NCBI RefSeq assembly: GCF_013410215.1
Contig: NZ_JACCFQ010000001.1
Span: 806,001-870,000, forward strand
Source of the DNA: Nesterenkonia sandarakina
Lineage (GTDB): Bacteria > Actinomycetota > Actinomycetes > Actinomycetales > Micrococcaceae
Length of the DNA stretch: 64,000 bases
Direction of reading: 5' to 3'
Shown piece by piece: positions 1 to 64,000 of the stretch. Each line of letters opens with the position of its first letter. Position 1 is the stretch's first letter. A model generated the notes under the pieces. The model was not told where the DNA came from, searched no databases, and saw nothing but the letters and a program-made list of their open reading frames with translations. The position numbers and the translations under genes are program-made.

Positions 1-553
1 CATCGGCAAGCTGTCGTTGATCGGCGGGCTCGCCAGCGCGGGGTACATGCTGCCCTTCTCGGTCTTGGTGATCTTCGCTCAAGACCGACTTGATCTGGCG
101 AGCTTCGGCTATGGGCTCATGCTCGCCGGATCGGCGCTCGGCGGGCTCCTTGCTGCCCTGCTCGTCCCTCGACTGCGGCGTCGGTGGAACTACAGGACTC
201 TCATCACAGCCAGCCTCGCACTCGGATCATTGAGCCTCGCCTGCTTGGCCTGGACATCGGCACCGATGCTCGCCGCGATCCTGCTGGCTCTGTACATATT
301 TCATGCGGTGCTGTGGAACATCTGCGCCACGTCGTTGCGCCAGTGGCTGGTGCCAGGCGAGCTCCTCGGGCGGGTCGGTGCCGCGACAAGCGTGGTGAGC
401 CTGCTCGGACTGGCCATCGGCTCCGCCCTCGGTGGGTTGCTGGCTGGAGTCGATATCCGGCTGCCAACCGCCTCAGGAAGCCTCGTGTTCGCTGCCTGCG
501 CCGCGCTCGCCTGGTTAGGCCTCCCGGGCCGAGACCCTGACTCGAGCAGCTAG
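1..553 (+). CDS. MFS transporter, C-terminal part (5' end outside window)
   Basis: The reading frame is already open at base 1, so the N-terminal half lies upstream of the window. The visible 180 or so residues form about five hydrophobic segments. A cytoplasmic loop carries an RRRW stretch and the sequence RQWLVPGELLGRVGAA, a pattern typical of the second half of MFS_3/enterobactin-exporter-like permeases. The role is probably proton-driven efflux across the cytoplasmic membrane; the substrate cannot be read. The gene ends tail to tail with the methyltransferase on the other strand, the two stop codons sharing three bases (CTAG). Confidence 0.85.
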   Translation, partial: IGKLSLIGGLASAGYMLPFSVLVIFAQDRLDLASFGYGLMLAGSALGGLLAALLVPRLRRRWNYRTLITASLALGSLSLACLAWTSAPMLAAILLALYIFHAVLWNICATSLRQWLVPGELLGRVGAATSVVSLLGLAIGSALGGLLAGVDIRLPTASGSLVFAACAALAWLGLPGRDPDSSS

Positions 554-1248
554 CTCCGCGCCTCGAGCACGAAGAACATGAAGCAGATGAAGGAACGCCC
601 CACCAGTGGCGGTGGGATCAGCTCCAGCGGAGTGTTCGGGTCATAGGGCGGTTCGGTGATCGAGGAGATCTCGAAGCCGGCCTGCGTGAACGCCGCGGTG
701 ATCGCCGGCAGCGGGCGGTGCCAGTAGGTCAGCGTCGCCTCCTGACCCGCGAAAGTGAACTCATCGGAGAACTGGGTCCTCGCGAAGTAATCGGCCTTCG
801 GGTGATTCAGCATGTAGGCGTAGGGGTGGTTGACCGAGAGGATCAGCCTGCCGCCGGGCTTGAGCACACGGTGCAGCTCCGCCAGCGCCGCCGTCCAGTC
901 CTCGAGGTAGTGCAGCACCAGGGAGCCGACCACGTCGTCGAAGGAATCATCCGGGTAGGGCAGTGGCTCGCCGAGGTCGGCCACGCGCAGGTCCGCGTCC
1001 GCACCGAGTCGCTGGCGCGCAATCTCCACCATCTCCGGGCTCAGGTCGAAGCCGACGACGTCGGCGCCCCGGTCGATCAGCGCAGCCGCCAGAGGCCCGG
1101 AGCCGCAGCCGGCGTCGAGCACCCGGCGCCCGGCCACATCACCCGCCAGATCGATCATCGCGGGGCGCTCATAGTGCCCGTTCACGAAGTTGGATTCGTT
1201 GTCTGCCGCGTAGGCCGCAGCGAAACTGTCATAGGGCGCTGTCTGCAT
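550..1248 (-). CDS. Class I SAM-dependent methyltransferase
   Basis: This is a 232-aa soluble protein. Residues 43-51 read VLDAGCGSG, the glycine-rich SAM-binding motif I of Rossmann-fold methyltransferases. It is followed by an acidic ribose-contacting strand (VVGFDLSPEM) and a motif like VVGSLVLHYLEDW. The C-terminal third lacks a recognisable substrate domain, so the acceptor is unknown. The ATG at 1248 is preceded by GGGAG at a good distance. The gene is monocistronic and converges on the MFS gene. Fold assignment is firm; function beyond methyl transfer is not. Confidence 0.88.
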   Translation of the reverse strand: MQTAPYDSFAAAYAADNESNFVNGHYERPAMIDLAGDVAGRRVLDAGCGSGPLAAALIDRGADVVGFDLSPEMVEIARQRLGADADLRVADLGEPLPYPDDSFDDVVGSLVLHYLEDWTAALAELHRVLKPGGRLILSVNHPYAYMLNHPKADYFARTQFSDEFTFAGQEATLTYWHRPLPAITAAFTQAGFEISSITEPPYDPNTPLELIPPPLVGRSFICFMFFVLEARS

Positions 1249-1370
1249 TGCGTGGACTCCCGTTCATAGGCTCGGCATGAGAAACCCCCTGAGCAGCCCA
1301 TTTCAGCACGTTCGGCGTCCCGTGACCGGAGCAACACCCGAAACCCGCTCACCCGGTTGGAGATGGGAGT

Positions 1371-2234
1371 TCACACAGCGCGCGTAAGCTGGTCCGCTCC
1401 CAGCATCCTGCGTCGGACCATGGCGCTGAGCTGCTCAGCAAGCAGCACCACGACCAGGATCATGAGGATGATCGCGAATGCCGTGTCGAATTGGCGCAGA
1501 GTGAATGCCGTGGTCAGCTCCCCGCCGATGCCACCTGCACCGACCATCCCCAGCACGGTGGCACCGCGGATCGACTTCTCCAGGCAATAGAGGCTGGTCG
1601 CGGTGAACGAGGCGAATGATGCCGGCAGCACGGCCCCGACCACGATTGAGATCTCGTTGGCCCCGGTGGAGCGCAACGCGTCGATGGGCCCGCGCTCAAC
1701 CTCCTCGATCCGCTCGGCGAAGAATCGTCCGGCGAAGCCGATCACGTCCACGGCGATCGCTAGGATCCCCGCCAGCGGACCCAGGCCCACGGCCATGACG
1801 AAGATCAAGGCCCAGACGAGGTCGGGGATTGCGCGAAGCGACGTGAGCATGAACCGCACCGCATGCGCCAACGGCTTCCACGGGGTGGTGTTCTGTGCGG
1901 CCAGAAGGGCAGCGGGCACGCTGAGCACCACCCCGATGATGGTGCCGATCAGCGCGATCTCGATGGTCTCCAGCATCGCTTCTGCGAAGTTGGGAAACCG
2001 CTGCGCATCGGGCGGGAACGCCCCGGAGAGGAATCTCCAGACGTTCTCGGGTGCGCGGAACAGGCGCTCGATCGAGATGTCCATGCGGATAAGTCCGTTG
2101 ACCGAGATTCCCAGGAGGATCACCACGATCACGGTGGTGGACCAGCGCGGAGGCTTGCTTCGGCGCGGAGCCATCGGTGGTCCCTGCGTCGCCGGTGGGT
2201 TCCGCAGGGCAACATCGTTGCTGGGATACGTCAT
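1371..2234 (-). CDS. phnE: Phosphonate-type ABC transporter permease
   Basis: A 287-aa integral membrane protein with about six hydrophobic segments and a short basic N-terminus. The cytoplasmic loop reading EEVERGPIDALRSTGANE is the EAA-like coupling loop that contacts the ATPase in PhnE/PtxC permeases. It is the last gene of a three-gene operon: its ATG overlaps the TGA of the ATPase gene (TGATG), and GGAG lies 7 nt before the ATG. A GTG directly upstream at 2237 is an alternative start. Substrate could be phosphonate, phosphite or phosphate ester; no C-P lyase or phosphonatase gene is nearby. Confidence 0.9.
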   Translation of the reverse strand: MTYPSNDVALRNPPATQGPPMAPRRSKPPRWSTTVIVVILLGISVNGLIRMDISIERLFRAPENVWRFLSGAFPPDAQRFPNFAEAMLETIEIALIGTIIGVVLSVPAALLAAQNTTPWKPLAHAVRFMLTSLRAIPDLVWALIFVMAVGLGPLAGILAIAVDVIGFAGRFFAERIEEVERGPIDALRSTGANEISIVVGAVLPASFASFTATSLYCLEKSIRGATVLGMVGAGGIGGELTTAFTLRQFDTAFAIILMILVVVLLAEQLSAMVRRRMLGADQLTRAV

Positions 2235-3052
2235 CACGCGGCTCCTTCAAAGACCTCGTGAGACGGAGAGTCCCCCTGGTCCTCGGTGGTGTAGAGCCCC
2301 TGGAGCTGTTCATCCGCCACCTTGGACATCACGGTGTCCATATCCATGGCCCCGTCGCGAAGGGCGATCACCCGGTGGCCGTAGGCTCGGGCAAGTTCTA
2401 ACTGGTGCAGAGTGCAGAGCAGGGTCAGACCTCGCTCCTCGGTGATTTCCCACAGAAGGTCCATGACCGACCTCCCGGCCCTGGGGTCCAGGGCCGCCAC
2501 AGGCTCATCAGCGAGAACCACCCTGGGCTGCTGCATGAGCATGCGCGCGATGGCGACGCGTTGCTGCTGACCTCCGGAGAGCTCGTCAGCCCGGCGCTGC
2601 GCCACATGTGCCAGCCCTACACGATCCAGGGCCTCCATGGCTTCCTCGCGCTGATCTTTCCGGGCGGTCCCGGCGAACCAGTTCCGCGGGCTGCCCACCC
2701 GTCCCAGCGATCCGTGGATGACGTTGGTCATCACCGAAAGTTCCCGCACCAGGTTGATCCTTTGGAACACCACTCCGACCTGGCGCCGCAGTGCGGTGAT
2801 CTCGCGAGTCCCGGCAGTGGTGATCTCTGTGTCGAGAACCCGTACTGAACCGGACGTGGGTTCGACCAGCTTGGTCAGGCACTTCTGCAGGGTCGACTTG
2901 CCCGAACCGTTGGCTCCGAGGAGCACCACCGTCTCACCTGCGTTGACCTGGAAGTTGATCCCGCTCAGGGCCTGTGTGCCGTTGATGAACCGCTTCGCCA
3001 GATCCGAGACCTCGATGATCGGAGGCTGTCCGGAGAGGTCGCGCACCGACAT
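2234..3052 (-). CDS. phnC: Phosphonate-type ABC transporter ATP-binding protein
   Basis: A 272-aa ABC ATPase. Walker A is GANGSGKST at residues 46-54, the signature LSGGQ lies at 158-162, and Walker B with the catalytic Glu (VVLADEP) ends near 184. The spacing and the QRINLVRELSVMTNV region are typical of the PhnC subfamily. It energises import through the PhnE permease on the inner face of the membrane. Its ATG overlaps the stop of the binding-protein gene by one base and its stop overlaps the permease start, so the operon is translationally coupled. Confidence 0.93.
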   Translation of the reverse strand: MSVRDLSGQPPIIEVSDLAKRFINGTQALSGINFQVNAGETVVLLGANGSGKSTLQKCLTKLVEPTSGSVRVLDTEITTAGTREITALRRQVGVVFQRINLVRELSVMTNVIHGSLGRVGSPRNWFAGTARKDQREEAMEALDRVGLAHVAQRRADELSGGQQQRVAIARMLMQQPRVVLADEPVAALDPRAGRSVMDLLWEITEERGLTLLCTLHQLELARAYGHRVIALRDGAMDMDTVMSKVADEQLQGLYTTEDQGDSPSHEVFEGAA

Positions 3053-4026
3053 CAGTCTTCTTCGACGTCGTCGTCTGCTTCAGCTGGTTCATTCTCGTCA
3101 GGCAGCTGCGAGTAGTCGGAGTACCCGGCAGCCTCGAAGGAACGGCGCACCGGGTCGTAGTCTCCATCCTGCGCATCGACGAACTCGGAGCCGATGTACT
3201 TATCGTTCTCCCCGGTCCCCACGATGGCCTCCAGGAGCACCTCCTGGTTCTCCAGCAAGGACGCCTTGAGGTAGTCAGCGCACTCCTCGCCGAGTCCGGT
3301 GCGAGCAACGAAGAGATCATTGGGAAGATCCGGTCCCTCCTCGAGCATCTGGACCTGATCTTCGCCCATCATGTCCTGGAGTTCTTCGAAGTCGGAGATG
3401 CCGCTGCCGAGGGCGTCCCCGTCGCCGCCGGCAAACGCTTCGAGCTGGGTGTCAGCCAGCGGAATGACCTCGATGTCACCCAGCGTCGGGTCAAGGCCGG
3501 CAGAGTCCAGCATTTCCAGCGGGCCAAGGTGCCCCGAGGTCGACCCGACCTCCTTGGTGATGATCTGCCCGCCGGCGAGATCCTCGACGGACTCGGCGTC
3601 GGAGTCTGTGCGGGTGAAGATCGCTGCCTGGTAGTTCTCCCGGGTGACACCCACGATGGGCAGCGCGTCCGCGTCGTGCTTGAGCACCACATACTCCGCG
3701 GGCCCGGTCAGCAGCACGTCGAGGTCGTCGAACTCCAGCGCGGTGGCCGCAGCGGTCCGCGAGGACATGGGCTGGAACTCGATCTCCAGCTCTGTTGCCT
3801 CCTCCAAGGCTGCCCGGAAGTCCTCGAACTCCACCTGCAGGACCTCCAGACCCTCCACCCCGGTGTCGGAGAAGCGCAGCGGCTCGGTCCCGCATGCCTC
3901 CTGCCCCTCCCCCGATGGTTCTGAGGCGGCGGCGTCTGGTTCGCTGCTGCACGCAGCCAGCGCCAGCCCGGCAAGAGCAAGGAGTGAGACAGCGGACGTC
4001 ACGCGAGGCGCGGAGTGGTTGAGCAC
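3052..4026 (-). CDS. phnD: Phosphonate-type ABC transporter substrate-binding lipoprotein
   Basis: A 324-aa extracellular binding protein starting at the GTG at 4026, preceded by GAAGGG at a good spacing; a longer in-frame ORF exists but lacks signal-peptide character. Residues 1-25 form a lipoprotein signal with the lipobox LAAC, followed by a Glu/Ser-rich linker. The mature part has the periplasmic-binding PhnD/SsuA2-like pattern: an early VEFEDFRAALEEAT segment, a LTGPAEYVVL segment and a TRENYQAAIFTR strand that would line the ligand cleft. It is first in the operon, as expected for the most abundant subunit. The ligand is inferred only from family. Confidence 0.9.
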   Translation of the reverse strand: MLNHSAPRVTSAVSLLALAGLALAACSSEPDAAASEPSGEGQEACGTEPLRFSDTGVEGLEVLQVEFEDFRAALEEATELEIEFQPMSSRTAAATALEFDDLDVLLTGPAEYVVLKHDADALPIVGVTRENYQAAIFTRTDSDAESVEDLAGGQIITKEVGSTSGHLGPLEMLDSAGLDPTLGDIEVIPLADTQLEAFAGGDGDALGSGISDFEELQDMMGEDQVQMLEEGPDLPNDLFVARTGLGEECADYLKASLLENQEVLLEAIVGTGENDKYIGSEFVDAQDGDYDPVRRSFEAAGYSDYSQLPDENEPAEADDDVEED

Positions 4027-4365
4027 GGGAATCCCTTCGGTGTTTGCCTGGTCTGCCCTGACCCTCACGGACCGATGTGACCGGCATGCCGCTGATCGGT
4101 GAACGAAGATCGAACAGCAGACCACATCCCCAAAAGAGACTGCTCAGCGTTCGCACAGGGCGGGACGGCACTGTGGTCCCCTCGTCCAGCGCCTTGCGGT
4201 CTGAACGTTCTCGACGACGACGTCGACGCGGCTCGCGAATCTGGACAAACACTGCGCGGTGCGCGGGTCAGTCCAGCTTCCACAAGTCTTAGGCTGCTTG
4301 CAGCCGGGGTACGTCCCCTGTCCGGGATGATGACCGCGCAGAGAAACCCTGGGTAGGCTGGCGCG
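4027..4365. other. Intergenic region between divergent phnD and YunG-like genes
   Basis: This 339-bp gap separates divergent genes. I see no convincing coding frame. It contains a short perfect inverted repeat, GGCTGC-TT-GCAGCC at 4292-4305, 60 bp before the YunG start, and the YunG -10 box at its right end. The phnD promoter must also lie here, but I cannot point to a clear -10/-35 pair. Confidence 0.4.
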
Positions 4366-4366
4366 A
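4354..4366 (+). promoter_or_regulatory. Leaderless-type -10 box before the YunG-like gene
   Basis: TAGGCT at 4354-4359 is followed after 6 nt by the ATG at 4366. There is no Shine-Dalgarno sequence, so transcription probably begins at the start codon. Confidence 0.5.
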
Positions 4367-4788
4367 TGAATCACACGCTCCTGGAAGTGGAACACGCGTT
4401 CCGAAACGCCTGGGGTGCCGACACCACATGCCTGGCCCCTGGAAGCCTTCCCGAGTGGAGCCCTGATAACCCCTCGCATGGGCAGTGCGGACCGACGGCT
4501 CTCGTCCTCCAGGACCTCTTCGGTGGCGATCTGCTTCTCGCAGACGTCAGCGCCGGCGTGGGTGGAGTGAGCTCGGTCCATTACTGGAACCGGCTTCAAG
4601 GTGGCCTCGAGGTCGACCTCACTCGGGATCAATTCGCGAGCAGCCACACCGTGGGGGAACCGCGTGTCGTCGTCCGGCCGGCGGAGGGTCCACGCGCGCA
4701 CCGCAGCGAGTACCAGCTTCTGCGCCGCCGGGTATTCGCGGCCTTAGGGCTTGGGAAACGGCACGACGGCGCAGAGACCGTCGCCTGA
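4366..4788 (+). CDS. YunG-like protein
   Basis: A 140-aa protein that resembles the YunG family of small hypothetical proteins. Matching features are GQCGPTALVLQDLFGG near residues 38-53, the HYWNRL segment and the later DLTRDQF segment. The Cys-Gly-Pro and His/Asp pattern recalls a small cysteine-peptidase-like fold, but catalysis has not been shown for the family as far as I know. It starts leaderless at 4366. Its TGA is separated by a single base from the ATG of a kinase-like gene, so the two are probably made together. Confidence 0.7.
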   Translation: MNHTLLEVEHAFRNAWGADTTCLAPGSLPEWSPDNPSHGQCGPTALVLQDLFGGDLLLADVSAGVGGVSSVHYWNRLQGGLEVDLTRDQFASSHTVGEPRVVVRPAEGPRAHRSEYQLLRRRVFAALGLGKRHDGAETVA

Positions 4789-4789
4789 G

Positions 4790-5647
4790 ATGCGAATCGA
4801 CTACGTGGAGCCCGACCGTGAAGTGGTCATCGAGCTTGTAGAACAGCTCCTCCATGACTCTGGCCACCGCTCGGCCCCGGAACGGTGGCAATGGATCCAC
4901 GTCGGATCATCGTCTCTCGTGGTGCTCGCTGACCAGGTCGCGGTGAGAATCGGGCGCGATGACGAATCGGCCCGGCAGATGCAGCGGAGCCAGCGGCTCG
5001 TGGACAGACTCCCTCGATTGAGCTTCGAGGTCCCGCGCTCGCTGGTGGCCCCACGCACCCACGCCGGTGTCACCGGAGTCGCGGTGATCCGGATCCCCGG
5101 AGAGCCCCACCCACCTGGGCCGGCGGACCCGCACGTGTTGCGAGCACTTCTCGATGAGGTTCACGCCGTTCCGCTCGACGACCTGAGACCGTTCCTGGCG
5201 CCGGCCCGCGCGTTCTATGGCGGAGACTCCTGGCGCGAGGTGTTGCGTGAGCAGGTTGTTCCGCTCTTTCCAGAGTCCGCGCGTGCACAGGCGCAGAACA
5301 GACTCGACGCACTGGAATCGCTTCATGCGCTGGCCGCATCACACCAGACTTTCAACCACAGCGACCTTGCCGGGATGAACATCCATTGGCGGTCCGGGAG
5401 AGTGGTCGGCGTCCTCGACTGGGACCTGGCCAGTGAGGATGACCCGGCTGAAGACCTTGCCAGCCTGGCGAACTGGCACGGCTGGGACCTGATCACGGAA
5501 CTGGCCGAGACCCCGACGGTCCGCCGCGCCGAGGTCTACCGGGACGCGTTCCCACTCATGATCGTCGGCTTCGCGGTCTTGCGCGAGCGTCCAGAATCTG
5601 AGGTCGAAAGAACCTTGGAGCGTGCCACTGCCAAACTACTCCGGTGA
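4790..5647 (+). CDS. Aminoglycoside phosphotransferase (APH)-fold kinase-like protein
   Basis: A 285-aa protein of the APH/choline-kinase fold. The catalytic loop is HSDLAGMN (H190, D192, N197), where Asp is the base and Asn a magnesium ligand. The metal-binding motif is LDWDLASEDDPAEDLA with D210 and D212. The N-lobe is weakly conserved. I chose the ATG at 4790 because it follows the upstream TGA by one base. The substrate is unknown; the family includes antibiotic kinases, homoserine kinases and small-metabolite kinases, and nothing here selects one. Coupling to the YunG-like gene suggests a shared job. Confidence 0.8.
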   Translation: MRIDYVEPDREVVIELVEQLLHDSGHRSAPERWQWIHVGSSSLVVLADQVAVRIGRDDESARQMQRSQRLVDRLPRLSFEVPRSLVAPRTHAGVTGVAVIRIPGEPHPPGPADPHVLRALLDEVHAVPLDDLRPFLAPARAFYGGDSWREVLREQVVPLFPESARAQAQNRLDALESLHALAASHQTFNHSDLAGMNIHWRSGRVVGVLDWDLASEDDPAEDLASLANWHGWDLITELAETPTVRRAEVYRDAFPLMIVGFAVLRERPESEVERTLERATAKLLR

Positions 5648-5773
5648 GCCGGCCACCGCTGCCCCGGCGCCGCAGCACCAGAGCTCACGCCCTGCCTCGG
5701 GAAGCGATCACCTTCAGCGGCGGTTGACTCTGAGGCAGGCACCACCCCGGTGCCGAGATCTCGAGGAGAAGAC

Positions 5774-6631
5774 ATGAGCATCGTCGTCACCGGAGCCACC
5801 GGTCATCTTGGCCGCCAGATCATCGAGCAGCTCCTCGCCCGAGGGGCCACAGCCTCGGACATCCTCGCGGGAGGTCGCAACGCTGCCGCGCTGCAGGATC
5901 TCGCCGCCTTAGGAGTGCGCACCGCGCGGATCGACTACGAAGATCCCGCCACACTCGACGCCGCCTTCGCCGATGCCGAGAAGATCCTGCTCATCTCCGG
6001 AAGCGAGGTCGGCCGGCGCGTCCCCCAGCACGCCGCGGTCATCGACGCCGCCAGAAAGGTCGACGCGACACTGGTCTACACCAGCGCCCCTGGTGCGACC
6101 ACCTCCACCCTGGTGCTCGCACCAGAACACAAAGCCACCGAGGAGCTCCTCGACGCCTCCGGACTGACCCACACCGTGCTGCGCAACAGCTGGTACACCG
6201 AGAACTACGACGAGACCATCCAGCAGGCAATCACCACCGGCGCCCTGCTCACCAGCACCGGGGACGGCAGGATCGCCAGCGCCCCTCGCCGGGACTACGC
6301 GGAGGCAGCCGCCGTGGTGCTGCTCTCTGAGGATCACGACGGCGCCGTCCTCGAGCTCAGCGGAGATCACCCCTGGAACTTCGAAGAGCTGGCAGCGACC
6401 ATCACCGAGGTCTCCGGACGCGAAGTCCGCGTGGATCAGCTCTCCACCGAGGACCACCTCGCCGCCCTGCTGAGCTTCGGCCTGGACGAGGGCACCGCAG
6501 GCTTCGTCACGGCCCTGGACGCGAACATCAGGGACGGCCTGCTCGCCGGTGCCGACGGGACCCTGTCACGCCTGCTGGGGCGCCCGACGACGACGCTGCA
6601 CCAGCACGTGCGCACGCTGCTCGCAGAATGA
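5774..6631 (+). CDS. NmrA/QOR2-like NAD(P)-binding reductase
   Basis: A 285-aa atypical short-chain dehydrogenase. The N-terminus MSIVVTGATGHLGRQ has the GATGxLG dinucleotide-binding motif at residues 7-13, and the next strand ends in AGGRN, favouring NADP(H). Overall it resembles NAD(P)H:quinone oxidoreductase 2 (YtfG) and NmrA-like proteins, which lack the classical SDR Tyr-Lys pair. The start at 5774 has AGGAGAA 4-10 nt upstream. It is followed after 40 bp by the DinB-like gene in the same direction and the two may be co-transcribed in redox or electrophile stress. Confidence 0.85.
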   Translation: MSIVVTGATGHLGRQIIEQLLARGATASDILAGGRNAAALQDLAALGVRTARIDYEDPATLDAAFADAEKILLISGSEVGRRVPQHAAVIDAARKVDATLVYTSAPGATTSTLVLAPEHKATEELLDASGLTHTVLRNSWYTENYDETIQQAITTGALLTSTGDGRIASAPRRDYAEAAAVVLLSEDHDGAVLELSGDHPWNFEELAATITEVSGREVRVDQLSTEDHLAALLSFGLDEGTAGFVTALDANIRDGLLAGADGTLSRLLGRPTTTLHQHVRTLLAE

Positions 6632-6671
6632 CCCGACCTGCCCCCCACATACAGACGACAAGGTGACCACG

Positions 6672-7211
6672 ATGAACAGCATCGAGCTTCTCCACGACAT
6701 CGCGCGCCGTCCGTTGGAGCAGGCGCAGCATCTGCGTCCGGCGCTGACCGCGCAGGCGCTCAACGCCCACCCGCATCATGACAACTCCATCGCCTGGCTG
6801 CTCTGGCACTCGGCGCGAGAGATCGATGAGCAGCTCGCCGGCCTCTCCGGAGAGCCGACGGTCTGGACGGCCCAAGGCTTCGCCGCACGGTTCGCCCTGG
6901 ACCTGGACGAGCACGAGATGGGGTTCGGCCACACCGGCACCGACGCGCGGAGAATCCAGGCCAGCGATCCGGACCTGCTCCTGGAACATCTGCGCGCCGT
7001 CGTCGCTGCCCAGCTCGCCTACCAGGAGACCCTGAGCGAAACCGACCTCGATGAGGTGATCGACGCCGGATGGAACCCACCGGTGACCCGGGCGGCCCGG
7101 TTGATCAGCATCTCGCTGGACGCCGTGGCGCACATCGCTCAGGCCGCCTACATCACCGGGATGGATCCTGCCGGGTTCGAGGAGCCCCAGCCCCGGGAGC
7201 AGCCGAGCTAG
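6672..7211 (+). CDS. DinB-like protein (mycothiol-transferase-type four-helix bundle)
   Basis: A 179-aa predicted all-helical protein starting at the ATG at 6672, preceded by AAGGTGA. The segment AHPHHDNSIAWLLWHSAREID provides the helix-2 His pattern of the DinB/DUF664 fold, and the later VIDAGW and DAVAHIAQA segments fit the third metal-binding His helix. Many actinobacterial members use mycothiol as a co-substrate and a divalent metal; that assignment is from the family. The last 59 bp overlap, antisense, the end of the acyltransferase gene. Confidence 0.75.
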   Translation: MNSIELLHDIARRPLEQAQHLRPALTAQALNAHPHHDNSIAWLLWHSAREIDEQLAGLSGEPTVWTAQGFAARFALDLDEHEMGFGHTGTDARRIQASDPDLLLEHLRAVVAAQLAYQETLSETDLDEVIDAGWNPPVTRAARLISISLDAVAHIAQAAYITGMDPAGFEEPQPREQPS

Positions 7212-8280
7212 AAGCTCTCCGCGCCGACCGGAGGCGGTGACGCAACCACGCCGGAGCCTCGAACAGCCAGTCCTGACCCAGCCTTTGGGCCGAGGCGTAG
7301 ACCAGCAGCGGGCCGATCACCCCGCACAGCGTCGGCAGGACCACATGGGCGACCAGGGCATCGACCCCCAGCAGGCTCAGCGCGATCCGCGCGCTCGCGG
7401 TGAAGAAGACGTGAGCCACGAAGATCACCAGGGAGAGCTCCCCGATCCGGGCAAGCCAGCGGGTCCTGCTCCCCACCCGGGCCAGCAGCAGCGCCACCGC
7501 CACGATGGTGAGCACCCCAGCGCTCGAGGCGAGGACACCGAGTGCGATGCTGGGCACCGTGCGGCTGCCGCCATAGGCCGTGGGCGGGGTGGCCAGCAGC
7601 GTGGACCCCAGGAACAGCCACACCGACCCGGCGAGGAGCACCAGCAGCACCGCTTGGCCGACCCTGGCGCGCTGGACCCAGCCGAGCAGGCGCCTGCCGG
7701 TGAGCACCACGCCGAGGAAGAAGAACACGCTCAGCGCGAGCCCCTCACCACCGAGCACCCTCCAGTTCAGCCCCCACACCACGGCGGATCCCAGGCCCGC
7801 CAGGCTCAGCGTCAATACGGCGGCCCGCGGGCTGCGCCAGGGTCTCGAGGCGGCGGCGAGCAGCATCATCAGGGTGATCCAGCCGAAGAACCAGAACTGC
7901 TCCTTCGGCTCCCAGATCCGCAGCAGCTCGGCCGGATGCACCGGATCATTCACCGCCGAGCCCAGAGCGATCTTCATCCCCAGCTGCAGCGTGGACCACA
8001 GCGTATAGAGCCACAGGAAGGTCACCGAGCGGGCCGCGGCGTAGCGCCACGCTCCGTCTCGACGCATCCCCGAGGCGACGAAGAGGCCCGCCAGAAACGC
8101 GAAGACGGCGAGGTGAGACATGTACAGCACCGAGTCCACCTGGGTCAGCAGCGGGTCCTCCACCAACCCCGCCGGTTCCAGGGCACGCCATACGTGGCCG
8201 AGAACAATCAGGATTATCGCCAGCGCCTTAGCGATGTCGATCGTGGCATCCCGCGCCGGCTGCACAGAGTCTGGCGTCAC
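7153..8280 (-). CDS. Acyltransferase 3 family membrane protein
   Basis: An integral membrane protein of about 375 aa with around ten hydrophobic segments. The N-terminus has the hallmark of the acyltransferase_3/OafA family: DIAKALAIILIVLGHVWRAL, where the membrane His is the presumed catalytic residue, followed by FAFLAGLFVASG. Such proteins O-acetylate cell-surface polysaccharides or small molecules. An upstream GTG at 8367 would add 29 hydrophilic residues but would leave only 24 bp to the divergent PKS gene and would absorb an AT-rich probable promoter at 8281-8340, so I prefer the GTG at 8280. The start is uncertain. Confidence 0.8.
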   Translation of the reverse strand: MTPDSVQPARDATIDIAKALAIILIVLGHVWRALEPAGLVEDPLLTQVDSVLYMSHLAVFAFLAGLFVASGMRRDGAWRYAAARSVTFLWLYTLWSTLQLGMKIALGSAVNDPVHPAELLRIWEPKEQFWFFGWITLMMLLAAASRPWRSPRAAVLTLSLAGLGSAVVWGLNWRVLGGEGLALSVFFFLGVVLTGRRLLGWVQRARVGQAVLLVLLAGSVWLFLGSTLLATPPTAYGGSRTVPSIALGVLASSAGVLTIVAVALLLARVGSRTRWLARIGELSLVIFVAHVFFTASARIALSLLGVDALVAHVVLPTLCGVIGPLLVYASAQRLGQDWLFEAPAWLRHRLRSARRASSSAAPGAGAPRTRQDPSR

Positions 8281-8391
8281 GCGATGATCAAATACCAGAT
8301 TCCTCTTTTCGACAAGCCCTTTTCCAGATTTACCGTCAGTTCGCCCAGTTCCCTGTGACCGAGACACTCAGGGGCGTGGTTAAGTGGTGAC

Positions 8392-9474
8392 ATGTCCGCG
8401 CGCATCGTCTCCATCGGCACGGCCCTGCCGGCCACCTCGGTGCCGCAGCACCAGCTGCGCGCCTTCTTCGCCGATCAGCCCGACACCACCCGGCTGACCC
8501 AGCGGCTCATCGGAGCAGCGTTCGACGCCGCCGGCATCGAGAACCGCCACACCGTGCTCACCGGTCTGGGCGGCGCCGAGGACGGGGTGTTTGTCGGCGA
8601 GGGTGCCCGGCTGCTCTCCCCCACCACCGGCACCCGCAATGAGCTCTACCGGCACAGCGCACCGGAACTGGCGGCCGACGCCTCCCGGTCCGCGCTGACC
8701 GAGGCGGAGGTCGACGCCGACCAGATCACGCACGTGGTCACCGTCTCCTGCACCGGGTTCTTCGCCCCCGGCTTGGACTTCCGCCTGATCCGCGACCTCG
8801 GCCTGCCTGAGACCGTGGCACGCAGCCACCTGGGATTCATGGGCTGCGCCGCGGCGCTGCCAGCCCTGCGCAGCGCCACGCAGATCACCGCCGCGGATCC
8901 GGACGCCGTGGTGCTCGTGGCCTGTGTGGAACTCTGCTCGCTGCATATCCGCGACACCGCAGACTCCGAGCAGATCGTCGCCGCCTCGGTCTTCGCCGAC
9001 GGGGCCGCCGCAGCAGTGATCACCGCCAGGCAGGACCTCGGTCTCCCCGGGGGCCTCGATCTGGAGCGCTTCGCCACCGCCCTGACTGACCAGGGGGAGT
9101 CCGATATGGTCTGGACCATCGGAGACCGCGGGTTCAACATGCGGCTCTCCGCGGAGGTGCCTCGGATCATCGGCCGGGAGATCCGCGCCGCCGTGGACCG
9201 CTTCCTCGGCGCAGATTCGGCGCCGGCCCGCTGGGCGGTCCACCCGGGAGGACGCAGCGTGTTGGACCGGGTGGAGGCCGGGCTGGAGCTTGAGGCCTCT
9301 GCGCTGAATGCCTCTCGAGCGGTGCTGCGCGACCACGGCAACATGTCCAGCGCCACGATCCTGTTCATCCTGCGCCAGCTCCTCGCCGATCCCTCGGTGA
9401 GCGGGCGGATCGCGGCGCTGGCCTTCGGGCCCGGTCTCACCGTGGAATCGGCCCTGCTGAGCAAGACCCGGTGA
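8392..9474 (+). CDS. Type III polyketide synthase
   Basis: A 360-aa chalcone/stilbene-synthase-like ketosynthase. All three catalytic residues are present: Cys in GFMGCAAAL (C152), His in WAVHPGGRSVLD (H284) and Asn in DHGNMSSATILF (N317). It would condense malonyl-CoA units onto an acyl or aromatic starter; family context suggests resorcinol, pyrone or naphthalene-type products. It opens a tight cluster with a methyltransferase 4 bp downstream, a FAD monooxygenase and a convergent UbiA prenyltransferase. The ATG lies close to a weak -10 (TTAAGT) with no clear ribosome site. Family call is certain; the product is not readable. Confidence 0.95.
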   Translation: MSARIVSIGTALPATSVPQHQLRAFFADQPDTTRLTQRLIGAAFDAAGIENRHTVLTGLGGAEDGVFVGEGARLLSPTTGTRNELYRHSAPELAADASRSALTEAEVDADQITHVVTVSCTGFFAPGLDFRLIRDLGLPETVARSHLGFMGCAAALPALRSATQITAADPDAVVLVACVELCSLHIRDTADSEQIVAASVFADGAAAAVITARQDLGLPGGLDLERFATALTDQGESDMVWTIGDRGFNMRLSAEVPRIIGREIRAAVDRFLGADSAPARWAVHPGGRSVLDRVEAGLELEASALNASRAVLRDHGNMSSATILFILRQLLADPSVSGRIAALAFGPGLTVESALLSKTR

Positions 9475-9478
9475 CCCG

Positions 9479-10228
9479 GTGAGCCGGGTCAACCTCTCCC
9501 TCCGCGATGAGCAGCTGCGTGAGCTCATGGATGACCCCGACTGTGACCCGGTGCGGCTGGAGGCGACGCTGCGCCGCTTCCACCGGGTCAACCGGCTGAT
9601 CTCCGGCTGGGACCAGGTCTACCGGCGCCGGCTGCGCCCGCTGCTGACCGGTCTTCACCGGCCGGCCCGGGTGCTGGACCTCGGCTCCGGCGGCGGGGAC
9701 GTGGTCACCCGGCTGGCCCACCTGGCCTGGCGTGACGGCCTGCAGGTCCACTGGACCGGCGCCGATCCGGATCCACGGGCGCACGCCGCCGCCCTGGGCG
9801 CGCAAGAGCAGCACACGCAGGACCAGCTCCCTGAAGAGCAGCGCGTCGAGGAGTCTGCGCAGGTCAGGTTCCTGTGCGCGGACGCGGACGCGCTGCTGCG
9901 GCAGGGCGAGAGCTTCGACGTCGTCATCTCCAACCACGTGCTGCACCACCTGGACGCCCCGGGCCTGCTCGACTTCAGCCATGCCTCGCGGCAGCTGTGC
10001 ACAGGCACCGTGCTGCACAGCGACATCGCCCGCAGCCGGCTGGCCTACAGCCTCTACGCCGTCGGGATCACCCCGCTCGCGCCCGGGACGTTCCTGCGCA
10101 CCGACGGGCTGCGCTCGATCCGGCGCAGCTACCGGCGCGAAGAGCTCTCCGCCGCGCTGGGCGCCGAGTGGACCGTGACCTCCCCCGCCGCGTTCCGGCT
10201 GATCGCGGAAGCGCCCGGTCTTGGCTGA
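9479..10228 (+). CDS. SAM-dependent methyltransferase of the type III PKS cluster
   Basis: A 249-aa class I methyltransferase. Motif I is RVLDLGSGGGD at residues 64-74, the acidic strand-2 motif is WTGADPDP, and a post-motif VVISNHVLHHLD marks strand 4 as in UbiE/tailoring enzymes. It begins with GTG 4 bp after the PKS stop and ends 8 bp inside the monooxygenase gene, so it is coupled on both sides. It probably O- or C-methylates the polyketide core; the order of reactions is inference. The middle contains a Gln/Glu-rich insert around residues 105-125. Confidence 0.9.
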   Translation: MSRVNLSLRDEQLRELMDDPDCDPVRLEATLRRFHRVNRLISGWDQVYRRRLRPLLTGLHRPARVLDLGSGGGDVVTRLAHLAWRDGLQVHWTGADPDPRAHAAALGAQEQHTQDQLPEEQRVEESAQVRFLCADADALLRQGESFDVVISNHVLHHLDAPGLLDFSHASRQLCTGTVLHSDIARSRLAYSLYAVGITPLAPGTFLRTDGLRSIRRSYRREELSAALGAEWTVTSPAAFRLIAEAPGLG

Positions 10229-11429
10229 GGTGATCGTGGTGGGCGCCGGTCCGGTGGGGCTGCTGCTGGGCGCGCTGCTGCGCGGTTCCGGGGTCGATGT
10301 TCAGATCCTGGAGCAGCGCAGCGAGGGCAGCGGCGCCAGTCGCGCCATCGGAGTCCACGCTCCGGTGCTCACCGCTCTGGAGGACTCCGGTCTCACCGCG
10401 GGCCTGCTGGAGCAGGCCGTGCGGGTCACCCGAGGGGAAGCTCGGGCCCAGGGAGAACTCCTCGGCGTCGTGCGCTTCGACCGGCTCTCCACCCGGTTCC
10501 CCTTCGTCGCCACCCTTCCGCAGTCCGGCACCGAGGCGGTGTTCGCCCAGGCCGCCCCGCCCCCGCAGCGCGGCGTCAGCGTCAGCGCGGTGCGCACCTG
10601 CCCGGACCATGTCGAGCTGGAGACCAGCCACGGAGACCGGCGCGCCCCGGTGGTGGTGCTCGCCGGCGGTCCGCGTTCCAGGGAGCTGGTCTACCGATCC
10701 GCGCAGGCGCACACCTACCCGGATCGATACCTGATGACCGATGTCCTCATCTCCGACGATCTTGTGCCCAATCGTCCGGTGCCAGGTGACCAGACCTCTC
10801 AGGACCAGCTGCCGGAACATTCGGCCGCACACACTGCGCTTGTGCACCTGGAGCCCGGTGGTGTGTTGGAGTCCTTCCCGCTGCCGCAGGGACGACGCCG
10901 GCTCGTCGCCTGGGACTCTGCTGGCGCCGCCCAGAACCCTGCGCTTGAGGACCCGGCAGCCCAGCGGGACCGGCTGCAGCGCCGATTGGCCGCCCACGGG
11001 CAGGAGCTCACCGGGGAGGTCAGCAGCTTCGGGGTGCGCCGGTTCCTCGCCCCGGCGCTGCGCCGGGGCCGACTGCTGGTGATCGGCGACGCCGCGCATG
11101 AGGTCAGCCCGATCGGGGGCCAGGGGATGAATCTGGGCCTGCTCGACGCCGCGACCCTGGCCCCGCTGCTGGCATCCTGGGTGAACACCGGGGCGGCACC
11201 GGAGGCCGCGCTGCGGGAATGGGAGCGGACCCGGCTGCGCTCGGCACGCCGGGCAGCCCGACTCGCCGCGCTGAACACCCGGCTGGGCCGTCCGCTGCCA
11301 GGGGCCGGTGATGCTGTGCGCCGCACCGGGGTGCGGCTGATGCTGGGCCCGGGCGCCGGAAAGGCGTTCGCCCACGCCTACTCGATGGGCCTGGACACCG
11401 CCTCCCGAGGTCCGGCCGGCAATTCCTGA
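10221..11429 (+). CDS. FAD-dependent monooxygenase/oxidoreductase of the type III PKS cluster
   Basis: A 402-aa flavoprotein. VIVVGAGPVGLLLGALL near the N-terminus is the FAD dinucleotide-binding motif, and LLVIGDAAHEVSPIGGQGMN at about 285-303 is the second FAD motif (GD) of PHBH-like and geranylgeranyl-reductase-like enzymes. In this setting it would hydroxylate or oxidise the aromatic polyketide ring. The likely start is TTG at 10221, with a GTG at 10230 as alternative; both lie at the methyltransferase end, indicating translational coupling. A Gln/Glu insert (around residue 185) is unusual but not disruptive. Confidence 0.9.
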   Translation: MAEVIVVGAGPVGLLLGALLRGSGVDVQILEQRSEGSGASRAIGVHAPVLTALEDSGLTAGLLEQAVRVTRGEARAQGELLGVVRFDRLSTRFPFVATLPQSGTEAVFAQAAPPPQRGVSVSAVRTCPDHVELETSHGDRRAPVVVLAGGPRSRELVYRSAQAHTYPDRYLMTDVLISDDLVPNRPVPGDQTSQDQLPEHSAAHTALVHLEPGGVLESFPLPQGRRRLVAWDSAGAAQNPALEDPAAQRDRLQRRLAAHGQELTGEVSSFGVRRFLAPALRRGRLLVIGDAAHEVSPIGGQGMNLGLLDAATLAPLLASWVNTGAAPEAALREWERTRLRSARRAARLAALNTRLGRPLPGAGDAVRRTGVRLMLGPGAGKAFAHAYSMGLDTASRGPAGNS

Positions 11430-11474
11430 GGTTCAGCCGATGTGGCCTGAGGCGCCGTCGGTGAATCCTGAGGC

Positions 11475-12326
11475 TCAACCGGCGAGCGAGCCTCCGGCCA
11501 CCACCAGCTGTGCCGCGAGCAGCAGTGCCGCCAGCATCACGAGGCGAAAAAGCATCCGGCCCGAGCGGGCGCGCACCGCCATCACCAGCGCCAGCAGCGC
11601 CACCGAGCCGACCGCGGCGAAGAACACCCAGGAGATCACCGGCACCTGCTGCAGCTGCCACCCGGCGGACCCGGCCGTCACGGCGATCCCGCCGGCGAGC
11701 ACCGCGGCTGCGGCCAGTGCGGCCGAGGGACGCGCACCGAGCCGGTGCGGCAGGCCGGTGATGCCGGTGCGGGCGTCGTCGTCGAGGTCCGGCAGCACAT
11801 TGGTCAGGTGGATGGCGGCACCTAGGGCACCCCCGGCGAATCCGGCCCAGGGTGCGGCGAACCCGGGGTCTTCGGCCGCGAGGGTCGCGAAGGAGGGGAA
11901 CAGACCGAAGGCCAGGATGAAGGGGGCCAGCGAGAACACGCTGGCCTTGAGCCCGGCGTTATAGGCCCAGGAGGCCGCCAGGAACACCGCGTGGGCGCCG
12001 AGCAGCCACATCCCCAGGGGTGCGGAGAGGGCCAGGCCCAGCACCAGGCACCCGATCGCCGCCGTCCAGGCTGCGCGCACGCTGAGATCCCCACGGGCCA
12101 GCGGCTTGTCAGCGCGTCCGACGGCGCGGTCCCGTTCCGCGTCGAAGGCGTCATTGGAGATCCCCACCGAGAGCTGACCCAGGAAGACCGCCAGCCCGAG
12201 CAGCAGGATCCGATCCAGGCTCAGCCCGGCGGAGACCGCGAGCGCCACCGCGAGGGTCGTCACCACTACGGTTGGTCCAGGATGAGAGGATCCCCACAGG
12301 CCTCGAGTCACTTTCAGGATCGGCAT
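11475..12326 (-). CDS. UbiA-family prenyltransferase
   Basis: A 283-aa membrane protein with about eight hydrophobic helices. The first aspartate motif NDAFDAERDRAVGRADKP starts at N58 (Asp at 59, 62 and 66), and a second motif DLDDDARTGITG lies in the second half; together they bind magnesium and prenyl diphosphate. It is convergent with the three PKS-cluster genes, with 45 bp between stops. The natural reading is that it prenylates the polyketide aromatic ring, giving a meroterpenoid or quinone. Some UbiA proteins act in menaquinone or haem pathways instead, but no such genes are adjacent. Confidence 0.9.
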   Translation of the reverse strand: MPILKVTRGLWGSSHPGPTVVVTTLAVALAVSAGLSLDRILLLGLAVFLGQLSVGISNDAFDAERDRAVGRADKPLARGDLSVRAAWTAAIGCLVLGLALSAPLGMWLLGAHAVFLAASWAYNAGLKASVFSLAPFILAFGLFPSFATLAAEDPGFAAPWAGFAGGALGAAIHLTNVLPDLDDDARTGITGLPHRLGARPSAALAAAAVLAGGIAVTAGSAGWQLQQVPVISWVFFAAVGSVALLALVMAVRARSGRMLFRLVMLAALLLAAQLVVAGGSLAG

Positions 12327-12415
12327 CCGGTCAGTGTCTCACCCCGGACCGGACGTCGATCCGGTCCACGCCGCCCCGAACACGCCAGCTCGACACCCCC
12401 GCTCTGGAGGATCTG

Positions 12416-12775
12416 ATGAATAGCACCGCGCGCGCCGCATCGATGGCTGGGCTCCTGGGAGCCACCGGGGTGCTGCATTTCCTGCGGCCCGCCGTCTTCG
12501 ACTCGATCGTGCCTCCGCAGCTGGGCAATCGCCGCCTGATCACCTACGTCAGCGGCGTCGCCGAGCTGGGCTGCGCAGTCCTGCTGGCGGTTCCTGCGAC
12601 CCGACGGGTGGGCGGGGTGTGCACTGCGGCGCTGATGATCGCGGTCTACCCGGCGAACATCTACTCGGTGCAGAAGTACTGGCACCGTCCCACGGCGCGG
12701 AGCATCGCGCTGGCTCGGCTTCCGCTGCAGCTGCCACTGGTGCGCAGCGCGTGGCGGATCGCCCGGGAGGCCTAG
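12416..12775 (+). CDS. DoxX-like small membrane protein
   Basis: A 119-aa protein with about four hydrophobic segments. It starts at the ATG at 12416 with GGAGGA 6-11 nt upstream. Segments such as GVLHFLRP and YVSGVAELGCAVLLAVPATRRVGG match the DoxX/DoxD-like family of quinone-associated or thiol-redox membrane proteins. It is divergent from the UbiA gene with about 90 bp between them and may belong with the PKS cluster, but that is a guess. No catalytic residue can be named. Confidence 0.75.
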   Translation: MNSTARAASMAGLLGATGVLHFLRPAVFDSIVPPQLGNRRLITYVSGVAELGCAVLLAVPATRRVGGVCTAALMIAVYPANIYSVQKYWHRPTARSIALARLPLQLPLVRSAWRIAREA

Positions 12776-12986
12776 GCCGCGCGCTACCTCGGCGGTTCGG
12801 TGCGAAGGCTGGGTTCGGCGGCTGGATGCGGCGGCTGGGTTCGACACTCGGCGGGGGTCCGTGGTTACGGTGGGAGGACCGGCACGACGGGCCCGCCCGC
12901 GGGGCACCGACCCCGCGAGCACGTGGAAGCGGACGTTCTCGTCTCCGCGCACGGCCCGCCGGCCTCAGCAAGCAAAGGAGCACTCG

Positions 12987-13364
12987 ATGCGCCACGACGA
13001 ATTCCTGAAGACCGTCTCCGAGAAGGGCGGTCCCACCGACCGCGATCAGACCAGCCAGCTGGTCCACGTGGTCCTGGAGGACCTCGGCAAGCGACTCAAG
13101 GGCGGCGAGGCGGAGAACCTCGCCGCGCAGCTGCCCGCGGAGCTGAAGGCCCCGCTCACCGCCGAGACGCAGAACCAGATCGCCGATGACGTCGATGAGT
13201 TCCTGCGTCGGGTCGCGAGCAAGCTGGAGCCGGGCCTCGGCACCGAAGAGGTCCTCCCGCAGGTCAAGGCGGTGTTCTCCACTCTTGCGGACTCCGTGTC
13301 CGAAGGTGAGATCAAGGATCTGCGTTCCCAGCTGCCCACAGGCTTTGCACCGCTCTTCGCCTAG
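12987..13364 (+). CDS. DUF2267 domain protein
   Basis: A 125-aa soluble, acidic, helix-rich protein. It begins MRHDEFLKTVSEKGG, contains VVLEDLGKRLKGGEAENLAAQLP and ends SQLPTGFAPLF, which is the repeated pattern of DUF2267 proteins: two similar halves of about 60 residues, each with a (L)xxQLP motif. The start at 12987 has AAAGGAG upstream. Function is unknown. It is followed by a perfect hairpin, so it is probably its own transcription unit. Confidence 0.82.
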   Translation: MRHDEFLKTVSEKGGPTDRDQTSQLVHVVLEDLGKRLKGGEAENLAAQLPAELKAPLTAETQNQIADDVDEFLRRVASKLEPGLGTEEVLPQVKAVFSTLADSVSEGEIKDLRSQLPTGFAPLFA

Positions 13365-13392
13365 AGTGTGCACACCTGCCCACTGCAGGGCA

Positions 13393-13419
13393 CCTCGCTG
13401 GGCCACCGGCCCAGCGAGG
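13393..13419 (+). terminator. Hairpin after the DUF2267 gene
   Basis: A perfect 12-bp stem, CCTCGCTGGGCC paired with GGCCCAGCGAGG, closes on a 3-nt loop 29 bp after the DUF2267 stop. There is no U-tract, as is usual for high-GC actinobacterial terminators. Confidence 0.6.
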
Positions 13420-13471
13420 CAGGGCCTCGAGATGAGACCCCATCCACAACAGCTAAGGAGCCCCTGAGGCT

Positions 13472-14587
13472 GTGTCTGAGTCAGAGTCCGAGCCCGCCTC
13501 CGAGACTGCGTCTGGGCCTGAGCCCGCGTCAGGGTCCGTGTCTGCGAAACCGTTCCACATCCTGCTGCTCGCCGATCCGGGTCTGCCCACCCGGCGGGTG
13601 AAGTCCATCCGGGAGTCCTTCACCGCCCGAGCCCGTCAGCTCATCGACGGCGAGGTCACGGTGTCCGCAGAGACCCGGATGCTGCGCATCCACCCCGACG
13701 CCACCTTGGACATCGACTCGGTCCGCAAGATGGAAGAAGATCATGCCGACGCCGACGCGGTCATCATGCTCACCGAGATCCCCCGCCACACCCACGGCTA
13801 CCCGCTGATCTCGGAGATCTTCCCCGAGCAGAACGTCGCGATCGTCTCCTGCCCGACCCTGGGCGCCTGGGCGACCAAACGCCGCATCCAGAAGGTCTTC
13901 ACCGGTTCTCTGCTGCGCCTGCTGCCCCCGGGCACCGGGCCAGACCCGGAAGAGTACGACCAGCGCTGGAGCCGATGGCAGTCCACCGAGCGCGGAGAGG
14001 CGCTCGGCCTGTTCGCGCACACGATCACCGGCGGGCCGCGCACCGTGCTGGGCATGGTGCTGGGCAATGATCCGCTGCGCACCGTCCCGAAGCTCTCCAG
14101 CGCCCTGGCCGCAGGTGCGGCCACCGGAGCGTTCGGGATCTTCTACAGCTCGATCTGGCAGATGGCCGATGCGTTAAGCCCTCTGCGCCTGGTAGTGGTC
14201 GGGCTCGCCGCGATGATCACCATGATCGTCTGGCTGATCATCCGCGACGGGCTCTGGGACCGGCCTCGGAACCGCAGCCTCACCACCGTGGTCACCCTCT
14301 ACAACGGGTCCACCGCGATCACCTTGCTGGTCTGCATCCTGATGCTCTACCTGGCCCTGGTCGTGGTGATCTTCCTGGCCGGGCTGGTGATCATCGACGC
14401 CGAATACCTGGCCAGCGTGATCAGCAGCGAGGTCAGCGTGCTCAACTACCTGAACATCGCCTGGTTCAGCGCCGGGATGGGGGTCTTCGCGGGCGCCATC
14501 GGATCAAGCTTCGACTCCGGCGTGGACCTGCGCCGGCTCACCCACGGGCAGCGCGAACGCCAGCGCGAATACACGGAGAGCGCATGA
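13472..14587 (+). CDS. Membrane protein of a two-copy family (paralogue of 42164-43330)
   Basis: A 371-aa protein of unknown function. The first 30 residues are Ser/Glu-rich. Residues 30-180 form a soluble alpha/beta-like domain with DATLDIDSVRK and a TEIPR motif. Four or five membrane segments follow from about residue 205, including ATGAFGIFYSSIW and ending GVFAGAIGSSFDSGVDL. The same layout and many identical blocks occur in the gene at 42164-43330. Its stop overlaps the start of an ABC-class ATPase gene by 4 bp (ATGA), so the two are made together. The start is GTG at 13472, with AAGGAG about 12 nt upstream. Confidence 0.8.
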   Translation: MSESESEPASETASGPEPASGSVSAKPFHILLLADPGLPTRRVKSIRESFTARARQLIDGEVTVSAETRMLRIHPDATLDIDSVRKMEEDHADADAVIMLTEIPRHTHGYPLISEIFPEQNVAIVSCPTLGAWATKRRIQKVFTGSLLRLLPPGTGPDPEEYDQRWSRWQSTERGEALGLFAHTITGGPRTVLGMVLGNDPLRTVPKLSSALAAGAATGAFGIFYSSIWQMADALSPLRLVVVGLAAMITMIVWLIIRDGLWDRPRNRSLTTVVTLYNGSTAITLLVCILMLYLALVVVIFLAGLVIIDAEYLASVISSEVSVLNYLNIAWFSAGMGVFAGAIGSSFDSGVDLRRLTHGQRERQREYTESA

Positions 14588-16320
14588 GTGACCAGCAGAC
14601 CCTGGTGCGGACCCTGACCTCGATCGACGGGCGCGGATACGCCTCTTATAAGCAGCTGAGCGGCCGCTACACCCTGGGCCGGTTCACCCTGAGCGTGGAC
14701 AAGGTCCAGGTGGACCCGTACGCCCCGCCCTCCCTGATGCAGATCAGCCTGCGCCGGGAGGACGCCGAGCTCCCCGCTGACCTGCTCGATGACCGGCTTG
14801 GACGCATCGCCGTCAGCGACTTCCTGACCCGCGCCTTCGGCGACGCGCTCAGCGAGGGTCCCTCGGAGCGCTCAGGTGCCGCTGCCGGGATCAGCATCGG
14901 GCGACCCGGCCAACAGGTGCTCGAGCGCACCAGCGTGGTGATCACCGAGGAGCTGATCACGGCCCGGCTGTCCGTGGCGCTGCCCGCCGCGGGACGTCGG
15001 GCCCTGGGACGCAAGGCCGCCCGGCTGCTCACCGAGACGCTGCCGCGGATCGCGCAGGCCGCATTGCTGCACAGCAGCCTGGACCCGGAGGCGCTGCGCT
15101 CCCACGTCGCGCTGCTGCGCGATCAGGAAGATCTCCGCACCCAGCTCGAGGCCGCGAAGCTGGTCTCCTTCCTGGCCGATGGCTCGATGCTGCCGCGCCG
15201 GTCGGGGGACTCCGATCTGCCCCTCGGGGCGGACGCGGTGGCCTTCCGCAGCCCCGAGGCGCTGCGCCGCTCCTTCACCCTGGCCTCCGGTCGTCAGGTC
15301 ACCGGGATGGGCGTCCCCGAAGGCGTCACCGTGATCGTCGGGGGTGGCTATCACGGCAAGTCCACCCTGCTGCGCGCCATCGAACGCGGGGTCTACCCGC
15401 ATATCGCCGGGGACGGCCGCGAATGGGTGATCACCACCAGCTCGGCGGCGTCCATCCGGGCCGAGGACGGGCGCTCTGCTGCCGGCGTGGACATCTCCGC
15501 CTTCATCTCCGGGCTGCCCTCGGGGGCCGATACCCGGAGCTTCTCCAGCAGCAACGCCTCAGGCTCCACCTCCCAGGCCACCAACCTGATCGAGGCCGTG
15601 GAGTCCGGGGCCACGGCCCTGTTGATCGATGAGGACACCTCGGCGACGAACTTCATGATCCGCGATGACCGGATGCGCCAGCTGATCCCGGCCGACCGGG
15701 AGCCGATCACCCCATTCGTGGACCGGGTCCGCGCGCTCTTCAGCGAACGCGGGGTCTCCACGGTGCTCGTGGCCGGCGGATCGGGGGCCTTCTTCGAGGT
15801 CGCCGACCAGATCATCGCGCTGGAAGACTACACACTGCGCGACGTCACCGCGCAGGCCCACCAGATCGCCGCAGAGCACAAGCGGACGACGTCGCAGCCG
15901 GCCACCCCGGACGCAGCTGGCCCCGCCTCGGACGGCCCCGCTGAGCGGCGCTTCGACAGCCTCCCAGCGCGCGTCCTCCGCCGCGACTCGCTGCATCCGC
16001 CGAAGAAGACCAAGCCCGCCCGCAGCCGTGGGCCCCGGATGATCCAGTACGGCCGCGAGGACATCGACCTGACCGCCGTGGCCCAGCTGGTGGACCCCGC
16101 GCAGACCGAGGCGCTGGCGAAGGCGCTGGACCGCCTCGCTGAGCAGTCCGATGCGGAGCATGACATCACGGCCCTGGTCGAGAAGCTGGTGCGCCGTCTC
16201 GACACCGAGGGACTCGACTCGCTCTCCCCGCACCGCGGACACCCCGGGCATCTGGCCCGCCCCCGTGCCCAGGAGATCCACGCCGCACTCAACCGCTATC
16301 GCGGCCTGACCGTGCACTGA
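14584..16320 (+). CDS. ABC-class ATPase (COG3044/PF09818 type)
   Basis: A 578-aa soluble protein resembling the predicted ABC-class ATPase family COG3044. Walker A is IVGGGYHGKSTLLRAI around residues 250-265. An ALLIDEDTSATNFMIRDDRM segment gives the Walker B-like acidic residues, and STVLVAGGSGAFFEVADQII the distal motif. Residues 420-480 are a Pro/Ala/Lys-rich spacer before a conserved C-terminal helical part. The biochemical role of the family is not established to my knowledge. Translational coupling to the membrane protein 13472-14587 suggests that the ATPase works with it. Confidence 0.85.
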   Translation: MSDQQTLVRTLTSIDGRGYASYKQLSGRYTLGRFTLSVDKVQVDPYAPPSLMQISLRREDAELPADLLDDRLGRIAVSDFLTRAFGDALSEGPSERSGAAAGISIGRPGQQVLERTSVVITEELITARLSVALPAAGRRALGRKAARLLTETLPRIAQAALLHSSLDPEALRSHVALLRDQEDLRTQLEAAKLVSFLADGSMLPRRSGDSDLPLGADAVAFRSPEALRRSFTLASGRQVTGMGVPEGVTVIVGGGYHGKSTLLRAIERGVYPHIAGDGREWVITTSSAASIRAEDGRSAAGVDISAFISGLPSGADTRSFSSSNASGSTSQATNLIEAVESGATALLIDEDTSATNFMIRDDRMRQLIPADREPITPFVDRVRALFSERGVSTVLVAGGSGAFFEVADQIIALEDYTLRDVTAQAHQIAAEHKRTTSQPATPDAAGPASDGPAERRFDSLPARVLRRDSLHPPKKTKPARSRGPRMIQYGREDIDLTAVAQLVDPAQTEALAKALDRLAEQSDAEHDITALVEKLVRRLDTEGLDSLSPHRGHPGHLARPRAQEIHAALNRYRGLTVH

Positions 16321-16476
16321 TGCTCGGCCCGGGGTGCTCCCGGTTCGGGCATCGCCGCGCCGAGGTCAGGGACACCACCGAGGACTGCCCGGTGACTCAC
16401 CGTCGTTGGGCTACCCTGAGAGCCAGTCCGACATCGCCGCAGGTCCTGATCCTGCCGGGATCACAGGGGGGGCTCC

Positions 16477-17523
16477 ATGACGATCACCACGCGGCGCTTC
16501 ACCGCCGAAGGGACAAGTTCCGCAGCGGACTCTGCAGGCGGCCTCCCGAACGGAACTCCGCCCAGTGGGCTGACGTGGGTGGATCTCAGCACGGCAGACC
16601 TTCCAAGCTTCGGGGCCACGGCCACCGCGCTGGGGCTGCGGGAGGCTCAGGTCGACTTCCTGCGCGGCAGCCGGAGCCGACTGCCGATCCCCACGCGCTC
16701 TGCGGAGTCGGTGGCGGCTGTGCTGCACCGCGTCGCCATCACCACCGAGGAGGACGGCCCCACCGCGGAGTTCCGCTTCTCGGAGCTGCGGATCCTCGCC
16801 TTGGACGCACTCGTGGTGACCGTGCAGCCGGAGAACCCCGGGCAGCCGCCCCTTCAGCTGCAGACCCTGCTCGAGAGCGCACACCCCTCTCCGCCGAAGC
16901 GCCCGCTGCGGGCCTCGGATGCCATCTCCGGGCTCATCGGTGCGGTGCTGCGGGACTACCCGGTGGCGCTGGACGAGCTGGAGACTGCGATCGAGTCCAT
17001 GGAGAGCACCCTGTTCCAGGAGGCCCGGCTCGATGCGGCGCTCTCGCATCGGATCTATCAGCTCCTGCAGAAGGTGCACCGCTTCGACTGGGCGCTGCGG
17101 CCGGTGGAGTCACTGGCCACCGAACGTGGCACGGACGCCGTTGAATCCAGCCCTGCCGGTGAGGAGTCCTCCACTCGGGCCGATCTGATCATGCGCGCCA
17201 GGCGGATGCGAGACCGGGTGGAGCTGCTGCGCTCGCACCTGGAGAATGCGGTGGCCCTGCATTCCACCTTGCTGACCATCGAACAGAACGAGGCCACCCG
17301 TCGAGTGGCTGACGCCTCCTATGCCCAGGGCGAGCAGAGCAAGAAGATCTCCGGGTGGGCCGCGATCCTCTTCGCCCCGACCCTGATCGCCTCCATCTAC
17401 GGCATGAACTTCCGGCACATGCCAGAACTCTTCTGGTCCTGGGGCTACCCGGCGGCGGTGGGGCTGATGCTCGCGCTGAGCCTGACGCTGTGGGTCATCT
17501 TCAAACGTCGCGAGTGGCTCTGA
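16477..17523 (+). CDS. corA: CorA-family magnesium/divalent-cation transporter
   Basis: A 348-aa protein with a long soluble N-terminal funnel domain, a long charged helix (residues 225-290) and two C-terminal membrane helices. The signature YGMNFRHMPELFW follows the first membrane helix; GMN is the selectivity-filter motif of CorA channels. The protein would form a pentameric magnesium channel. The ATG at 16477 follows a run of seven G. A TACCCT -10 lies about 60 nt upstream. The last 23 bp overlap the end of the DUF3995 gene on the opposite strand. Confidence 0.92.
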   Translation: MTITTRRFTAEGTSSAADSAGGLPNGTPPSGLTWVDLSTADLPSFGATATALGLREAQVDFLRGSRSRLPIPTRSAESVAAVLHRVAITTEEDGPTAEFRFSELRILALDALVVTVQPENPGQPPLQLQTLLESAHPSPPKRPLRASDAISGLIGAVLRDYPVALDELETAIESMESTLFQEARLDAALSHRIYQLLQKVHRFDWALRPVESLATERGTDAVESSPAGEESSTRADLIMRARRMRDRVELLRSHLENAVALHSTLLTIEQNEATRRVADASYAQGEQSKKISGWAAILFAPTLIASIYGMNFRHMPELFWSWGYPAAVGLMLALSLTLWVIFKRREWL

Positions 17524-18010
17524 ACCGGTGCAGACCGGCTGCCAGCACCAGCCCCCAGAGCAGAAGCATCGGATACCAGAGCAGCGCCTGTCCCAGCCGT
17601 GCCGCAGGGTCCTGAAGGGACAGACCGGGCCAGAGCAGCAGCCCGGTGTTGATCAGCAGACCAACCGCCCCGTAGAGGATCAAGCCGGCAGCGACCAGTC
17701 GGGAGGCGTTCCACCACAGGACCCGATGTGCCCGGCGTCGCGAGGATCCGGCCGCACCGGCGGGCAGCGCGTGGACCGCCACCAGCGGAATGATCGCCGC
17801 ACCCGTCTTTCCCAGAGCGATTCCCAGCAGGGCAAGGCCGGTCAGCACCGGCATTGCATCCCGCAGGTCGATCAGCCACTGCCCGATGCTCGGCCGCAGC
17901 GCGTCTCCGCCGAAGGCCCAGTAGTAGCTCGGTGCCGCATTGAGCAGACCCAGCAGCGCGGCGACCCAGATCAGACCGGTGGACCGGGTCAGCCCGGTGG
18001 AGCGAGTCAT
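17501..18010 (-). CDS. DUF3995-like membrane protein
   Basis: A 169-aa protein with four hydrophobic segments. The N-terminal WVAALLGLLNAAPSYYWAFGG is typical of DUF3995, a small family of unknown function. It lies 13 bp after the TetR gene on the same strand and is probably co-transcribed with it, so it may belong to the regulon controlled by the operators at 18695-18744. The ATG at 18010 has only a weak AGGT upstream. Confidence 0.75.
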   Translation of the reverse strand: MTRSTGLTRSTGLIWVAALLGLLNAAPSYYWAFGGDALRPSIGQWLIDLRDAMPVLTGLALLGIALGKTGAAIIPLVAVHALPAGAAGSSRRRAHRVLWWNASRLVAAGLILYGAVGLLINTGLLLWPGLSLQDPAARLGQALLWYPMLLLWGLVLAAGLHRFRATRDV

Positions 18011-18023
18011 GTCAGCGACCTGG

Positions 18024-18632
18024 TCATGTCAACGATTGGAGACGCATCGATTCCTCCGCTCCGAGCAGCGCCTCGGCTGCCCGGCGGGCCTTGCAGGCCA
18101 TCGAGGAGTCCCCGGTGATCGCTGCGGTGGTCTGTGCGCCTTCGGCCAGCAGCATCAGCTGATCCCCCAGCTCCTCGGAGAACCCCGCCTCCACGGCGAG
18201 CTGTTCCATATAACGCCGGAAATCGCGTTTATGCGCCGCCGCCTTGGCGGCCACGGCGGGGGATTCGGTGGCCAGCTCGCCGAAGGCATTGATGAAGACG
18301 CAGCCGCGGAAGGAATCCGACTGGAACCATCCGGCGAGGTAGTCATAGATCGCCAGCAGGCGCGCCCTCGGGGAGTCTTGGAGCGCCATCGCCGTCGCGA
18401 TCTCATCCACCCAGATCTGGTGGCGGTAATCCAGGACCGCGAGCACGATGGCCTCTTTGGAGGGGAACACCGTGTAGAGACGCTTGAGCGAGACGCCGCT
18501 GCGCTGGCGCAGCGCGTCCATCCCCACGGCGCGGAAGCCATGGGCGTAGTAGAGCTCATCCGCCGCCTCGATGATGCTGGCGCGCAGCGGATCGCTGGAC
18601 TGGTGCAGGTGGGCGTCCCCCTGACGCGTCAT
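18024..18632 (-). CDS. TetR-family transcriptional repressor
   Basis: A 202-aa regulator. Residues 17-64 form the TetR helix-turn-helix (DELYYAHGFRAVGMDALRQR, then SGVSLKRLYTVFPSKEAI). The helical C-terminal ligand domain contains a CVFINAFGEL segment whose Cys could be redox sensitive, although that is speculative. AAGGAGAGG precedes the ATG. It is divergent from the hydrolase gene, and two palindromes between them (18695-18710 and 18727-18744) are its likely operators, repressing both itself and the hydrolase-OsmC-dehydrogenase genes. Confidence 0.92.
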   Translation of the reverse strand: MTRQGDAHLHQSSDPLRASIIEAADELYYAHGFRAVGMDALRQRSGVSLKRLYTVFPSKEAIVLAVLDYRHQIWVDEIATAMALQDSPRARLLAIYDYLAGWFQSDSFRGCVFINAFGELATESPAVAAKAAAHKRDFRRYMEQLAVEAGFSEELGDQLMLLAEGAQTTAAITGDSSMACKARRAAEALLGAEESMRLQSLT

Positions 18633-18694
18633 CCTGGGCCTCTCCTTAGAATTTCCGGGATCTTCATGGTGCGGTCATTCCAGTGTACTTGCCA

Positions 18695-19608
<914 letters not shown>

Positions 19609-19678
19609 CCACGTTCAGGAACCATCCGGACACAGCGACAAGACTGACGCTGGAACCACCAACTCAAGGAGACTCACT

Positions 19679-20119
19679 ATGCCTACACGCACAGCCCGCA
19701 CCGCCTGGAACGGATCACTCGAAGAGGGCTCCGGCCAGGTCGAGCTCAGCAGCTCCAAGATCGGCACCTACGAGGTGTCCTTCCCCAAGCGCGCTTCCGA
19801 CGAGGCCAATGGCAGCACCAGCCCGGAGGAGCTGATCGCCGCAGCGCACTCCTCCTGCTTCGCCATGCAGCTCTCCGCCGTGCTCTCCGGCGCCGGAGGC
19901 ACCGTGGAGTCCCTCGACGTCCGCGCCGACGTCTCCATGGGCCCGGATCAGGCAGGTGGCTTCAAGCTCACCGGCATCAAGATCACCGTCCACGGCGAGG
20001 TCACCGGCATCGACGAGGACACCTTCGTGAAGTCCGCCGAGGAGGCCAAGACCGGCTGCCCGGTCAGCAAGGCACTCACCGGGGTGGAGATCACCCTGGA
20101 CGCCACCCTGGAGAGCTGA
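19679..20119 (+). CDS. OsmC-family peroxiredoxin
   Basis: A 146-aa OsmC/Ohr-type protein that reduces organic hydroperoxides. The two catalytic cysteines are C60 (AHSSCFAMQLS) and C127 (KTGCPVSKAL), with the usual long helix between them. It lies 70 bp after the hydrolase and has CAAGGAG before its ATG. Length and layout match actinobacterial OsmC rather than Ohr (SPEELIAAAHSSC). The setting between a hydrolase and an alcohol dehydrogenase suggests defence against oxidised or electrophilic organics. Confidence 0.93.
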   Translation: MPTRTARTAWNGSLEEGSGQVELSSSKIGTYEVSFPKRASDEANGSTSPEELIAAAHSSCFAMQLSAVLSGAGGTVESLDVRADVSMGPDQAGGFKLTGIKITVHGEVTGIDEDTFVKSAEEAKTGCPVSKALTGVEITLDATLES

Positions 20120-20124
20120 GCCCG

Positions 20125-20140
20125 GGACCCCACCGGGTCC
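20125..20140 (+). terminator. Short hairpin after the OsmC gene
   Basis: GGACCC pairs with GGGTCC across a 4-nt loop, 5 bp after the OsmC stop. It is weak and may only attenuate read-through into the dehydrogenase gene. Confidence 0.35.
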
Positions 20141-20238
20141 ACCAGATTGTTGCAGGGTCGCGGCGCGCATCCATTGCCCGCTGCGGCCCTGCGCCATGTC
20201 CACCGTTCTTCCCCATCAGCTTTAAGGAACCACCCTTC

Positions 20239-21297
20239 ATGACCACCACGATCACCGCACTCCAGGCCGACAGCGCCGAGTCCAGCTTCACCACCCGCAC
20301 CCTTGAGCGGCGCAGCCTGGCCGCCGACGACGTGCGGATCGCCATCCGTTACGCCGGCATCTGCCACTCCGACATCCACCAGGTCCGCGACGAGTGGGGC
20401 GGCACCACCTTCCCGATCACCCCGGGCCACGAGATAATCGGCGAGGTCGTCGAGGTCGGCTCCTCGGTCTCGAAGTTCACCCTCGGCGACACCGTGGGTG
20501 TGGGCTGCTTCGTGGACTCCTGCATGGAGTGTGAGGCCTGCAAGGACGGCGAGGAGCAGTTCTGCAGCCAGGGCGTCGTCGGCACCTATAACGGCCAGGA
20601 CAAGTTCGGAGAGAACACCCACGGCGGCTACAGCCAGCAGATCGTGGTGCGCGACCACTTCGTGCTGAACATCCCTGAGGGCATGGATCCCGCCGCAGCC
20701 ACCCCGCTGCTCTGCGCCGGGATCACCACCTATGCCCCGCTCAAGCGCTACGGCGCCGGCCCCGGCGTCAACGTCGGCGTCATCGGCATGGGCGGCCTGG
20801 GTCACGTGGCCGTGAAGATCGCCGCCGCCATGGGCGCCGAGGTCACCGTGCTCAGCCGCACCGACTCCAAGAAGGAAGACGGCCTGGCCTTCGGCGCCAA
20901 GGCCTACCGTGCCACCGAGGACGGCTCGGCGTTCAAGGACCTCGCCGGCAGCTTCGACCTGGTCATCAACACCGTGGGCGCCTCGGTCAGCCTGGACTCC
21001 TTCCTGGGCCTGCTGGGCCGCGGCGGCACCATGGTCAACGTCGGCGCACCCAGCGAGGAGCAGTCCTTCCAGATGTTCTCGCTGCTCGCGATGCGGCGCA
21101 ACTACGCCGGCTCCATGGTCGGCGGGCTGCCCGAGACCCAGGAGATGCTGGACTTCTGCGCGAAGCACGGCATCACCTCCACGATCGAGCTGATCAACGC
21201 CGACCAGGTGGATGAGTACTACGAGAAGGTCGTCTCCGGCGACGTGCGCTACCGCGCGGTCATCGACATCGCCTCGCTGGAGTCAGCCGCCGTCTGA
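20239..21297 (+). CDS. Zinc-dependent NAD(P) alcohol dehydrogenase (YahK/CAD-like)
   Basis: A 352-aa medium-chain dehydrogenase. Catalytic zinc ligands are C42 (AGICHSD) and H64-E65 (GHEIIGEV); the structural zinc site is C95, C98, C101 and C109. The nucleotide fold carries GVIGMGGLGHVAVKIA. The overall pattern matches aldehyde reductases of the YahK/cinnamyl-alcohol type, which reduce aldehydes with NADPH. TTTAAGGA precedes the ATG. It is third in the presumed TetR-controlled cassette, where it could reduce toxic aldehydes formed from peroxidised lipids. Confidence 0.93.
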   Translation: MTTTITALQADSAESSFTTRTLERRSLAADDVRIAIRYAGICHSDIHQVRDEWGGTTFPITPGHEIIGEVVEVGSSVSKFTLGDTVGVGCFVDSCMECEACKDGEEQFCSQGVVGTYNGQDKFGENTHGGYSQQIVVRDHFVLNIPEGMDPAAATPLLCAGITTYAPLKRYGAGPGVNVGVIGMGGLGHVAVKIAAAMGAEVTVLSRTDSKKEDGLAFGAKAYRATEDGSAFKDLAGSFDLVINTVGASVSLDSFLGLLGRGGTMVNVGAPSEEQSFQMFSLLAMRRNYAGSMVGGLPETQEMLDFCAKHGITSTIELINADQVDEYYEKVVSGDVRYRAVIDIASLESAAV

Positions 21298-21360
21298 GCG
21301 CTCGGCAGGTGCGGTGACGCTGTCAGCCCGGCGCTATGGTCGCCGCTGACCCTGCGGCAT

Positions 21361-21420
21361 CGAGAACGCCCCGTCCCGGAGGAGCCCTTCCAGCTCTGTT
21401 CCGCGGCGGGGCGTTCCTCG
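21361..21420 (+). terminator. Long-armed hairpin after the alcohol dehydrogenase
   Basis: CGAGAACGCCCCG at 21361-21373 pairs with CGGGGCGTTCCTCG at 21407-21420, with a single-base bulge and a 33-nt loop. It lies 63 bp after the dehydrogenase stop. The loop is long for a terminator, so another role is possible. Confidence 0.4.
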
Positions 21421-21590
21421 TGGCGCTTGATGAGACCCCCGGCAGCAACGAAAGCCGGTGATACGAGCGACCGGAGCTCGACCCCTCTTCCAACGCACAC
21501 CGAGTAGCCCCGGAGGGTCAGGGCTGGGAGGTTCGGGATGCCGCGCGCCGGACCCTCGCGGAACGCTGCGTCCTCCGGGAGAATGCCGTC

Positions 21591-22079
21591 ATGGGCAGCA
21601 CACGCCAGGATCAGCGACTTCAGACCCTGGTGCTGCTGCGCAAGGTGCGCGATCGGATCGATCGGGAGTACGACAGGCCGCTCGACGTCGATCAGCTCGC
21701 GCGCGGGGTGCACCTCTCCGCCGGGTATCTGAGCCGGCAGTTCAAGCTCAGCTTCGGGGAGTCGCCGTATTCCTATCTGATGACTCGCCGGATCGAACGG
21801 GCGATGACCCTGCTGCGGCGGGCGGACATGACAGTGACCGACGTCTGCTTCGCCGTCGGCTTCTCCTCGCTGGGCACCTTCAGCACCCGATTCGCCGAAC
21901 TGGTGGGTGTCCCGCCACGGATCTACCGGGAGAGTGCGGCGGGGGCCTTGGAGGGGGTCCCGCCCTGCCTGGCCAAACAGGTCAGCCGACCGATCCGGGC
22001 CGGCACGACGGCATCACCCATCGCGTCGAACGGGAAACTGGTCAGGAATCGAGAAGCGCGGGATGCCGCGCCTGCCTAG
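21591..22079 (+). CDS. AraC-family transcriptional regulator
   Basis: A 162-aa protein that consists almost only of the AraC DNA-binding domain. The first helix-turn-helix is in LDVDQLARGVHLSAGYLSRQ and the second in VTDVCFAVGFSSLGTFSTRF, followed by the family motif VGVPPRIYR. It has no large sensor domain; the last 40 residues are basic and poorly ordered. The next gene, a VOC protein, starts 10 bp later, so it is probably the target or partner. Confidence 0.9.
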   Translation: MGSTRQDQRLQTLVLLRKVRDRIDREYDRPLDVDQLARGVHLSAGYLSRQFKLSFGESPYSYLMTRRIERAMTLLRRADMTVTDVCFAVGFSSLGTFSTRFAELVGVPPRIYRESAAGALEGVPPCLAKQVSRPIRAGTTASPIASNGKLVRNREARDAAPA

Positions 22080-22090
22080 GCTCGTGGCCA
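22077..22090 (+). promoter_or_regulatory. Leaderless-type -10 box before the VOC gene
   Basis: TAGGCT at 22077-22082 lies 7 nt before the ATG at 22090, overlapping the stop codon of the AraC gene. It suggests the VOC gene also has its own leaderless promoter. Confidence 0.45.
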
Positions 22091-22500
22091 TGAACAACAT
22101 CACGATTCATTACACGTTTCTGCCACACACCGACCCCGAGGCCTCCCTCCGGTTCTACCGCGACCTGCTGGGCTTCGAGGTCCGTCAGGATGTCGGCTAC
22201 GAGGACATGCGCTGGATCACCGTGGGACCCGTCGAGCAGCCTCAGACCTCGATCGTGCTGCAGCCCCCGGCGGTGGACCCGGGCATCACCGATCAGGAGC
22301 GGGAAGTGATCCTCTCGCTCATCGCCAAGGGCAGCTTCGCCGGGATGACGCTGGCCGTCGATGACCTGGATGCCTTCTACCAGCAGCTGGAGAGCGCCGG
22401 AGCTGACGTGGTCCAGGAGCCGATCGACCAGGACTACGGGGTCCGGGACTGCGCCTTCCGAGACCCCGCCGGGAATCTGCTGCGCATCAGTCAGCGGTGA
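22090..22500 (+). CDS. VOC-family (glyoxalase/bleomycin-resistance-like) protein
   Basis: A 136-aa protein with the two-module beta-alpha-beta-beta-beta VOC fold. Module 1 is TFLPHTDPEASLRFYRDLLG and its continuation; module 2 includes LAVDDLDAFYQQLESAGADV and ends FRDPAGNLLRISQ. The metal ligands would be the early His and the late Glu/Asn positions, which are only partly clear here. The substrate is unknown. AraC plus VOC pairs are common in actinobacteria and often respond to electrophiles or antibiotics. Confidence 0.88.
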   Translation: MNNITIHYTFLPHTDPEASLRFYRDLLGFEVRQDVGYEDMRWITVGPVEQPQTSIVLQPPAVDPGITDQEREVILSLIAKGSFAGMTLAVDDLDAFYQQLESAGADVVQEPIDQDYGVRDCAFRDPAGNLLRISQR

Positions 22501-22518
22501 GCGCCTCGCTCTCAGTCC

Positions 22519-22564
22519 TTGTTTCCGCATAGGAAACTCGCTAGTGTTTCTTTCATGGAAACAC
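22519..22564 (+). promoter_or_regulatory. Leaderless promoter overlapped by two inverted repeats
   Basis: A -35 TTGTTT (22519-22524), a 17-bp spacer and a -10 TAGTGT (22542-22547) place the transcription start at the ATG at 22555. Two palindromes overlay it: GTTTCC-5-GGAAAC at 22521-22537 between -35 and -10, and GTGTTTC-7-GAAACAC at 22544-22564 across the start codon. This is a strong autorepression layout for the winged-helix gene downstream. Confidence 0.7.
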
Positions 22565-23007
22565 CAAGGTCCACGCCTAGCCCGGATGAGGCCCGCCGCG
22601 CCCTGGACGCTGCCCAGCGCGAAGAACAGGCCACCATCAATCGACCGGTGCCTGTCTGGTACTTCCCAGCCCTCGCCGGCTTGATCCTCGCCCTCTTCGG
22701 GCTCAATGCGCTCGGAGGGCTGAGCGGCCCTGCCCGGATACTCCAGGCAACGTTGATCATTCTGCTCGCCGTCGGGATGGGCGCCCTAGTGGGGCGGGTC
22801 AGCTTCAACCAGCCTGCTTACCGGGGCACCCGCGTGCCGTGGGTGACGGTGGGCGCGTCAGGACTGCTGGCAGGCGCAGTCCCGATCACGGCGATCCTCC
22901 TGGACGACGTCCTGGGCTCCTGGGTGTGGCTGATGGCCGGCGTCATCCTCGCGGCAGGGATCCTCGCTCTCGGCGTTCCCTATGAGCGGCGGCATCGTGG
23001 CGCCTGA
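22555..23007 (+). CDS. Four-helix membrane protein, co-expressed with a winged-helix regulator
   Basis: A 150-aa protein with a charged N-terminal 35 residues (DEARRALDAAQREEQATI) and four hydrophobic helices. I do not recognise a named function; the arrangement (small membrane protein translationally overlapping a small winged-helix repressor) is a known actinobacterial pairing. It starts leaderless at 22555. Its end overlaps the regulator gene by 26 bp. Confidence 0.75.
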   Translation: METPRSTPSPDEARRALDAAQREEQATINRPVPVWYFPALAGLILALFGLNALGGLSGPARILQATLIILLAVGMGALVGRVSFNQPAYRGTRVPWVTVGASGLLAGAVPITAILLDDVLGSWVWLMAGVILAAGILALGVPYERRHRGA

Positions 23008-23296
23008 GCCACAGTTCGACGCACTGATCCACGCCCCGCACCGACTGCGGATCTGCGCGATGCTCTCCCAGGCCACGGGGATCGAGTTCGGCGAGATCCA
23101 AGAACGCACCGGGCTCTCGAAATCTGCGCTGAGCAAGCACCTCGGTCAGCTCACCGATGTTGGATACCTCAGCGAGGAACCGATCCTCCGGGCAGGACAC
23201 TCACGTCTGGTGCTCTCGCTGACTCAGGCAGGGCGTCAGGCTTACCTCGCACACAAGGAGGCGCTCAAGCTGCTGCTGGAGGACCAGGATCCGTGA
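22982..23296 (+). CDS. Winged-helix transcriptional regulator (HTH_34/MarR-like)
   Basis: A 104-aa single-domain DNA-binding protein. HAPHRLRICAMLSQATGIEF is helix 1, ERTGLSKSALSKHLGQLTDV is the recognition helix region, and SRLVLSLTQAGRQAYLAH the wing and C-terminal helix. This is the short transcriptional-regulator family that often sits behind a DUF membrane protein. It overlaps the preceding gene by 26 bp and is probably the protein that binds the two palindromes at 22521-22564. Confidence 0.88.
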   Translation: MSGGIVAPEPQFDALIHAPHRLRICAMLSQATGIEFGEIQERTGLSKSALSKHLGQLTDVGYLSEEPILRAGHSRLVLSLTQAGRQAYLAHKEALKLLLEDQDP

Positions 23297-23382
23297 CCCG
23301 TGGTCACTGCAGCGGGAGTCTGACCTGCCGCTGAGAGCGAAACGCTGTTGCCCCTCCCGGGATCTTCACGTTGGATCGGCCT

Positions 23383-24399
23383 ATGAGACGGATCTTGATC
23401 CTCGGCGGCACCGGGTGGCTCGGTGCCGAGATCGCAGCCGCCGCGGTCGCCCAGGGCCACCAGGTGACCGCGCTGGCTCGCGGCGTCTCAGGATCCGCAC
23501 CCGCAGGGGTCCAGATGGTCCACGCCGACCGGACCGAGTCCGGAGCATACGCACCGGTGCAGCATCCGTGGGATGAGGTCATCGAGCTCAGCTACACGCC
23601 AGAGCTGGTGGAGTCGGCGCTCCACGCCCTCGCCGCATACGCCCGGCACTGGACGCTGATCTCCAGCGTCTCGGTCTATGCGCGCAACGATCAGTCCGAC
23701 GCCGAGGAGACGGCGCAGCTGCTTGTGCCCCAGGATCTTCAGGACTACGCCGACGCCAAGGTTCACGCCGAGAACATCTCCCGGGCCCGCCTCGGGCCGC
23801 GACTGCTGATCATCCGCCCCGGGCTGATCAGCGGACCCGGTGACCCCAGTGATCGGTTCGGATACTGGCCCGGCCGGTTCCAACGCGGCGGACGGGTGCT
23901 GGCCCCCGAACCTGCTCACCGTTGGGTGCAGACCATCGATGTGTCCGACCTTGCCGACTTCATCCTGGGACCGGGCTCCACCGTGGCCGGGACAGCTATC
24001 AACGCCGTCGGACTCCGCATCACCCTGGAGGAGTTTTTCGCCGAACTCCAAACCTCCGCTCCGGCGGGCACCACATTGGCTCCGGCGGAGGATCCATGGC
24101 TGCTGGAGCACGGCGTGAACTATTGGTCAGGCCCGCGATCCCTGCCGCTGTGGCTTCCGCTGCGTGACGCCGGCTTCGCCCAGCGCAGCAACGACCGCTT
24201 CGTGAATGCCGGCGGCACGCTGAGGTCTTTGACTGAGACCATCGCGCGGGTGCTGGTCGACGAGACGCGGCGGGGCCTGGACCGAACACGCCGTTCCGGA
24301 CTGAGCGCTGAGGAAGAAGCTGACCTGCTCCGAATGCTCCCGACTGCAACAGCGGGAGCGCCACTGAAGGATCAGGACCAAAACAACGGATCACGGTGA
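23383..24399 (+). CDS. NAD-dependent epimerase/dehydratase (extended SDR-like)
   Basis: A 338-aa protein. ILILGGTGWLGAEIAAAAV near the N-terminus is the NAD-binding glycine motif of extended SDRs. VSVYARND and the downstream DYADAKVHAE region resemble the Ser-Tyr-Lys catalytic area, with a Tyr and Lys in YADAK. The second half (GPGDPSDRFGYWPGRFQRGG) fits sugar-nucleotide or reductase families. The substrate is not readable. The start at 23383 has no clear ribosome site; a TTG four codons upstream is possible. Confidence 0.8.
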   Translation: MRRILILGGTGWLGAEIAAAAVAQGHQVTALARGVSGSAPAGVQMVHADRTESGAYAPVQHPWDEVIELSYTPELVESALHALAAYARHWTLISSVSVYARNDQSDAEETAQLLVPQDLQDYADAKVHAENISRARLGPRLLIIRPGLISGPGDPSDRFGYWPGRFQRGGRVLAPEPAHRWVQTIDVSDLADFILGPGSTVAGTAINAVGLRITLEEFFAELQTSAPAGTTLAPAEDPWLLEHGVNYWSGPRSLPLWLPLRDAGFAQRSNDRFVNAGGTLRSLTETIARVLVDETRRGLDRTRRSGLSAEEEADLLRMLPTATAGAPLKDQDQNNGSR

Positions 24400-24420
24400 C
24401 GCTGGCACCCGCCAAGAGCC

Positions 24421-24434
24421 TAGACTCAGTCGAG
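24421..24434 (+). promoter_or_regulatory. Leaderless-type -10 box before the glycosyltransferase gene
   Basis: TAGACT at 24421-24426 is followed after 7 nt by the GTG at 24434, with no ribosome-binding site. It would drive the three-gene unit 24434-27595. Confidence 0.55.
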
Positions 24435-25147
24435 TGAAAACCCCAACAGCGCCTGAGGTGCACGCGATCGTGGTGATCCCCGCCCACGATGAGGCGACCA
24501 CCGTCGGCGCCGCGGTCACCTCGGTCCAGGCGTCTGCCCGGCGCGCGGCTCTGCGGCTGCGGCTGATCGTGGTCGCCGATGCCTGTGCCGATGCGACGGC
24601 TCCCACGGCACGTGCCGCGGGGGCCGAGGTGATCGAGATCGGCGCCAACAACGTCGGCGCCGCGCGGGCCGCTGGATTCACCCACGCCTTGAGCACCACG
24701 GGCCCGGACACCGGCTCACACCCCGGCGCGCTGCCCTGGCTGGCCACCACTGACGCCGACACTCAGGTCCCACTGGACTGGCTCGCCAAGCACGCCGCGT
24801 ATCGGGACCGCGGTGCCGACGTCGTCGTGGGCACTGTCCTGCTCGCCCCGGTAGACGGGGAAGACCCGGTGGGCCGCGCCTGGGCCGAGGAGTACGCCGA
24901 GAAGATCACCGCAAGCGGACACCGGCACATCCACGGCGCGAACCTCGGCTTCAGCGCGCACGCCTATCTCAGCGTGCAGGGGTTCCGCAGCCTCGCCGAC
25001 GATGAGGACGTGGACCTGATGGCCAGGCTGCGCCTCAGCGGCGCCGTGATCGTCACCGCCACCGACCTGCCGGTGGTGACCTCGCGGCGCACCACCGGCC
25101 GCGCCCCGCGCGGATTCGCCCGAACCCTGGGAGCCTTGAACGCATGA
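24434..25147 (+). CDS. Glycosyltransferase family 2 protein
   Basis: A 237-aa GT-A-fold transferase. VIPAHDEATTVGAAV is the N-terminal nucleotide-binding strand, IVVADACADATAPTARAAGA the second, and TTDADTQVPLDWL carries the DxD metal/nucleotide-diphosphate motif. ANLGFSAHAYLSVQGF supplies the acceptor-side motif. The absence of membrane helices suggests a small-molecule or lipid-precursor acceptor. Its stop overlaps the next gene by 4 bp (ATGA), the first of two coupled junctions in this trio. Confidence 0.88.
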   Translation: MKTPTAPEVHAIVVIPAHDEATTVGAAVTSVQASARRAALRLRLIVVADACADATAPTARAAGAEVIEIGANNVGAARAAGFTHALSTTGPDTGSHPGALPWLATTDADTQVPLDWLAKHAAYRDRGADVVVGTVLLAPVDGEDPVGRAWAEEYAEKITASGHRHIHGANLGFSAHAYLSVQGFRSLADDEDVDLMARLRLSGAVIVTATDLPVVTSRRTTGRAPRGFARTLGALNA

Positions 25148-26172
25148 CCGACCTTCTGCACCAGCTCCACGAGCAGCTGCGCCGACCCAGCCCTGCGCTG
25201 CCCGGACGCGGCGACACCGCGGCCCGCTGGCAGCGCCTGGCCGCCATCGCGGCGCAGAACACCGTGCTGGGTCGGCTCTATGAGGCCCATGCCGACGCGG
25301 TCGCGATCACCTCCGACCTGCAGCACCCAGACCTGGTCTCTGCCGGTCAGCTCTGGGGAGTCTGGGCGGCTGAGCCCCCGAGCCCGGTCCTCACCGCTAC
25401 CCGCGGCGATGCCGGCTGGACCCTCTCCGGCAACAAGCCCTGGTGCTCCGGCGCCTCCCTGTGCAGCCACGCCCTGCTGACCGCGACCGTGACCCAGGAA
25501 CCCCAGGCCGAGGACGACGGCGGCAACTACGACACCGGCGCCGCGCAGAAGATGTTCTTCGCAGTGGACCTCTCCTCCCCCGGCGTCGCCCCGGTGCCTG
25601 ACACCTGGCATGCGGTGGGCATGGCGGCCAGCGACTCCGGCTGGGTGTCCTTCGACCAGGTGCCGGCCCAAGCGCTGGGCACCCACTCGGACTACCTGGA
25701 CCGGGCCGGCTTCTGGCACGGCGGCATCGGGGTCGCCGCCTGCTGGTACGGCGCCGCGCGCGCCATCGCCGAACCCCTGCTCCTGCGCGCCACCGGCCCT
25801 ACAGCCGCGCCGATCCTTCGAGCACACGCCGGAGCAGCGGGCGCCGCGCTGACCGCCGGATGGGCCCTGCTGCGCGGAGCTGCCCGCACCATCGACGCCG
25901 ACCCGCAGAATCTTCCGCTGGCGAAGGCGGAGGCCTTCGCGGTGCGCACCTACATCGATCGCATGGCCGCTGAGGTCATCGACCGCACCGGACGCGCGCT
26001 GGGACCAGGCCCGCTCGCCTCAGACCCCGCCCACGCCCAGCGGGTGGCCGATCTCAGCGTCTATATCCGCCAGTCCCACGCCGAGACCGATGAGGCGGCG
26101 CTGCCCGCGATCATCGCCGAGCACGGCCTGAGCTGGGACCACCTGATCGGAGACGCTCATGGCACCTGGTGA
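25144..26172 (+). CDS. Acyl-CoA dehydrogenase-like protein
   Basis: A 342-aa protein with the acyl-CoA dehydrogenase layout but shorter than canonical members (about 380 aa). The middle domain contains GDAGWTLSGNKPWCSGASLC, which corresponds to the FAD-contacting beta-domain (xWxLxGxKxWxTxA). A C-terminal helical bundle follows (AGAAGAALTAGWALLRGAAR). The normal catalytic Glu is not obvious, so it may have a different oxidation or be non-catalytic. It overlaps the glycosyltransferase by 4 bp and the PIG-L fusion by 14 bp. Confidence 0.8.
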   Translation: MTDLLHQLHEQLRRPSPALPGRGDTAARWQRLAAIAAQNTVLGRLYEAHADAVAITSDLQHPDLVSAGQLWGVWAAEPPSPVLTATRGDAGWTLSGNKPWCSGASLCSHALLTATVTQEPQAEDDGGNYDTGAAQKMFFAVDLSSPGVAPVPDTWHAVGMAASDSGWVSFDQVPAQALGTHSDYLDRAGFWHGGIGVAACWYGAARAIAEPLLLRATGPTAAPILRAHAGAAGAALTAGWALLRGAARTIDADPQNLPLAKAEAFAVRTYIDRMAAEVIDRTGRALGPGPLASDPAHAQRVADLSVYIRQSHAETDEAALPAIIAEHGLSWDHLIGDAHGTW

Positions 26173-27595
26173 GACCCCGCCGACCTTCCACGGCACCCAG
26201 GCCCCACGCAGCAGCCTCAGCGCCTGGCAGGACTACGACGCCGACGTGCCGGAATGGGGCATCGGGGCGCTCGACCACGCCGGACGGTGGATCCCTCACC
26301 AGCTGCCCGGACTGCTGGTGCTGGCTCCGCACCCTGACGATGAGGTGCTCGGGGCGGCCGCGCTGATCGCCGCCGGGCTGCGCAGCGCAGCCCCGGTGAA
26401 GATCCTGGCCGCGAGCGACGGCACCGGATCCCATCCGCCCGAAAACATTCCCGCTGATCAGCTGGCGAGGATCCGCACTGCGGAGTCCGAGGCCGCCTTG
26501 GATGAGCTGCGCACCCTCGGCGCTGGCTCCTCCAGCGGACTGGAGCGGCTGAGGCTGGAGCTGCCCGACGGTGAGCTCAGCGCCCACCAGGCAGCGCTCA
26601 CCGAATCCATCGGGGCCGCGCTGGAACAGATGCCCCGCGGCACCCTGCTGGCCGCCCCACTCTCCCATGACGGTCATCCTGATCATGACGCCTGCGGTGA
26701 GGCCGCGCGGGCGGCAGCAGCCGAGCACAACGTGGCACTGGTGCAGTACCCGGTGTGGCTCTGGCTGCACAGCGCACCTCCCGGGTCGTCGGGAGAATCC
26801 GAAGCAGCTGCGGAGGTCCCCTGGTCGGCGGCGCGCTCGATCCCGATCGATGCCGAGCTCGCGGAGGTCCGGGCGCGCGCCGTCGCGGCCTTCGCCTCCC
26901 AGCTGGGCACTGAACTGGGCACCCCGGTGGACCGCGGGCCCGGGGAACCGGTGCTGACCTCGCACATGCTGGCAACCGTGCTGCGCGATCAGCAGATCGT
27001 CTTCCCGGCAGCGCCGCTGGACTTCGAAGGCCTGCATGCCGGGCGTGAGGACCCCTGGTCGGTGACCAGCCGATGGTATGAGCAGCGCAAGTACACCCTG
27101 ACCATGGCGGTGCTGCCGCGCAGGCGCTACCGCCTTGCCTATGAGCCGGGGTGCTCCATCGGCGGGCTGACCGAGCTGCTCGCCGAGCGCTGCGATGAGG
27201 TCCTTGCCACGGACATCTCAAGCTCAGCGCTGGAGGCTGCGGCTCGGCGGGTGCCTGAGAGCAATGTGCGCTTCCAACAGGCCAGCATCGAAGACTGGCC
27301 CGCCGCTGAGATCGACCTGATCCTGATCAGCGAGCTGGCGTACTACCTGAACGACTCTCAATGGGCGGCCGTTCTGGGACGCGCGAAGACGACCCTGGCC
27401 TCGGGAGGACACCTGGTCTCCGTGCACTGGCGCCACCCCGACGCCCAGGCGTACCGCAGCGCAGCGCAGATCCGCGCGGACCTGCGGGGAGTCCCGGGCT
27501 GGGAGCTCCATGCCAGCTATCAGGACCCGGACATGCTGATCGACGTCCTCGGCCCATCAGGTCCCAGCGTGGCGCAGGCCGAGTTCCTGGACTGA
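26159..27595 (+). CDS. Bifunctional PIG-L-type deacetylase / SAM-dependent methyltransferase
   Basis: A 478-aa two-domain fusion. Residues 52-265 are a LmbE/PIG-L deacetylase: zinc motif HPDDE at 58-62 and the downstream SHDGHPDHDACGEA segment. Residues about 300-470 are a NodS-like methyltransferase: EPGCSIGGLTELLAERCDE is motif I, TDISSSALEAA motif II and LISELAYYL strand 4. An N-deacetylase followed by methyl transfer would turn an N-acetyl sugar into an N-methylated one, but this is inference. GGAGA precedes the ATG. Last gene of the coupled GT2-ACAD-PIG-L unit. Confidence 0.9.
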   Translation: MAPGETPPTFHGTQAPRSSLSAWQDYDADVPEWGIGALDHAGRWIPHQLPGLLVLAPHPDDEVLGAAALIAAGLRSAAPVKILAASDGTGSHPPENIPADQLARIRTAESEAALDELRTLGAGSSSGLERLRLELPDGELSAHQAALTESIGAALEQMPRGTLLAAPLSHDGHPDHDACGEAARAAAAEHNVALVQYPVWLWLHSAPPGSSGESEAAAEVPWSAARSIPIDAELAEVRARAVAAFASQLGTELGTPVDRGPGEPVLTSHMLATVLRDQQIVFPAAPLDFEGLHAGREDPWSVTSRWYEQRKYTLTMAVLPRRRYRLAYEPGCSIGGLTELLAERCDEVLATDISSSALEAAARRVPESNVRFQQASIEDWPAAEIDLILISELAYYLNDSQWAAVLGRAKTTLASGGHLVSVHWRHPDAQAYRSAAQIRADLRGVPGWELHASYQDPDMLIDVLGPSGPSVAQAEFLD

Positions 27596-27597
27596 GA

Positions 27598-27768
27598 TCA
27601 GGGCTGGCGGAGGGTGCCGCGCGCCGGACGAAGCTCCGGTGCACCGGAGATGAGGCGGCGCAGGTTCCCGGCCGTGGCCCAGAGGCCAGCGGTGATGAGC
27701 ACCGGTCCGGCCAGCACGATGGCCGCCAGGAAGAACGCATTGAACGTCTGGATCAGGGTGATGCCCAC
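27598..27768 (-). CDS. 56-aa small membrane protein
   Basis: A short gene read directly from the sequence: GTG at 27768, AAGGAG 6 nt upstream, TGA at 27600-27598. The product has one long hydrophobic segment (residues 10-29, rich in Phe, Ala, Leu, Ile) followed by a basic tail with NLRRLISG and RPARGTLRQP. It lies 50 bp after the Asp23-like gene on the same strand and is probably co-transcribed. Function unknown. It meets the PIG-L fusion gene tail to tail with 2 bp between the stops. Confidence 0.6.
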   Translation of the reverse strand: MGITLIQTFNAFFLAAIVLAGPVLITAGLWATAGNLRRLISGAPELRPARGTLRQP

Positions 27769-27818
27769 GGCAGGCTCCTTAGGTGTGCGGGGATGGGTGG
27801 AGGCTTGAGCTGGCGGGC

Positions 27819-28211
27819 TCAGGCGGCGCTGTACAGACTGCGGTTGAAGTGGAGCCTGCGCGAGGCGAACTCCGTGCCGAGCATCCGCTCGATGTTCGGC
27901 ACCACACCGCGAGCGACCGTCTCCATCAGATCCGAGGGGTCAGACTCTGCCGTGATCGTGCAGTTCAGGTGAAAGACCAGGTCAGCCTGGTCCCCTGAGA
28001 TCTCCACGATGGCGGACTCCACATGCGGGTGGGCCATGAGTCCAGCCGATGCGGCCTTGGCCATCTGGTCATAGCGGGTGCAGCGCAGCCGCTGCGCCCG
28101 GCTTGCCTGGAAGGCAGGGCCGGTGCTCTCGGGCAGTGGCCGCTGTGGCGCTTCTGCCTGCGTGAGTCCTGCCTGCGGAAGCGTGCTGGTGGGGACTGGC
28201 TGTGTACTCAT
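27819..28211 (-). CDS. Asp23/Gls24-like small protein (tentative)
   Basis: A 130-aa protein starting at the ATG at 28211 (GGAG 9 nt upstream). After a disordered Pro/Gln-rich head (residues 1-40), residues 50-128 show a helix, a strand AIVEISGDQADLVFHLNCTI, a helix SDLMETVARGVVPNIERMLG and a final strand RRLHFNRSLY. This strand-helix-strand order resembles the C-terminal half of Asp23/Gls24 envelope-stress proteins; the match is by pattern only. In those operons small membrane anchors sit next to it, as the 56-aa gene does here. Confidence 0.5.
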   Translation of the reverse strand: MSTQPVPTSTLPQAGLTQAEAPQRPLPESTGPAFQASRAQRLRCTRYDQMAKAASAGLMAHPHVESAIVEISGDQADLVFHLNCTITAESDPSDLMETVARGVVPNIERMLGTEFASRRLHFNRSLYSAA

Positions 28212-28424
28212 CTGGCATCTCCGTACCCTTCGGTGGCTGCCCCCTGTTGCAGTCACGCCCGATCCTGTTCATTGACGTTACTGTTAGAACGTATAACTAT
28301 TCGATGCACTCGCGCAACGTGACTAAAGGTGCCAGTTGCTCCTGTCGGTCGACGAGCTGGGAAGAGCTGGCGCATATCCGCGTCTGTAGGGTGAGAGCAC
28401 CACCCTGACCTGAGAGGTTCACCT
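28212..28424. promoter_or_regulatory. AT-richer divergent promoter region
   Basis: This 213-bp gap between divergent genes contains a conspicuously AT-rich block at about 28265-28315 (TTGACG followed by TATAAC). TAGGGT at 28387-28392 could be a -10 for the aldehyde dehydrogenase. Exact promoters are not certain. Confidence 0.35.
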
Positions 28425-29852
28425 ATGCCGTACACCCCGTCCGAGGCCCGCAGCCCTTCCCTCAAGAAGCTCGCCACTGCCCCGGCAGCCGTCGACGCCG
28501 GCGTCGCGGAAGCCAAGAGGGTATTCGCCAGCGGACGGACCCGGTCGATGGACTGGCGGAGGGACCAGCTGCTGGGCCTCCAGCGCCTGCTGCAGGAGCG
28601 GGCCACTGAGATCCACGCCGCGATGCATGCGGATCTGGGCAAGAACGACGTCGACTCTCACCTCACCGAGGTGCTATCCGTGAAGTCCGAGGTCAAGCAG
28701 ACGCTGAAGCACCTGACCCAGTGGACCCGAGACCGGAGCACCCCAGTGCCGCTGCTGGTGGGCAGCGCGCGCGCCCATGTGCAGCGCCAGCCGCTGGGCA
28801 CGGTGCTGATCATCGGGCCGTGGAACTACCCGTTCCACCTGCTGCTGATGCCGTTGATCGGCGCCCTGGCGGCGGGGAACTCGGTGGTGCTGAAACCCAG
28901 CGAGCTGGCCCCGACCGTCTCCGCCACGGTGGCGCGGCTGATCCCGCAGTACCTCGACCCCGAGGCGGTGCAGGTCATCGAGGGCGGCGTGGAGGAGACC
29001 ACACGCCTGCTGGAGCACCCCTTCGACCACATCTTCTACACCGGCAATGGCGCGGTGGCTTCCATCGTGATGACCGCTGCGGCCAAGCACCTGACCCCGG
29101 TGACCTTGGAACTGGGCGGGAAGTCCCCGGTCTGGGTCGACCCCTCTGCGGACCTCACGAGCACGGCGGAGGCGCTGGTCTGGGGCAAGTTCAGCAACTG
29201 CGGTCAGACCTGCGTCGCCCCGGACTACCTGCTGACCACCCCCGAGATCGCTGAACCTTTGGCCCGAGAGATCGCCCGGGTCACGCGACGCGCCTTCGGG
29301 ACAGACCCGTCCACCGCCGAGAACTACGGCCGGATCATCAATGAGCGTCACACCGAACGTCTGACCGAGCTGCTGGGCTCTGGCCGCGTGGTCATCGGAG
29401 GCGAGACCGACGCCGCCGCGCGCTACGTCGCCCCCACGGTGCTGCTAGGGGTCGGCCCCGACTCTCCGGTGATGCAGGAGGAGATCTTTGGTCCGATCCT
29501 GCCGATCCTCACCGTGGCAGATCACCGGGAGGCGATCGACTTCATCAACGCCCGTCCGAAACCGCTGGCGCTCTATGCCTTCACCGAGCGCGAGGAGGTG
29601 CGGGAGGACTTCCAGGAACGGACCTCCTCCGGCGGGCTGACCTTCAACACGGTGATGACCCAGCTGGCGGTGTCCAGCCTGCCGTTCGGCGGTGTCGGGG
29701 CGAGCGGCATGGGGCGCTATCACGGGGAGTACAGTGTGGCGACCTTCAGCCACGAGCGCGGCGTGCTGCGCAAGCTCCCCGGCTTCGATCCCACCCGGTG
29801 GGCGAAGGCGCCGATCTCTTGGGGGATGCGCAAGATCCTGCTCAAGGGCTGA
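28425..29852 (+). CDS. Aldehyde dehydrogenase (class 3-like)
   Basis: A 475-aa NAD(P)-dependent aldehyde dehydrogenase. VLIIGPWNYPFHL is the N-terminal cofactor motif, VVLKPSELAP the cofactor-binding Lys region, LELGGKSP contains the general-base Glu (about residue 228) and FSNCGQTCVAPDY the catalytic Cys (about 262). EEIFGPILPI and LPFGGVGASGMG complete the family pattern. The length and the FNTVMTQLAVSSLPFGG end fit the ALDH3-type enzymes that oxidise fatty or aromatic aldehydes. RBS GAGAGG precedes the ATG. Confidence 0.95.
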   Translation: MPYTPSEARSPSLKKLATAPAAVDAGVAEAKRVFASGRTRSMDWRRDQLLGLQRLLQERATEIHAAMHADLGKNDVDSHLTEVLSVKSEVKQTLKHLTQWTRDRSTPVPLLVGSARAHVQRQPLGTVLIIGPWNYPFHLLLMPLIGALAAGNSVVLKPSELAPTVSATVARLIPQYLDPEAVQVIEGGVEETTRLLEHPFDHIFYTGNGAVASIVMTAAAKHLTPVTLELGGKSPVWVDPSADLTSTAEALVWGKFSNCGQTCVAPDYLLTTPEIAEPLAREIARVTRRAFGTDPSTAENYGRIINERHTERLTELLGSGRVVIGGETDAAARYVAPTVLLGVGPDSPVMQEEIFGPILPILTVADHREAIDFINARPKPLALYAFTEREEVREDFQERTSSGGLTFNTVMTQLAVSSLPFGGVGASGMGRYHGEYSVATFSHERGVLRKLPGFDPTRWAKAPISWGMRKILLKG

Positions 29853-29855
29853 AGC

Positions 29856-29927
29856 GCGCCGGACCGCTGGGCTGGCGGAGCGCCGGACCGCTGGGCTGGC
29901 GGGGCGCCGGGTGGCTCAGCTGGCAGG
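29856..29927. repeat. 24-bp tandem repeat, about three copies
   Basis: A 24-bp unit beginning GCGCCGGACCGCTGGGCTGG occurs at 29856-29879 and 29880-29903, differing only at the last base. A degenerate third copy follows at 29904-29927. It fills the gap between the aldehyde dehydrogenase stop and the YccF stop. A run of eight C follows near 29931. Confidence 0.85.
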
Positions 29928-29972
29928 GCACCCCCCCCGGTTTGGCCAGGCCTGGCCTGCGAGCCCGCCCGT

Positions 29973-30383
29973 TCAGGCGTGCCGGTAGGTCGGCAGCACC
30001 GCGTTGGAGGCCACGATCACCTTGCCCAGCGGCATCAGCGAGACCGGGATCAGCTTGAGGTTCGCGATGCCCAGCGGGATCCCGATGATGCTGACGAACA
30101 TCGGGATCGCGGTGAGCACGTGCCCGATGGCGATCCAGATCCCCGCCACCAGAACCCAGATCACATTGCCGATGGTGGTGAAGAGCCCTGCGCCTCGGGG
30201 GCTTCGATCCACGATCGTGCGGCCGAAGGGCCACAGCGCGTAGGCCCCGATCCGGAAGGACGCCAGCCCGAAGGGGATCGTGATGATCAGCAGGCAGCAC
30301 ACGATTCCGGCGAGGAAGTAGCCCAGCGCCAGCCACAGACCGCCGAAGACCAGCCAGATGACATTGAGAATCGTGGAGATCAT
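29973..30383 (-). CDS. YccF-family membrane protein
   Basis: A 136-aa protein with two repeated YccF domains, each a pair of hydrophobic helices with the motif pattern LNVIWLVFGGLWLALGY and IGNVIWVLVAGIWIAIGH. Between them are FGLASFRIGAYALWPFG and GIANLKLIPVSLMPLG, again in the same order. YccF is a conserved inner-membrane family of unknown function. I chose the ATG at 30383 because GGAGAG sits 9 nt upstream; an ATG at 30392 is three codons earlier. Confidence 0.88.
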   Translation of the reverse strand: MISTILNVIWLVFGGLWLALGYFLAGIVCCLLIITIPFGLASFRIGAYALWPFGRTIVDRSPRGAGLFTTIGNVIWVLVAGIWIAIGHVLTAIPMFVSIIGIPLGIANLKLIPVSLMPLGKVIVASNAVLPTYRHA

Positions 30384-30473
30384 GGAGTTCATCTCTCCAT
30401 TCAATAGCATCAGGCGCCGTGTTCGACAGGGCAAAGGTCCCCTATGGCGCCATTACTCCGTTTTCGCGGCTGG

Positions 30474-30486
30474 TATTCTCAGATAA
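30474..30486 (+). promoter_or_regulatory. Leaderless-type -10 box before the molybdate regulator
   Basis: TATTCT at 30474-30479 lies 6 nt before the ATG at 30486, with no ribosome-binding site. Confidence 0.5.
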
Positions 30487-30890
30487 TGCCGCAGATACGG
30501 ATCTCAGACGCCGCTCGCTTCCTGGCTGTCAGCGATGACACCGTCCGCCGCTGGGTGGCCAAGGGAGACCTGCAGGCCGAACATGACTCCAACGGTCCCA
30601 TGGTGCTCGACGGCGCCGAGCTGGCCCGCTTCGCGCAGGCGCGGGCGGCCGCCCCAGCGGAGCTCGGCGGTGCACAGAGCTCTGCCCGGAATCGGTTCAC
30701 CGGCCTGGTCACCGCGGTGACAAGCGACCCGGTGATGTCCCAGGTGGAGCTGCAGTGCGGGCCGTTTAGGGTGGTGTCCCTGCTCAGCACGGAGTCTGTG
30801 CAGGAGCTGGGGCTGGAGCCCGGCGTCGTCGCCACGGCCTCGGTGAAGGCCACCCAGGTTGTGCTTGAGCGGCCTGGGAGCCAGCCCTGA
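30486..30890 (+). CDS. Helix-turn-helix/TOBE molybdate-binding protein
   Basis: A 134-aa protein with two domains. Residues 1-52 form a MerR/excisionase-like helix-turn-helix (DAARFLAVSDDTVRRWVAKG). Residues 65-128 are a single TOBE (Mop) molybdate-binding domain (RNRFTGLVTAVTSDPVMSQV and continuing). Such proteins sense molybdate. It directly precedes modA, and the last base of its TGA is the first base of the modA ATG, so it is coupled to the transporter it probably regulates. Confidence 0.88.
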   Translation: MPQIRISDAARFLAVSDDTVRRWVAKGDLQAEHDSNGPMVLDGAELARFAQARAAAPAELGGAQSSARNRFTGLVTAVTSDPVMSQVELQCGPFRVVSLLSTESVQELGLEPGVVATASVKATQVVLERPGSQP

Positions 30891-31678
30891 TGCACCGGAC
30901 CCCGATGTACCGGGCCCCGATGCGCCGGACCTTGATGGGCCGGACCCTGGGCGCCGCAGCGATGCTGCCGGTGCTGCTGCTGAGCGCGTGCTCCTCCGAT
31001 GGGCCGGGCCCAGGCCCGATCCAGGTGTTCGCCGCCGCCTCCCTGACTGAGACCTTCACCGAGATCGGGGAGCGGTTCCACCAGGAGACCGGAGTCGAGG
31101 TCGCCTTCAACTTCGCCGGCTCCTCGGACCTCGCCGCGCAGCTGGACCAGGGAGCCCCGGCGGATGTCTTCGCGGCGGCCGACGAGGACACCATGGACCA
31201 GATCGTGGACGCAGGGCTCACTGGGTCGACCCCGGTCAGCTTCGCCTCGAACACGCTGACCCTCGTCACCCCGCCGGGCAACCCCGCCGGCGTGACCGGA
31301 CTGGCGGACCTGACCGGCGACGATGTCGTCACTGTGGTCTGTGCCCCGCAGGTCCCCTGCGGGGCCGCCACGCAGCGCCTCGCCGCAGTCGCCGGCGTCG
31401 AGCTCTCACCGGCCAGTGAAGAATCAGCCGTCACCGACGTGCTGGGGAAGGTCCGGGCCGGTGAAGCCGATGCCGGGATCGTCTACATCACCGACGCCGC
31501 CGTCGCCGCTGAGGACGTGGAGCAGATCGATCTCCCGGAATCCGAGGAGGTCGTGAACCACTACCCGATCGCCACCCTGGAGTCGTCCGCGAACCCCGCA
31601 GCGCAGGAGTTCGTGGCCTTCGTCGAAGGTGAGCAGGGACGAGAGGTGCTGCGCGAGGCCGGGTTCGGGCGGCCATGA
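30890..31678 (+). CDS. modA: Molybdate ABC transporter substrate-binding lipoprotein
   Basis: A 262-aa lipoprotein. A basic, Met-rich N-terminus and signal peptide end in the lipobox LLLSAC (about residue 36). The mature protein has [20 protein letters not shown] at its start, the ModA oxyanion-contact motif, and [22 protein letters not shown], the second ligand loop. [10 protein letters not shown] and the C-terminal helix fit. It captures molybdate or tungstate outside the cell. A later ATG (about codon 16) could be the true start. Confidence 0.93.
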
Positions 31679-32496
31679 CACTGACCCCCTCCACCGCAGC
31701 CTCGCCGCGGAACGGTCGGCATGCCTCCCCCGGCCCACGATGGCTGCTGCTCCCGGCCGCCGTCGGCATGGCGCTGATCCTGGTGCCGCTCCTGGCGATC
31801 GTGCTGCGGGTGTCCTGGAGCGACTTCCCTGCCCTGGTGACCTCGTCCTCCTCCGTCTCGGCCCTGGCACTGAGCCTTCGCACGGCCGCGACCTCCACGG
31901 TGCTCTGCGTGGTGCTGGGAGTGCCGATGGCGTTCCTGCTCTCCCGGATGCACTTCCGCGGAAACGGGGTCCTGCGAGCGCTGGTGCTGCTGCCCATGGT
32001 GATGCCGCCGGTGGTGGGCGGCGTGGCGCTGCTCTACACCTTCGGACGCCAGGGCCTGCTGGGTGAATCCATGAACGCGCTCGGGATCAGCATCGCGTAC
32101 TCCACCACCGCGGTGGTCCTCGCTCAGACCTTCGTGGCGCTGCCGTTCCTGGTGATCACAGTGGAGAACGCGCTGCATGGACTTGATCCACACGTCATCG
32201 AGGCCGCCGTGATGGACGGAGCGGGCCCCACCGCCGTGCTGCGCACGATCATCCTGCCGCTGATCACCCCGGGGCTGATCTCCGGCGCGATCCTCGCGTT
32301 CGCCCGCGCCCTGGGAGAGTTCGGCGCGACCATCGCCTTCGCCGGGAGCCTGCAGGGGGTCACCCGCACGCTGCCCCTGGAGATCTACCTGCAGCGCGAG
32401 ACCGACCCGGATGCCGCCGTCGCCCTGTCCCTGCTGCTCATCGCCGCCGCGGTGCTGGTCGTGGGACTAGCTGGGGCCCGGCACCCGAGACACTGA
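31675..32496 (+). CDS. modB: Molybdate ABC transporter permease
   Basis: A 273-aa permease with six membrane helices. [20 protein letters not shown] is the EAA loop that would contact ModC, and [14 protein letters not shown] is the conserved ModB/CysT segment. Its ATG overlaps the modA stop (ATGA). The last 30 bp run under the PepSY gene on the opposite strand. No ATPase gene follows, so either a distant ModC or another ABC ATPase powers it. Confidence 0.93.
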
Positions 32497-33978
32497 GGCG
32501 CCGCGGCGCGCGCGCAGCCCCAGCAGCAGATCGATCACGAGGAAGACGACCAGGCTGACGCCGAGCACGGGCAGGAACCACCCGATGCCACCCAGCACAC
32601 CGACGGTCAGGAGTTTTCCCCACCACGGGGCCCGGCGGAACGCGCCTCGCGCGGGGGCCGGACCCAGAGTCTTGCCGCTGTGCCGTGGGCGGCGCTGCCA
32701 CCACATCACATAGCCGAAGATCACCATGGCGATGATGCCCAGCGAGATTCCGAGCAGCAGAACCTGATTGGCCAGCCCGAAGAGGGTCCCCATGTGCAGC
32801 CAGATCCCCCACTGGGCGAGTTTCGCGACGAAGGGAAAGTCGTCGAAGTAGAGCACGTCGTGGGCTTGAAGATTCTCAGGGTTGACCGAGACGCTGTGCA
32901 CCTCAGGAGCTGGAAGCGCAAGACTGACATCGCGCATGCTCCACGCCTGGCCCTCCTCCGCCGGGGTGATGATCTCCAGCTGTGTGGAATCAAATCCTGC
33001 GGCCCGACCCGCTGTCAGCACCTCATCAAAGAGAGACGGGTCAATCGCGCCTGTTGCCGGGGCGTCGGAGGACCCGGAGCTGCCGTGGTCGTGTCCGGCA
33101 TGAGCGTCCCCAGTGGATGATCCCTCCAGCTCGGTCTGCACCGACGGGGTCTCCCAGCTCAGCGCCGCGCGGGCATCAGAGACATTGGCTCCGCCGTAGG
33201 TGGACCAGGTGATTCCGGTGGCTGCGAGGAACAGGGCGCCCACGGAGAGCCAGATGCCCACCGACGCGTGCCAGGACCGGGTCCTGGCGTAGCCCTTCCG
33301 GGAATGATCCGGAACGAGCAGACCCTTGACCGGCGTCGTCGAAGACCTTCGACGACGAGCGGTGACCCACCGTGAGACCCAGAGACCGAGCCCCGCCAGG
33401 ACCACCACCGCGAGCCAGGACGCGGCCAGCTCGCTGTACAGCCGACCCCAGTCTCCGAGGAAGAGGTGCCGGTGTGCCTGCGCGACGTCGAACCGGAAGG
33501 GCAGCGAGCCGCTGGACCCATAGACTGCCTCCTGCCCCAGCACCTCGGCGGTGTCCGGGTCGACGAAGACTCCCATATGTTGCGATGCCGCGAGGTCTTC
33601 ATCATTGAACATGACTCGGGTGGTCTCGCCAGGCTCGGCGGCGGGACGCACCGCGGCAATGGCTGCACCCTCCCCCATGCTCAGCTGCGCAGCCTCGACC
33701 TGATCGGCGAGCGGGAGCGGATCCGTGCCGCCGTCGACCTCGAGCACGTCACCGTAGAGGGCGGCTTCGATCTGTGGTGAGAAGGCGTAGAGCGCGCCGG
33801 TCGCGGCGGCGATGAGGATGAACGGGCCCACGAAGATCCCGGCGTAGAAGTGCAGGCGGCGCAGCAGCGGGGCGAACCACGGTGGCTGTCTCCGCGGCGA
33901 ACCCTCGTGGGGGAGACGCGCTCGACTCGATGGGGGTTGTTTCTCAGCGGGCTCCGTGGCCCTGGTATCCGTAGTCAT
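32467..33978 (-). CDS. PepSY-domain membrane protein (PiuB-like)
   Basis: A 503-aa integral membrane protein. The N-terminal [26 protein letters not shown] is the first PepSY_TM helix pattern, a periplasmic domain follows, and two more helix pairs with [20 protein letters not shown] and [15 protein letters not shown] complete the four-helix core. Several His residues lie within or near helices. Relatives act in iron or siderophore uptake as reductases. The protein ends the minus-strand metal/peroxidase cluster and follows DyP by 24 bp. It has an internal Gly/Asp/His-rich stretch near residues 285-310. Confidence 0.87.
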
Positions 33979-34002
33979 GGGGTGCTTTCTGAACAAGAAG
34001 GT

Positions 34003-35301
34003 TTAAGTGAGGAAGTCGCCGATGAAGCCGCCGGGCTGACACCCCGGTGGCACGGCGAAGACGGCGCTGCCGATCGGGGTGGTCCACTCGTTGAGCCGGT
34101 CCCCTTCTGCGAGTCGCCTCTGGATGGGCAGGAACTGGCGCTCCACGTCGGCCTGATACGACATGAAGATCAGACCCGAGTCACTGATCCGCTCCCCGGA
34201 GGGTGGATCGTCGTAGTTGTAGCCGCGACGCAGGATCTGTTCCTCAGGTGCCATCTGGCGTGCCCGGCGGATATGGGCGAACTCTTCGATCACCGGGAAG
34301 CCCAGCGCGCTGGTGGCCTCGAAGTCCGGATCCTCGTGTTCCCGGGTGCCGGTCAGCGGTGCCCCGACGCTCAGATCGCGCCCTACCGAGGACTCCTTGC
34401 CGCTGCGGGCCAGCTCGTCCCACCCATCCATGTCCAGCCGGATCCGGCGGATGACCAGCGAGGTGCCACCCTCCACCCATGGGCTGAGCGAGCTGGAAAA
34501 CCCCTGCGGTGGGTGACCCCAGACGGCGAACTCGTTCCCGTCACCGCCCCGCTCGGGCTGCACGGTCTCATCAACCTGACCGAAGAGGTTGCGCATCGAA
34601 GAGCCTTCCTCCTGCGCCCCATGCGCCGAACGAAATCCGTCCTGGACCCAGCGCGGACGGGCCTCGCTGCGCGCGGACTTCAACATGATCCGGCGCGCAT
34701 GAGCCAGCGAGATCGGGTTGTTCCCACAGATCTGCAGCAGCAGATCACCACCGCACAGCGCCGGATCCAGATCATCGATCTCGAAGTCCGGCAGATCCTT
34801 CAGCCACGTCGGCGCGGCCGAGGGGTCCAACGCCTCGATGAGCCGAGGACCGAAGCCGAAGGTCACCGTCATGCTCGCGGGATGAGCGGCGAGCTCCGGC
34901 TCGGTGTCCGCCAGCGCCGGCCTCCCGGCGGTCAGCCGGGAGGCGTCGTCACTGAGCAGCCGCAGCAGCCGGGTGACGCTGTTCGGATCGGTGGGATCAC
35001 GCAAATCCAGGGCGACCAGCACGGCATGGGCCTGGGCGGGGGTTTCGATGCCCGCCTGCCGCGCGCCGTAGAACGGCACCGTCTCCGCACCGTAGCTGAT
35101 GCTGCGCACCTCGGGCTGCGTCTCACCCCAGCCCAGGGCGCTGCCCATGCTGGCCGCGGCGGCGACTCCTGCCCCGCCCACGCCGGCGCCGAGCAGGAGC
35201 CCTCGGCGGGAGAAGCCGCGCCGGGAGGTCCCTCGTTCGGGTCTGCCCCGTTGAGCTGGTCCCTGACCGGCGCCCGTCGGATCAGGCCGCTCAGTGCTCA
35301 T
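34003..35301 (-). CDS. Tat-exported DyP-type haem peroxidase
   Basis: A 432-aa protein. A twin-arginine signal SRRGLLLGAG (residues 31-40) indicates folded export. The proximal haem ligand is H343 (FAHIRRARQ) followed by ILRRGYNYD, as in DyP/EfeB enzymes. The distal motif, normally GxxDG, here reads G241-Q-V-D244-E245, keeping the Asp but replacing the last Gly by Glu. Its ATG overlaps the PCuAC stop by 11 bp. Secreted DyPs in this position act with copper chaperones in Streptomyces (DtpA); here the partners are PCuAC, CopC and PepSY proteins. Confidence 0.92.
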   Translation of the reverse strand: MSTERPDPTGAGQGPAQRGRPERGTSRRGFSRRGLLLGAGVGGAGVAAAASMGSALGWGETQPEVRSISYGAETVPFYGARQAGIETPAQAHAVLVALDLRDPTDPNSVTRLLRLLSDDASRLTAGRPALADTEPELAAHPASMTVTFGFGPRLIEALDPSAAPTWLKDLPDFEIDDLDPALCGGDLLLQICGNNPISLAHARRIMLKSARSEARPRWVQDGFRSAHGAQEEGSSMRNLFGQVDETVQPERGGDGNEFAVWGHPPQGFSSSLSPWVEGGTSLVIRRIRLDMDGWDELARSGKESSVGRDLSVGAPLTGTREHEDPDFEATSALGFPVIEEFAHIRRARQMAPEEQILRRGYNYDDPPSGERISDSGLIFMSYQADVERQFLPIQRRLAEGDRLNEWTTPIGSAVFAVPPGCQPGGFIGDFLT

Positions 35302-35950
35302 GATCATCGGAGTCGTGATCAGCCTCAGCGGCGTCATGGTCCATCTCGTCCATGTCTTCGCTATGGTCCATCTCGTCGCCGTGGTCCATGCCCTCCATCT
35401 CATCGCCGTGCTCGTAGGGCTCATCCTGCCCGCCGTCGTCGCGGACCATGGCTTCAATGGACTCCTGCGTGCCGTCCTCGAACTCCAGCGAGATCTCCAG
35501 CACCTCGCCGGGCAGCAGCTCCTGTTGCAGATCCATCAGCATCAGGTGGTCCCCTCCGGTCTCCAACTCCAAAGCGCCTGAGGCCGGGATGGTGAAGCCG
35601 CCGTCGATCTCCTGCATGACCTGCTGGCCGTCTTCCTCCACGATCTCGTGGAGCTCCGTGATGCCGGCGACCTCAGAACTCGCTGCGACGACCGTGAGGT
35701 CCTCATCGGTCAAGTTCTCGATGGTGCCGAAGACGCTGGTCATCTCAGAGTCCGTGGCGCGTGCCCAGACATCGTCTTGACTGCTCTGGATCAGAGCATT
35801 GTCGCCCGACTCAGCCTGGGGGGCCTCGGACTGAGTCGTCTCAGCCTCGGTTTCAGACTCTTCAGGCTCGGTTCCTGCGTCTGCGCAGGAGGTCAGCGTC
35901 AGCGTTGCGGCTGCCGCGAGGGCGGAGAGGGTCCAAGTGGTGTTCTTCAT
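35291..35950 (-). CDS. PCuAC-type copper chaperone lipoprotein
   Basis: A 219-aa lipoprotein. Signal peptide and lipobox LTSC lie in residues 1-22, followed by a Glu/Thr-rich linker. The copper(I) motif is H101-x10-M112-x22-H135-x-M137, close to the family consensus. The C-terminal 40 residues are an extra Asp/His/Met-rich tail with DHGDEMDHSEDMDEM, which would bind further metal. AAAGGA precedes the ATG. It delivers copper outside the membrane, probably to cytochrome oxidase or a secreted cuproenzyme, and is coupled to the DyP peroxidase. Confidence 0.92.
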   Translation of the reverse strand: MKNTTWTLSALAAAATLTLTSCADAGTEPEESETEAETTQSEAPQAESGDNALIQSSQDDVWARATDSEMTSVFGTIENLTDEDLTVVAASSEVAGITELHEIVEEDGQQVMQEIDGGFTIPASGALELETGGDHLMLMDLQQELLPGEVLEISLEFEDGTQESIEAMVRDDGGQDEPYEHGDEMEGMDHGDEMDHSEDMDEMDHDAAEADHDSDDHEH

Positions 35951-36160
35951 GACAGTGGTGTCCTTTCGGGCGTATGACCCTGAAGCCCGAGGGCGCACTG
36001 AGGCGCGACGGGCATAGGTGTGTTGGGTGAGGAGGCGATCCGCGGATGCGGCTCTGCTCAGCTGCACCTGGCCACAGAAGAGAGGCAGGCCAGCATTGAC
36101 CTGATCAGGGGCTGCGTGAGGGCAGCACCGGGACAGGCGTGGGAGCTCGACGTCGACGAG

Positions 36161-36225
36161 TCAGGCGCGGAGTTTCCGCCGCGACAGCTCAGGCGCGTTA
36201 GGTCAGGCGCGACGGGTCAGGCGCG
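36161..36225. repeat. Short repeat TCAGGCGCG, four copies
   Basis: TCAGGCGCG occurs at 36161, 36189, 36203 and 36217; the last three are spaced exactly 14 bp and the first is at twice that distance. The final copy contains the CopC stop codon. Confidence 0.8.
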
Positions 36226-36942
36226 GGGGTTCTTCCGCCCGCGCAGGACAGCGGTCGCGATCGCGGCGATGCCACCGACTACGACGATGCCACCGAGCAC
36301 GAACGCCCAGACCGGAAGCCCGGAATCCTGCTGGGTGTCAGCAGCGGCGTCACCCGCGACCGGCTCCTCCGCCTGATCAGGATCAGCGGCGCTGGAGTCG
36401 GCGGCGTCGTCGTCCTCTGCTGGCGCAGCGGATTCAGTCTCCGTCTCGGCCTCATCCTCGGTCTCCTCCGAAGCGGAGGCCGTGGGCTCTGGCGTCGGCT
36501 CAGGCTCCGGGGCGGTCTCCTCGACTTCGAAATCGAAGGACTGCTCCTCGGCGTGGCCATCGGAGTAGACCACTCGGTAGGCCACCGTGTAGTCGCCTCC
36601 GGGGAGATCCTCAGGGAACTCCGCTGACATGGTCGCACCTTCGACCTCGGTTTCGCCCTCCCAGTTCTCCCCGTCGGCATCGCTGACCTGGATGATGTTG
36701 GTGATTCCATCACCTGTGGTCAGGCCGCCTCCGGAGAACTCGAGGGTGATCTCCTCGGGGCTCTCCTGCAGGACCTCCCCCGCCTCCGGGGAGGAGGCGA
36801 TGAGCGAATCGTGCGCCCAGGCCGGAGCGGCCATCGTGGTGACCGCCAGGCCGAGCGCCGCAGTGGTGGAGAGCGCGGTGATGCGACCGGCGCGTCGGCG
36901 ACGCGTGGTGGGCGTACAGGGTGCAGTGGTGTTCGGTGACAT
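36217..36942 (-). CDS. CopC-domain copper-binding protein with C-terminal anchor
   Basis: A 241-aa protein. A signal peptide ends AWA, giving H44 as the first mature residue; with D128 and H130 (YSDGH) it forms the classical CopC copper(II) site. Residues 44-140 are the beta-barrel domain. Residues 145-205 are an acidic Pro/Glu/Ala linker and 210-232 a membrane helix, so the protein is tethered to the outer face. It is second in the minus-strand metal cluster, downstream of a His-rich membrane protein. Confidence 0.93.
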   Translation of the reverse strand: MSPNTTAPCTPTTRRRRAGRITALSTTAALGLAVTTMAAPAWAHDSLIASSPEAGEVLQESPEEITLEFSGGGLTTGDGITNIIQVSDADGENWEGETEVEGATMSAEFPEDLPGGDYTVAYRVVYSDGHAEEQSFDFEVEETAPEPEPTPEPTASASEETEDEAETETESAAPAEDDDAADSSAADPDQAEEPVAGDAAADTQQDSGLPVWAFVLGGIVVVGGIAAIATAVLRGRKNPRA

Positions 36943-37008
36943 GGGGTTGTGCTTTCCGTCGTGAAGTGACTGGTCCCCGGCGTCGTGCCGTGGGGACCAC
37001 GGGTGATG

Positions 37009-37677
37009 TCAGCTCACGAGGACAGGCGGTCCACGCAGCGTCTGCGCGCCACCGCCGCACCAGAGATCCTGCAGGATCACGGTGGAGAAGGAGTCATGCG
37101 CGCGGATCGCCCGGGGCCCGGTCAGCGACACCGGGCGCAGGAACAGCAACAACACCGGGCGCAGCAGCAGCAGGGAGCCGAGCGCGTGCAGGATCAGCTC
37201 GCCGCGACGGATCACCGCGAAGGTGAAGATCCCGGCACAGACGTGGGCGAAGACCATCGGCGCGTCGGGCAGCACCTGAGCCACCGCACTTGTCTCCCCC
37301 GCTCCCGCGACGGTCACGACGTGATCATGGACCGCATGTCCGGTGTGCGCTGCGGCGTCGCTGTGCACGGTGGTGCTGGCTGACGAGCCGGTGGCCGGGA
37401 AGAGCGCAAACAGGCCGTGCAGCATGGCCTGGCTGAAGACGACGGCGACGCCGAGCCGGACGCGGCTGAGCCGGACGGCGGAGAGCGAGGCGCAGACGGG
37501 CAGGCTCACCGCGAGCGCCAGGACCAGCACGATCCAGTGCGGCATGTGATGCCCAGCAGCGGTGTGCGAGACGGCGGCGGACCCGATGGCCAGGCTCGCG
37601 GCCAGCAGTCCCCGGCCCAGCCGGGCGGGACCCGAGACGAGGCGCGGCGAAGGGGTGATGTCCGCGGCATTGACCAC
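37009..37677 (-). CDS. His-rich multi-helix membrane protein near CopC
   Basis: A 222-aa protein with about five hydrophobic segments. A loop between helices 3 and 4 is His-rich (TVHSDAAAHTGHAVHDH), as in copper-handling membrane proteins, and AHVCAGIFTFAVIRRGE follows. The start is GTG at 37677 with AAGGAGG 9 nt upstream. Its promoter overlaps a palindromic operator-like site (37711-37729). I do not recognise a named family; the position in front of CopC and PCuAC suggests copper homeostasis. Confidence 0.7.
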   Translation of the reverse strand: MVNAADITPSPRLVSGPARLGRGLLAASLAIGSAAVSHTAAGHHMPHWIVLVLALAVSLPVCASLSAVRLSRVRLGVAVVFSQAMLHGLFALFPATGSSASTTVHSDAAAHTGHAVHDHVVTVAGAGETSAVAQVLPDAPMVFAHVCAGIFTFAVIRRGELILHALGSLLLLRPVLLLFLRPVSLTGPRAIRAHDSFSTVILQDLWCGGGAQTLRGPPVLVS

Positions 37678-37708
37678 AGGAAACCCCCTCCTTCGGCTGA
37701 TGTCGGCG

Positions 37709-37729
37709 AGTCTACTACAGCGCGTAGAA
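37709..37729 (-). promoter_or_regulatory. CopY/BlaI-like operator overlapping a -10 box
   Basis: The plus-strand sequence TCTACTACAGCGCGTAGAA (37711-37729) is an imperfect palindrome with CTAC/GTAG arms. On the minus strand its right part forms a -10 TAGACT (37714-37709), 32 nt upstream of the GTG. An almost identical site lies at 51366-51384 in another promoter. Confidence 0.55.
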
Positions 37730-37808
37730 CCGTTGCCGGGTGGATCGCTGCTTGTCGGATCGGTTACGGGGCCCGCTCCGCTCATGGACGCCTCGCCCCG
37801 GTTCGTGT

Positions 37809-37881
37809 CATCGATTGTGCAATCTGTGCAGGTTCTCCGCCTCCTGGCGGATGAAACGGCGGTCGAATTGCACAATCGATG
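37809..37881. repeat. 73-bp palindromic repeat, copy 1
   Basis: The element begins CATCGATTGTGCAAT and ends with the reverse complement ATTGCACAATCGATG. The centre holds a second perfect hairpin, TCCGCC-TCCT-GGCGGA. It lies between divergent genes, 79 bp before the membrane protein at 37961. Copy 2, of exactly the same length, is at 38944-39016. Confidence 0.85.
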
Positions 37882-37960
37882 CAGGCAGGGCGGCTTCACC
37901 GGACTAAATCGCCCCGGAGTGGCTCGCGCGGATGACTCGGGGCGGGGACATACTGGCGCT

Positions 37961-38443
37961 ATGTCGAGCAGCCAGTCACCGAGGGCCCACCGCATCGGGT
38001 GGGCGAGTCGATTCCTGCGCATCACGGCTTGGGCGGCGTTCCTGGTTGCGGGGACGGCCGGGACCTGGTTCGGGACCCTCGCCCTGCTGCCCTGGGGGCT
38101 GGGCTACAGCTACGACACGGCCACTGGGATTCAGCACGGCCCTCCAGTGCCGTGGCAGTTCCTGGTCTGCGGCGTCCTGCTCCTGGGCATCGCGGTGGTG
38201 ACATCCTGGAACCGGTGCTGGCCTACGGTGCTGCTGCTGCCGCCGTCGCTGACTCTGGCCTGGTCCATGACCGCCAGCAGCGAGGACATCACCGGCCTCT
38301 GGCTGGTGGGGGCGGGCTTCATGGCGGTGGGCAGCACGCTGGGGACGCTGGTGGTCCTGGGCGTCACCAGATTCGCCCGGCCCGAGCACACACTGCCGAA
38401 GTCCCCCTTCGACGGCGGCACCCGCGTGTCGCAGCGTGACTGA
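37961..38443 (+). CDS. Tandem-duplicated membrane protein, copy A
   Basis: A 160-aa protein with four hydrophobic segments and no known domain. It shares its layout and long stretches with the next gene (VLLLPPSLTLAWSM, TASSEDITGLWLVGAG, GSTLGTLVVLGVT). A CATACT -10 lies 6 nt before the ATG, so the message is probably leaderless. It sits between the two 73-bp palindromic repeats. The Cys at the CW pair near residue 86 and the Trp-rich N-terminal helix are notable. Function unknown. Confidence 0.75.
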   Translation: MSSSQSPRAHRIGWASRFLRITAWAAFLVAGTAGTWFGTLALLPWGLGYSYDTATGIQHGPPVPWQFLVCGVLLLGIAVVTSWNRCWPTVLLLPPSLTLAWSMTASSEDITGLWLVGAGFMAVGSTLGTLVVLGVTRFARPEHTLPKSPFDGGTRVSQRD

Positions 38444-38467
38444 CTCTGCCTCGAACATACTGACGCG

Positions 38468-38941
38468 ATGACCACCCTTCCGCCGGCCGGACCTGCCGAC
38501 CGCAGCCACTCCTGGGGAAGCTCGCGCTTCCTGGCCTGGGCGCTCTTCGTGATCCTCGGGTCCACCGGCGCCTGGTTCGCGTGGATGGGCTGGGACCAGG
38601 AGTATCAGGTGGACCCGGTGACCGGACTGGCGCACGGCCCCTATGAGGCCTGGCAGGTGATCGGCTGCGGCATCACCCTGTTGGCGGTGGCCGTGCCGGC
38701 TTCTTGGGGGCGGCACTGGAAGTCCGTGCTGCTGCTGCCGCCGTCGTTCACTGTGGCCTGGAGTGTCACCGCGGCCAGTGAGGACAGCAGCGGACTGTGG
38801 CTCGTCGGTGCGATCATGGTGCTCATCGGCAGCAGCCTGGGCACAGCCGTGGTCCTCGGTGTCACCGGCGGTGTCGAGAGCCTCCTCGGGCGGATCCGGA
38901 GACCCGGAGCTCCGCGCGAGGTGGGCTCAGGTCACCCCTGA
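38468..38941 (+). CDS. Tandem-duplicated membrane protein, copy B
   Basis: A 157-aa paralogue of the preceding gene. Conserved blocks are VLLLPPSFTVAWSVTAASED, SSGLWLVGA and GSSLGTAVVLGVT. The CATACT -10 also lies 6 nt before its ATG, so even the promoter was duplicated. It has four hydrophobic segments. Only 24 bp separate the two genes and the second repeat copy starts 3 bp after this stop. Function unknown. Confidence 0.75.
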   Translation: MTTLPPAGPADRSHSWGSSRFLAWALFVILGSTGAWFAWMGWDQEYQVDPVTGLAHGPYEAWQVIGCGITLLAVAVPASWGRHWKSVLLLPPSFTVAWSVTAASEDSSGLWLVGAIMVLIGSSLGTAVVLGVTGGVESLLGRIRRPGAPREVGSGHP

Positions 38942-38943
38942 GG

Positions 38944-39016
38944 CATCGAGTGTGCAATTCGTGCAGGTTTTTCCTCGGGATCCGTGCTCTGCGGCGCTCG
39001 AATTGCACAATCGATG
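38944..39016. repeat. 73-bp palindromic repeat, copy 2
   Basis: It has the same length and outer arms as copy 1. By eye, 25 of the first 30 bases and 22 of the last 23 agree with copy 1, but only about 5 of the central 20 do. It lies between the convergent copy B and MFS genes, in the same orientation as copy 1. Confidence 0.85.
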
Positions 39017-39096
39017 GCGCGGGGGGCGGAGGCGGGACGGGTGGGATGCGCGGGGTGGGAGAGGCGGGACGGGTGAGCCTGCCGCCCCACGGCGGC

Positions 39097-41379
<2,283 letters not shown>

Positions 41380-41384
<5 letters not shown>

Positions 41385-41424
41385 CAGTGCATCTTATGCA
41401 CTGCTATAAGTTTGCACAAGTGCA
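41380..41424 (-). promoter_or_regulatory. Leaderless TetR-MFS promoter with twin TGCACNNGTGCA operators
   Basis: The minus-strand promoter is TTGTGC (-35, 41419-41414), 17-bp spacer, TAAGAT (-10, 41396-41391), then GTG at 41384. Palindrome TGCACAAGTGCA at 41413-41424 covers the -35, and TGCACCAGTGCA at 41380-41391 covers the start codon. Their centres are 33 bp apart. Confidence 0.8.
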
Positions 41425-41503
41425 CGTCTTTGACCTGCGGCGCGCCGGGCGGATCACCCCTCAGGCTGACGCTTACGAGCCGCTCCTCCGAAATAATGAA
41501 GCA

Positions 41504-42043
41504 ATGCTCGAATCACTCACACTTGCCTCAGACGTCGCCCCCTCGGTCACAGGGGACAGCTGGATCGCCGGCCTGCAGAACTGGACCCAGGGGCTGCCGC
41601 CCGCGCTGCAGTGGCTCGGCGTCATCCTGGTCTCCGCCATTCCCTTCGTCGAGTCCTACGGGGGAGCTCCGATCGGGATCATCGCCGGCCTGTACCCGGC
41701 GGTGGCGATCTTCGCCGCCGTCGTCGGGAACATGCTCTCGCTGATCCTGGTGGTCTATGTCGCCCACTGGGTGCGCACCGCCGTGCTGCACAAGCGCCCG
41801 CAGCGCCCGGCCCCGGAGAAGTCCTCTAAGCGCGAGAAGGTCCGGCGGATCTTTGATCGCTTCGGTGTCCCCGGGGTCTCCATCCTGGGGCCACTGGCCC
41901 TGCCGAGTCAGTTCACCGCACCGTTGATGGTCTCCTTCGGGGCCTCCCGCCACGCGGTGATGGCCTGGATGCTGGTCTCGGTGATCCTCTGGGGCGTCGG
42001 ACTGGGACTGCTCGCGCTCTTCGCGCTCGCCGCCATCGCCTGA
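41504..42043 (+). CDS. Small multidrug export protein (COG2426-like)
   Basis: A 179-aa membrane protein with about five helices. VSAIPFVESYGGAPIGIIAG is the characteristic SxxPFxExxGA-type motif of this family, and GVSILGPLALPSQFTAPLMV a second. The ATG at 41504 has AATAAT 6 nt upstream and no ribosome site. It is divergent from the TetR-MFS operon and shares its intergenic region, so it may be under the same repressor. Substrate unknown. Confidence 0.8.
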   Translation: MLESLTLASDVAPSVTGDSWIAGLQNWTQGLPPALQWLGVILVSAIPFVESYGGAPIGIIAGLYPAVAIFAAVVGNMLSLILVVYVAHWVRTAVLHKRPQRPAPEKSSKREKVRRIFDRFGVPGVSILGPLALPSQFTAPLMVSFGASRHAVMAWMLVSVILWGVGLGLLALFALAAIA

Positions 42044-42163
42044 CCCGGCTGACCCGAAGGGGTGGGCGGGGCGCCAGGCCTTAGGGGCGGCCGGGCCCGT
42101 GGGACACCGGGGCCGTAGGCGCACCAGGAGCACTGATCCGACCGGGCACCCGAAGCGCAGGTC

Positions 42164-43330
42164 TCAGCGCTGCTCGGCGTCCTTGGGGTAGCGCTGGAGT
42201 TCGCGAGACCCCTGCGTGAGGTTCTTCAGCTCCACGGTGTCGTCGAAGTTCGCTCCGATGGCCCCGGCGAAGGTGCCCAGCGAGGCTGAGAGCCACGCGA
42301 TCTCCACGTAGTTCATGAAGCCTGTCCCCTCACCGAGGATCTGCGCCATGAATCCGGGTTCGATCAGCAGCAGCCCGACCACCAGGATGGAGATGAAGAG
42401 CCCGAAGTACAGGGCGGCAACGCTGGTCAGCAGGCTCACCACCGTGGAGATGTTGTACATGGCGGCCTCCCGGGCGCCGCCGACTGCCGCCGATCGGTCC
42501 CAGAGGCGGTTGCTGATGATCAGCCAGGCGCTGACGATCCCGACGGCGGCCAGCGAGACGATCGCCAGGCGCCAATGCGGCAGGAAGTTCGCCATCTCCC
42601 AGATGGTGGTGAAGAAGATGCCGAAGGCGCCGGTGGCGGCTGCGGCGGCGAAGACGCCGGAGAGCTTGGGCAGGGACCACAGCGGCTCATTGGCCGCCAC
42701 CATCCCCAGGGTCATCCAGAGCCTGCCGGGGAAGAGCATCCCCGGGGAGATGAAGAAGGTGTCGTCGCCCTTCTGCTCCTCCACGTGGGCGTAGTAGCCG
42801 CCGTACTCGCGTGCCGCGTCCACCGACTGATTGAGCAGCGCGGTGACCACCCGGTAGAGCTCTCGACGCAGCGAATGCATGATGAACACCGGCCCCAGCG
42901 CCGGCAGCGAGACGATCGCGAGCCTGTCTGAGAAGTGCAGCTCCGCGGTCTTGGGGCGTTCACCGGCCATGCGCGGGATCTCGGTGATGATCACCGTCAT
43001 GTCAGCCTCGGCTTCGCGGGCCCACTGCTTGGCCACGTCGAGGTCGAGCGTGGCGTCTTCTCGCAGCGGGATCAGCACCTGCTCCTGGGTGACCTCGGCA
43101 CCCCGCGCCCAATGCGCGTTGCGCCCGCGCGGGGGCTGCTTGAGCATCTGGCGCACCAGCAGGGAGGTGCGTCCCGGGTCGGAGTAGACCACGATGCTGC
43201 CGTCCCCGACCGGCAGGTCGGCCTCGGAATACTGGCTTACCTGACCCTGGTTCTGGGTGTCCTGCTCCCCTGGTGCCGTGCCCTGATTCGATTCCTCATG
43301 CGTATCCTCGGAGGTTTCCTGCGATGCCAT
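42164..43330 (-). CDS. Membrane protein of a two-copy family (paralogue of 13472-14587)
   Basis: A 388-aa protein. A 45-residue Gln/Glu/Ser-rich head leads into a soluble domain (residues 45-190) with DATLDLDVAKQ and TEIPR motifs, then four or five membrane helices including ATGAFGIFFTTIWEM and, near the end, GTFAGAIGANFDDTVEL. The match to the gene at 13472 is clear in both halves. Unlike that copy it stands alone, without the ABC-class ATPase. It starts leaderless: TACTGT lies 6 nt before the ATG. Confidence 0.78.
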   Translation of the reverse strand: MASQETSEDTHEESNQGTAPGEQDTQNQGQVSQYSEADLPVGDGSIVVYSDPGRTSLLVRQMLKQPPRGRNAHWARGAEVTQEQVLIPLREDATLDLDVAKQWAREAEADMTVIITEIPRMAGERPKTAELHFSDRLAIVSLPALGPVFIMHSLRRELYRVVTALLNQSVDAAREYGGYYAHVEEQKGDDTFFISPGMLFPGRLWMTLGMVAANEPLWSLPKLSGVFAAAAATGAFGIFFTTIWEMANFLPHWRLAIVSLAAVGIVSAWLIISNRLWDRSAAVGGAREAAMYNISTVVSLLTSVAALYFGLFISILVVGLLLIEPGFMAQILGEGTGFMNYVEIAWLSASLGTFAGAIGANFDDTVELKNLTQGSRELQRYPKDAEQR

Positions 43331-43342
43331 GTCATCACAGTA
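43330..43342 (-). promoter_or_regulatory. Leaderless-type -10 box for gene 42164-43330
   Basis: On the minus strand TACTGT (43342-43337) is followed after 6 nt by the ATG at 43330. Confidence 0.5.
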
Positions 43343-43404
43343 CCGTCGCGCGCTGATGACGGTGTCGGCGCGATCCAGCGCGCCGACACCGCCTGCAGGG
43401 CCGC

Positions 43405-44478
43405 TCAGGAGTCGCTGAGCATGTCCAGCACCAGGGGCTTGACCTGGCTGCCGTAGAGCTCGATGGCGCTCATCATGTGCTCATGCGCCAGGCTGGCGTT
43501 GCCGTATTTCATGCCGAACCGGCTGTTGCCCAGCAGCTTCTGGGTGCGCACGATCTTCTTGGCCACCGTCTCCGGGGAGCCGACATAGAGCGCTCCCTGG
43601 TGGACCTCCTGCTCGAACTGCGCCCGGGACGGGTGCCCGTTGCCCCAACCGCGCTCACGCCCCAGCTTCGCCATGGATTCCGCCCAGGACGGGTAGAAGA
43701 TGTCCAGCGCCTCCTCGTCGGTGGGGGCCACGAATCCATGCGAGTGCACCGCGATGCGGCGGTTGCCGCTGTGACCAAACTCATCGAGCGCCTTCTGGTA
43801 GAGCTGCGCCAGCGGCCGGAAACGCTCGGGGGCGCCGCCGATGATCGCCAGCTCCAGGCCCAGGCCGTGACGCGCGGCTCGCACCACGGAGTTCGGCGTG
43901 CCGCCCACAGCGATCCAGGTGGGCAGGCCGTGCTCATGCTCGGTCTTGGGGTAGATCTCCTGGTTCTTCAGCGACCCCCGGGTATTCCCCTGCCAGCTGA
44001 TCGCCGCCTCGCTGCGCAGTCGGGTGAACAGCTCCACCTTCTCCTCGAAGAGCTGCTCGTAGTCGGAGAGGTCGTAGCCGAAGAGCGGGTAGGACTCGAT
44101 GAAGGAGCCGCGCCCCAGGGAGACCTCGGCGCGACCACCGGTGAGGCCGTCGATCGTGGCGAAGCGCTGATAGACGCGCACCGGGTCGTCCGAGGAGAGC
44201 ACGGTGACCGCGGAGGTGAGCTTGATCCGTTCCGTGGCGGCACCGATCGCGGAGAGCACCACGTCCGGGGCGGAGATCGCGTAGTCAGGGCGGTGGTGCT
44301 CGCCGATGCCGATCACATCCACTCCAGAGGCGTCGGCCATCTTGGCCTCCGCCAGGACGTTGCGCAGCACCTGGGGCTGCGGGACATCCTGCTCGCCGTC
44401 GAGCGTCTTGGTGACGTCTCCGAAGGTGTGCAGGCCGAGTTCGAACTGGTCGCTGTGGCGCTCTGTGCTGATGGTCAT
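43405..44478 (-). CDS. LLM-class flavin-dependent oxidoreductase (luciferase-like)
   Basis: A 357-aa TIM-barrel monooxygenase of the bacterial-luciferase family. GVDVIGIGEHHRPDYAISAP is the N-terminal flavin/substrate strand, LTSAVTVLSSDDPVRVYQRF the classical second motif, and AEVSLGRGSFIESYPLFG the third. Such enzymes use reduced FMN or F420; the cofactor is not decided by sequence here. I prefer the ATG at 44478 to a GTG nine codons upstream because it matches the usual N-terminus. It converges with nothing and lies alone behind the LysR gene. Confidence 0.9.
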   Translation of the reverse strand: MTISTERHSDQFELGLHTFGDVTKTLDGEQDVPQPQVLRNVLAEAKMADASGVDVIGIGEHHRPDYAISAPDVVLSAIGAATERIKLTSAVTVLSSDDPVRVYQRFATIDGLTGGRAEVSLGRGSFIESYPLFGYDLSDYEQLFEEKVELFTRLRSEAAISWQGNTRGSLKNQEIYPKTEHEHGLPTWIAVGGTPNSVVRAARHGLGLELAIIGGAPERFRPLAQLYQKALDEFGHSGNRRIAVHSHGFVAPTDEEALDIFYPSWAESMAKLGRERGWGNGHPSRAQFEQEVHQGALYVGSPETVAKKIVRTQKLLGNSRFGMKYGNASLAHEHMMSAIELYGSQVKPLVLDMLSDS

Positions 44479-44541
44479 GGTCGGTGCAACGCCAAGCCCC
44501 GCCACTCCATTCCTAAAAATTTGAAGGACTTTTCAAGCTCG

Positions 44542-44587
44542 CCCTCAGCGCATGCGGGCCGCCGCCCTCACCGCATGCGGGCCGCCG
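44542..44587. repeat. 23-bp tandem duplication at the end of the LysR gene
   Basis: Two 23-bp units sharing GCATGCGGGCCGCCG lie head to tail at 44542-44564 and 44565-44587, differing at one base. The LysR stop codon (44568-44570) is in the second unit. Confidence 0.8.
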
Positions 44588-45461
44588 CCCGACGCACGGC
44601 GCCGGTGAGCCGGTCCATCACCGCAGTGGTGCTGGACCAGTGCTGCCAATGCAGGACCGTCTCCTGCAGTCCGATCTCCTCCACGACCGCGAGATCGGGA
44701 TGCGTCCCCTCCCGCACCCCCGGGGGCATCATCGACTCCGGGATCATTCCCCACCCCAGGCCGTAGCCGACCGCCGCGTTATAGGCCTCCACGGAGGGCA
44801 CCATATGCGTGGTCGGCGTGCCGGAGACCCCGAGGCGGCGCAGCCCGGTGCGCTGCAGCGAATCGCGGATCCCGTACTCCACCAGCGGCACTCGCTGCCA
44901 GTCCACCACCCGACCCGGGGAACGGTGCCGGTCCAGCAGCTCGGTGCTGGCCACCGGCCAGTACCGCATCACGCCCAGCACCGTGGAGCGGCACCCGGAG
45001 ACTGGGGTCGGATTCTCCGCCACCGCCGCCGCCACCGTGCCGTTGCGCAGCAGCTCATGGGTGTGCTCCTGGTCCTCGGCGTAGAAATGCAGCTCCACGT
45101 CATCCCAGGTCGCAGCCTCCTGCAGCACCCGCAAGAACCAGCTGGCCAGGGAATCCGCATTCACCGCCACGGAGAGGGTCACCGTGGGGGCCGCCTCCCC
45201 GGGGATCCGATGGAAGCCCAGGCTCCGCCGCGCCTCATCCTCGAGCATCACGGTCTGCCGTGCGATGCGCAGCAGCTCCGCCCCTGACTCTGTGGGCGCC
45301 ACCGGGACCGTGCGAGTGAGCAGCACATGCCCGACCTCCCTCTCCAGGGCCTTGATCCGCTGGGAGAAGGCAGATCCGGAGATCTGCAGCAGCGCCGAGG
45401 CGGACTCGAAGGTCCCCTCATCCACCGCTGCGACGAAGGCGCGCAGGTGATCTGTGTTCAT
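44568..45461 (-). CDS. LysR-family regulator of the amino-acid exporter (LysG/ArgP-like)
   Basis: A 297-aa LysR regulator. The helix-turn-helix is in residues 2-60 (DHLRAFVAAVDEGTFESASALLQIS and onward), with the ArgP-type segment ISGSAFSQRIKALEREVGHVLL. The C-terminal part is the substrate-binding co-inducer domain. It is divergent from a LysE/ArgO exporter, the classical arrangement in which basic amino acids activate the exporter. The start has TAGGCT 6 nt upstream (leaderless). The perfect 21-bp palindrome at 45481-45501 is the likely binding site. Confidence 0.93.
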   Translation of the reverse strand: MNTDHLRAFVAAVDEGTFESASALLQISGSAFSQRIKALEREVGHVLLTRTVPVAPTESGAELLRIARQTVMLEDEARRSLGFHRIPGEAAPTVTLSVAVNADSLASWFLRVLQEAATWDDVELHFYAEDQEHTHELLRNGTVAAAVAENPTPVSGCRSTVLGVMRYWPVASTELLDRHRSPGRVVDWQRVPLVEYGIRDSLQRTGLRRLGVSGTPTTHMVPSVEAYNAAVGYGLGWGMIPESMMPPGVREGTHPDLAVVEEIGLQETVLHWQHWSSTTAVMDRLTGAVRRAAARMR

Positions 45462-45473
45462 GCCACCAGCCTA
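45461..45473 (-). promoter_or_regulatory. Leaderless-type -10 box of the LysR gene
   Basis: On the minus strand TAGGCT (45473-45468) is followed after 6 nt by the ATG at 45461. The 21-bp palindrome lies over the -35 position. Confidence 0.5.
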
Positions 45474-45480
45474 CCGAGGG

Positions 45481-45501
45481 ATCTGAAGCATTGCTTCAGA
45501 T
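45481..45501. promoter_or_regulatory. Perfect 21-bp LysR-type palindrome
   Basis: Arms ATCTGAAGCA and TGCTTCAGAT are perfectly complementary around one central T. The site lies 20 bp from the LysR start and 54 bp from the exporter start, a normal LysR-type activation position. Confidence 0.8.
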
Positions 45502-45554
45502 CATGAAGGATGATGAGCTGGTGCGGATGCGCCTGGACACTCCAAGATGGAGCC

Positions 45555-46265
45555 ATGACCACCTTGCTCACCGGACTCCTGACCTGCCTGGCCCTCATCG
45601 TCGCGATCGGCCCGCAGAGCGCCTGGCTGCTGCGCCAGGGCCTGCGCCGCGATCGAGTGTTCCTGGCCGTGGCCTGCTGCATCTTCGGTGACATCCTGCT
45701 CATTGCCCTGGGCACCGCCGGCGTCGGCGCGGTGCTCGACCACGCCCCCTGGCTGATGGAGGTGCTGCGCTGGCTGGGCGTGTCCTACCTGACCTGGTTC
45801 GCCTATCGCTCCTTCCGCTCCGCCCGCCGGGCGGGCCAGGCCCTGAAGCCCGGGGTCCACGTCGAGCTCACCAGCACGGACGGCGGACCCTCCGGCCGGG
45901 ACGACGACGGCGCGCCCACCTCCCCCGGCTCGGGCGGCACCGCCGTGAAGCAGGCACAGCAGGTCCAGGTCACCCGGATCTCTGCCATCGCCGCCACCGG
46001 TCTCAGCGTGAGCATCCTGAACCCCCACGCCTGGGTGGACACGATGGTGGTGCTGGGCACCATGGCGAACACCTTCGGGGATCAGCGCTGGCTCTTCGCC
46101 GCCGGCGCCGTGCTGGCCTCGATCATCTGGTTCAGCTCCCTGGCACTGGGCGGTGCGGTGCTCTCGAAGTGGTTGAACCGGCCCCGGACCTGGCAGGTGC
46201 TCGACATCATGGTGGGTCTGATCATGCTCGTGGTCGCCGGGCTGCTCGCCTTCAGCGGCTTCTGA
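45555..46265 (+). CDS. lysE: LysE/ArgO-family amino-acid exporter
   Basis: A 236-aa membrane protein with about six helices. LALIVAIGPQSAWLLRQGL near the N-terminus is the signature of LysE/ArgO exporters (xxxGPQxxxxxxxG), and AATGLSVSILNPHAWVDTMV is the conserved second motif. A 60-residue charged cytoplasmic loop rich in Gly, Asp and Ser separates helices 3 and 4. It exports lysine or arginine by proton exchange. The ATG at 45555 has CAAGAT 6 nt upstream. It is divergent from its LysR activator. Confidence 0.93.
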   Translation: MTTLLTGLLTCLALIVAIGPQSAWLLRQGLRRDRVFLAVACCIFGDILLIALGTAGVGAVLDHAPWLMEVLRWLGVSYLTWFAYRSFRSARRAGQALKPGVHVELTSTDGGPSGRDDDGAPTSPGSGGTAVKQAQQVQVTRISAIAATGLSVSILNPHAWVDTMVVLGTMANTFGDQRWLFAAGAVLASIIWFSSLALGGAVLSKWLNRPRTWQVLDIMVGLIMLVVAGLLAFSGF

Positions 46266-46337
46266 TCCCGGCTCCTGGCCTGGCTGCTGACCCCAACGGC
46301 CGGTCCACACGCATGATGCCGGCTTCTGACCTGCCCG

Positions 46338-47903
46338 CTAGCCCCGGCGCAGCACCGACTGCGCCGCGTGGAACCCGGCCATCCCATGGGCTCCACCACC
46401 GGGGGGCGCCGAGGCGGAGCAGAGGTAGACCGCCGGGGCCTGACCTGCCGCGGTCAGGACGGATGTCACACCTTCGGGGGCTCCCGGGGCCTCGTCCCCG
46501 GCATGGGGCACCCGATACGGATCCGGTCGCAGCGCAGGCCGGGCCAGGAACTGGCGCAGCGTGGGAGCCCCGGCGCTGATCGAGCCGTCCACGAGGTTGG
46601 GATTCCATTCCTGGAGGTCCGCCGGGCTCCACAACTTGCGGGCCTGCACGGTGCTTGCGAAACCAGGCGCCTGGGCCTCGATCTCGGCCTCGATCATCCC
46701 CGCGGCCCGGGTCACCGCGGCCCCGGAGAGCCCACCGGGGACATGGGCGTAGGCCCAGGCCACAGTGCGCTCATCGGGCGTCCTGGACGGGTCCGCGGCG
46801 CTGGGCTGGGTCAGCAGCACATACGGGCGGCCGGGCAGCGTGCCGCTCACGGCGGCGGCCTCTGCAGCCGCCATCTGCCGGGCGCCGCCGCCCAGATGCA
46901 CGGTGCTGGCCTGGCCCATCGCTTCATGCCGCCACGGGATGGGGCCTTCGAGCAGATAGTCGATCTTCACGATCCCGGTGCCGTAGTTCCATCGGCTCAG
47001 CGCACGGGAGTATCCGCGCGGCAGCCGGAGTCCGCCGAAGCTGCGCAGCTGACGCGGGGTCAGATCCAGCAGCACCGCATCCGGGACGTGCGCACCGGGG
47101 CCGGTGCTGCCCGGGATGCGCAGGTCCTCCAATCCGGAGACCCGGCGACCGGTGAGGAGCTTCCCGCCATGGGCTTCGAGCTCTGCCACCAGGGCCCGCA
47201 CCACCGCGCCGGAGCCTCCCTGGGCCACCGGCCAGCCGCTCGCCTGTGCCGCCGCTCCCAGCAGCAGCCCGAAGGCCGAGGTCAGGGGTCTGCGCAGATC
47301 AGTGGTCGCGTGCCCGGCGAGCCCGGCGAAGAGCGCCTTCGCCGGGGCTTCGGCGAAGAGCTGCTGCAGCCAGGTCGAGGGCCAGGCGCCGCGGGCTCCG
47401 ATCTGGACCAGGGACTGCATCCGGTGCGCTCTCGAATCGGACTGCAGGTTGCTCAACGGAGCGGTCACCGGGGTCATCCCCGCACGCAGCACCCGATCCC
47501 AGTCCCGCACCAGCGGGCCGAAGATCCTGGTCCACGCGGCACCGTCCGGGCCCAGCCCGGCGGCGGTGGCACTCACCGAGGAGTGCAGCAGGGCCGGGGG
47601 TGCGCCGTCGTCGAGCCCGTGCGCGGCCGGGAACCCAGCGTGGAGATACTTCAGGCCGTGGCGCTCGACCCCGGGAACCGGCGGCGGGCCGAAGGGGAAC
47701 ACACTGGCCCCGAGGTCACTGATCACTCCCTCCGCACCCGGGACCGCCGGGCCGAACTCTCCGGCGAAGAGCTCTGCCGAGCGCATCGCACCTCCAGGCG
47801 CGTCCGCGGCCTCATAGACGGTCACCTCCCAGCCGGCCTGGGCCAGCAGGCAGGCCGCGGTCAGCCCGTTCGGACCTGATCCGACGACGGCGGCTCGCTT
47901 CAT
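46338..47903 (-). CDS. Phytoene-desaturase-like FAD-dependent oxidoreductase
   Basis: A 521-aa flavoprotein. RAAVVGSGPNGLTAACLLAQ is the FAD-binding motif and YEAADAPGGAMRS the ribose-contacting and GG signature of the CrtI/amine-oxidase superfamily. The C-terminal part ends SASAPPGGGAHGMAGFHAAQ, the second FAD motif of this family. Actinobacterial members of this type are widespread but of unproven substrate; no carotenoid gene is nearby. Its ATG overlaps the stop of the upstream membrane-protein gene by 4 bp (ATGA), so the two are made together. Confidence 0.9.
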   Translation of the reverse strand: MKRAAVVGSGPNGLTAACLLAQAGWEVTVYEAADAPGGAMRSAELFAGEFGPAVPGAEGVISDLGASVFPFGPPPVPGVERHGLKYLHAGFPAAHGLDDGAPPALLHSSVSATAAGLGPDGAAWTRIFGPLVRDWDRVLRAGMTPVTAPLSNLQSDSRAHRMQSLVQIGARGAWPSTWLQQLFAEAPAKALFAGLAGHATTDLRRPLTSAFGLLLGAAAQASGWPVAQGGSGAVVRALVAELEAHGGKLLTGRRVSGLEDLRIPGSTGPGAHVPDAVLLDLTPRQLRSFGGLRLPRGYSRALSRWNYGTGIVKIDYLLEGPIPWRHEAMGQASTVHLGGGARQMAAAEAAAVSGTLPGRPYVLLTQPSAADPSRTPDERTVAWAYAHVPGGLSGAAVTRAAGMIEAEIEAQAPGFASTVQARKLWSPADLQEWNPNLVDGSISAGAPTLRQFLARPALRPDPYRVPHAGDEAPGAPEGVTSVLTAAGQAPAVYLCSASAPPGGGAHGMAGFHAAQSVLRRG

Positions 47904-49159
47904 AGGGCTGGACCTTTCAGCTGGGCCACCAGGGCGGCGATGTTGCGGATGAACACGACCATCCAGGAGAACAGGACGGCGGCGCCGATCAGCTCCAGGG
48001 AGGTCAGGTTGTAGTAGCCGATGGGCTCCCAGAGCGCCCCGGCGAAGACCACGGCCGCCGCCGCCAGGTAGCTGACCAGATAGAAGGTGCGCGGGAAGCC
48101 GGGCAGCAGGTAGGGCATGCCGATCAGGAGGATCAGGAAGGCCAGCCCGAACCCGGCGGTGAAGAGCACGTGGAGGTCATGGTGCAGGCTGATCGGGACC
48201 AGTCCGACCCCTGCCAGAGAGACCCCCATGCCGATCATCACCGTCCGGAGCATCCCGATCCTGGGCCGGGAGATGTGCCGGGAGACTGCTGCGCGGAGCC
48301 GATGACCGAGGGCGGGCCGGCCATTGCGACGTCGGCCTTCTGCCTGCCGCTGCTCCAGCCTCTCCTCCCGGCGGGTGGTGATGTGCTCGGACCAGATCTC
48401 CAAGTCCCGAGTGATGAACGCGGTCAGCGTGGTGATGATCGTCCCGGAGACCACCAGCGTGGTGTTGAAGGTCCAGAACGAGGTCAGCCCGGCCTGGCCG
48501 GTGCCCAGCTCCGAGAACATCACATGCCACCAGAACGGGTTCTCGGCGAAGATCATCGAGACCAGCACACCGGAGGCGGTGAACAGCGCCAGCAGCGTGG
48601 AGAGCGTGAACGCGTTGATCCGGGCACCGGAGTTGAAGCTGAAGTACCCCGAGGTGCCGCCGACGATGGCGAGCAGCACCGCGCCCGCGATGTAGTCCAC
48701 GGTCAGCCCGATGAACGCCTCCTGGAAGACCCGGAAGAGGCCCAACGACACCATCACCGCGATCGAGGAGTGGACGACCAGCAGCGCGAGAGTGTCCATC
48801 ACCTGACGGATCCGCGGGCGCTGACCCAGCCAGATGTTCGCCAGCCGGGTGTTCAGCGAGAACCCCAGCAGAAAGCCCAGCCCGGCGGTGACCCCGCCGA
48901 TGATCGAGCCGTAGACCTGGATGGACTCCTCCCCGGCCAGCGGCGGCCGGTGCTCACCGAAGACGAAGAACCCCAGCCCCAGACCGATCAGCGCACCACC
49001 GATCGCGCACCAGATGGCGCGCGATTCGATGAGCACCTGAAGCCGGGCCTGCGTCTCGGCCTGGGACCGGGTGGTCTCGGCCGGGTGGGTGGCCTCCTCC
49101 ACCGCGGCCTGCGCCGCGAGCCGGCGGGCCGTGCCATGGGTGGAGGGGGAGCTGGTCAC
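47900..49159 (-). CDS. Multi-helix membrane protein coupled to the FAD oxidoreductase
   Basis: A 419-aa protein with about ten hydrophobic segments in two groups separated by a charged cytoplasmic loop at about residues 245-290 (HITTRREERLEQRQAEGRRR). Repeated features are GLGLGFFVFGEHRPPLAG and FSLNTRLANIWLGQRP. I do not recognise a named function. The start is GTG at 49159 with AAGG upstream; an ORF begins 27 codons earlier but its extra part looks non-coding. It is coupled to the phytoene-desaturase-like enzyme and could supply or position its lipid substrate. Confidence 0.7.
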   Translation of the reverse strand: MTSSPSTHGTARRLAAQAAVEEATHPAETTRSQAETQARLQVLIESRAIWCAIGGALIGLGLGFFVFGEHRPPLAGEESIQVYGSIIGGVTAGLGFLLGFSLNTRLANIWLGQRPRIRQVMDTLALLVVHSSIAVMVSLGLFRVFQEAFIGLTVDYIAGAVLLAIVGGTSGYFSFNSGARINAFTLSTLLALFTASGVLVSMIFAENPFWWHVMFSELGTGQAGLTSFWTFNTTLVVSGTIITTLTAFITRDLEIWSEHITTRREERLEQRQAEGRRRNGRPALGHRLRAAVSRHISRPRIGMLRTVMIGMGVSLAGVGLVPISLHHDLHVLFTAGFGLAFLILLIGMPYLLPGFPRTFYLVSYLAAAAVVFAGALWEPIGYYNLTSLELIGAAVLFSWMVVFIRNIAALVAQLKGPAL

Positions 49160-49248
49160 GGTCCAAGCCTTGCCGCAGGTGGGACTTCTTGCAAGCTGGC
49201 CCGGTGATCTCCCGGGGATCGGACCCCGCCACGCCGGCACAGCAGACC

Positions 49249-49262
49249 TAGACTGCCCGGTA
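49249..49262 (+). promoter_or_regulatory. Leaderless-type -10 box before the SRPBCC gene
   Basis: TAGACT at 49249-49254 is followed after 7 nt by the ATG at 49262, with no ribosome-binding site. Confidence 0.55.
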
Positions 49263-49804
49263 TGACATCAGCGCCTCACACCCCGCCGAACCCGCCCTCC
49301 GCTCCGGGGCAGGTGTACCTGGGAGATCACATCGTGGCGTTCAGCGCCGAAGTGGCGGCCTCCCCCGACGAGATCTTCGCCCTGATCGCCGATCCGCACC
49401 GCCACCATGAGATCGACGGTTCGGGCACCGTGCAGCGGCGCGCCACCGGGCCGCACCAGCTCAAGGCCGGGGACCGTTTCAGTGTCGACATGCGGGTCTT
49501 CGGGATCCGATACCGGCTGCCGCTGCGGGTGCTGACCGCGCAGCCCCCGGAAGGCGGGCGGCCCGGCGTGCTGGAATGGGCCCAGCCCACCGGACACCGA
49601 TGGCGCTGGGAGCTGACCCCGCTGCCGCAGGACCCGGCGCGCGAGGAGAAGGGACGCACATGGGTCACCGAGTCCTACGACGCACGGGCTCAGCTCCGAC
49701 CGGTCCGAGCGGCCCTTTCTCTCTCGAAGGTCTACTCCCGCAACGCTCGCGGCATCCAGGCGTCACTGTCCAGGCTGCAGAAACGCTTCGCCTCTGACAG
49801 GTGA
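49262..49804 (+). CDS. SRPBCC-fold (START-like) protein
   Basis: A 180-aa protein. After a Pro-rich start, VAFSAEVAASPDEIFALIADPHRHHEIDGS is the first strand and helix of the polyketide-cyclase-like SRPBCC fold. GDRFSVDMRVFGIRYRLPLR continues the sheet, and the C-terminal helix RAALSLSKVYSRNARGIQAS closes it. The fold binds hydrophobic ligands; no ligand is known here. It starts leaderless and is monocistronic, divergent from the membrane protein at 47900. Confidence 0.85.
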   Translation: MTSAPHTPPNPPSAPGQVYLGDHIVAFSAEVAASPDEIFALIADPHRHHEIDGSGTVQRRATGPHQLKAGDRFSVDMRVFGIRYRLPLRVLTAQPPEGGRPGVLEWAQPTGHRWRWELTPLPQDPAREEKGRTWVTESYDARAQLRPVRAALSLSKVYSRNARGIQASLSRLQKRFASDR

Positions 49805-49934
49805 GGACAGTTCCGGCACATGAGCAGACCTTCGGTGCGCTGCGGTGATGGACTAATATTGGCCCCACACCAGTGCCCGCCGCCGCGAGGCCGCGGATCT
49901 CGGACGGGTGCTATGACCTCGGGAGAGGAGATGC

Positions 49935-50768
49935 ATGTTCGATGTGGATACTGACCGAACCCTCGTAGCAGCAGCCGACCTGGTGAACACCAGCGATGGT
50001 CTGCGCAGCGCTACACCCGGTCTGGACCAGCTCACCACGGTGACCCAGCTCAAGGAGTATCTGAGTGCGCGGGATCCGGCGATGCGGTGGCCCGTGTCCG
50101 GGGCTGACAGGACGCAGCTGGAGAAGGTGCGGAACCTGCGGGAGAAGGTTCAGCGGATATGGAGCGCGGCCCCGATCGAGTCCGACGCCCCGGTGCAGGT
50201 GCTCAACGAGCTCCTGACCGGAGTGGGCCTCAGGGTCGCTCGCGGTTCAGACGGTGACTACCGTGCTGAGCCGGTGCCGGCGTCGAAGGAACTCGTAGAT
50301 GTGATGACAGCCAGCGTGGCCACCGCCATCCAGCACCTCGTGGTGCGGGATGAGACGGCACGGATGCGCACCTGCAAGGGGGAAGGCTGTGATGCGGTCA
50401 TCATCGACCTCACCCGCAACCGTTCCCGGCTGTTCTGCGATTTCGGCAACTGCGCCAACCGTGCTCACGTGCGGGCCTACCGGGCCCGTCAGGCGGCACA
50501 TCGCAAGAGCTTCTCCACCGGTGCAGACACGGCATCGGCAGCAGGGCGTCCCGTCCGGCACGTCGGATCTCATGCGGACACCCTGGAGAGTCCGCGACTG
50601 GTCAAGCCGAGCGCGGCAGAGAAGGCGGCACAGATCGAAGTGCCCACATCTCAGTCCGCGGTCGCGGCCAAGGAGTTCCGGGACCGGATGCGGGACGAGC
50701 TGATGGAGAAGCGTGAGAAGAAGTCAGCCAAGAAGCTGAAGAAGGACAAGAAGAAGGCCAAGAGATAG
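49935..50768 (+). CDS. CGNR zinc-finger transcription regulator
   Basis: A 277-aa protein of the actinobacterial ABATE/CGNR family. The N-terminal 140 residues form the helical ligand-like domain; the zinc finger has C147, C152, C168 and C173 in CKGEGC and FCDFGNCANR, a CANR variant of the CGNR motif. The last 100 residues are an added basic tail ending in a Lys-rich run (residues 256-277), suggesting nonspecific DNA or RNA contact. A -10 TAATAT at 49854 and GAGAGGAG before the ATG give a conventional leader. Confidence 0.88.
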   Translation: MFDVDTDRTLVAAADLVNTSDGLRSATPGLDQLTTVTQLKEYLSARDPAMRWPVSGADRTQLEKVRNLREKVQRIWSAAPIESDAPVQVLNELLTGVGLRVARGSDGDYRAEPVPASKELVDVMTASVATAIQHLVVRDETARMRTCKGEGCDAVIIDLTRNRSRLFCDFGNCANRAHVRAYRARQAAHRKSFSTGADTASAAGRPVRHVGSHADTLESPRLVKPSAAEKAAQIEVPTSQSAVAAKEFRDRMRDELMEKREKKSAKKLKKDKKKAKR

Positions 50769-50886
50769 CCGCAGGACTGAGGGACCGTCACGGAAACAGG
50801 AGGCTGTGACGTGCTTGTCAGTCAGCGACTATGACCCCGGGTCGGTCGGGACTGGTGCTGCTGCACCGGGATCGGCGGACTCGGGG

Positions 50887-51321
50887 TCAGCTGCGGTCTT
50901 CACGGCGGCCGTAGGGCGGCTCGTCCGCCGGGGGCTCCCCGGCGTCGCGCCGGGCCTGGGCCGCCTCATCGGCTTGTTTCCGGCGAGCCTGCTCGCGGCG
51001 CTTGGCCACCTGCTGGCGGTAGAGCTCCTCCGAGTTCCGGTTCACCCCGGAGCCTTCGGAGAGGTGCTCGGGATTGTCCCGCGAGGCGAGGTGGAGCATC
51101 GAGATCAGCAGCAGCGTGGCGATGAAGGCGATCCCGAACGCGATCAGCCCCAGGTCCAGCCGCGCCGGATTGTCGGTGCCCCCGGAGGCCGTGATCAGGG
51201 TGACGAAGCCCGCCACGAACCCCATGGCGAAGGAGAAGATCAGCGGAGCCTTGACCGTCTCGAGCAGAGATCGGCGCCCCTTGTCGTCTTCAGCCACTGG
51301 GAGTTCCTCGTTCCTGAGCAT
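50887..51321 (-). CDS. Two-helix membrane protein with a basic/acidic tail
   Basis: A 144-aa protein with two hydrophobic segments (LIFSFAMGFVAGFVTLITA and LGLIAFGIAFIATLLLISML) and a long charged C-terminal tail with alternating Arg/Glu/Gln (QVAKRREQARRKQADEAAQA). I do not recognise it. The start is uncertain: ATG at 51321, or GTG at 51357 nearer the -10. Its promoter overlaps a site nearly identical to the one in front of the His-rich copper-cluster gene, so it may share a regulator. Confidence 0.65.
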   Translation of the reverse strand: MLRNEELPVAEDDKGRRSLLETVKAPLIFSFAMGFVAGFVTLITASGGTDNPARLDLGLIAFGIAFIATLLLISMLHLASRDNPEHLSEGSGVNRNSEELYRQQVAKRREQARRKQADEAAQARRDAGEPPADEPPYGRREDRS

Positions 51322-51364
51322 CGGTATCTGTTCTGTGATGGGCTGCGCCCGCACCACCTGATCA

Positions 51365-51385
51365 ATTCTACGTCCTGTAGTAGAA
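51365..51385 (-). promoter_or_regulatory. CopY/BlaI-like operator, second copy
   Basis: On the minus strand TCTACTACAGGACGTAGAA (51384-51366) matches the site at 37711-37729 in 17 of 19 positions. Its right end again forms a -10, TAGAAT (51370-51365). Confidence 0.55.
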
Positions 51386-51403
51386 CCGCGGCGATTCAGC
51401 GAC

Positions 51404-51973
51404 TCAACGAGTCGAGCTTCGCCCGCGCTTGACGTCGTGGAGCAGGCCGGCCCCGCTGATCAGCAGCACCACGGCCATGATGGTCACGCCCATCCCGGCG
51501 AGCCCGAGGATCCCGTGCGGATCCAGCTGAAGCCCGATGGCCAGGGCGAGTCCGGTGAGCACCCCCACGGCACCGAGGATGATCTGGTCCCGGGCGGGCA
51601 CGAAGTCATTCCGGGCCCGGAGACCTCCGACGAGCTCGGCCAGGCCCATCGCAGTGAACCCGATGGCGGCGATCACGGCGGCCGCGGTCGCGGTGTTGAC
51701 GAAGATCACCGCCACCCCGGAGAGCACCCAGGCCGCGGCACCCATGGCCAGCGGGCCGCGCAGCGTGTTCGGCACCGCCTCGACCTTGGCGTAGTCCCAG
51801 ATGGCCGTGGCGCCGAGCACGAAGAAGCCGGCGATGGAGATCTTCAGCAGCGTGACGGTCTCTCCCTGCCAGAAGATCGCGACCACGGCGAAGACGACGG
51901 TGATGACCGCGCGCAGCCAGACCGGACGGGTCAGCTCTTCGGCGGTGGCGGCGGGGATCTTCTGCACAGACAC
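51404..51973 (-). CDS. DUF308/HdeD-like membrane protein
   Basis: A 189-aa protein with six hydrophobic segments in three pairs, as in the HdeD/DUF308 family. Glycine-rich repeats occur between the pairs (ISIAGFFVLGATAIWDYAK, ISGAGLLHDVKRG). The family has been linked to acid stress in enterobacteria; the role in actinobacteria is not known. It has a hairpin immediately upstream, belonging to the MATE gene. Confidence 0.75.
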   Translation of the reverse strand: MSVQKIPAATAEELTRPVWLRAVITVVFAVVAIFWQGETVTLLKISIAGFFVLGATAIWDYAKVEAVPNTLRGPLAMGAAAWVLSGVAVIFVNTATAAAVIAAIGFTAMGLAELVGGLRARNDFVPARDQIILGAVGVLTGLALAIGLQLDPHGILGLAGMGVTIMAVVLLISGAGLLHDVKRGRSSTR

Positions 51974-52003
51974 GCAGCAGAGTCTACCGCTGCCGTCTCA
52001 CAC

Positions 52004-52035
52004 CGCGTCCCCCGGGGCGCCCCGGGGGACGCGGT
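52004..52035 (-). terminator. Strong hairpin directly after the MATE gene
   Basis: A perfect 15-bp stem (CCGCGTCCCCCGGGG with CCCCGGGGGACGCGG) closes on CG. It abuts the stop of the MATE gene on the minus strand and would terminate it before the DUF308 gene. Confidence 0.8.
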
Positions 52036-53397
52036 TCAGCGATGCTCTCCGGCGATCATCCAGCGCTCCCCCCGGGCCCGGACCCCGAGGGTGACCGCGC
52101 GCGCGCCCATGAACACCACGGCGAACCCTGCCCAGAGCCAGAGGATGGCCTCGGTACCGGTGAATCCGGCACGCGAGATCCACCACAGCAGCGGCAGGTA
52201 CACCACCAGGTTCACCAGGCCGACGACGGCGAGGTAGCGCACGTCCCCGGCGCCCATCAGCACGCCGTCGAGCACGAAGACGAACCCGGCGATCGGCTGG
52301 GCGAGCGCCATGACCAGCAGGGCTGCGGTGATGCCAGCAGCGACCCGCTCATCGGGGGTGAACAGCGAGGGGACGAAGGGCGCCGCCAGCGCGATCACCG
52401 CACCGGTGACCACCCCGAACCCCAGACCCCACCGGGTCATGGTGCGGGTCATCTCCCGGGCCTGGAGCACCCGGGAGGCGCCGAGCTCCTTGCCGATCAG
52501 CGCCTGGGCCGCGATCGCCAAGGCGTCGAGCACGAAGGCCAGGGTGGAGAAGATGGTGAAGGCCACCTGGTGCGCGGCCAGGGTGTGCGGGCCCAGGTCG
52601 GTGGCAATCAGCACCGTGGCCACGATGGCGGCGCGCAGCGAGACGGTGCGCAGCATCATCCAGGAGCCCACGCTGGCCGCCTGGCGCAGCGCGATCGGGT
52701 CCACACCCAGGGGCACGCCGGCGGCGCGCATCCGCGGCACCAGCATCACCAGGTAGGTCAGCGCCATGCCCCACTGAGCGATCGAGGTGCCCAGCGCCGC
52801 TCCGGCGGTGCCCATCCCCACCGGGTGCACCAGGATCAGGTTCAGCACGATGTTCGCCCCGAAGCCCACCGCGGCCACGATCAGCGGGGTCTTGGTGTCC
52901 TGGAGTCCGCGCAGCATCCCCACCGCGGCGAAGACCAGCAGGATCGCCGGGACCCCGGGAAGCGAGAAGAGCAGGTAGTTCCAGGCGTGGACCTGCATCT
53001 CCCCGGAGCTGCCCATGGCCAGGAGGAGCTCCTCGCCGAAGGCCAGTCCGGCGAAGCCGAGCACCGCACCGAGCATCACGGCGAGCCAGAGCCCGTCGCG
53101 GCCCGCGGCGAGCGCCCGGGAGAGCCGCCCGGCGCCGAGCAGACGAGCCACTGCCGGGGTGGTCGAGTACGCCAGGAAGATCATCAGCCCGGTGACGGTG
53201 TGCATCACGGTGATGCCCAACGCCGCCCCGGCCAGCTCCTGGACCCCGAGTCGCCCGATGATCGCAGTGTCCGCCAGCAGGAACAGCGGCTCGGCCACCA
53301 GCGCGCCCAGCGCCGGGACCGCCAGGGCGAGGATCTGCCGTCCCAGCGGGCGTGGGTCTCGTGCGGCGGGGGACTCCTGTTCTGAGCTCTCCGCCAT
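52036..53397 (-). CDS. MATE-family efflux transporter
   Basis: A 453-aa protein with 12 predicted helices. ILALAVPALGALVAEPLFLL is helix 1 and ADTAIIGRLGVQELAGAALG helix 2 with the MATE (DinF-like) pattern; ALGTSIAQWGMALTYLVML repeats it in the second half. Proton- or sodium-driven export of cationic drugs or metabolites is expected from the family. It lies between the CPBP protease (14 bp upstream) and the hairpin at 52004, so it may be the end of an operon thioesterase-CPBP-MATE. Confidence 0.9.
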   Translation of the reverse strand: MAESSEQESPAARDPRPLGRQILALAVPALGALVAEPLFLLADTAIIGRLGVQELAGAALGITVMHTVTGLMIFLAYSTTPAVARLLGAGRLSRALAAGRDGLWLAVMLGAVLGFAGLAFGEELLLAMGSSGEMQVHAWNYLLFSLPGVPAILLVFAAVGMLRGLQDTKTPLIVAAVGFGANIVLNLILVHPVGMGTAGAALGTSIAQWGMALTYLVMLVPRMRAAGVPLGVDPIALRQAASVGSWMMLRTVSLRAAIVATVLIATDLGPHTLAAHQVAFTIFSTLAFVLDALAIAAQALIGKELGASRVLQAREMTRTMTRWGLGFGVVTGAVIALAAPFVPSLFTPDERVAAGITAALLVMALAQPIAGFVFVLDGVLMGAGDVRYLAVVGLVNLVVYLPLLWWISRAGFTGTEAILWLWAGFAVVFMGARAVTLGVRARGERWMIAGEHR

Positions 53398-53410
53398 CAG
53401 CGCCGCTGGT

Positions 53411-54556
53411 TCACTTGCCGCCGGTCAGCGTCAAGGTCGTCTCGGTGAGCAGCCGCAGCAACGCCGTCGTGTGCGAGATCAGGCCGCCGACCCCCTCCAT
53501 GCCGTTGTCCTCGAGGAACTGCTCGAGCCGGGGCTGGACGAAGTAGGCCATCACCAGGGCCATCACGTTGTTGAAGGCATGCAGCAGCCAGGCGTAGACC
53601 AGCGAGCGCCCGGTGAGGATGTAGGCCAGGGTGAACACCGAGCCCATCACCACATAGGGCACCACCGAGATCAGGGTCAGATCCGTGGGAGCGCTGGGGT
53701 CGGCCAGCATCAGCACCAGCGCGGGGATGAAGTGCAGCAGCGGGAAGGTGATCACCGAGAGGACGCCGCAGATCCAGATGTTGATATACCGCGAGAGCTT
53801 GCCGATGAGCAGGTGCCGGAAGAAGTACTCCTCCACATAGGGCCCCAGCAGCCCCATCACCAGCACCGCGGCGAGGAACGGCACGAAGGCCAGCATCGAC
53901 TCGATCGCGAGCTGGTTCTCCGAGGTCTCCGGCTCTCCGCCCAGGCTGAGCACCAGCAGCGCGGTGAGGATCAGCGTGCCCACCCACGCCACGGGCACCA
54001 GCAGCAGCTTCAGCCACCACAGGTAGCCGAAGGCCCGCACCGATCGGATCAGCGCCTTGCCGGAGAGCGCGAGCGCGATGACCACCATCACGGTGTAGCC
54101 GACCACGTTGATCAGGAACAGCCCCTGCTGCTCCTGCTCCTCGACCCCAGAGCCGAGCATCGTGGAGAAGGGCGGGATCAGGGCCAGCAGGCTCACGCCG
54201 CCGACCAGCATCACCACCACATATGCCAGCACCGCGATGAGATCGCCCCAGATGAACCGGCCCGGCTCGGAGTCGCGCTGCCGCTTGCGCGGCGGGTACG
54301 ACGGCGCCCCGCCCTGCCCCGGCATGACCCCCTGCGGGTGCTGGCCGTAGTTCCGCGGCGGCTGACCGTAGAGTCCGGGCTGCTGGGGCTCACCATAGGG
54401 CCCCGCCTGCGGCGGCTGCCCGTAGAGTCCGGGCTGCTGGCCGTAGTCCTGCGGCGGCTGCCCGTAGGGTCCGGGCTGCTGGGTCGGGGGGCCCAGGTGA
54501 TCGGGGCCCGGGCAGTTCGGGTCCTGCCCATAGGGGTTCTGTGGAGGCTGAGTCAT
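53411..54556 (-). CDS. CPBP-family intramembrane protease with Gln/Pro/Tyr/Gly-repeat head
   Basis: A 381-aa protein. Residues 1-95 are a low-complexity head of units like QQPGLYGQPP. Residues 110-375 have eight helices and the CPBP (Abi) protease motifs: EEYFFR (EExxxR), FPLLHFIP (His of motif 2) and LLHAFNN (His-x3-N motif). The family includes prenyl-protein proteases and bacteriocin-immunity proteins. The head probably faces the cytoplasm and could mediate assembly. It lies 11 bp after the thioesterase and 13 bp before the MATE gene. Confidence 0.9.
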   Translation of the reverse strand: MTQPPQNPYGQDPNCPGPDHLGPPTQQPGPYGQPPQDYGQQPGLYGQPPQAGPYGEPQQPGLYGQPPRNYGQHPQGVMPGQGGAPSYPPRKRQRDSEPGRFIWGDLIAVLAYVVVMLVGGVSLLALIPPFSTMLGSGVEEQEQQGLFLINVVGYTVMVVIALALSGKALIRSVRAFGYLWWLKLLLVPVAWVGTLILTALLVLSLGGEPETSENQLAIESMLAFVPFLAAVLVMGLLGPYVEEYFFRHLLIGKLSRYINIWICGVLSVITFPLLHFIPALVLMLADPSAPTDLTLISVVPYVVMGSVFTLAYILTGRSLVYAWLLHAFNNVMALVMAYFVQPRLEQFLEDNGMEGVGGLISHTTALLRLLTETTLTLTGGK

Positions 54557-54567
54557 CGCATACCAGT

Positions 54568-55512
54568 TCAGTTCTGTGAGGTGATCGGGCTGGGCGTCAA
54601 CAAGGTGGCGTTGCGCAGGTCACGCAGCCGGCGCGCCCGGGCCGCCACCGCGTGATCCTCATCGGTGATCGGCTCCCAGGGCGCGATCGCACGGGCCGAG
54701 CCGGTGCCATCCGGGGCGACCATCACGGGAAGCCCGTAGGCCACCACCGCAGGGTGCTTCTCTCTGCGGTCCCCGGCGCGGACCCGGACCAGCACGTGCA
54801 TGGATTTGGATCCGGTGAGCACCAGCCGGGCGTCGACCTCGACCAGGTCCCCGACGGTCACCGGCCGGTAGAAGCGGACCCCGCCGGTGAGCACGGCCGC
54901 GACGTCGTGGCCGCTGTAGCGCTCGGCGCAGATCTCCGCGGTCTTGTCGATCCACTTCATCACCGCGCCGCCGCGGATCTTGCCGTCGGGGTAGCGCTCG
55001 TCGGTGTCGGCCAGGAACCGCAGGGTGAGTGCCTCGGAGCTGCCCATTCCCTCGGGCAGCGACTGGATCGTCTCTTCCATCTGCCGGCGGTAGACCATGC
55101 GCTGGGAGGCGTCGAGGTCCCGGCGTCGCTCCAGCTCGGTCTGCGGCTCGAAGGCCTCCGCGGGGGCCGGTTCGCCGTCGTCGCCCACGGCCACATAGAT
55201 CATGAAGCACTCGGTGCAGACCACCCAGCCCTGCTCCTTGCGGATCAGCACCCGGGTCTGGATGTGCACCGAGGTGCGTCCGGTGTGGACCACCCTGGCC
55301 TGCACGGTGACCGGGGTCTCCCGCGGGACCGGCACGGTGAAGTGCATATTGCCCACATAGGAGGTGACGCAGTCGGTCCGGGTCCAGGAGGCCGCGCAGG
55401 CGTAGGCGGTCTTGTCGATCCAGTCCACCACGGTGCCGGCCGCCACGAAGGAGTCCGGAGCGGTGCCCGCCACCTCTCGAAAAGTCAGTTCGATGCTGCT
55501 TCGCCGCGCCAT
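54568..55512 (-). CDS. Acyl-CoA thioesterase (double-hotdog)
   Basis: A 314-aa protein with two hotdog halves, each with a DKTA/DKTAE helix: VAAGTVVDWIDKTAYACAAS and GGAVMKWIDKTAEICAERYS. The second half repeats the first's GTVVDW pattern. The catalytic Asp would be in these WIDK motifs, as in BACH/YciA-type long-chain acyl-CoA thioesterases. The ATG at 55512 has TAGCGT 7 nt upstream and no ribosome site. A longer ORF upstream is probably not translated. Confidence 0.88.
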   Translation of the reverse strand: MARRSSIELTFREVAGTAPDSFVAAGTVVDWIDKTAYACAASWTRTDCVTSYVGNMHFTVPVPRETPVTVQARVVHTGRTSVHIQTRVLIRKEQGWVVCTECFMIYVAVGDDGEPAPAEAFEPQTELERRRDLDASQRMVYRRQMEETIQSLPEGMGSSEALTLRFLADTDERYPDGKIRGGAVMKWIDKTAEICAERYSGHDVAAVLTGGVRFYRPVTVGDLVEVDARLVLTGSKSMHVLVRVRAGDRREKHPAVVAYGLPVMVAPDGTGSARAIAPWEPITDEDHAVAARARRLRDLRNATLLTPSPITSQN

Positions 55513-55525
55513 GACAAAGACGCTA
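55512..55525 (-). promoter_or_regulatory. Leaderless-type -10 box of the thioesterase gene
   Basis: On the minus strand TAGCGT (55525-55520) is followed after 7 nt by the ATG at 55512. Confidence 0.5.
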
Positions 55526-55585
55526 GCACCCCCACATGGGAGACCTGCGCCATAGGTGGACACCCGCTGGGTGTATATCGTTGAC

Positions 55586-55599
55586 CCTAGAGACCTAGG
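55586..55599. promoter_or_regulatory. Short palindrome upstream of the phosphorylase gene
   Basis: CCTAG-AGAC-CTAGG lies 83 bp before the phosphorylase start, in the divergent promoter region. TTGACC at 55580 could be part of a -35. The element is a candidate operator only. Confidence 0.3.
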
Positions 55600-55681
55600 A
55601 TGGGGCACCGTGCCCGAGCGGAGACGCCACCGTTCTGGGGACAGACACCCGACCTTTGCACCATCTCAGCGTGAGGCAGAT

Positions 55682-58600
55682 ATGCACCCCTTTGAGAATC
55701 CGTTCCGACACAGTGCCGAGGCCAAACGCCATGCACTGCGCCATTTCCGTGCCGTGATCTTCGACATGGACGGGGTCGTCACCGATACCGCCGGGGTGCA
55801 CACGCGCGCGTGGAAGGAGCTCTTCGACACGGCGCTGCCGGAGATCGCCGGCTCCCCGCAGCCGGAGTTCACCGAAGAGGACTACCTGAACTTCGTGGAC
55901 GGCCGGCCCCGGGAGGACGGGGTGCGCTCGCTGCTGCGGGCCAGGGACCTCCACGTCCCCGAGGGCAGCCGGGACGACGCGCCGGACACGCTGAGCATCA
56001 ACGGACTCGCGGCGCGCAAGCAGGGCTACTTCGAGTCCGTGCTGGCCCGCGACGGCGTGGAGGTCTTCGGCACCACCGTGGAGCTGATCACACAGCTGCG
56101 CAAGGACGGGATCCCCACTGCGCTGGTGACCTCCTCGCGCAACGGTCGCGAGGTGCTCACCATCGCCGGACTGCTCGACGCGTTCACCGTGATCGTGGAC
56201 GGCTCCGACGCGTTGGAGCTCGGCCTTCCGGGCAAGCCGAACCCACACATGTTCCTCCACGCCGCGGAGCTGCTGCGCGTGGAGCCCCAGGACACCATCG
56301 TGATCGAAGATGCGGCCTCCGGGGTCCAGGCCGGACGGGCCGGGGACTTCGGCATGGTCGTGGGACTGAACCGCGGGGATGACCCGGCTCGGCTGAAGGA
56401 GGCGGGCGCCGACGTCGTCGTCACCGATCTGGCGGTGATGAACCTCTCCACCCGCACCACCCGGCCCTATGACTCGGACTGGGTGCTCTCCTATGAAGGC
56501 TTCGATCCGAAGCTGGAGCCGACCCGCGAGGTGCTCATGGCCATGGCCAACGGCTACTGGGGCACGCGCGGGCACTACCCCGGCACCGCGGCGGACGCCA
56601 CCCACTATCCGGGCAGCTACATCGCCGGGGTGTTCAACCGGCTCAAGACCGACCTGATGGGCAAGACGGTGGAGACCGAGCACATGGTCAATGTGCCGGA
56701 CTGGACCTTCCTGCAGGTGACCCCGGACGCCGGGACTCCGCTGCTGCCCGGCTCCCCGGAGCTGATCCACTACCACCAGGAACTGGACATGCGGCGCGGG
56801 GTGGTCACCCGGATCGCGCGCTACCAGGACCTCCATGGGCGTCGCACCAAGGTCACCATGCGCCAGTTCCAGTCTCTGGCCGGGGTGCAGATCGCCGCCC
56901 TGGAGATGAAGATCGAGGCCGAGAACTGGTCCGGCAACGTCAACGTCCGCTCGATGATCGATGGCCGGGTGGCCAACCGCAACGTGGACGCCGACCGCGA
57001 GCTCGCCGGGAACCATCTGGAGCCGGTGCAGTCCCGTGAGGTCGACGGCGACACGGTGCTCCTGGAGACCCAGACCAACCAGTCCGAGGTGCGCATCGCC
57101 CTGGCGACCCGCACTACGGTGACCACCTCCGGGACCAGCAACCCGATGCGCCGGGCGATCCACGAGGGCGAACTCGTGGCCGGCCACGACATCTCCCTGG
57201 CCCTGGAGTCCGGGAAGCCGGTGATCCTGGAGAAGATCGCGGCAGTCTCGAACTCGCACGACCAGGCCATCTCCACGGTCTGGCACAACGCCGTCAAGAA
57301 GGTGCAGCGGGCCTCCAGCTTCCGCACCATGCTGACCTTCCACGAGGAGATGTGGGGCGTGCTCTGGCACCGCTTCGCGGTCTCGATCGGGGAGAACGCC
57401 TCGCGGCAGCAGATGGCGCTGAACCTGCACACCTTCCATGTGCTGCAGACCGCCTTCGGCGCCCGGCACGACCTGGACGCCACCCTGCCGGCACGCGGGC
57501 TCACCGGTGAGGGCTACCGCGGGCATCTGTTCTGGGACGAGATGTTCATGTATCCGATGCTCACGCTGCGCCGGCCCGAACTGACCCGTGGCCTGCTGCT
57601 CTACCGCTACCGGCGGCTCAGCGAGGCCCGGGCGATGGCCCGCAGCGAGGGCTATGACGGGGCGATGTTCCCCTGGCAGGCAGGATCCGACGGCCGCGAG
57701 GAGACGCCCAGCGAACTGTGGAACCCGCGCTCCGGGATGTGGATGCCGGATAACTCGCACCGCCAGCGCCACGTCTCCCTGGCGATCGCCTACTCGGTGC
57801 TGCAGTACTTCGAGACCACGCAGGACTACACCTTCCTGGCGGACTATGGGGCCGAGATCCTGGTGGAGATCTCCCGGTTCTTCGTCTCCATGACCAGCTA
57901 CGACGCCGAGGCTGACCGGTTCAGCATCGACGGGGTGATGGGTCCCGACGAGTACCACGACGGCACCGCCGAGGCGCCCGGGACGGGTCTGCGCGACAAT
58001 GCGTACACCAACGTGCTGACCTCCTGGATGCTGCGTCACACCGCACGCCTGGTGCGCGACCTCGACGGTCGCGATGACCCGCTCTCGGAATGGCTGGACA
58101 TCTTCGAAGACGAGCTGGATCACTGGGAGCACATCGCCAAGCGGCTGCACGTGCCCTTCCACGAGGACAACGTGATCAGCCAGTTCGAGGGCTACGAGGC
58201 CCTGGAGGAGTTCGACTGGGAGGGCTACCGGGCCAAGTACGGCAACATCGGGCGGCTTGATCTGATCCTGCAGGCCGAGGGCGACTCGACCAACCGGTAC
58301 AAGCTCTCCAAGCAGGCCGATGTGCTGATGCTGTGCTACATCTTCTCCGCCGATGAGCTCGTGGAGACCCTGGACCATATGGGCTACACGCTCTCCATGG
58401 AGGACTTCGGCCGCACGGTGGAGTACTACCTTGCCCGGTCCTCCCACGGCTCCACGCTCTCCCGGCTGGTCCACGGCTGGGTGGCTGCGCGGTTCGACCG
58501 CTCAGGCTCCTGGAACCTGTTCAAGGAGGCGCTGGAGGCTGACCTCGCCGACACCCAGGGCGGCACCACCCGCGAGGGCGTGCACCTGGGCGCCATGGCG

Positions 58601-58903
58601 GGCACCGTGGACATGGTGCTGCGCTGCTACGGCGGCGTGGAGACCCGCGCCGACGCGCTGTGGCTGCACCCGCTGCTGCCCGATGAGCTGCCCTCGCTGA
58701 CCTTCCGGATGCGCTACCGCAACCAGCCCATCGTGGTCTCGATCAACCACGACGAGGTCGAGCTGAAGCTCTCCGAAGGCTCGGCGGAGCCGATCGACGT
58801 CAACGTCGAGGGCACGCGCAAGACCATGGCCCCGGGTGAGACCTGGACGGTGAAGCTGGCCCACTCAGCCCGGGTGCATCAGCGCCAGCCCGCTGAGGTC
58901 TGA
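55682..58903 (+). CDS. Fused beta-phosphoglucomutase and GH65 glycoside phosphorylase
   Basis: A 1073-aa two-enzyme fusion. Residues 22-255 are a HAD-type mutase: FDMDGVVTD with nucleophile D28 and D30, LVTSSRNGRE, and PNPHMFLHAAELL. Residues 270-1065 are a GH65 maltose/trehalose phosphorylase: GPDEYHDGTAEA carries the catalytic acid E757. Together, beta-glucose 1-phosphate released by phosphorolysis would be converted directly to glucose 6-phosphate. ATG at 55682 with GAGG upstream. Known in actinobacteria as a disaccharide-salvage enzyme; the disaccharide is not decided by sequence. Confidence 0.95.
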   Translation: MHPFENPFRHSAEAKRHALRHFRAVIFDMDGVVTDTAGVHTRAWKELFDTALPEIAGSPQPEFTEEDYLNFVDGRPREDGVRSLLRARDLHVPEGSRDDAPDTLSINGLAARKQGYFESVLARDGVEVFGTTVELITQLRKDGIPTALVTSSRNGREVLTIAGLLDAFTVIVDGSDALELGLPGKPNPHMFLHAAELLRVEPQDTIVIEDAASGVQAGRAGDFGMVVGLNRGDDPARLKEAGADVVVTDLAVMNLSTRTTRPYDSDWVLSYEGFDPKLEPTREVLMAMANGYWGTRGHYPGTAADATHYPGSYIAGVFNRLKTDLMGKTVETEHMVNVPDWTFLQVTPDAGTPLLPGSPELIHYHQELDMRRGVVTRIARYQDLHGRRTKVTMRQFQSLAGVQIAALEMKIEAENWSGNVNVRSMIDGRVANRNVDADRELAGNHLEPVQSREVDGDTVLLETQTNQSEVRIALATRTTVTTSGTSNPMRRAIHEGELVAGHDISLALESGKPVILEKIAAVSNSHDQAISTVWHNAVKKVQRASSFRTMLTFHEEMWGVLWHRFAVSIGENASRQQMALNLHTFHVLQTAFGARHDLDATLPARGLTGEGYRGHLFWDEMFMYPMLTLRRPELTRGLLLYRYRRLSEARAMARSEGYDGAMFPWQAGSDGREETPSELWNPRSGMWMPDNSHRQRHVSLAIAYSVLQYFETTQDYTFLADYGAEILVEISRFFVSMTSYDAEADRFSIDGVMGPDEYHDGTAEAPGTGLRDNAYTNVLTSWMLRHTARLVRDLDGRDDPLSEWLDIFEDELDHWEHIAKRLHVPFHEDNVISQFEGYEALEEFDWEGYRAKYGNIGRLDLILQAEGDSTNRYKLSKQADVLMLCYIFSADELVETLDHMGYTLSMEDFGRTVEYYLARSSHGSTLSRLVHGWVAARFDRSGSWNLFKEALEADLADTQGGTTREGVHLGAMAGTVDMVLRCYGGVETRADALWLHPLLPDELPSLTFRMRYRNQPIVVSINHDEVELKLSEGSAEPIDVNVEGTRKTMAPGETWTVKLAHSARVHQRQPAEV

Positions 58904-59259
58904 GCCCGAAGAGCTGACCACCTGAGGACGACGACGACGGCCCGCCCGGTTCTGACCGGCGGGCCGTCGTCGTCTCTGCCGCATCCTCGTCTCAGGTCCT
59001 GCGGCCTCACGCCGCGAGCAGTGCCCGAATCGGCCTTCGGTGTCAGAGCCGATTGACGGCGGAAAAAAATACTCCATAGGCACTGTTCAAAGATGAATCA
59101 GCGGTTATCGTATTCACAGAACATTGCGCTGCGGATCAATGTGCGATTCCCCGGTGCACCTGCAGGGACAGCAGTGCCCGTAACCTCCCGGGCGCGGTCT
59201 CTTCATCCACCGTAGACGCCCACCGGCCACTGTTTCGATGACCTTCTGGGAGGGTCCCC
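58904..59259. other. Intergenic region with terminator and AT-rich promoter
   Basis: This 356-bp gap has a strong terminator at its left end and an unusually AT-rich stretch at 59053-59128 containing a TTGACG (-35-like, 59053-59058) followed by a seven-A tract. The MinD-like gene starts at its right end. I see no gene in it. Confidence 0.5.
58931..58973 (+). terminator. Terminator after the phosphorylase gene
   Basis: A 19-bp stem begins ACGACGACGGCCCGCC, pairs with GCGGGCCGTCGTCGT plus the ACCG/CGGT inner pair, has a single bulged C and a TCTG loop, and starts 27 bp after the stop. Confidence 0.75.
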
Positions 59260-60753
59260 ATGACACCGACGCCAGCTGAGCAGCCGAGCCGGGCCAGCAA
59301 CGAGGACAGCACTGCGAGCAGCGCAGGAGACCCATCACCCAGCGCCGGTGACACTGCGGCGGCTGAGCCTCGCTCGGACATCACCGCCGAGGTGCTCTCC
59401 CCCCGGCAGATCCGGATCAACGGGGAGCCCCACACCGTGACTGAGGGGGAGAATCCCTACCGGGAGGTCTACGCGCAGGCCCACCAGCATGCTCAGCAGA
59501 CCGGCACGCCTGCGGTGGTCCATGGAATCGACCATGTCCGCGGCGAACAGAGCTGGTTCTCGATGTCCCCGGCGGGTGAGGTCGCCGCACACGAACAGCC
59601 GGGCAACGGCCGGGCCCCGGCAGCGCCCCTCGCCGAGGCCCCCGGGAAACCCCCAGCGCAGCCCGAGCCTCCCGTGCAGGCCGCCCCTCCGGCGCAGTCC
59701 GAGCCCTCCGCGAAGCCACAACCCGGCGCGCAGGCCGGTCCGGCAGATCCGGCTCGAGCCACCGTCTCGATCCCTGCCAACCCGACAAGTCTGGATCCCG
59801 CGGCGCAGCAGACACGGGCGGAGCGCCGTCGCATCGCAGAGGCCGGACGGCCCTTCGTCGCGGAGGCCGCGGAGAAGCCTCAGGGCGGGTTCCGGCGCTT
59901 CCTCTATGACGCCACCGGCGGCGCGATCAACATCGGTCCCAGCCAGAAGGAACTGCGAGAGCGGGAGCTGATCGAGCGGATCGCCCGGCCGCTGCAGGGC
60001 AGCCACAACACCGCCGTGCTCTCACTCAAGGGTGGGATCGGCAAGACCTCCACCACGGTGGGGGTCGGCATGATCCTGGCCCACCACCGCGGGGACATTC
60101 CCTGCGCCATCGACGCGAATCCGGATTCCGGGGATCTGGTGGAGCGCGCCCTGGGCGAGCGCGCGATCCAGGCGCATCAGCCGCCGAGCATCTCCGATCT
60201 GCTCAAGAAGCTCGACGGCGTGGACTCGCTGACCGCGCTGCAGGGCTATCTGCAGCAGGCCGGGCGACTCCATGTGCTCGCCGGGGAACAGGATCCAGCC
60301 CTCTCGGACAGCCTCACGGCCGAGGAGTGGCGCCGGATCCATGCGGAGTTCGCCAAGTACTACTCCGTGATCGTCACCGACTGCGGCACCGGGGTCACGC
60401 ACAACGCCATGAAGGGGATCCTGCACACCGCGGACAACATCGTGATCGCCGCCGGGTTCGCGGTCTCCGGAGCCCAGCGCGCGCTGCAGACGCTGAACTG
60501 GCTGGCCAACCACGGCTACGAGCGGCTGGCCCGGGAGTCCATCGTGGTGATCACCGATAAGGAACGGGTCTCTGACCGGGTGGACAAGCAGGCCATCCAG
60601 GAGAGCCTGCGCGGATACTGCGGGAAGCTCGTGGTGGTGCCCTTCGACCGGGCCGTGGTGGACGGGGACCGGATCCACCTGGACATGCTCCAGGAGGAGA
60701 CCCGCCGGGCCTATATGGACATCGCAGCCGCCATGGTGGACGGGTATAAGTAG
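59260..60753 (+). CDS. MinD/ParA-like ATPase with proline-rich N-terminal region
   Basis: A 497-aa protein. Residues 1-110 contain an acidic Ser/Ala start and a small ordered-looking block (ITAEVLSPRQIRINGEPHTV). Residues 115-205 are a Pro/Ala/Gln linker. Residues 225-497 are a MinD-like P-loop ATPase with deviant Walker A LKGGIGKTSTTVG (residues about 256-268), CAIDANPDSGDL as switch I and VTDCGTGVTHNAMKGIL as switch II. The layout resembles EspI-like ATPases of ESX secretion loci, but no ESX gene is in this window. GGGAGGG precedes the ATG. Confidence 0.85.
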   Translation: MTPTPAEQPSRASNEDSTASSAGDPSPSAGDTAAAEPRSDITAEVLSPRQIRINGEPHTVTEGENPYREVYAQAHQHAQQTGTPAVVHGIDHVRGEQSWFSMSPAGEVAAHEQPGNGRAPAAPLAEAPGKPPAQPEPPVQAAPPAQSEPSAKPQPGAQAGPADPARATVSIPANPTSLDPAAQQTRAERRRIAEAGRPFVAEAAEKPQGGFRRFLYDATGGAINIGPSQKELRERELIERIARPLQGSHNTAVLSLKGGIGKTSTTVGVGMILAHHRGDIPCAIDANPDSGDLVERALGERAIQAHQPPSISDLLKKLDGVDSLTALQGYLQQAGRLHVLAGEQDPALSDSLTAEEWRRIHAEFAKYYSVIVTDCGTGVTHNAMKGILHTADNIVIAAGFAVSGAQRALQTLNWLANHGYERLARESIVVITDKERVSDRVDKQAIQESLRGYCGKLVVVPFDRAVVDGDRIHLDMLQEETRRAYMDIAAAMVDGYK

Positions 60754-60973
60754 CCTCCGCCGAGCCCGGAAGACATCCTGTGCCGGCTGGGAATCACACC
60801 CGGCTCAGCCGGAAACTCAGCCAGGACGTCGCGACCAGCCCTGGGTCAGGTTGCCGCGGATCCGGCGCACCGAGACCCGTCCTGGTTCTCCAGCAGTCCA
60901 TCACAGCACCCGCCGTCTGGGAACCCCCAGAGCAGTGAGCGGGATCAGTGGGCGCAGGGCCTCGCCCCGCAGC

Positions 60974-61022
60974 ACGACGACGGCCGCCCACCTGGGTGCA
61001 GGTGGACAGCCGCCGTCGTCGT
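60974..61022. terminator. Hairpin between the convergent MinD-like and madM genes
   Basis: An 11-bp outer stem (ACGACGACGGC with GCCGTCGTCGT) encloses a second stem CCACCT/AGGTGG with a GGGTGC loop. It lies between two convergent genes and can serve both. Confidence 0.65.
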
Positions 61023-61046
61023 CGTGGTGCGGGAGGGTTCCTCAGG

Positions 61047-61808
61047 TCAGCCGAAGATCCCGACCAGGGCGAAGTAGAAGACCGAGGGGCCCAACAGGCA
61101 GCCCAGGCCGGTATAGAAGGTCGCGGTCATCGCGCCGTAGGGCACCAGTCGTTTGTCCGTGGCGGCCAGTCCGCCGGCCACCCCCGAGGTGGTGCCCATC
61201 AGCCCGCCGTATGCCATGGCCGACTTCGGATTGTTCAGGCCGATGAGCGGGGCGATCAGCGGGGTGCAGACCATCACCACCACCGCCTTGATCAGTCCGG
61301 CGGCCACCGAGAGGGCGATCACCTCGGAGCTCGCCCCGATCGCGGTGCCGGTGACCGGTCCCACGATGTAGGTCGCGGCGCCGGCGCCGATGGTGGCCAT
61401 GGATTCGGGGTCGGTGTAGCCGAAGGCGGCAGCCACCGCGGCGCCCACGATGAACGAGACGACGATTCCGGCGAGCAGCGCCAGCACGCCGGCGGCCCCG
61501 GACTTCTTGATCTCCTGGAGGTCCACGCCGTAGGCGGTGGCGACGATGGCGAAGTCGCGCAGCATTGCGCCGCCCATCAGGCCGAGACCGCTGAAGATCG
61601 CGATATCGGCGAGGCCGGATTCTCCACCGGTCTGGATGCCGCCGAAATAGGCCAGCACCAGTCCGAGCATGATCGCGATCGCGGAGCCCTGCAGGCGTCC
61701 TCGAGTCAGCGTCTTGGAGAGCCAGCCCGAGATCATCATCAGGCCACCGACCACCACGAAGGCGAAGAGCAGGCCGTTGCGTTCAAGCACATCAGCGATG
61801 ATGTCCAT
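61047..61808 (-). CDS. madM: Malonate transporter, MadM subunit
   Basis: A 253-aa membrane protein with about eight helices. GGAMLRDFAIVATAYGVDLQ and ATYIVGPVTGTAIGASSEVI match the MadM subunit of the MadLM malonate/sodium symporter. MadL lies immediately upstream: its TGA is one base before this ATG, and AGGAGG lies in the MadL end. Together they import malonate, which the neighbouring malonyl-CoA synthetase activates. Confidence 0.92.
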   Translation of the reverse strand: MDIIADVLERNGLLFAFVVVGGLMMISGWLSKTLTRGRLQGSAIAIMLGLVLAYFGGIQTGGESGLADIAIFSGLGLMGGAMLRDFAIVATAYGVDLQEIKKSGAAGVLALLAGIVVSFIVGAAVAAAFGYTDPESMATIGAGAATYIVGPVTGTAIGASSEVIALSVAAGLIKAVVVMVCTPLIAPLIGLNNPKSAMAYGGLMGTTSGVAGGLAATDKRLVPYGAMTATFYTGLGCLLGPSVFYFALVGIFG

Positions 61809-61809
61809 C

Positions 61810-62211
61810 TCAGGCCTCCTGCTTCTCTTCTTCGGTCATCGCGGGCAGCGGTTCAGACTGTCCCCCGATCCGCGCGATCACCGGGACCAGCGCCGCGCCT
61901 GCGGCCAGCGCCCCGAGGCCGGCGATCGCGGCCATGGGCCCGCCGCCGATCGCTTCGGCCACATTCTGCGTGGACGCCATCGCGATCACGATCGGGATGT
62001 ACAGCGCGGACCAGAACAGCACCCCCTGCTCGGTGGGCTTCGGGAACAGCCCGCGCTTGCGCAGCCGGTCCGTGGCCACCACGAGCAGGATCATGGCGAA
62101 GCCCACCCCGCCGACATTGGCGTCCACACCTACTGCGACACCGAGGACATCACCGATCAGCATTCCCACGAGCATGCACAGCGCCAGCGCTGCAACTCCA
62201 TAGAGAACCAT
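61810..62211 (-). CDS. madL: Malonate transporter, MadL subunit
   Basis: A 133-aa protein with four helices. MLIGDVLGVAVGVDANVGGV and FWSALYIPIVIAMASTQNVA are the MadL motifs; the subunit is inactive alone in the known system and works with MadM. It ends in an acidic TEEEKQEA tail. AGGAG precedes the ATG. It lies 42 bp after the synthetase gene, so the order on the minus strand is decarboxylase/synthetase, madL, madM. Confidence 0.92.
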   Translation of the reverse strand: MVLYGVAALALCMLVGMLIGDVLGVAVGVDANVGGVGFAMILLVVATDRLRKRGLFPKPTEQGVLFWSALYIPIVIAMASTQNVAEAIGGGPMAAIAGLGALAAGAALVPVIARIGGQSEPLPAMTEEEKQEA

Positions 62212-62253
62212 CGTCTACTCCTGACTTGCGGTTGAGGTTTCTTGAGCGAGCAT

Positions 62254-64000
62254 TCAGCTGCTGAAGAGGTCTGTGTACTGCTTGCGCAGCTGCGCCTTCT
62301 GGACCTTGCCCATCACGTTGCGCGGCAGCGCGTCCACGAAGCGGACGGCGCGGGGCTGCTTGAACCGGGCCAGCTCACCGGCGAGCGCCCGCAGGATCGC
62401 GGTCTCCTCGGGGGCGTCGTCGCCGGTCGGGACCACCACGGCCACCAGACCCTCGCCCAGATCCGGGTGCGGCACCCCGATCACGGCGGATTCGAAGACA
62501 CCGGGGTGATCGTCGATGAGTCCCTCGACCTCTTTGGGGTAGATGTTGAATCCCCCGGAGATCACCAGATCCTTGTCGCGGCCCACGATGCTCAGGTAGC
62601 CCTGCTCGTCGATCACGCCGAGGTCTCCGGTGATGAAGAAGCCGTCCTCGCGGAACTCCTCGGCGGTCTTCTCCGGCATGTTCCAGTAGCCGGCGAAGAC
62701 GTTGTCGCCGCGCACCTCGATGATCCCGACCTCACCCTGGGGCAGGCTTGCCTGGCTCTCTCGGTCCACGATCCTCACCTGGACCCCGGGCAGCGGGTGT
62801 CCCACGGTGCCGGGTCGGCGCGGCCCGTCGCGGTAGGGGTTGGAGGTGTTCATCCCGGTCTCGGTCATTCCGTAGCGTTCCAGGATGGCGTGCCCGGTGC
62901 GGGCCTCGAAGGCCTCGTGATCACTTGCCAGCAGCGGAGCGGAGCCGGAGACGAAGAGCCGCATCCCGGCGCAGGCCTCGGCGCTGAGCCGCTGCGAACT
63001 CAGCAGCCGGGTGTAGAAGGTGGGCACCCCCATCAGCACGGTGGCGCGGGGCATGGCATCGAGCACGGCGTCCGGGTCGAACTTGGGCAGCCAGATCATG
63101 GAGGCGCCGGAGACCAGGGTCATATTGACCGCCACGAAGAGGCCGTGGATGTGGAAGATCGGCAGCGCGTGGATCAACACGTCTTCTTCGGTGTACTCCC
63201 AGGACTGGATCAAGGAGGCGCAGTTCGCCGCGAGGTTCCCCTGGGTCAGCACCGCACCCTTGGAGCGGCCGGTGGTCCCGGAGGTGTAGAGGATCGCGCC
63301 GGGATCTGAGGGGCTCAACTGGGCGACCTCGGCGTGCTCCTGCTCCGCGGCGAGCAGCGTGCCCTCTCCGCCCGCACCCAGGGTCTCTACGACGATCCCG
63401 TCCTTGCCGCGCTGCACGTGGGCCGCGGTCTGGCTCGGGTCGCAGACCAGCACCCGAGGCGCGGCGTCGGACATGAAGTAGTCCATCTCGGCCCCGGTGT
63501 AGGCGGTGTTCAGCGGCAGGTACACCCCGCCCACCTGAAGGGTGGCCAGGTAGAGCGCGATGGCCTCCGGGGACTTCTCCACCTGCGCAGCGACCCGGTC
63601 ACCGGGTACGACGCCGTCGCCGATCAGCTTCGTGGCGATGCGCCGGGAGCTCTGGAGCACCTGGGAGTAGGTGAGCGTGCGTCCCTCCGGGAGGTGGAAC
63701 AGCGGCTTCTCCGGATGGGTCTGGGCCTGCCGGAGGAAGCCTTGATAGATGCCGTCAATCTGGTGGTCCACTGGTGTGGTTCCCTTCTCGCTGCTGCTGT
63801 CTGTTCTGGAAGAGTCGGAGGTGGTGCTGGCTGTGCCGGATTCGGCACGGGCTGTGCCGGTGCGGCTGCCCGCACCGGAGGGAAGCAGGCCCGAGACCTT
63901 CTCCCCCACCGCGATGGACCCGTGCCGGACGTAGTCCTCATGGCGCTGCTCCACCAGGGCGGGGTCGTAGCGGTAGTTGATCATCGCCCCGTAGGACTGC
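62254..64000 (-). CDS. Malonyl-CoA decarboxylase/malonyl-CoA synthetase fusion (5' end outside window)
   Basis: The frame is open without a stop from the window end to 62254. The first visible residues, QSYGAMINYRYDP, match the conserved C-terminal end (GLMxNYRY-like) of malonyl-CoA decarboxylase. A Ser/Thr/Gly-rich linker of about 40 residues follows. From VDHQIDGIYQGFL on, the protein is a MatB-type malonyl-CoA synthetase of about 505 aa with adenylation motifs ILYTSGTTGRSKGAVLTQGN, YGMTETGM and GFNIYPKEVEGLID. An internal GTG (at about 63776) with GAAGGG upstream could also start a free synthetase. The two parts would make and then decarboxylate malonyl-CoA. Confidence 0.8.
   Translation of the reverse strand, partial: QSYGAMINYRYDPALVEQRHEDYVRHGSIAVGEKVSGLLPSGAGSRTGTARAESGTASTTSDSSRTDSSSEKGTTPVDHQIDGIYQGFLRQAQTHPEKPLFHLPEGRTLTYSQVLQSSRRIATKLIGDGVVPGDRVAAQVEKSPEAIALYLATLQVGGVYLPLNTAYTGAEMDYFMSDAAPRVLVCDPSQTAAHVQRGKDGIVVETLGAGGEGTLLAAEQEHAEVAQLSPSDPGAILYTSGTTGRSKGAVLTQGNLAANCASLIQSWEYTEEDVLIHALPIFHIHGLFVAVNMTLVSGASMIWLPKFDPDAVLDAMPRATVLMGVPTFYTRLLSSQRLSAEACAGMRLFVSGSAPLLASDHEAFEARTGHAILERYGMTETGMNTSNPYRDGPRRPGTVGHPLPGVQVRIVDRESQASLPQGEVGIIEVRGDNVFAGYWNMPEKTAEEFREDGFFITGDLGVIDEQGYLSIVGRDKDLVISGGFNIYPKEVEGLIDDHPGVFESAVIGVPHPDLGEGLVAVVVPTGDDAPEETAILRALAGELARFKQPRAVRFVDALPRNVMGKVQKAQLRKQYTDLFSS

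Follow-up and report, generated by a model that had tools for sequence, protein, structure and literature searches.

Paired-arm palindromes at gene ends in Nesterenkonia and other Micrococcales: a dispersed repeat family and its possible reading by a DNA-binding factor

Two 73-bp palindromes in the window, the stretch of 64,000 nucleotides analysed here from the genus Nesterenkonia (Micrococcaceae, Micrococcales), belong to a dispersed repeat family with conserved arms and a free centre, as a preliminary description of the same DNA had proposed, and further copies are present both in their own genome and in relatives. Each element of the family follows one plan, in which two inverted arms of about 24 bp each enclose a free centre of about 25 bp or about 15 bp. 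We tentatively interpret the two palindromes, at somewhat less than an even chance, as members of an old family of paired-arm DNA sites, passed on mostly by vertical descent, that occupies part of the Micrococcales and is read by a putative factor.

Both copies were recovered at the positions and with the length originally described (Table 1), their starts lying 1135 bp apart. A 15-mer taken from the arm matched the window at four places with up to three mismatches, all of them where foreseen, against 0.69 expected by chance, and four matches were reached in only 1 of 100 shuffles of the window. The full paired pattern matched nothing in the genome besides the two window copies, and the control yielded no match. 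Folded as DNA, the window palindromes beat all 200 shuffles, with z-scores of -6.0 to -7.8. The outer arms had been called near-identical, and they are indeed similar, but the left arm of copy 2 reads CATCGAGTGTGCAAT, with one differing base that renders this copy imperfect at one arm pair. Arm conservation is likewise real but extends beyond the 15 bp initially recognized, to the full arms given in Table 1, and the centre is free as described, although it measures about 22 bp rather than 20 bp. The inner parts, TGTGCAGGTT on the left and GGCG[GC]TCGAATT on the right, are common to both window copies and show hardly any mutual pairing.

Table 1. Coordinates of the palindromes, their arms and neighbouring genes in the window, and of related elements in this and other genomes
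Feature	Position	Strand	Description
Palindrome copy 1	window 37809..37881	+	73 bp; gap flanked by divergent genes
Copy 1 left arm	window 37809..37834	+	26 nt; 88% match to copy 2
Copy 1 right arm	window 37857..37881	+	25 nt; 96% match to copy 2
Gene 1	window 37961..38443	+	small paralogue without Pfam match; adjoins the element, outside it
Gene 2	window 38468..38941	+	paralogue of gene 1 without Pfam match; adjoins the element, outside it
Palindrome copy 2	window 38944..39016	+	73 bp; 2 bp 3' of the gene 2 stop; convergent genes
Copy 2 left arm	window 38944..38969	+	
Copy 2 right arm	window 38992..39016	+	
Copies in own genome (G000)	contig 1: 57241, 843809, 844944, 937072, 1132048, 1224233, 1836191, 1836341, 2384771		
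Double palindrome	L066:4192-4414		G000
Double palindrome	L084:3917-4134		G018
Double palindrome	L098:3936-4142		G021
Double palindrome	L289:2084-2270		G043
Double palindrome	L284:2173-2310		G592

In the genome of origin (G000), nine copies were accepted, each of 73 bp (Table 1). An arm search of this genome allowing up to three mismatches gave 22 matches, 16 of them within palindromes of exactly 73 bp. A model built from the nine copies (R1) returned 20 matches in the same genome at E 0.1; of these, 18 represent the nine copies, each matched on both strands, and the two that remain leave room for a tenth, weak copy. To the extent that the rough E-values allow, and with models biased to their seed sequences, R1 matches were obtained at E 0.1 in 21 of the 30 Nesterenkonia genomes, with weak ones in some, and at E 0.01 in 18 of 149 genomes of the family. 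A second model (R2) was derived from 110 matches that a search of 60 loci had yielded; at E 0.001, and with the same reservations, it matched 45 of the 396 genomes searched in the order. These 45 genomes span 24 of 109 genera and, by table reading, reach 12 families; for each of two families (f12 and f20), the count depends on a single genome whose match is weak or of odd length. The element collections used below comprise 113 stronger matches, 72 in a first and 41 in a second set, rather than a full census.

The elements fall into two length classes, with 100 of the 113 collected elements measuring 72-75 bp and 13 measuring 62-63 bp. An exact pattern with five arm bases free, which allowed any length from 58 to 78 bp, matched 21 of 395 family genomes, and the places listed (at least 51) were exclusively of 62 (3), 63 (2), 72 (8), 73 (32) or 74 bp (6). 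Order-wide, outside the genome of origin and among the matches listed, 52 of 84 full-length places measured 61-65 bp and 27 measured 71-76 bp, with none of the 84 at 66-70 bp. Off-class lengths among the matches listed across the order were 43, 58, 58, 59 and 94 bp, and two of the weakest best R1 matches in the genus measured 68 and 95 bp. Both classes can be found at the same gene end: the element at the end of the pyrophosphatase gene is 63 bp long in G002, 73 bp in G018, G021 and G022 and 74 bp in G028, and another shared gene end carries 72 bp in one genus and 62 bp in another. The step between the classes, about 10.5 bp, corresponds to one helical turn of DNA.

The arms of these elements covary. 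Both sides have changed in 10 of 24 arm pairs among the nine seed copies and in 22 of 24 arm pairs (523 of 2616 cells) of the 110-match alignment, which holds most elements on both strands, so that its cells are counted about twice. In this alignment, which was fitted to the paired structure, 91.6% of cells are paired, versus 71.2% in shuffles and 27-42% when slid. Exact symmetry can also come from template switching within a hairpin, without selection. At the arm tips, CATCGA starts 151 of the 226 arms of the 113 elements, and the palindrome does not continue into the flanks. The 10 bp flanking the 113 elements are C-rich and G-poor leading in from both sides, with a skew of 0.39 versus 0.08 in control 3' flanks.

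Members of the family lie mostly directly 3' of genes. Classified by gene context, with orthologous sites taken once per species and the counts therefore not independent, 139 elements comprise 65 convergent, 66 codirectional and 8 divergent cases. The first 109 of these, for which genes were called on either side, contribute 49, 52 and 8, respectively, and a further 30 elements from 15 genomes contribute 16, 14 and 0. Five of the eight divergent cases are window copy 1, whose location between divergent genes had been correctly noted at the outset, and its counterparts in G012, G018, G021 and G022; the remaining three are all in G024. The nearest facing stop codon lies within 60 bp in 79 of 101 cases, at a median of 23 bp, and in 23 of 30 cases of the further set. 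Because neighbouring genes were called by a purpose-written codon-usage script, gene starts and some small genes are uncertain. The genes themselves are ordinary, encoding GMC oxidoreductase, histidine phosphatase, PNPase, CstA, amino-acid permease, pyrophosphatase and others (30 scanned). Location at 3' ends is also typical of REP elements and of harmless insertions.

Close pairs of elements, 1.07-1.14 kb or 74-150 bp from start to start, recur in several genomes, and in the pairs inspected the members follow successive genes or share one gene gap. Double palindromes 10-77 bp apart were observed within single gene gaps (Table 1); the one in the genome of origin follows the PNPase gene, and the one in G018 lies beside the counterpart of that gene. 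At three loci (L071, L088 and L092), a called gene of 426-441 aa reaches about 30 bp into the palindrome, so that its stop codon and final residues may be encoded by the element.

A site after the stop codon, with covarying arms and a free apex, is also reminiscent of integron attC sites, which lie directly 3' of a gene and present triplet boxes, extra-helical bases, conserved ends, covarying boxes and a free tip. It is barely credible, however, that the palindromes are folded single-strand recombination sites working like attC: inspection by eye found no attC triplet boxes or extra-helical bases, and the copies are scattered among ordinary genes and kept at shared gene ends.

The short distance to stop codons and the many convergent sites would equally suit RNA hairpins at 3' ends, acting as two-way terminators or as mRNA-protecting stems, and the RNA folds of four elements are stable (-31 to -63 kcal/mol). 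Were the RNA hairpin the selected form, G-U mismatches would be expected to exceed A-C mismatches in the sense strand. No such excess was found: codirectional sites present 37 G-U and 43 A-C mismatches in the sense strand, with 37 and 35 at convergent and 8 and 7 at divergent sites. One site in the genome of origin does have a T-tract directly after the stem, but T-tracts (at least 5 T within 8 nt beyond the palindrome) occur at only 4 of 151 facing gene ends, a terminator scan of window positions 37600-39200 detected no terminator, and the two Rfam matches at 37500-39300 are both below the gathering cut-off. Furthermore, neither the spacing of the two length classes by one helical turn nor the genome-wide identity of arms is explained by an RNA loop. 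The missing G-U excess and the T-tracts at 4 of 151 ends make it seem that symmetry is kept in DNA, not RNA, and we consider the RNA hairpin reading unlikely. The preliminary description had judged a terminator role inadequate as an explanation of copy 1, and these results agree in that an ordinary intrinsic terminator does not account for the palindromes.

The genes flanked by the two palindromes, read in the preliminary description as putative membrane-protein genes, are paralogous, as had been recognized (54% over 129 aa), and the duplicated box reported upstream of both is present: ACATACTG stands shortly before each ATG, at window positions 37948-37963 and 38455-38470, ending 5 bases before the ATG. 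Orthologues of the gene pair carry CATAATGACGCTATG and similar sequences before the ATG, and these boxes upstream of the paralogues look like a putative conserved leaderless promoter. The neighbourhood of the pair includes CopC, PCuAC and DyP-peroxidase genes and an MFS transporter gene; genes for DyP peroxidase, the PCuAC copper chaperone and CopC lie beside the locus at window positions 34003-36942.

It had also been suggested that the palindromes serve to mobilise or amplify this gene pair. The state of the locus in relatives does not uphold this suggestion, and we regard it as very improbable that the two palindromes are the ends of a local unit of this kind or the outcome of a local segment duplication. 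They do bracket the pair, and element pairs with a spacing of about 1.07-1.14 kb are present at other places (in G012, G023, G024 and G149), but in those pairs the elements follow two successive genes. Moreover, G016 harbors both paralogues at the corresponding place with an intact element at neither position, G022 has one gene and the first element only, a single gene without an intact element is found in G011 and in G027, and the remaining seven copies in the genome of origin adjoin unrelated genes. G012, G018 and G021, in turn, keep elements at both places corresponding to the window copies. Based on the locus states in G016, in G012, G018 and G021, and in G022, gene duplication and the presence of each element look independent of each other, and the elements may have been lost in G016 after the gene duplication. 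A precise empty site was not found in G016, G011 or G027, where intergenic DNA is too diverged for a clean one to be demonstrable. In G011 and G027, a decayed copy is suspected by eye upstream of the gene. In G021 (locus L150), the first paralogue, upstream of gene 2, matches from residue 58 only and in two pieces, and hence looks like a pseudogene. As to a plasmid origin of the locus, window positions 37800-39030 have no match in 72,556 plasmid records.

Elements are retained at corresponding places across species. The GMC oxidoreductase/phosphatase gene end carries an element in nine species, and the copy beside the flavin oxidoreductase gene in the genome of origin has counterparts in the corresponding neighbourhood of other species; another copy lies beside the gene for a solute-binding protein, which has no clear orthologue. 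Dispersal must once have happened, because the copies share arms at unrelated places, and the present picture, as judged from the sequences compared, is one of long residence of the copies.

Arm sequence is uniform within several genomes and different between them. At arm positions 8-15, the genome of origin presents TGTGCAAT in 18 of 18 arms, covering all nine copies, G028 presents TCCCCGAT in 20 of 20 arms (10 of at least 13 copies), G116 TGCTCCAT in 10 of 10 arms (5 of 7 copies) and G022 TGGGCGAT in 9 of 10 arms. Concerted change is not universal, since G012, G018, G019 and G021 carry two main arm types at once; G003 carries several. Between G027 and G016, the element at the GMC oxidoreductase end differs at 8 + 8 arm positions and the centres agree at 0.76; between G022 and G028, the element at the pyrophosphatase end differs at 11 + 11 arm positions and the centres agree at 0.72. 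Non-orthologous centres agree at a mean of 0.41 (sd 0.10). With two rows with cut ends left out, 6 of the 22 orthologous pairs with at least seven changes per arm (5 sites) have centres above the 95% non-orthologous level, five of them from the GMC end and one from the pyrophosphatase end, and centre agreement over all 88 orthologous pairs averages 0.52 versus 0.41 for non-orthologous centres. Averaged over 124 orthologous pairs, the contrast is modest, with arms at 0.73 for orthologues versus 0.72 for copies within a genome. Given these weaker all-pair averages, concerted arm change is established for some genomes and at two sites, and not as a rule. Arm pairs altered on both sides between orthologues are still paired in 239 of 275 cases, and 138 arm pairs are altered on one side only.

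The main rival to an arm-binding factor is a REPIN- or MITE-like family once dispersed by a transposase, with copies now fixed and the enzyme lost or of an unrecognised kind, which we take as a serious possibility although on balance we doubt it. The arms would then be transposon ends, combining a conserved tip (mostly CATCGA) with a variable inner part read by a lineage-specific enzyme. The ends of IS elements have conserved tips and variable inner arms, and the arms described here resemble them in this respect. In addition, the presence of members at non-homologous gene ends implies copying at some time in the past, and a preference for certain targets could underlie the C-rich bias of the 10 bp flanking either side. 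The preliminary description had pointed to target-site duplications as a feature to look for, and none were found in 72 elements, whose flanks at k=2-9 agreed no more often than shuffled flank pairs, which argues against this account. So do the arm matches in the genome of origin with up to two mismatches, all of which lie in 73-bp pairs except one at 46763, and the persistence of copies at a corresponding gene end in up to nine species.

The search for a transposase also argues against it. The Y1 transposase family (PF01797) was detected in one of the 30 Nesterenkonia genomes and, among 18 genomes that carry elements in other genera of the family, likewise in one; it is missing from 46 of the 48 genomes searched, all within the family, and the E. 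coli control was positive. On these grounds, membership of the palindromes in RAYT/REPIN was rejected. The only Y1 transposases found are at locus L147 of G006 and locus L258 of G201. Separately, viral spread was considered and rejected: 30 viral-contig stretches match one loose exact pattern, and these were judged chance because only 10-14 of 24 arm positions pair in them, 9 being forced by the pattern.

The architecture is close to that of the 71-bp GI REPINs of Pseudomonas, as described in PMC3116915. In the available portions of three reports (PMC3116915, PMC3733652 and PMC6006769), the dispersal of GTAG-type palindromes is tied to RAYT transposases, and REPINs are characterized as extragenic, with two conserved inverted ends, a length-conserved spacer with compensatory changes and doublets counted in hundreds (PMC3116915). 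The elements reported here share with REPINs and BIMEs, as depicted in those portions, two inverted conserved ends, a length-conserved, hairpin-forming spacer and an extragenic location. They differ in that 29 of 30 genus genomes lack a RAYT, none of the 113 elements has GTAG or GTGG ends, copies number about ten rather than hundreds of doublets, and members occupy corresponding gene ends across species in length classes one helical turn apart. CGTC-tagged REPs, according to the excerpts of PMC3733652, are palindromic, occur mostly as inverted dimers and have no dedicated transposase; they consist of 20-40 bp units with 8-9 bp stems, 4-5 nt loops and CGTC at one end, and are listed there from five phyla, with Actinobacteria not among these and the word absent from the main text, although M. 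tuberculosis and D. radiodurans are noted there as carrying REP-like families without a tag. The likeness to this class, within what the excerpts describe, resides in inverted palindromes without a dedicated transposase, whereas the present elements have a stem of about 24 bp, mostly CATCGA tips and a centre of 15 or 25 bp. MITEs such as RUP, NEMIS and ERIC, which the same excerpts name (PMC3733652), are similar in being short, with terminal inverted repeats of 15-30 bp and no coding capacity. Here, in contrast, there is no target duplication, the centres are not common to most copies and no autonomous partner was seen among the close arm matches in the genome of origin. In the literature searched, which left subscription journals largely outside its coverage, no description of this palindrome family was found, and the text matches to arm strings, among those listed, were judged from their titles to be primers.

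The lineage-specific arms suggest that a putative DNA-binding factor reads the palindromes. A lineage-specific repeat in inverted pairs after genes also recalls the dialects of DNA-uptake sequences, which are about 9-12 bp long, occur in hundreds to thousands of copies and often form inverted pairs after genes; the present family differs in its roughly ten copies, its 24-bp arms and its fixed spacing. An arm-binding factor is the simplest account of the family, with the REPIN-like relic as its main rival and a terminator or mRNA stem less likely, in that the length classes, the symmetric change, the genome-wide arm type and the free centre would all follow from it. Such a sequence-specific factor would bind each arm as double-stranded DNA, and two bound subunits would meet across the free centre of about 15 or about 25 bp, spacings that, being about one helical turn apart, would keep the subunits on a common face of the DNA. 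Any drift in the specificity of the factor would be tracked by the copies of a genome, and the free centre would stay with its site. A weak point of this model is centre retention under arm change, which comes from few sites, five of the six cases being at one gene end. The loci yielded no candidate home gene of a partner protein; apart from one cluster of ABC-transporter ATPases and one of MFS transporters, no protein cluster in them recurs in at least three genera.

Judged by position, the most likely role of such sites is that of a boundary at gene ends, where they may act in both directions as a transcription roadblock or as a topological anchor between convergent units. A bolder reading, conceivable but rather doubtful at present, is that the family represents an unrecognised two-subunit DNA-binding system in the Micrococcales, working without a transposase through palindromes of about 63 or about 73 bp at gene ends, with arms that change in concert like a dialect and centres kept by each site, and setting a two-way boundary to transcription or supercoiling. 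The palindrome family described here has matches in 12 families of one order, with no RAYT in 46 of the 48 genomes searched, and combines helical-turn length classes, arms that are uniform within several genomes and stationary sites. Through a putative arm-binding protein, it would become directly testable how extragenic palindromes in bacteria are kept alike.
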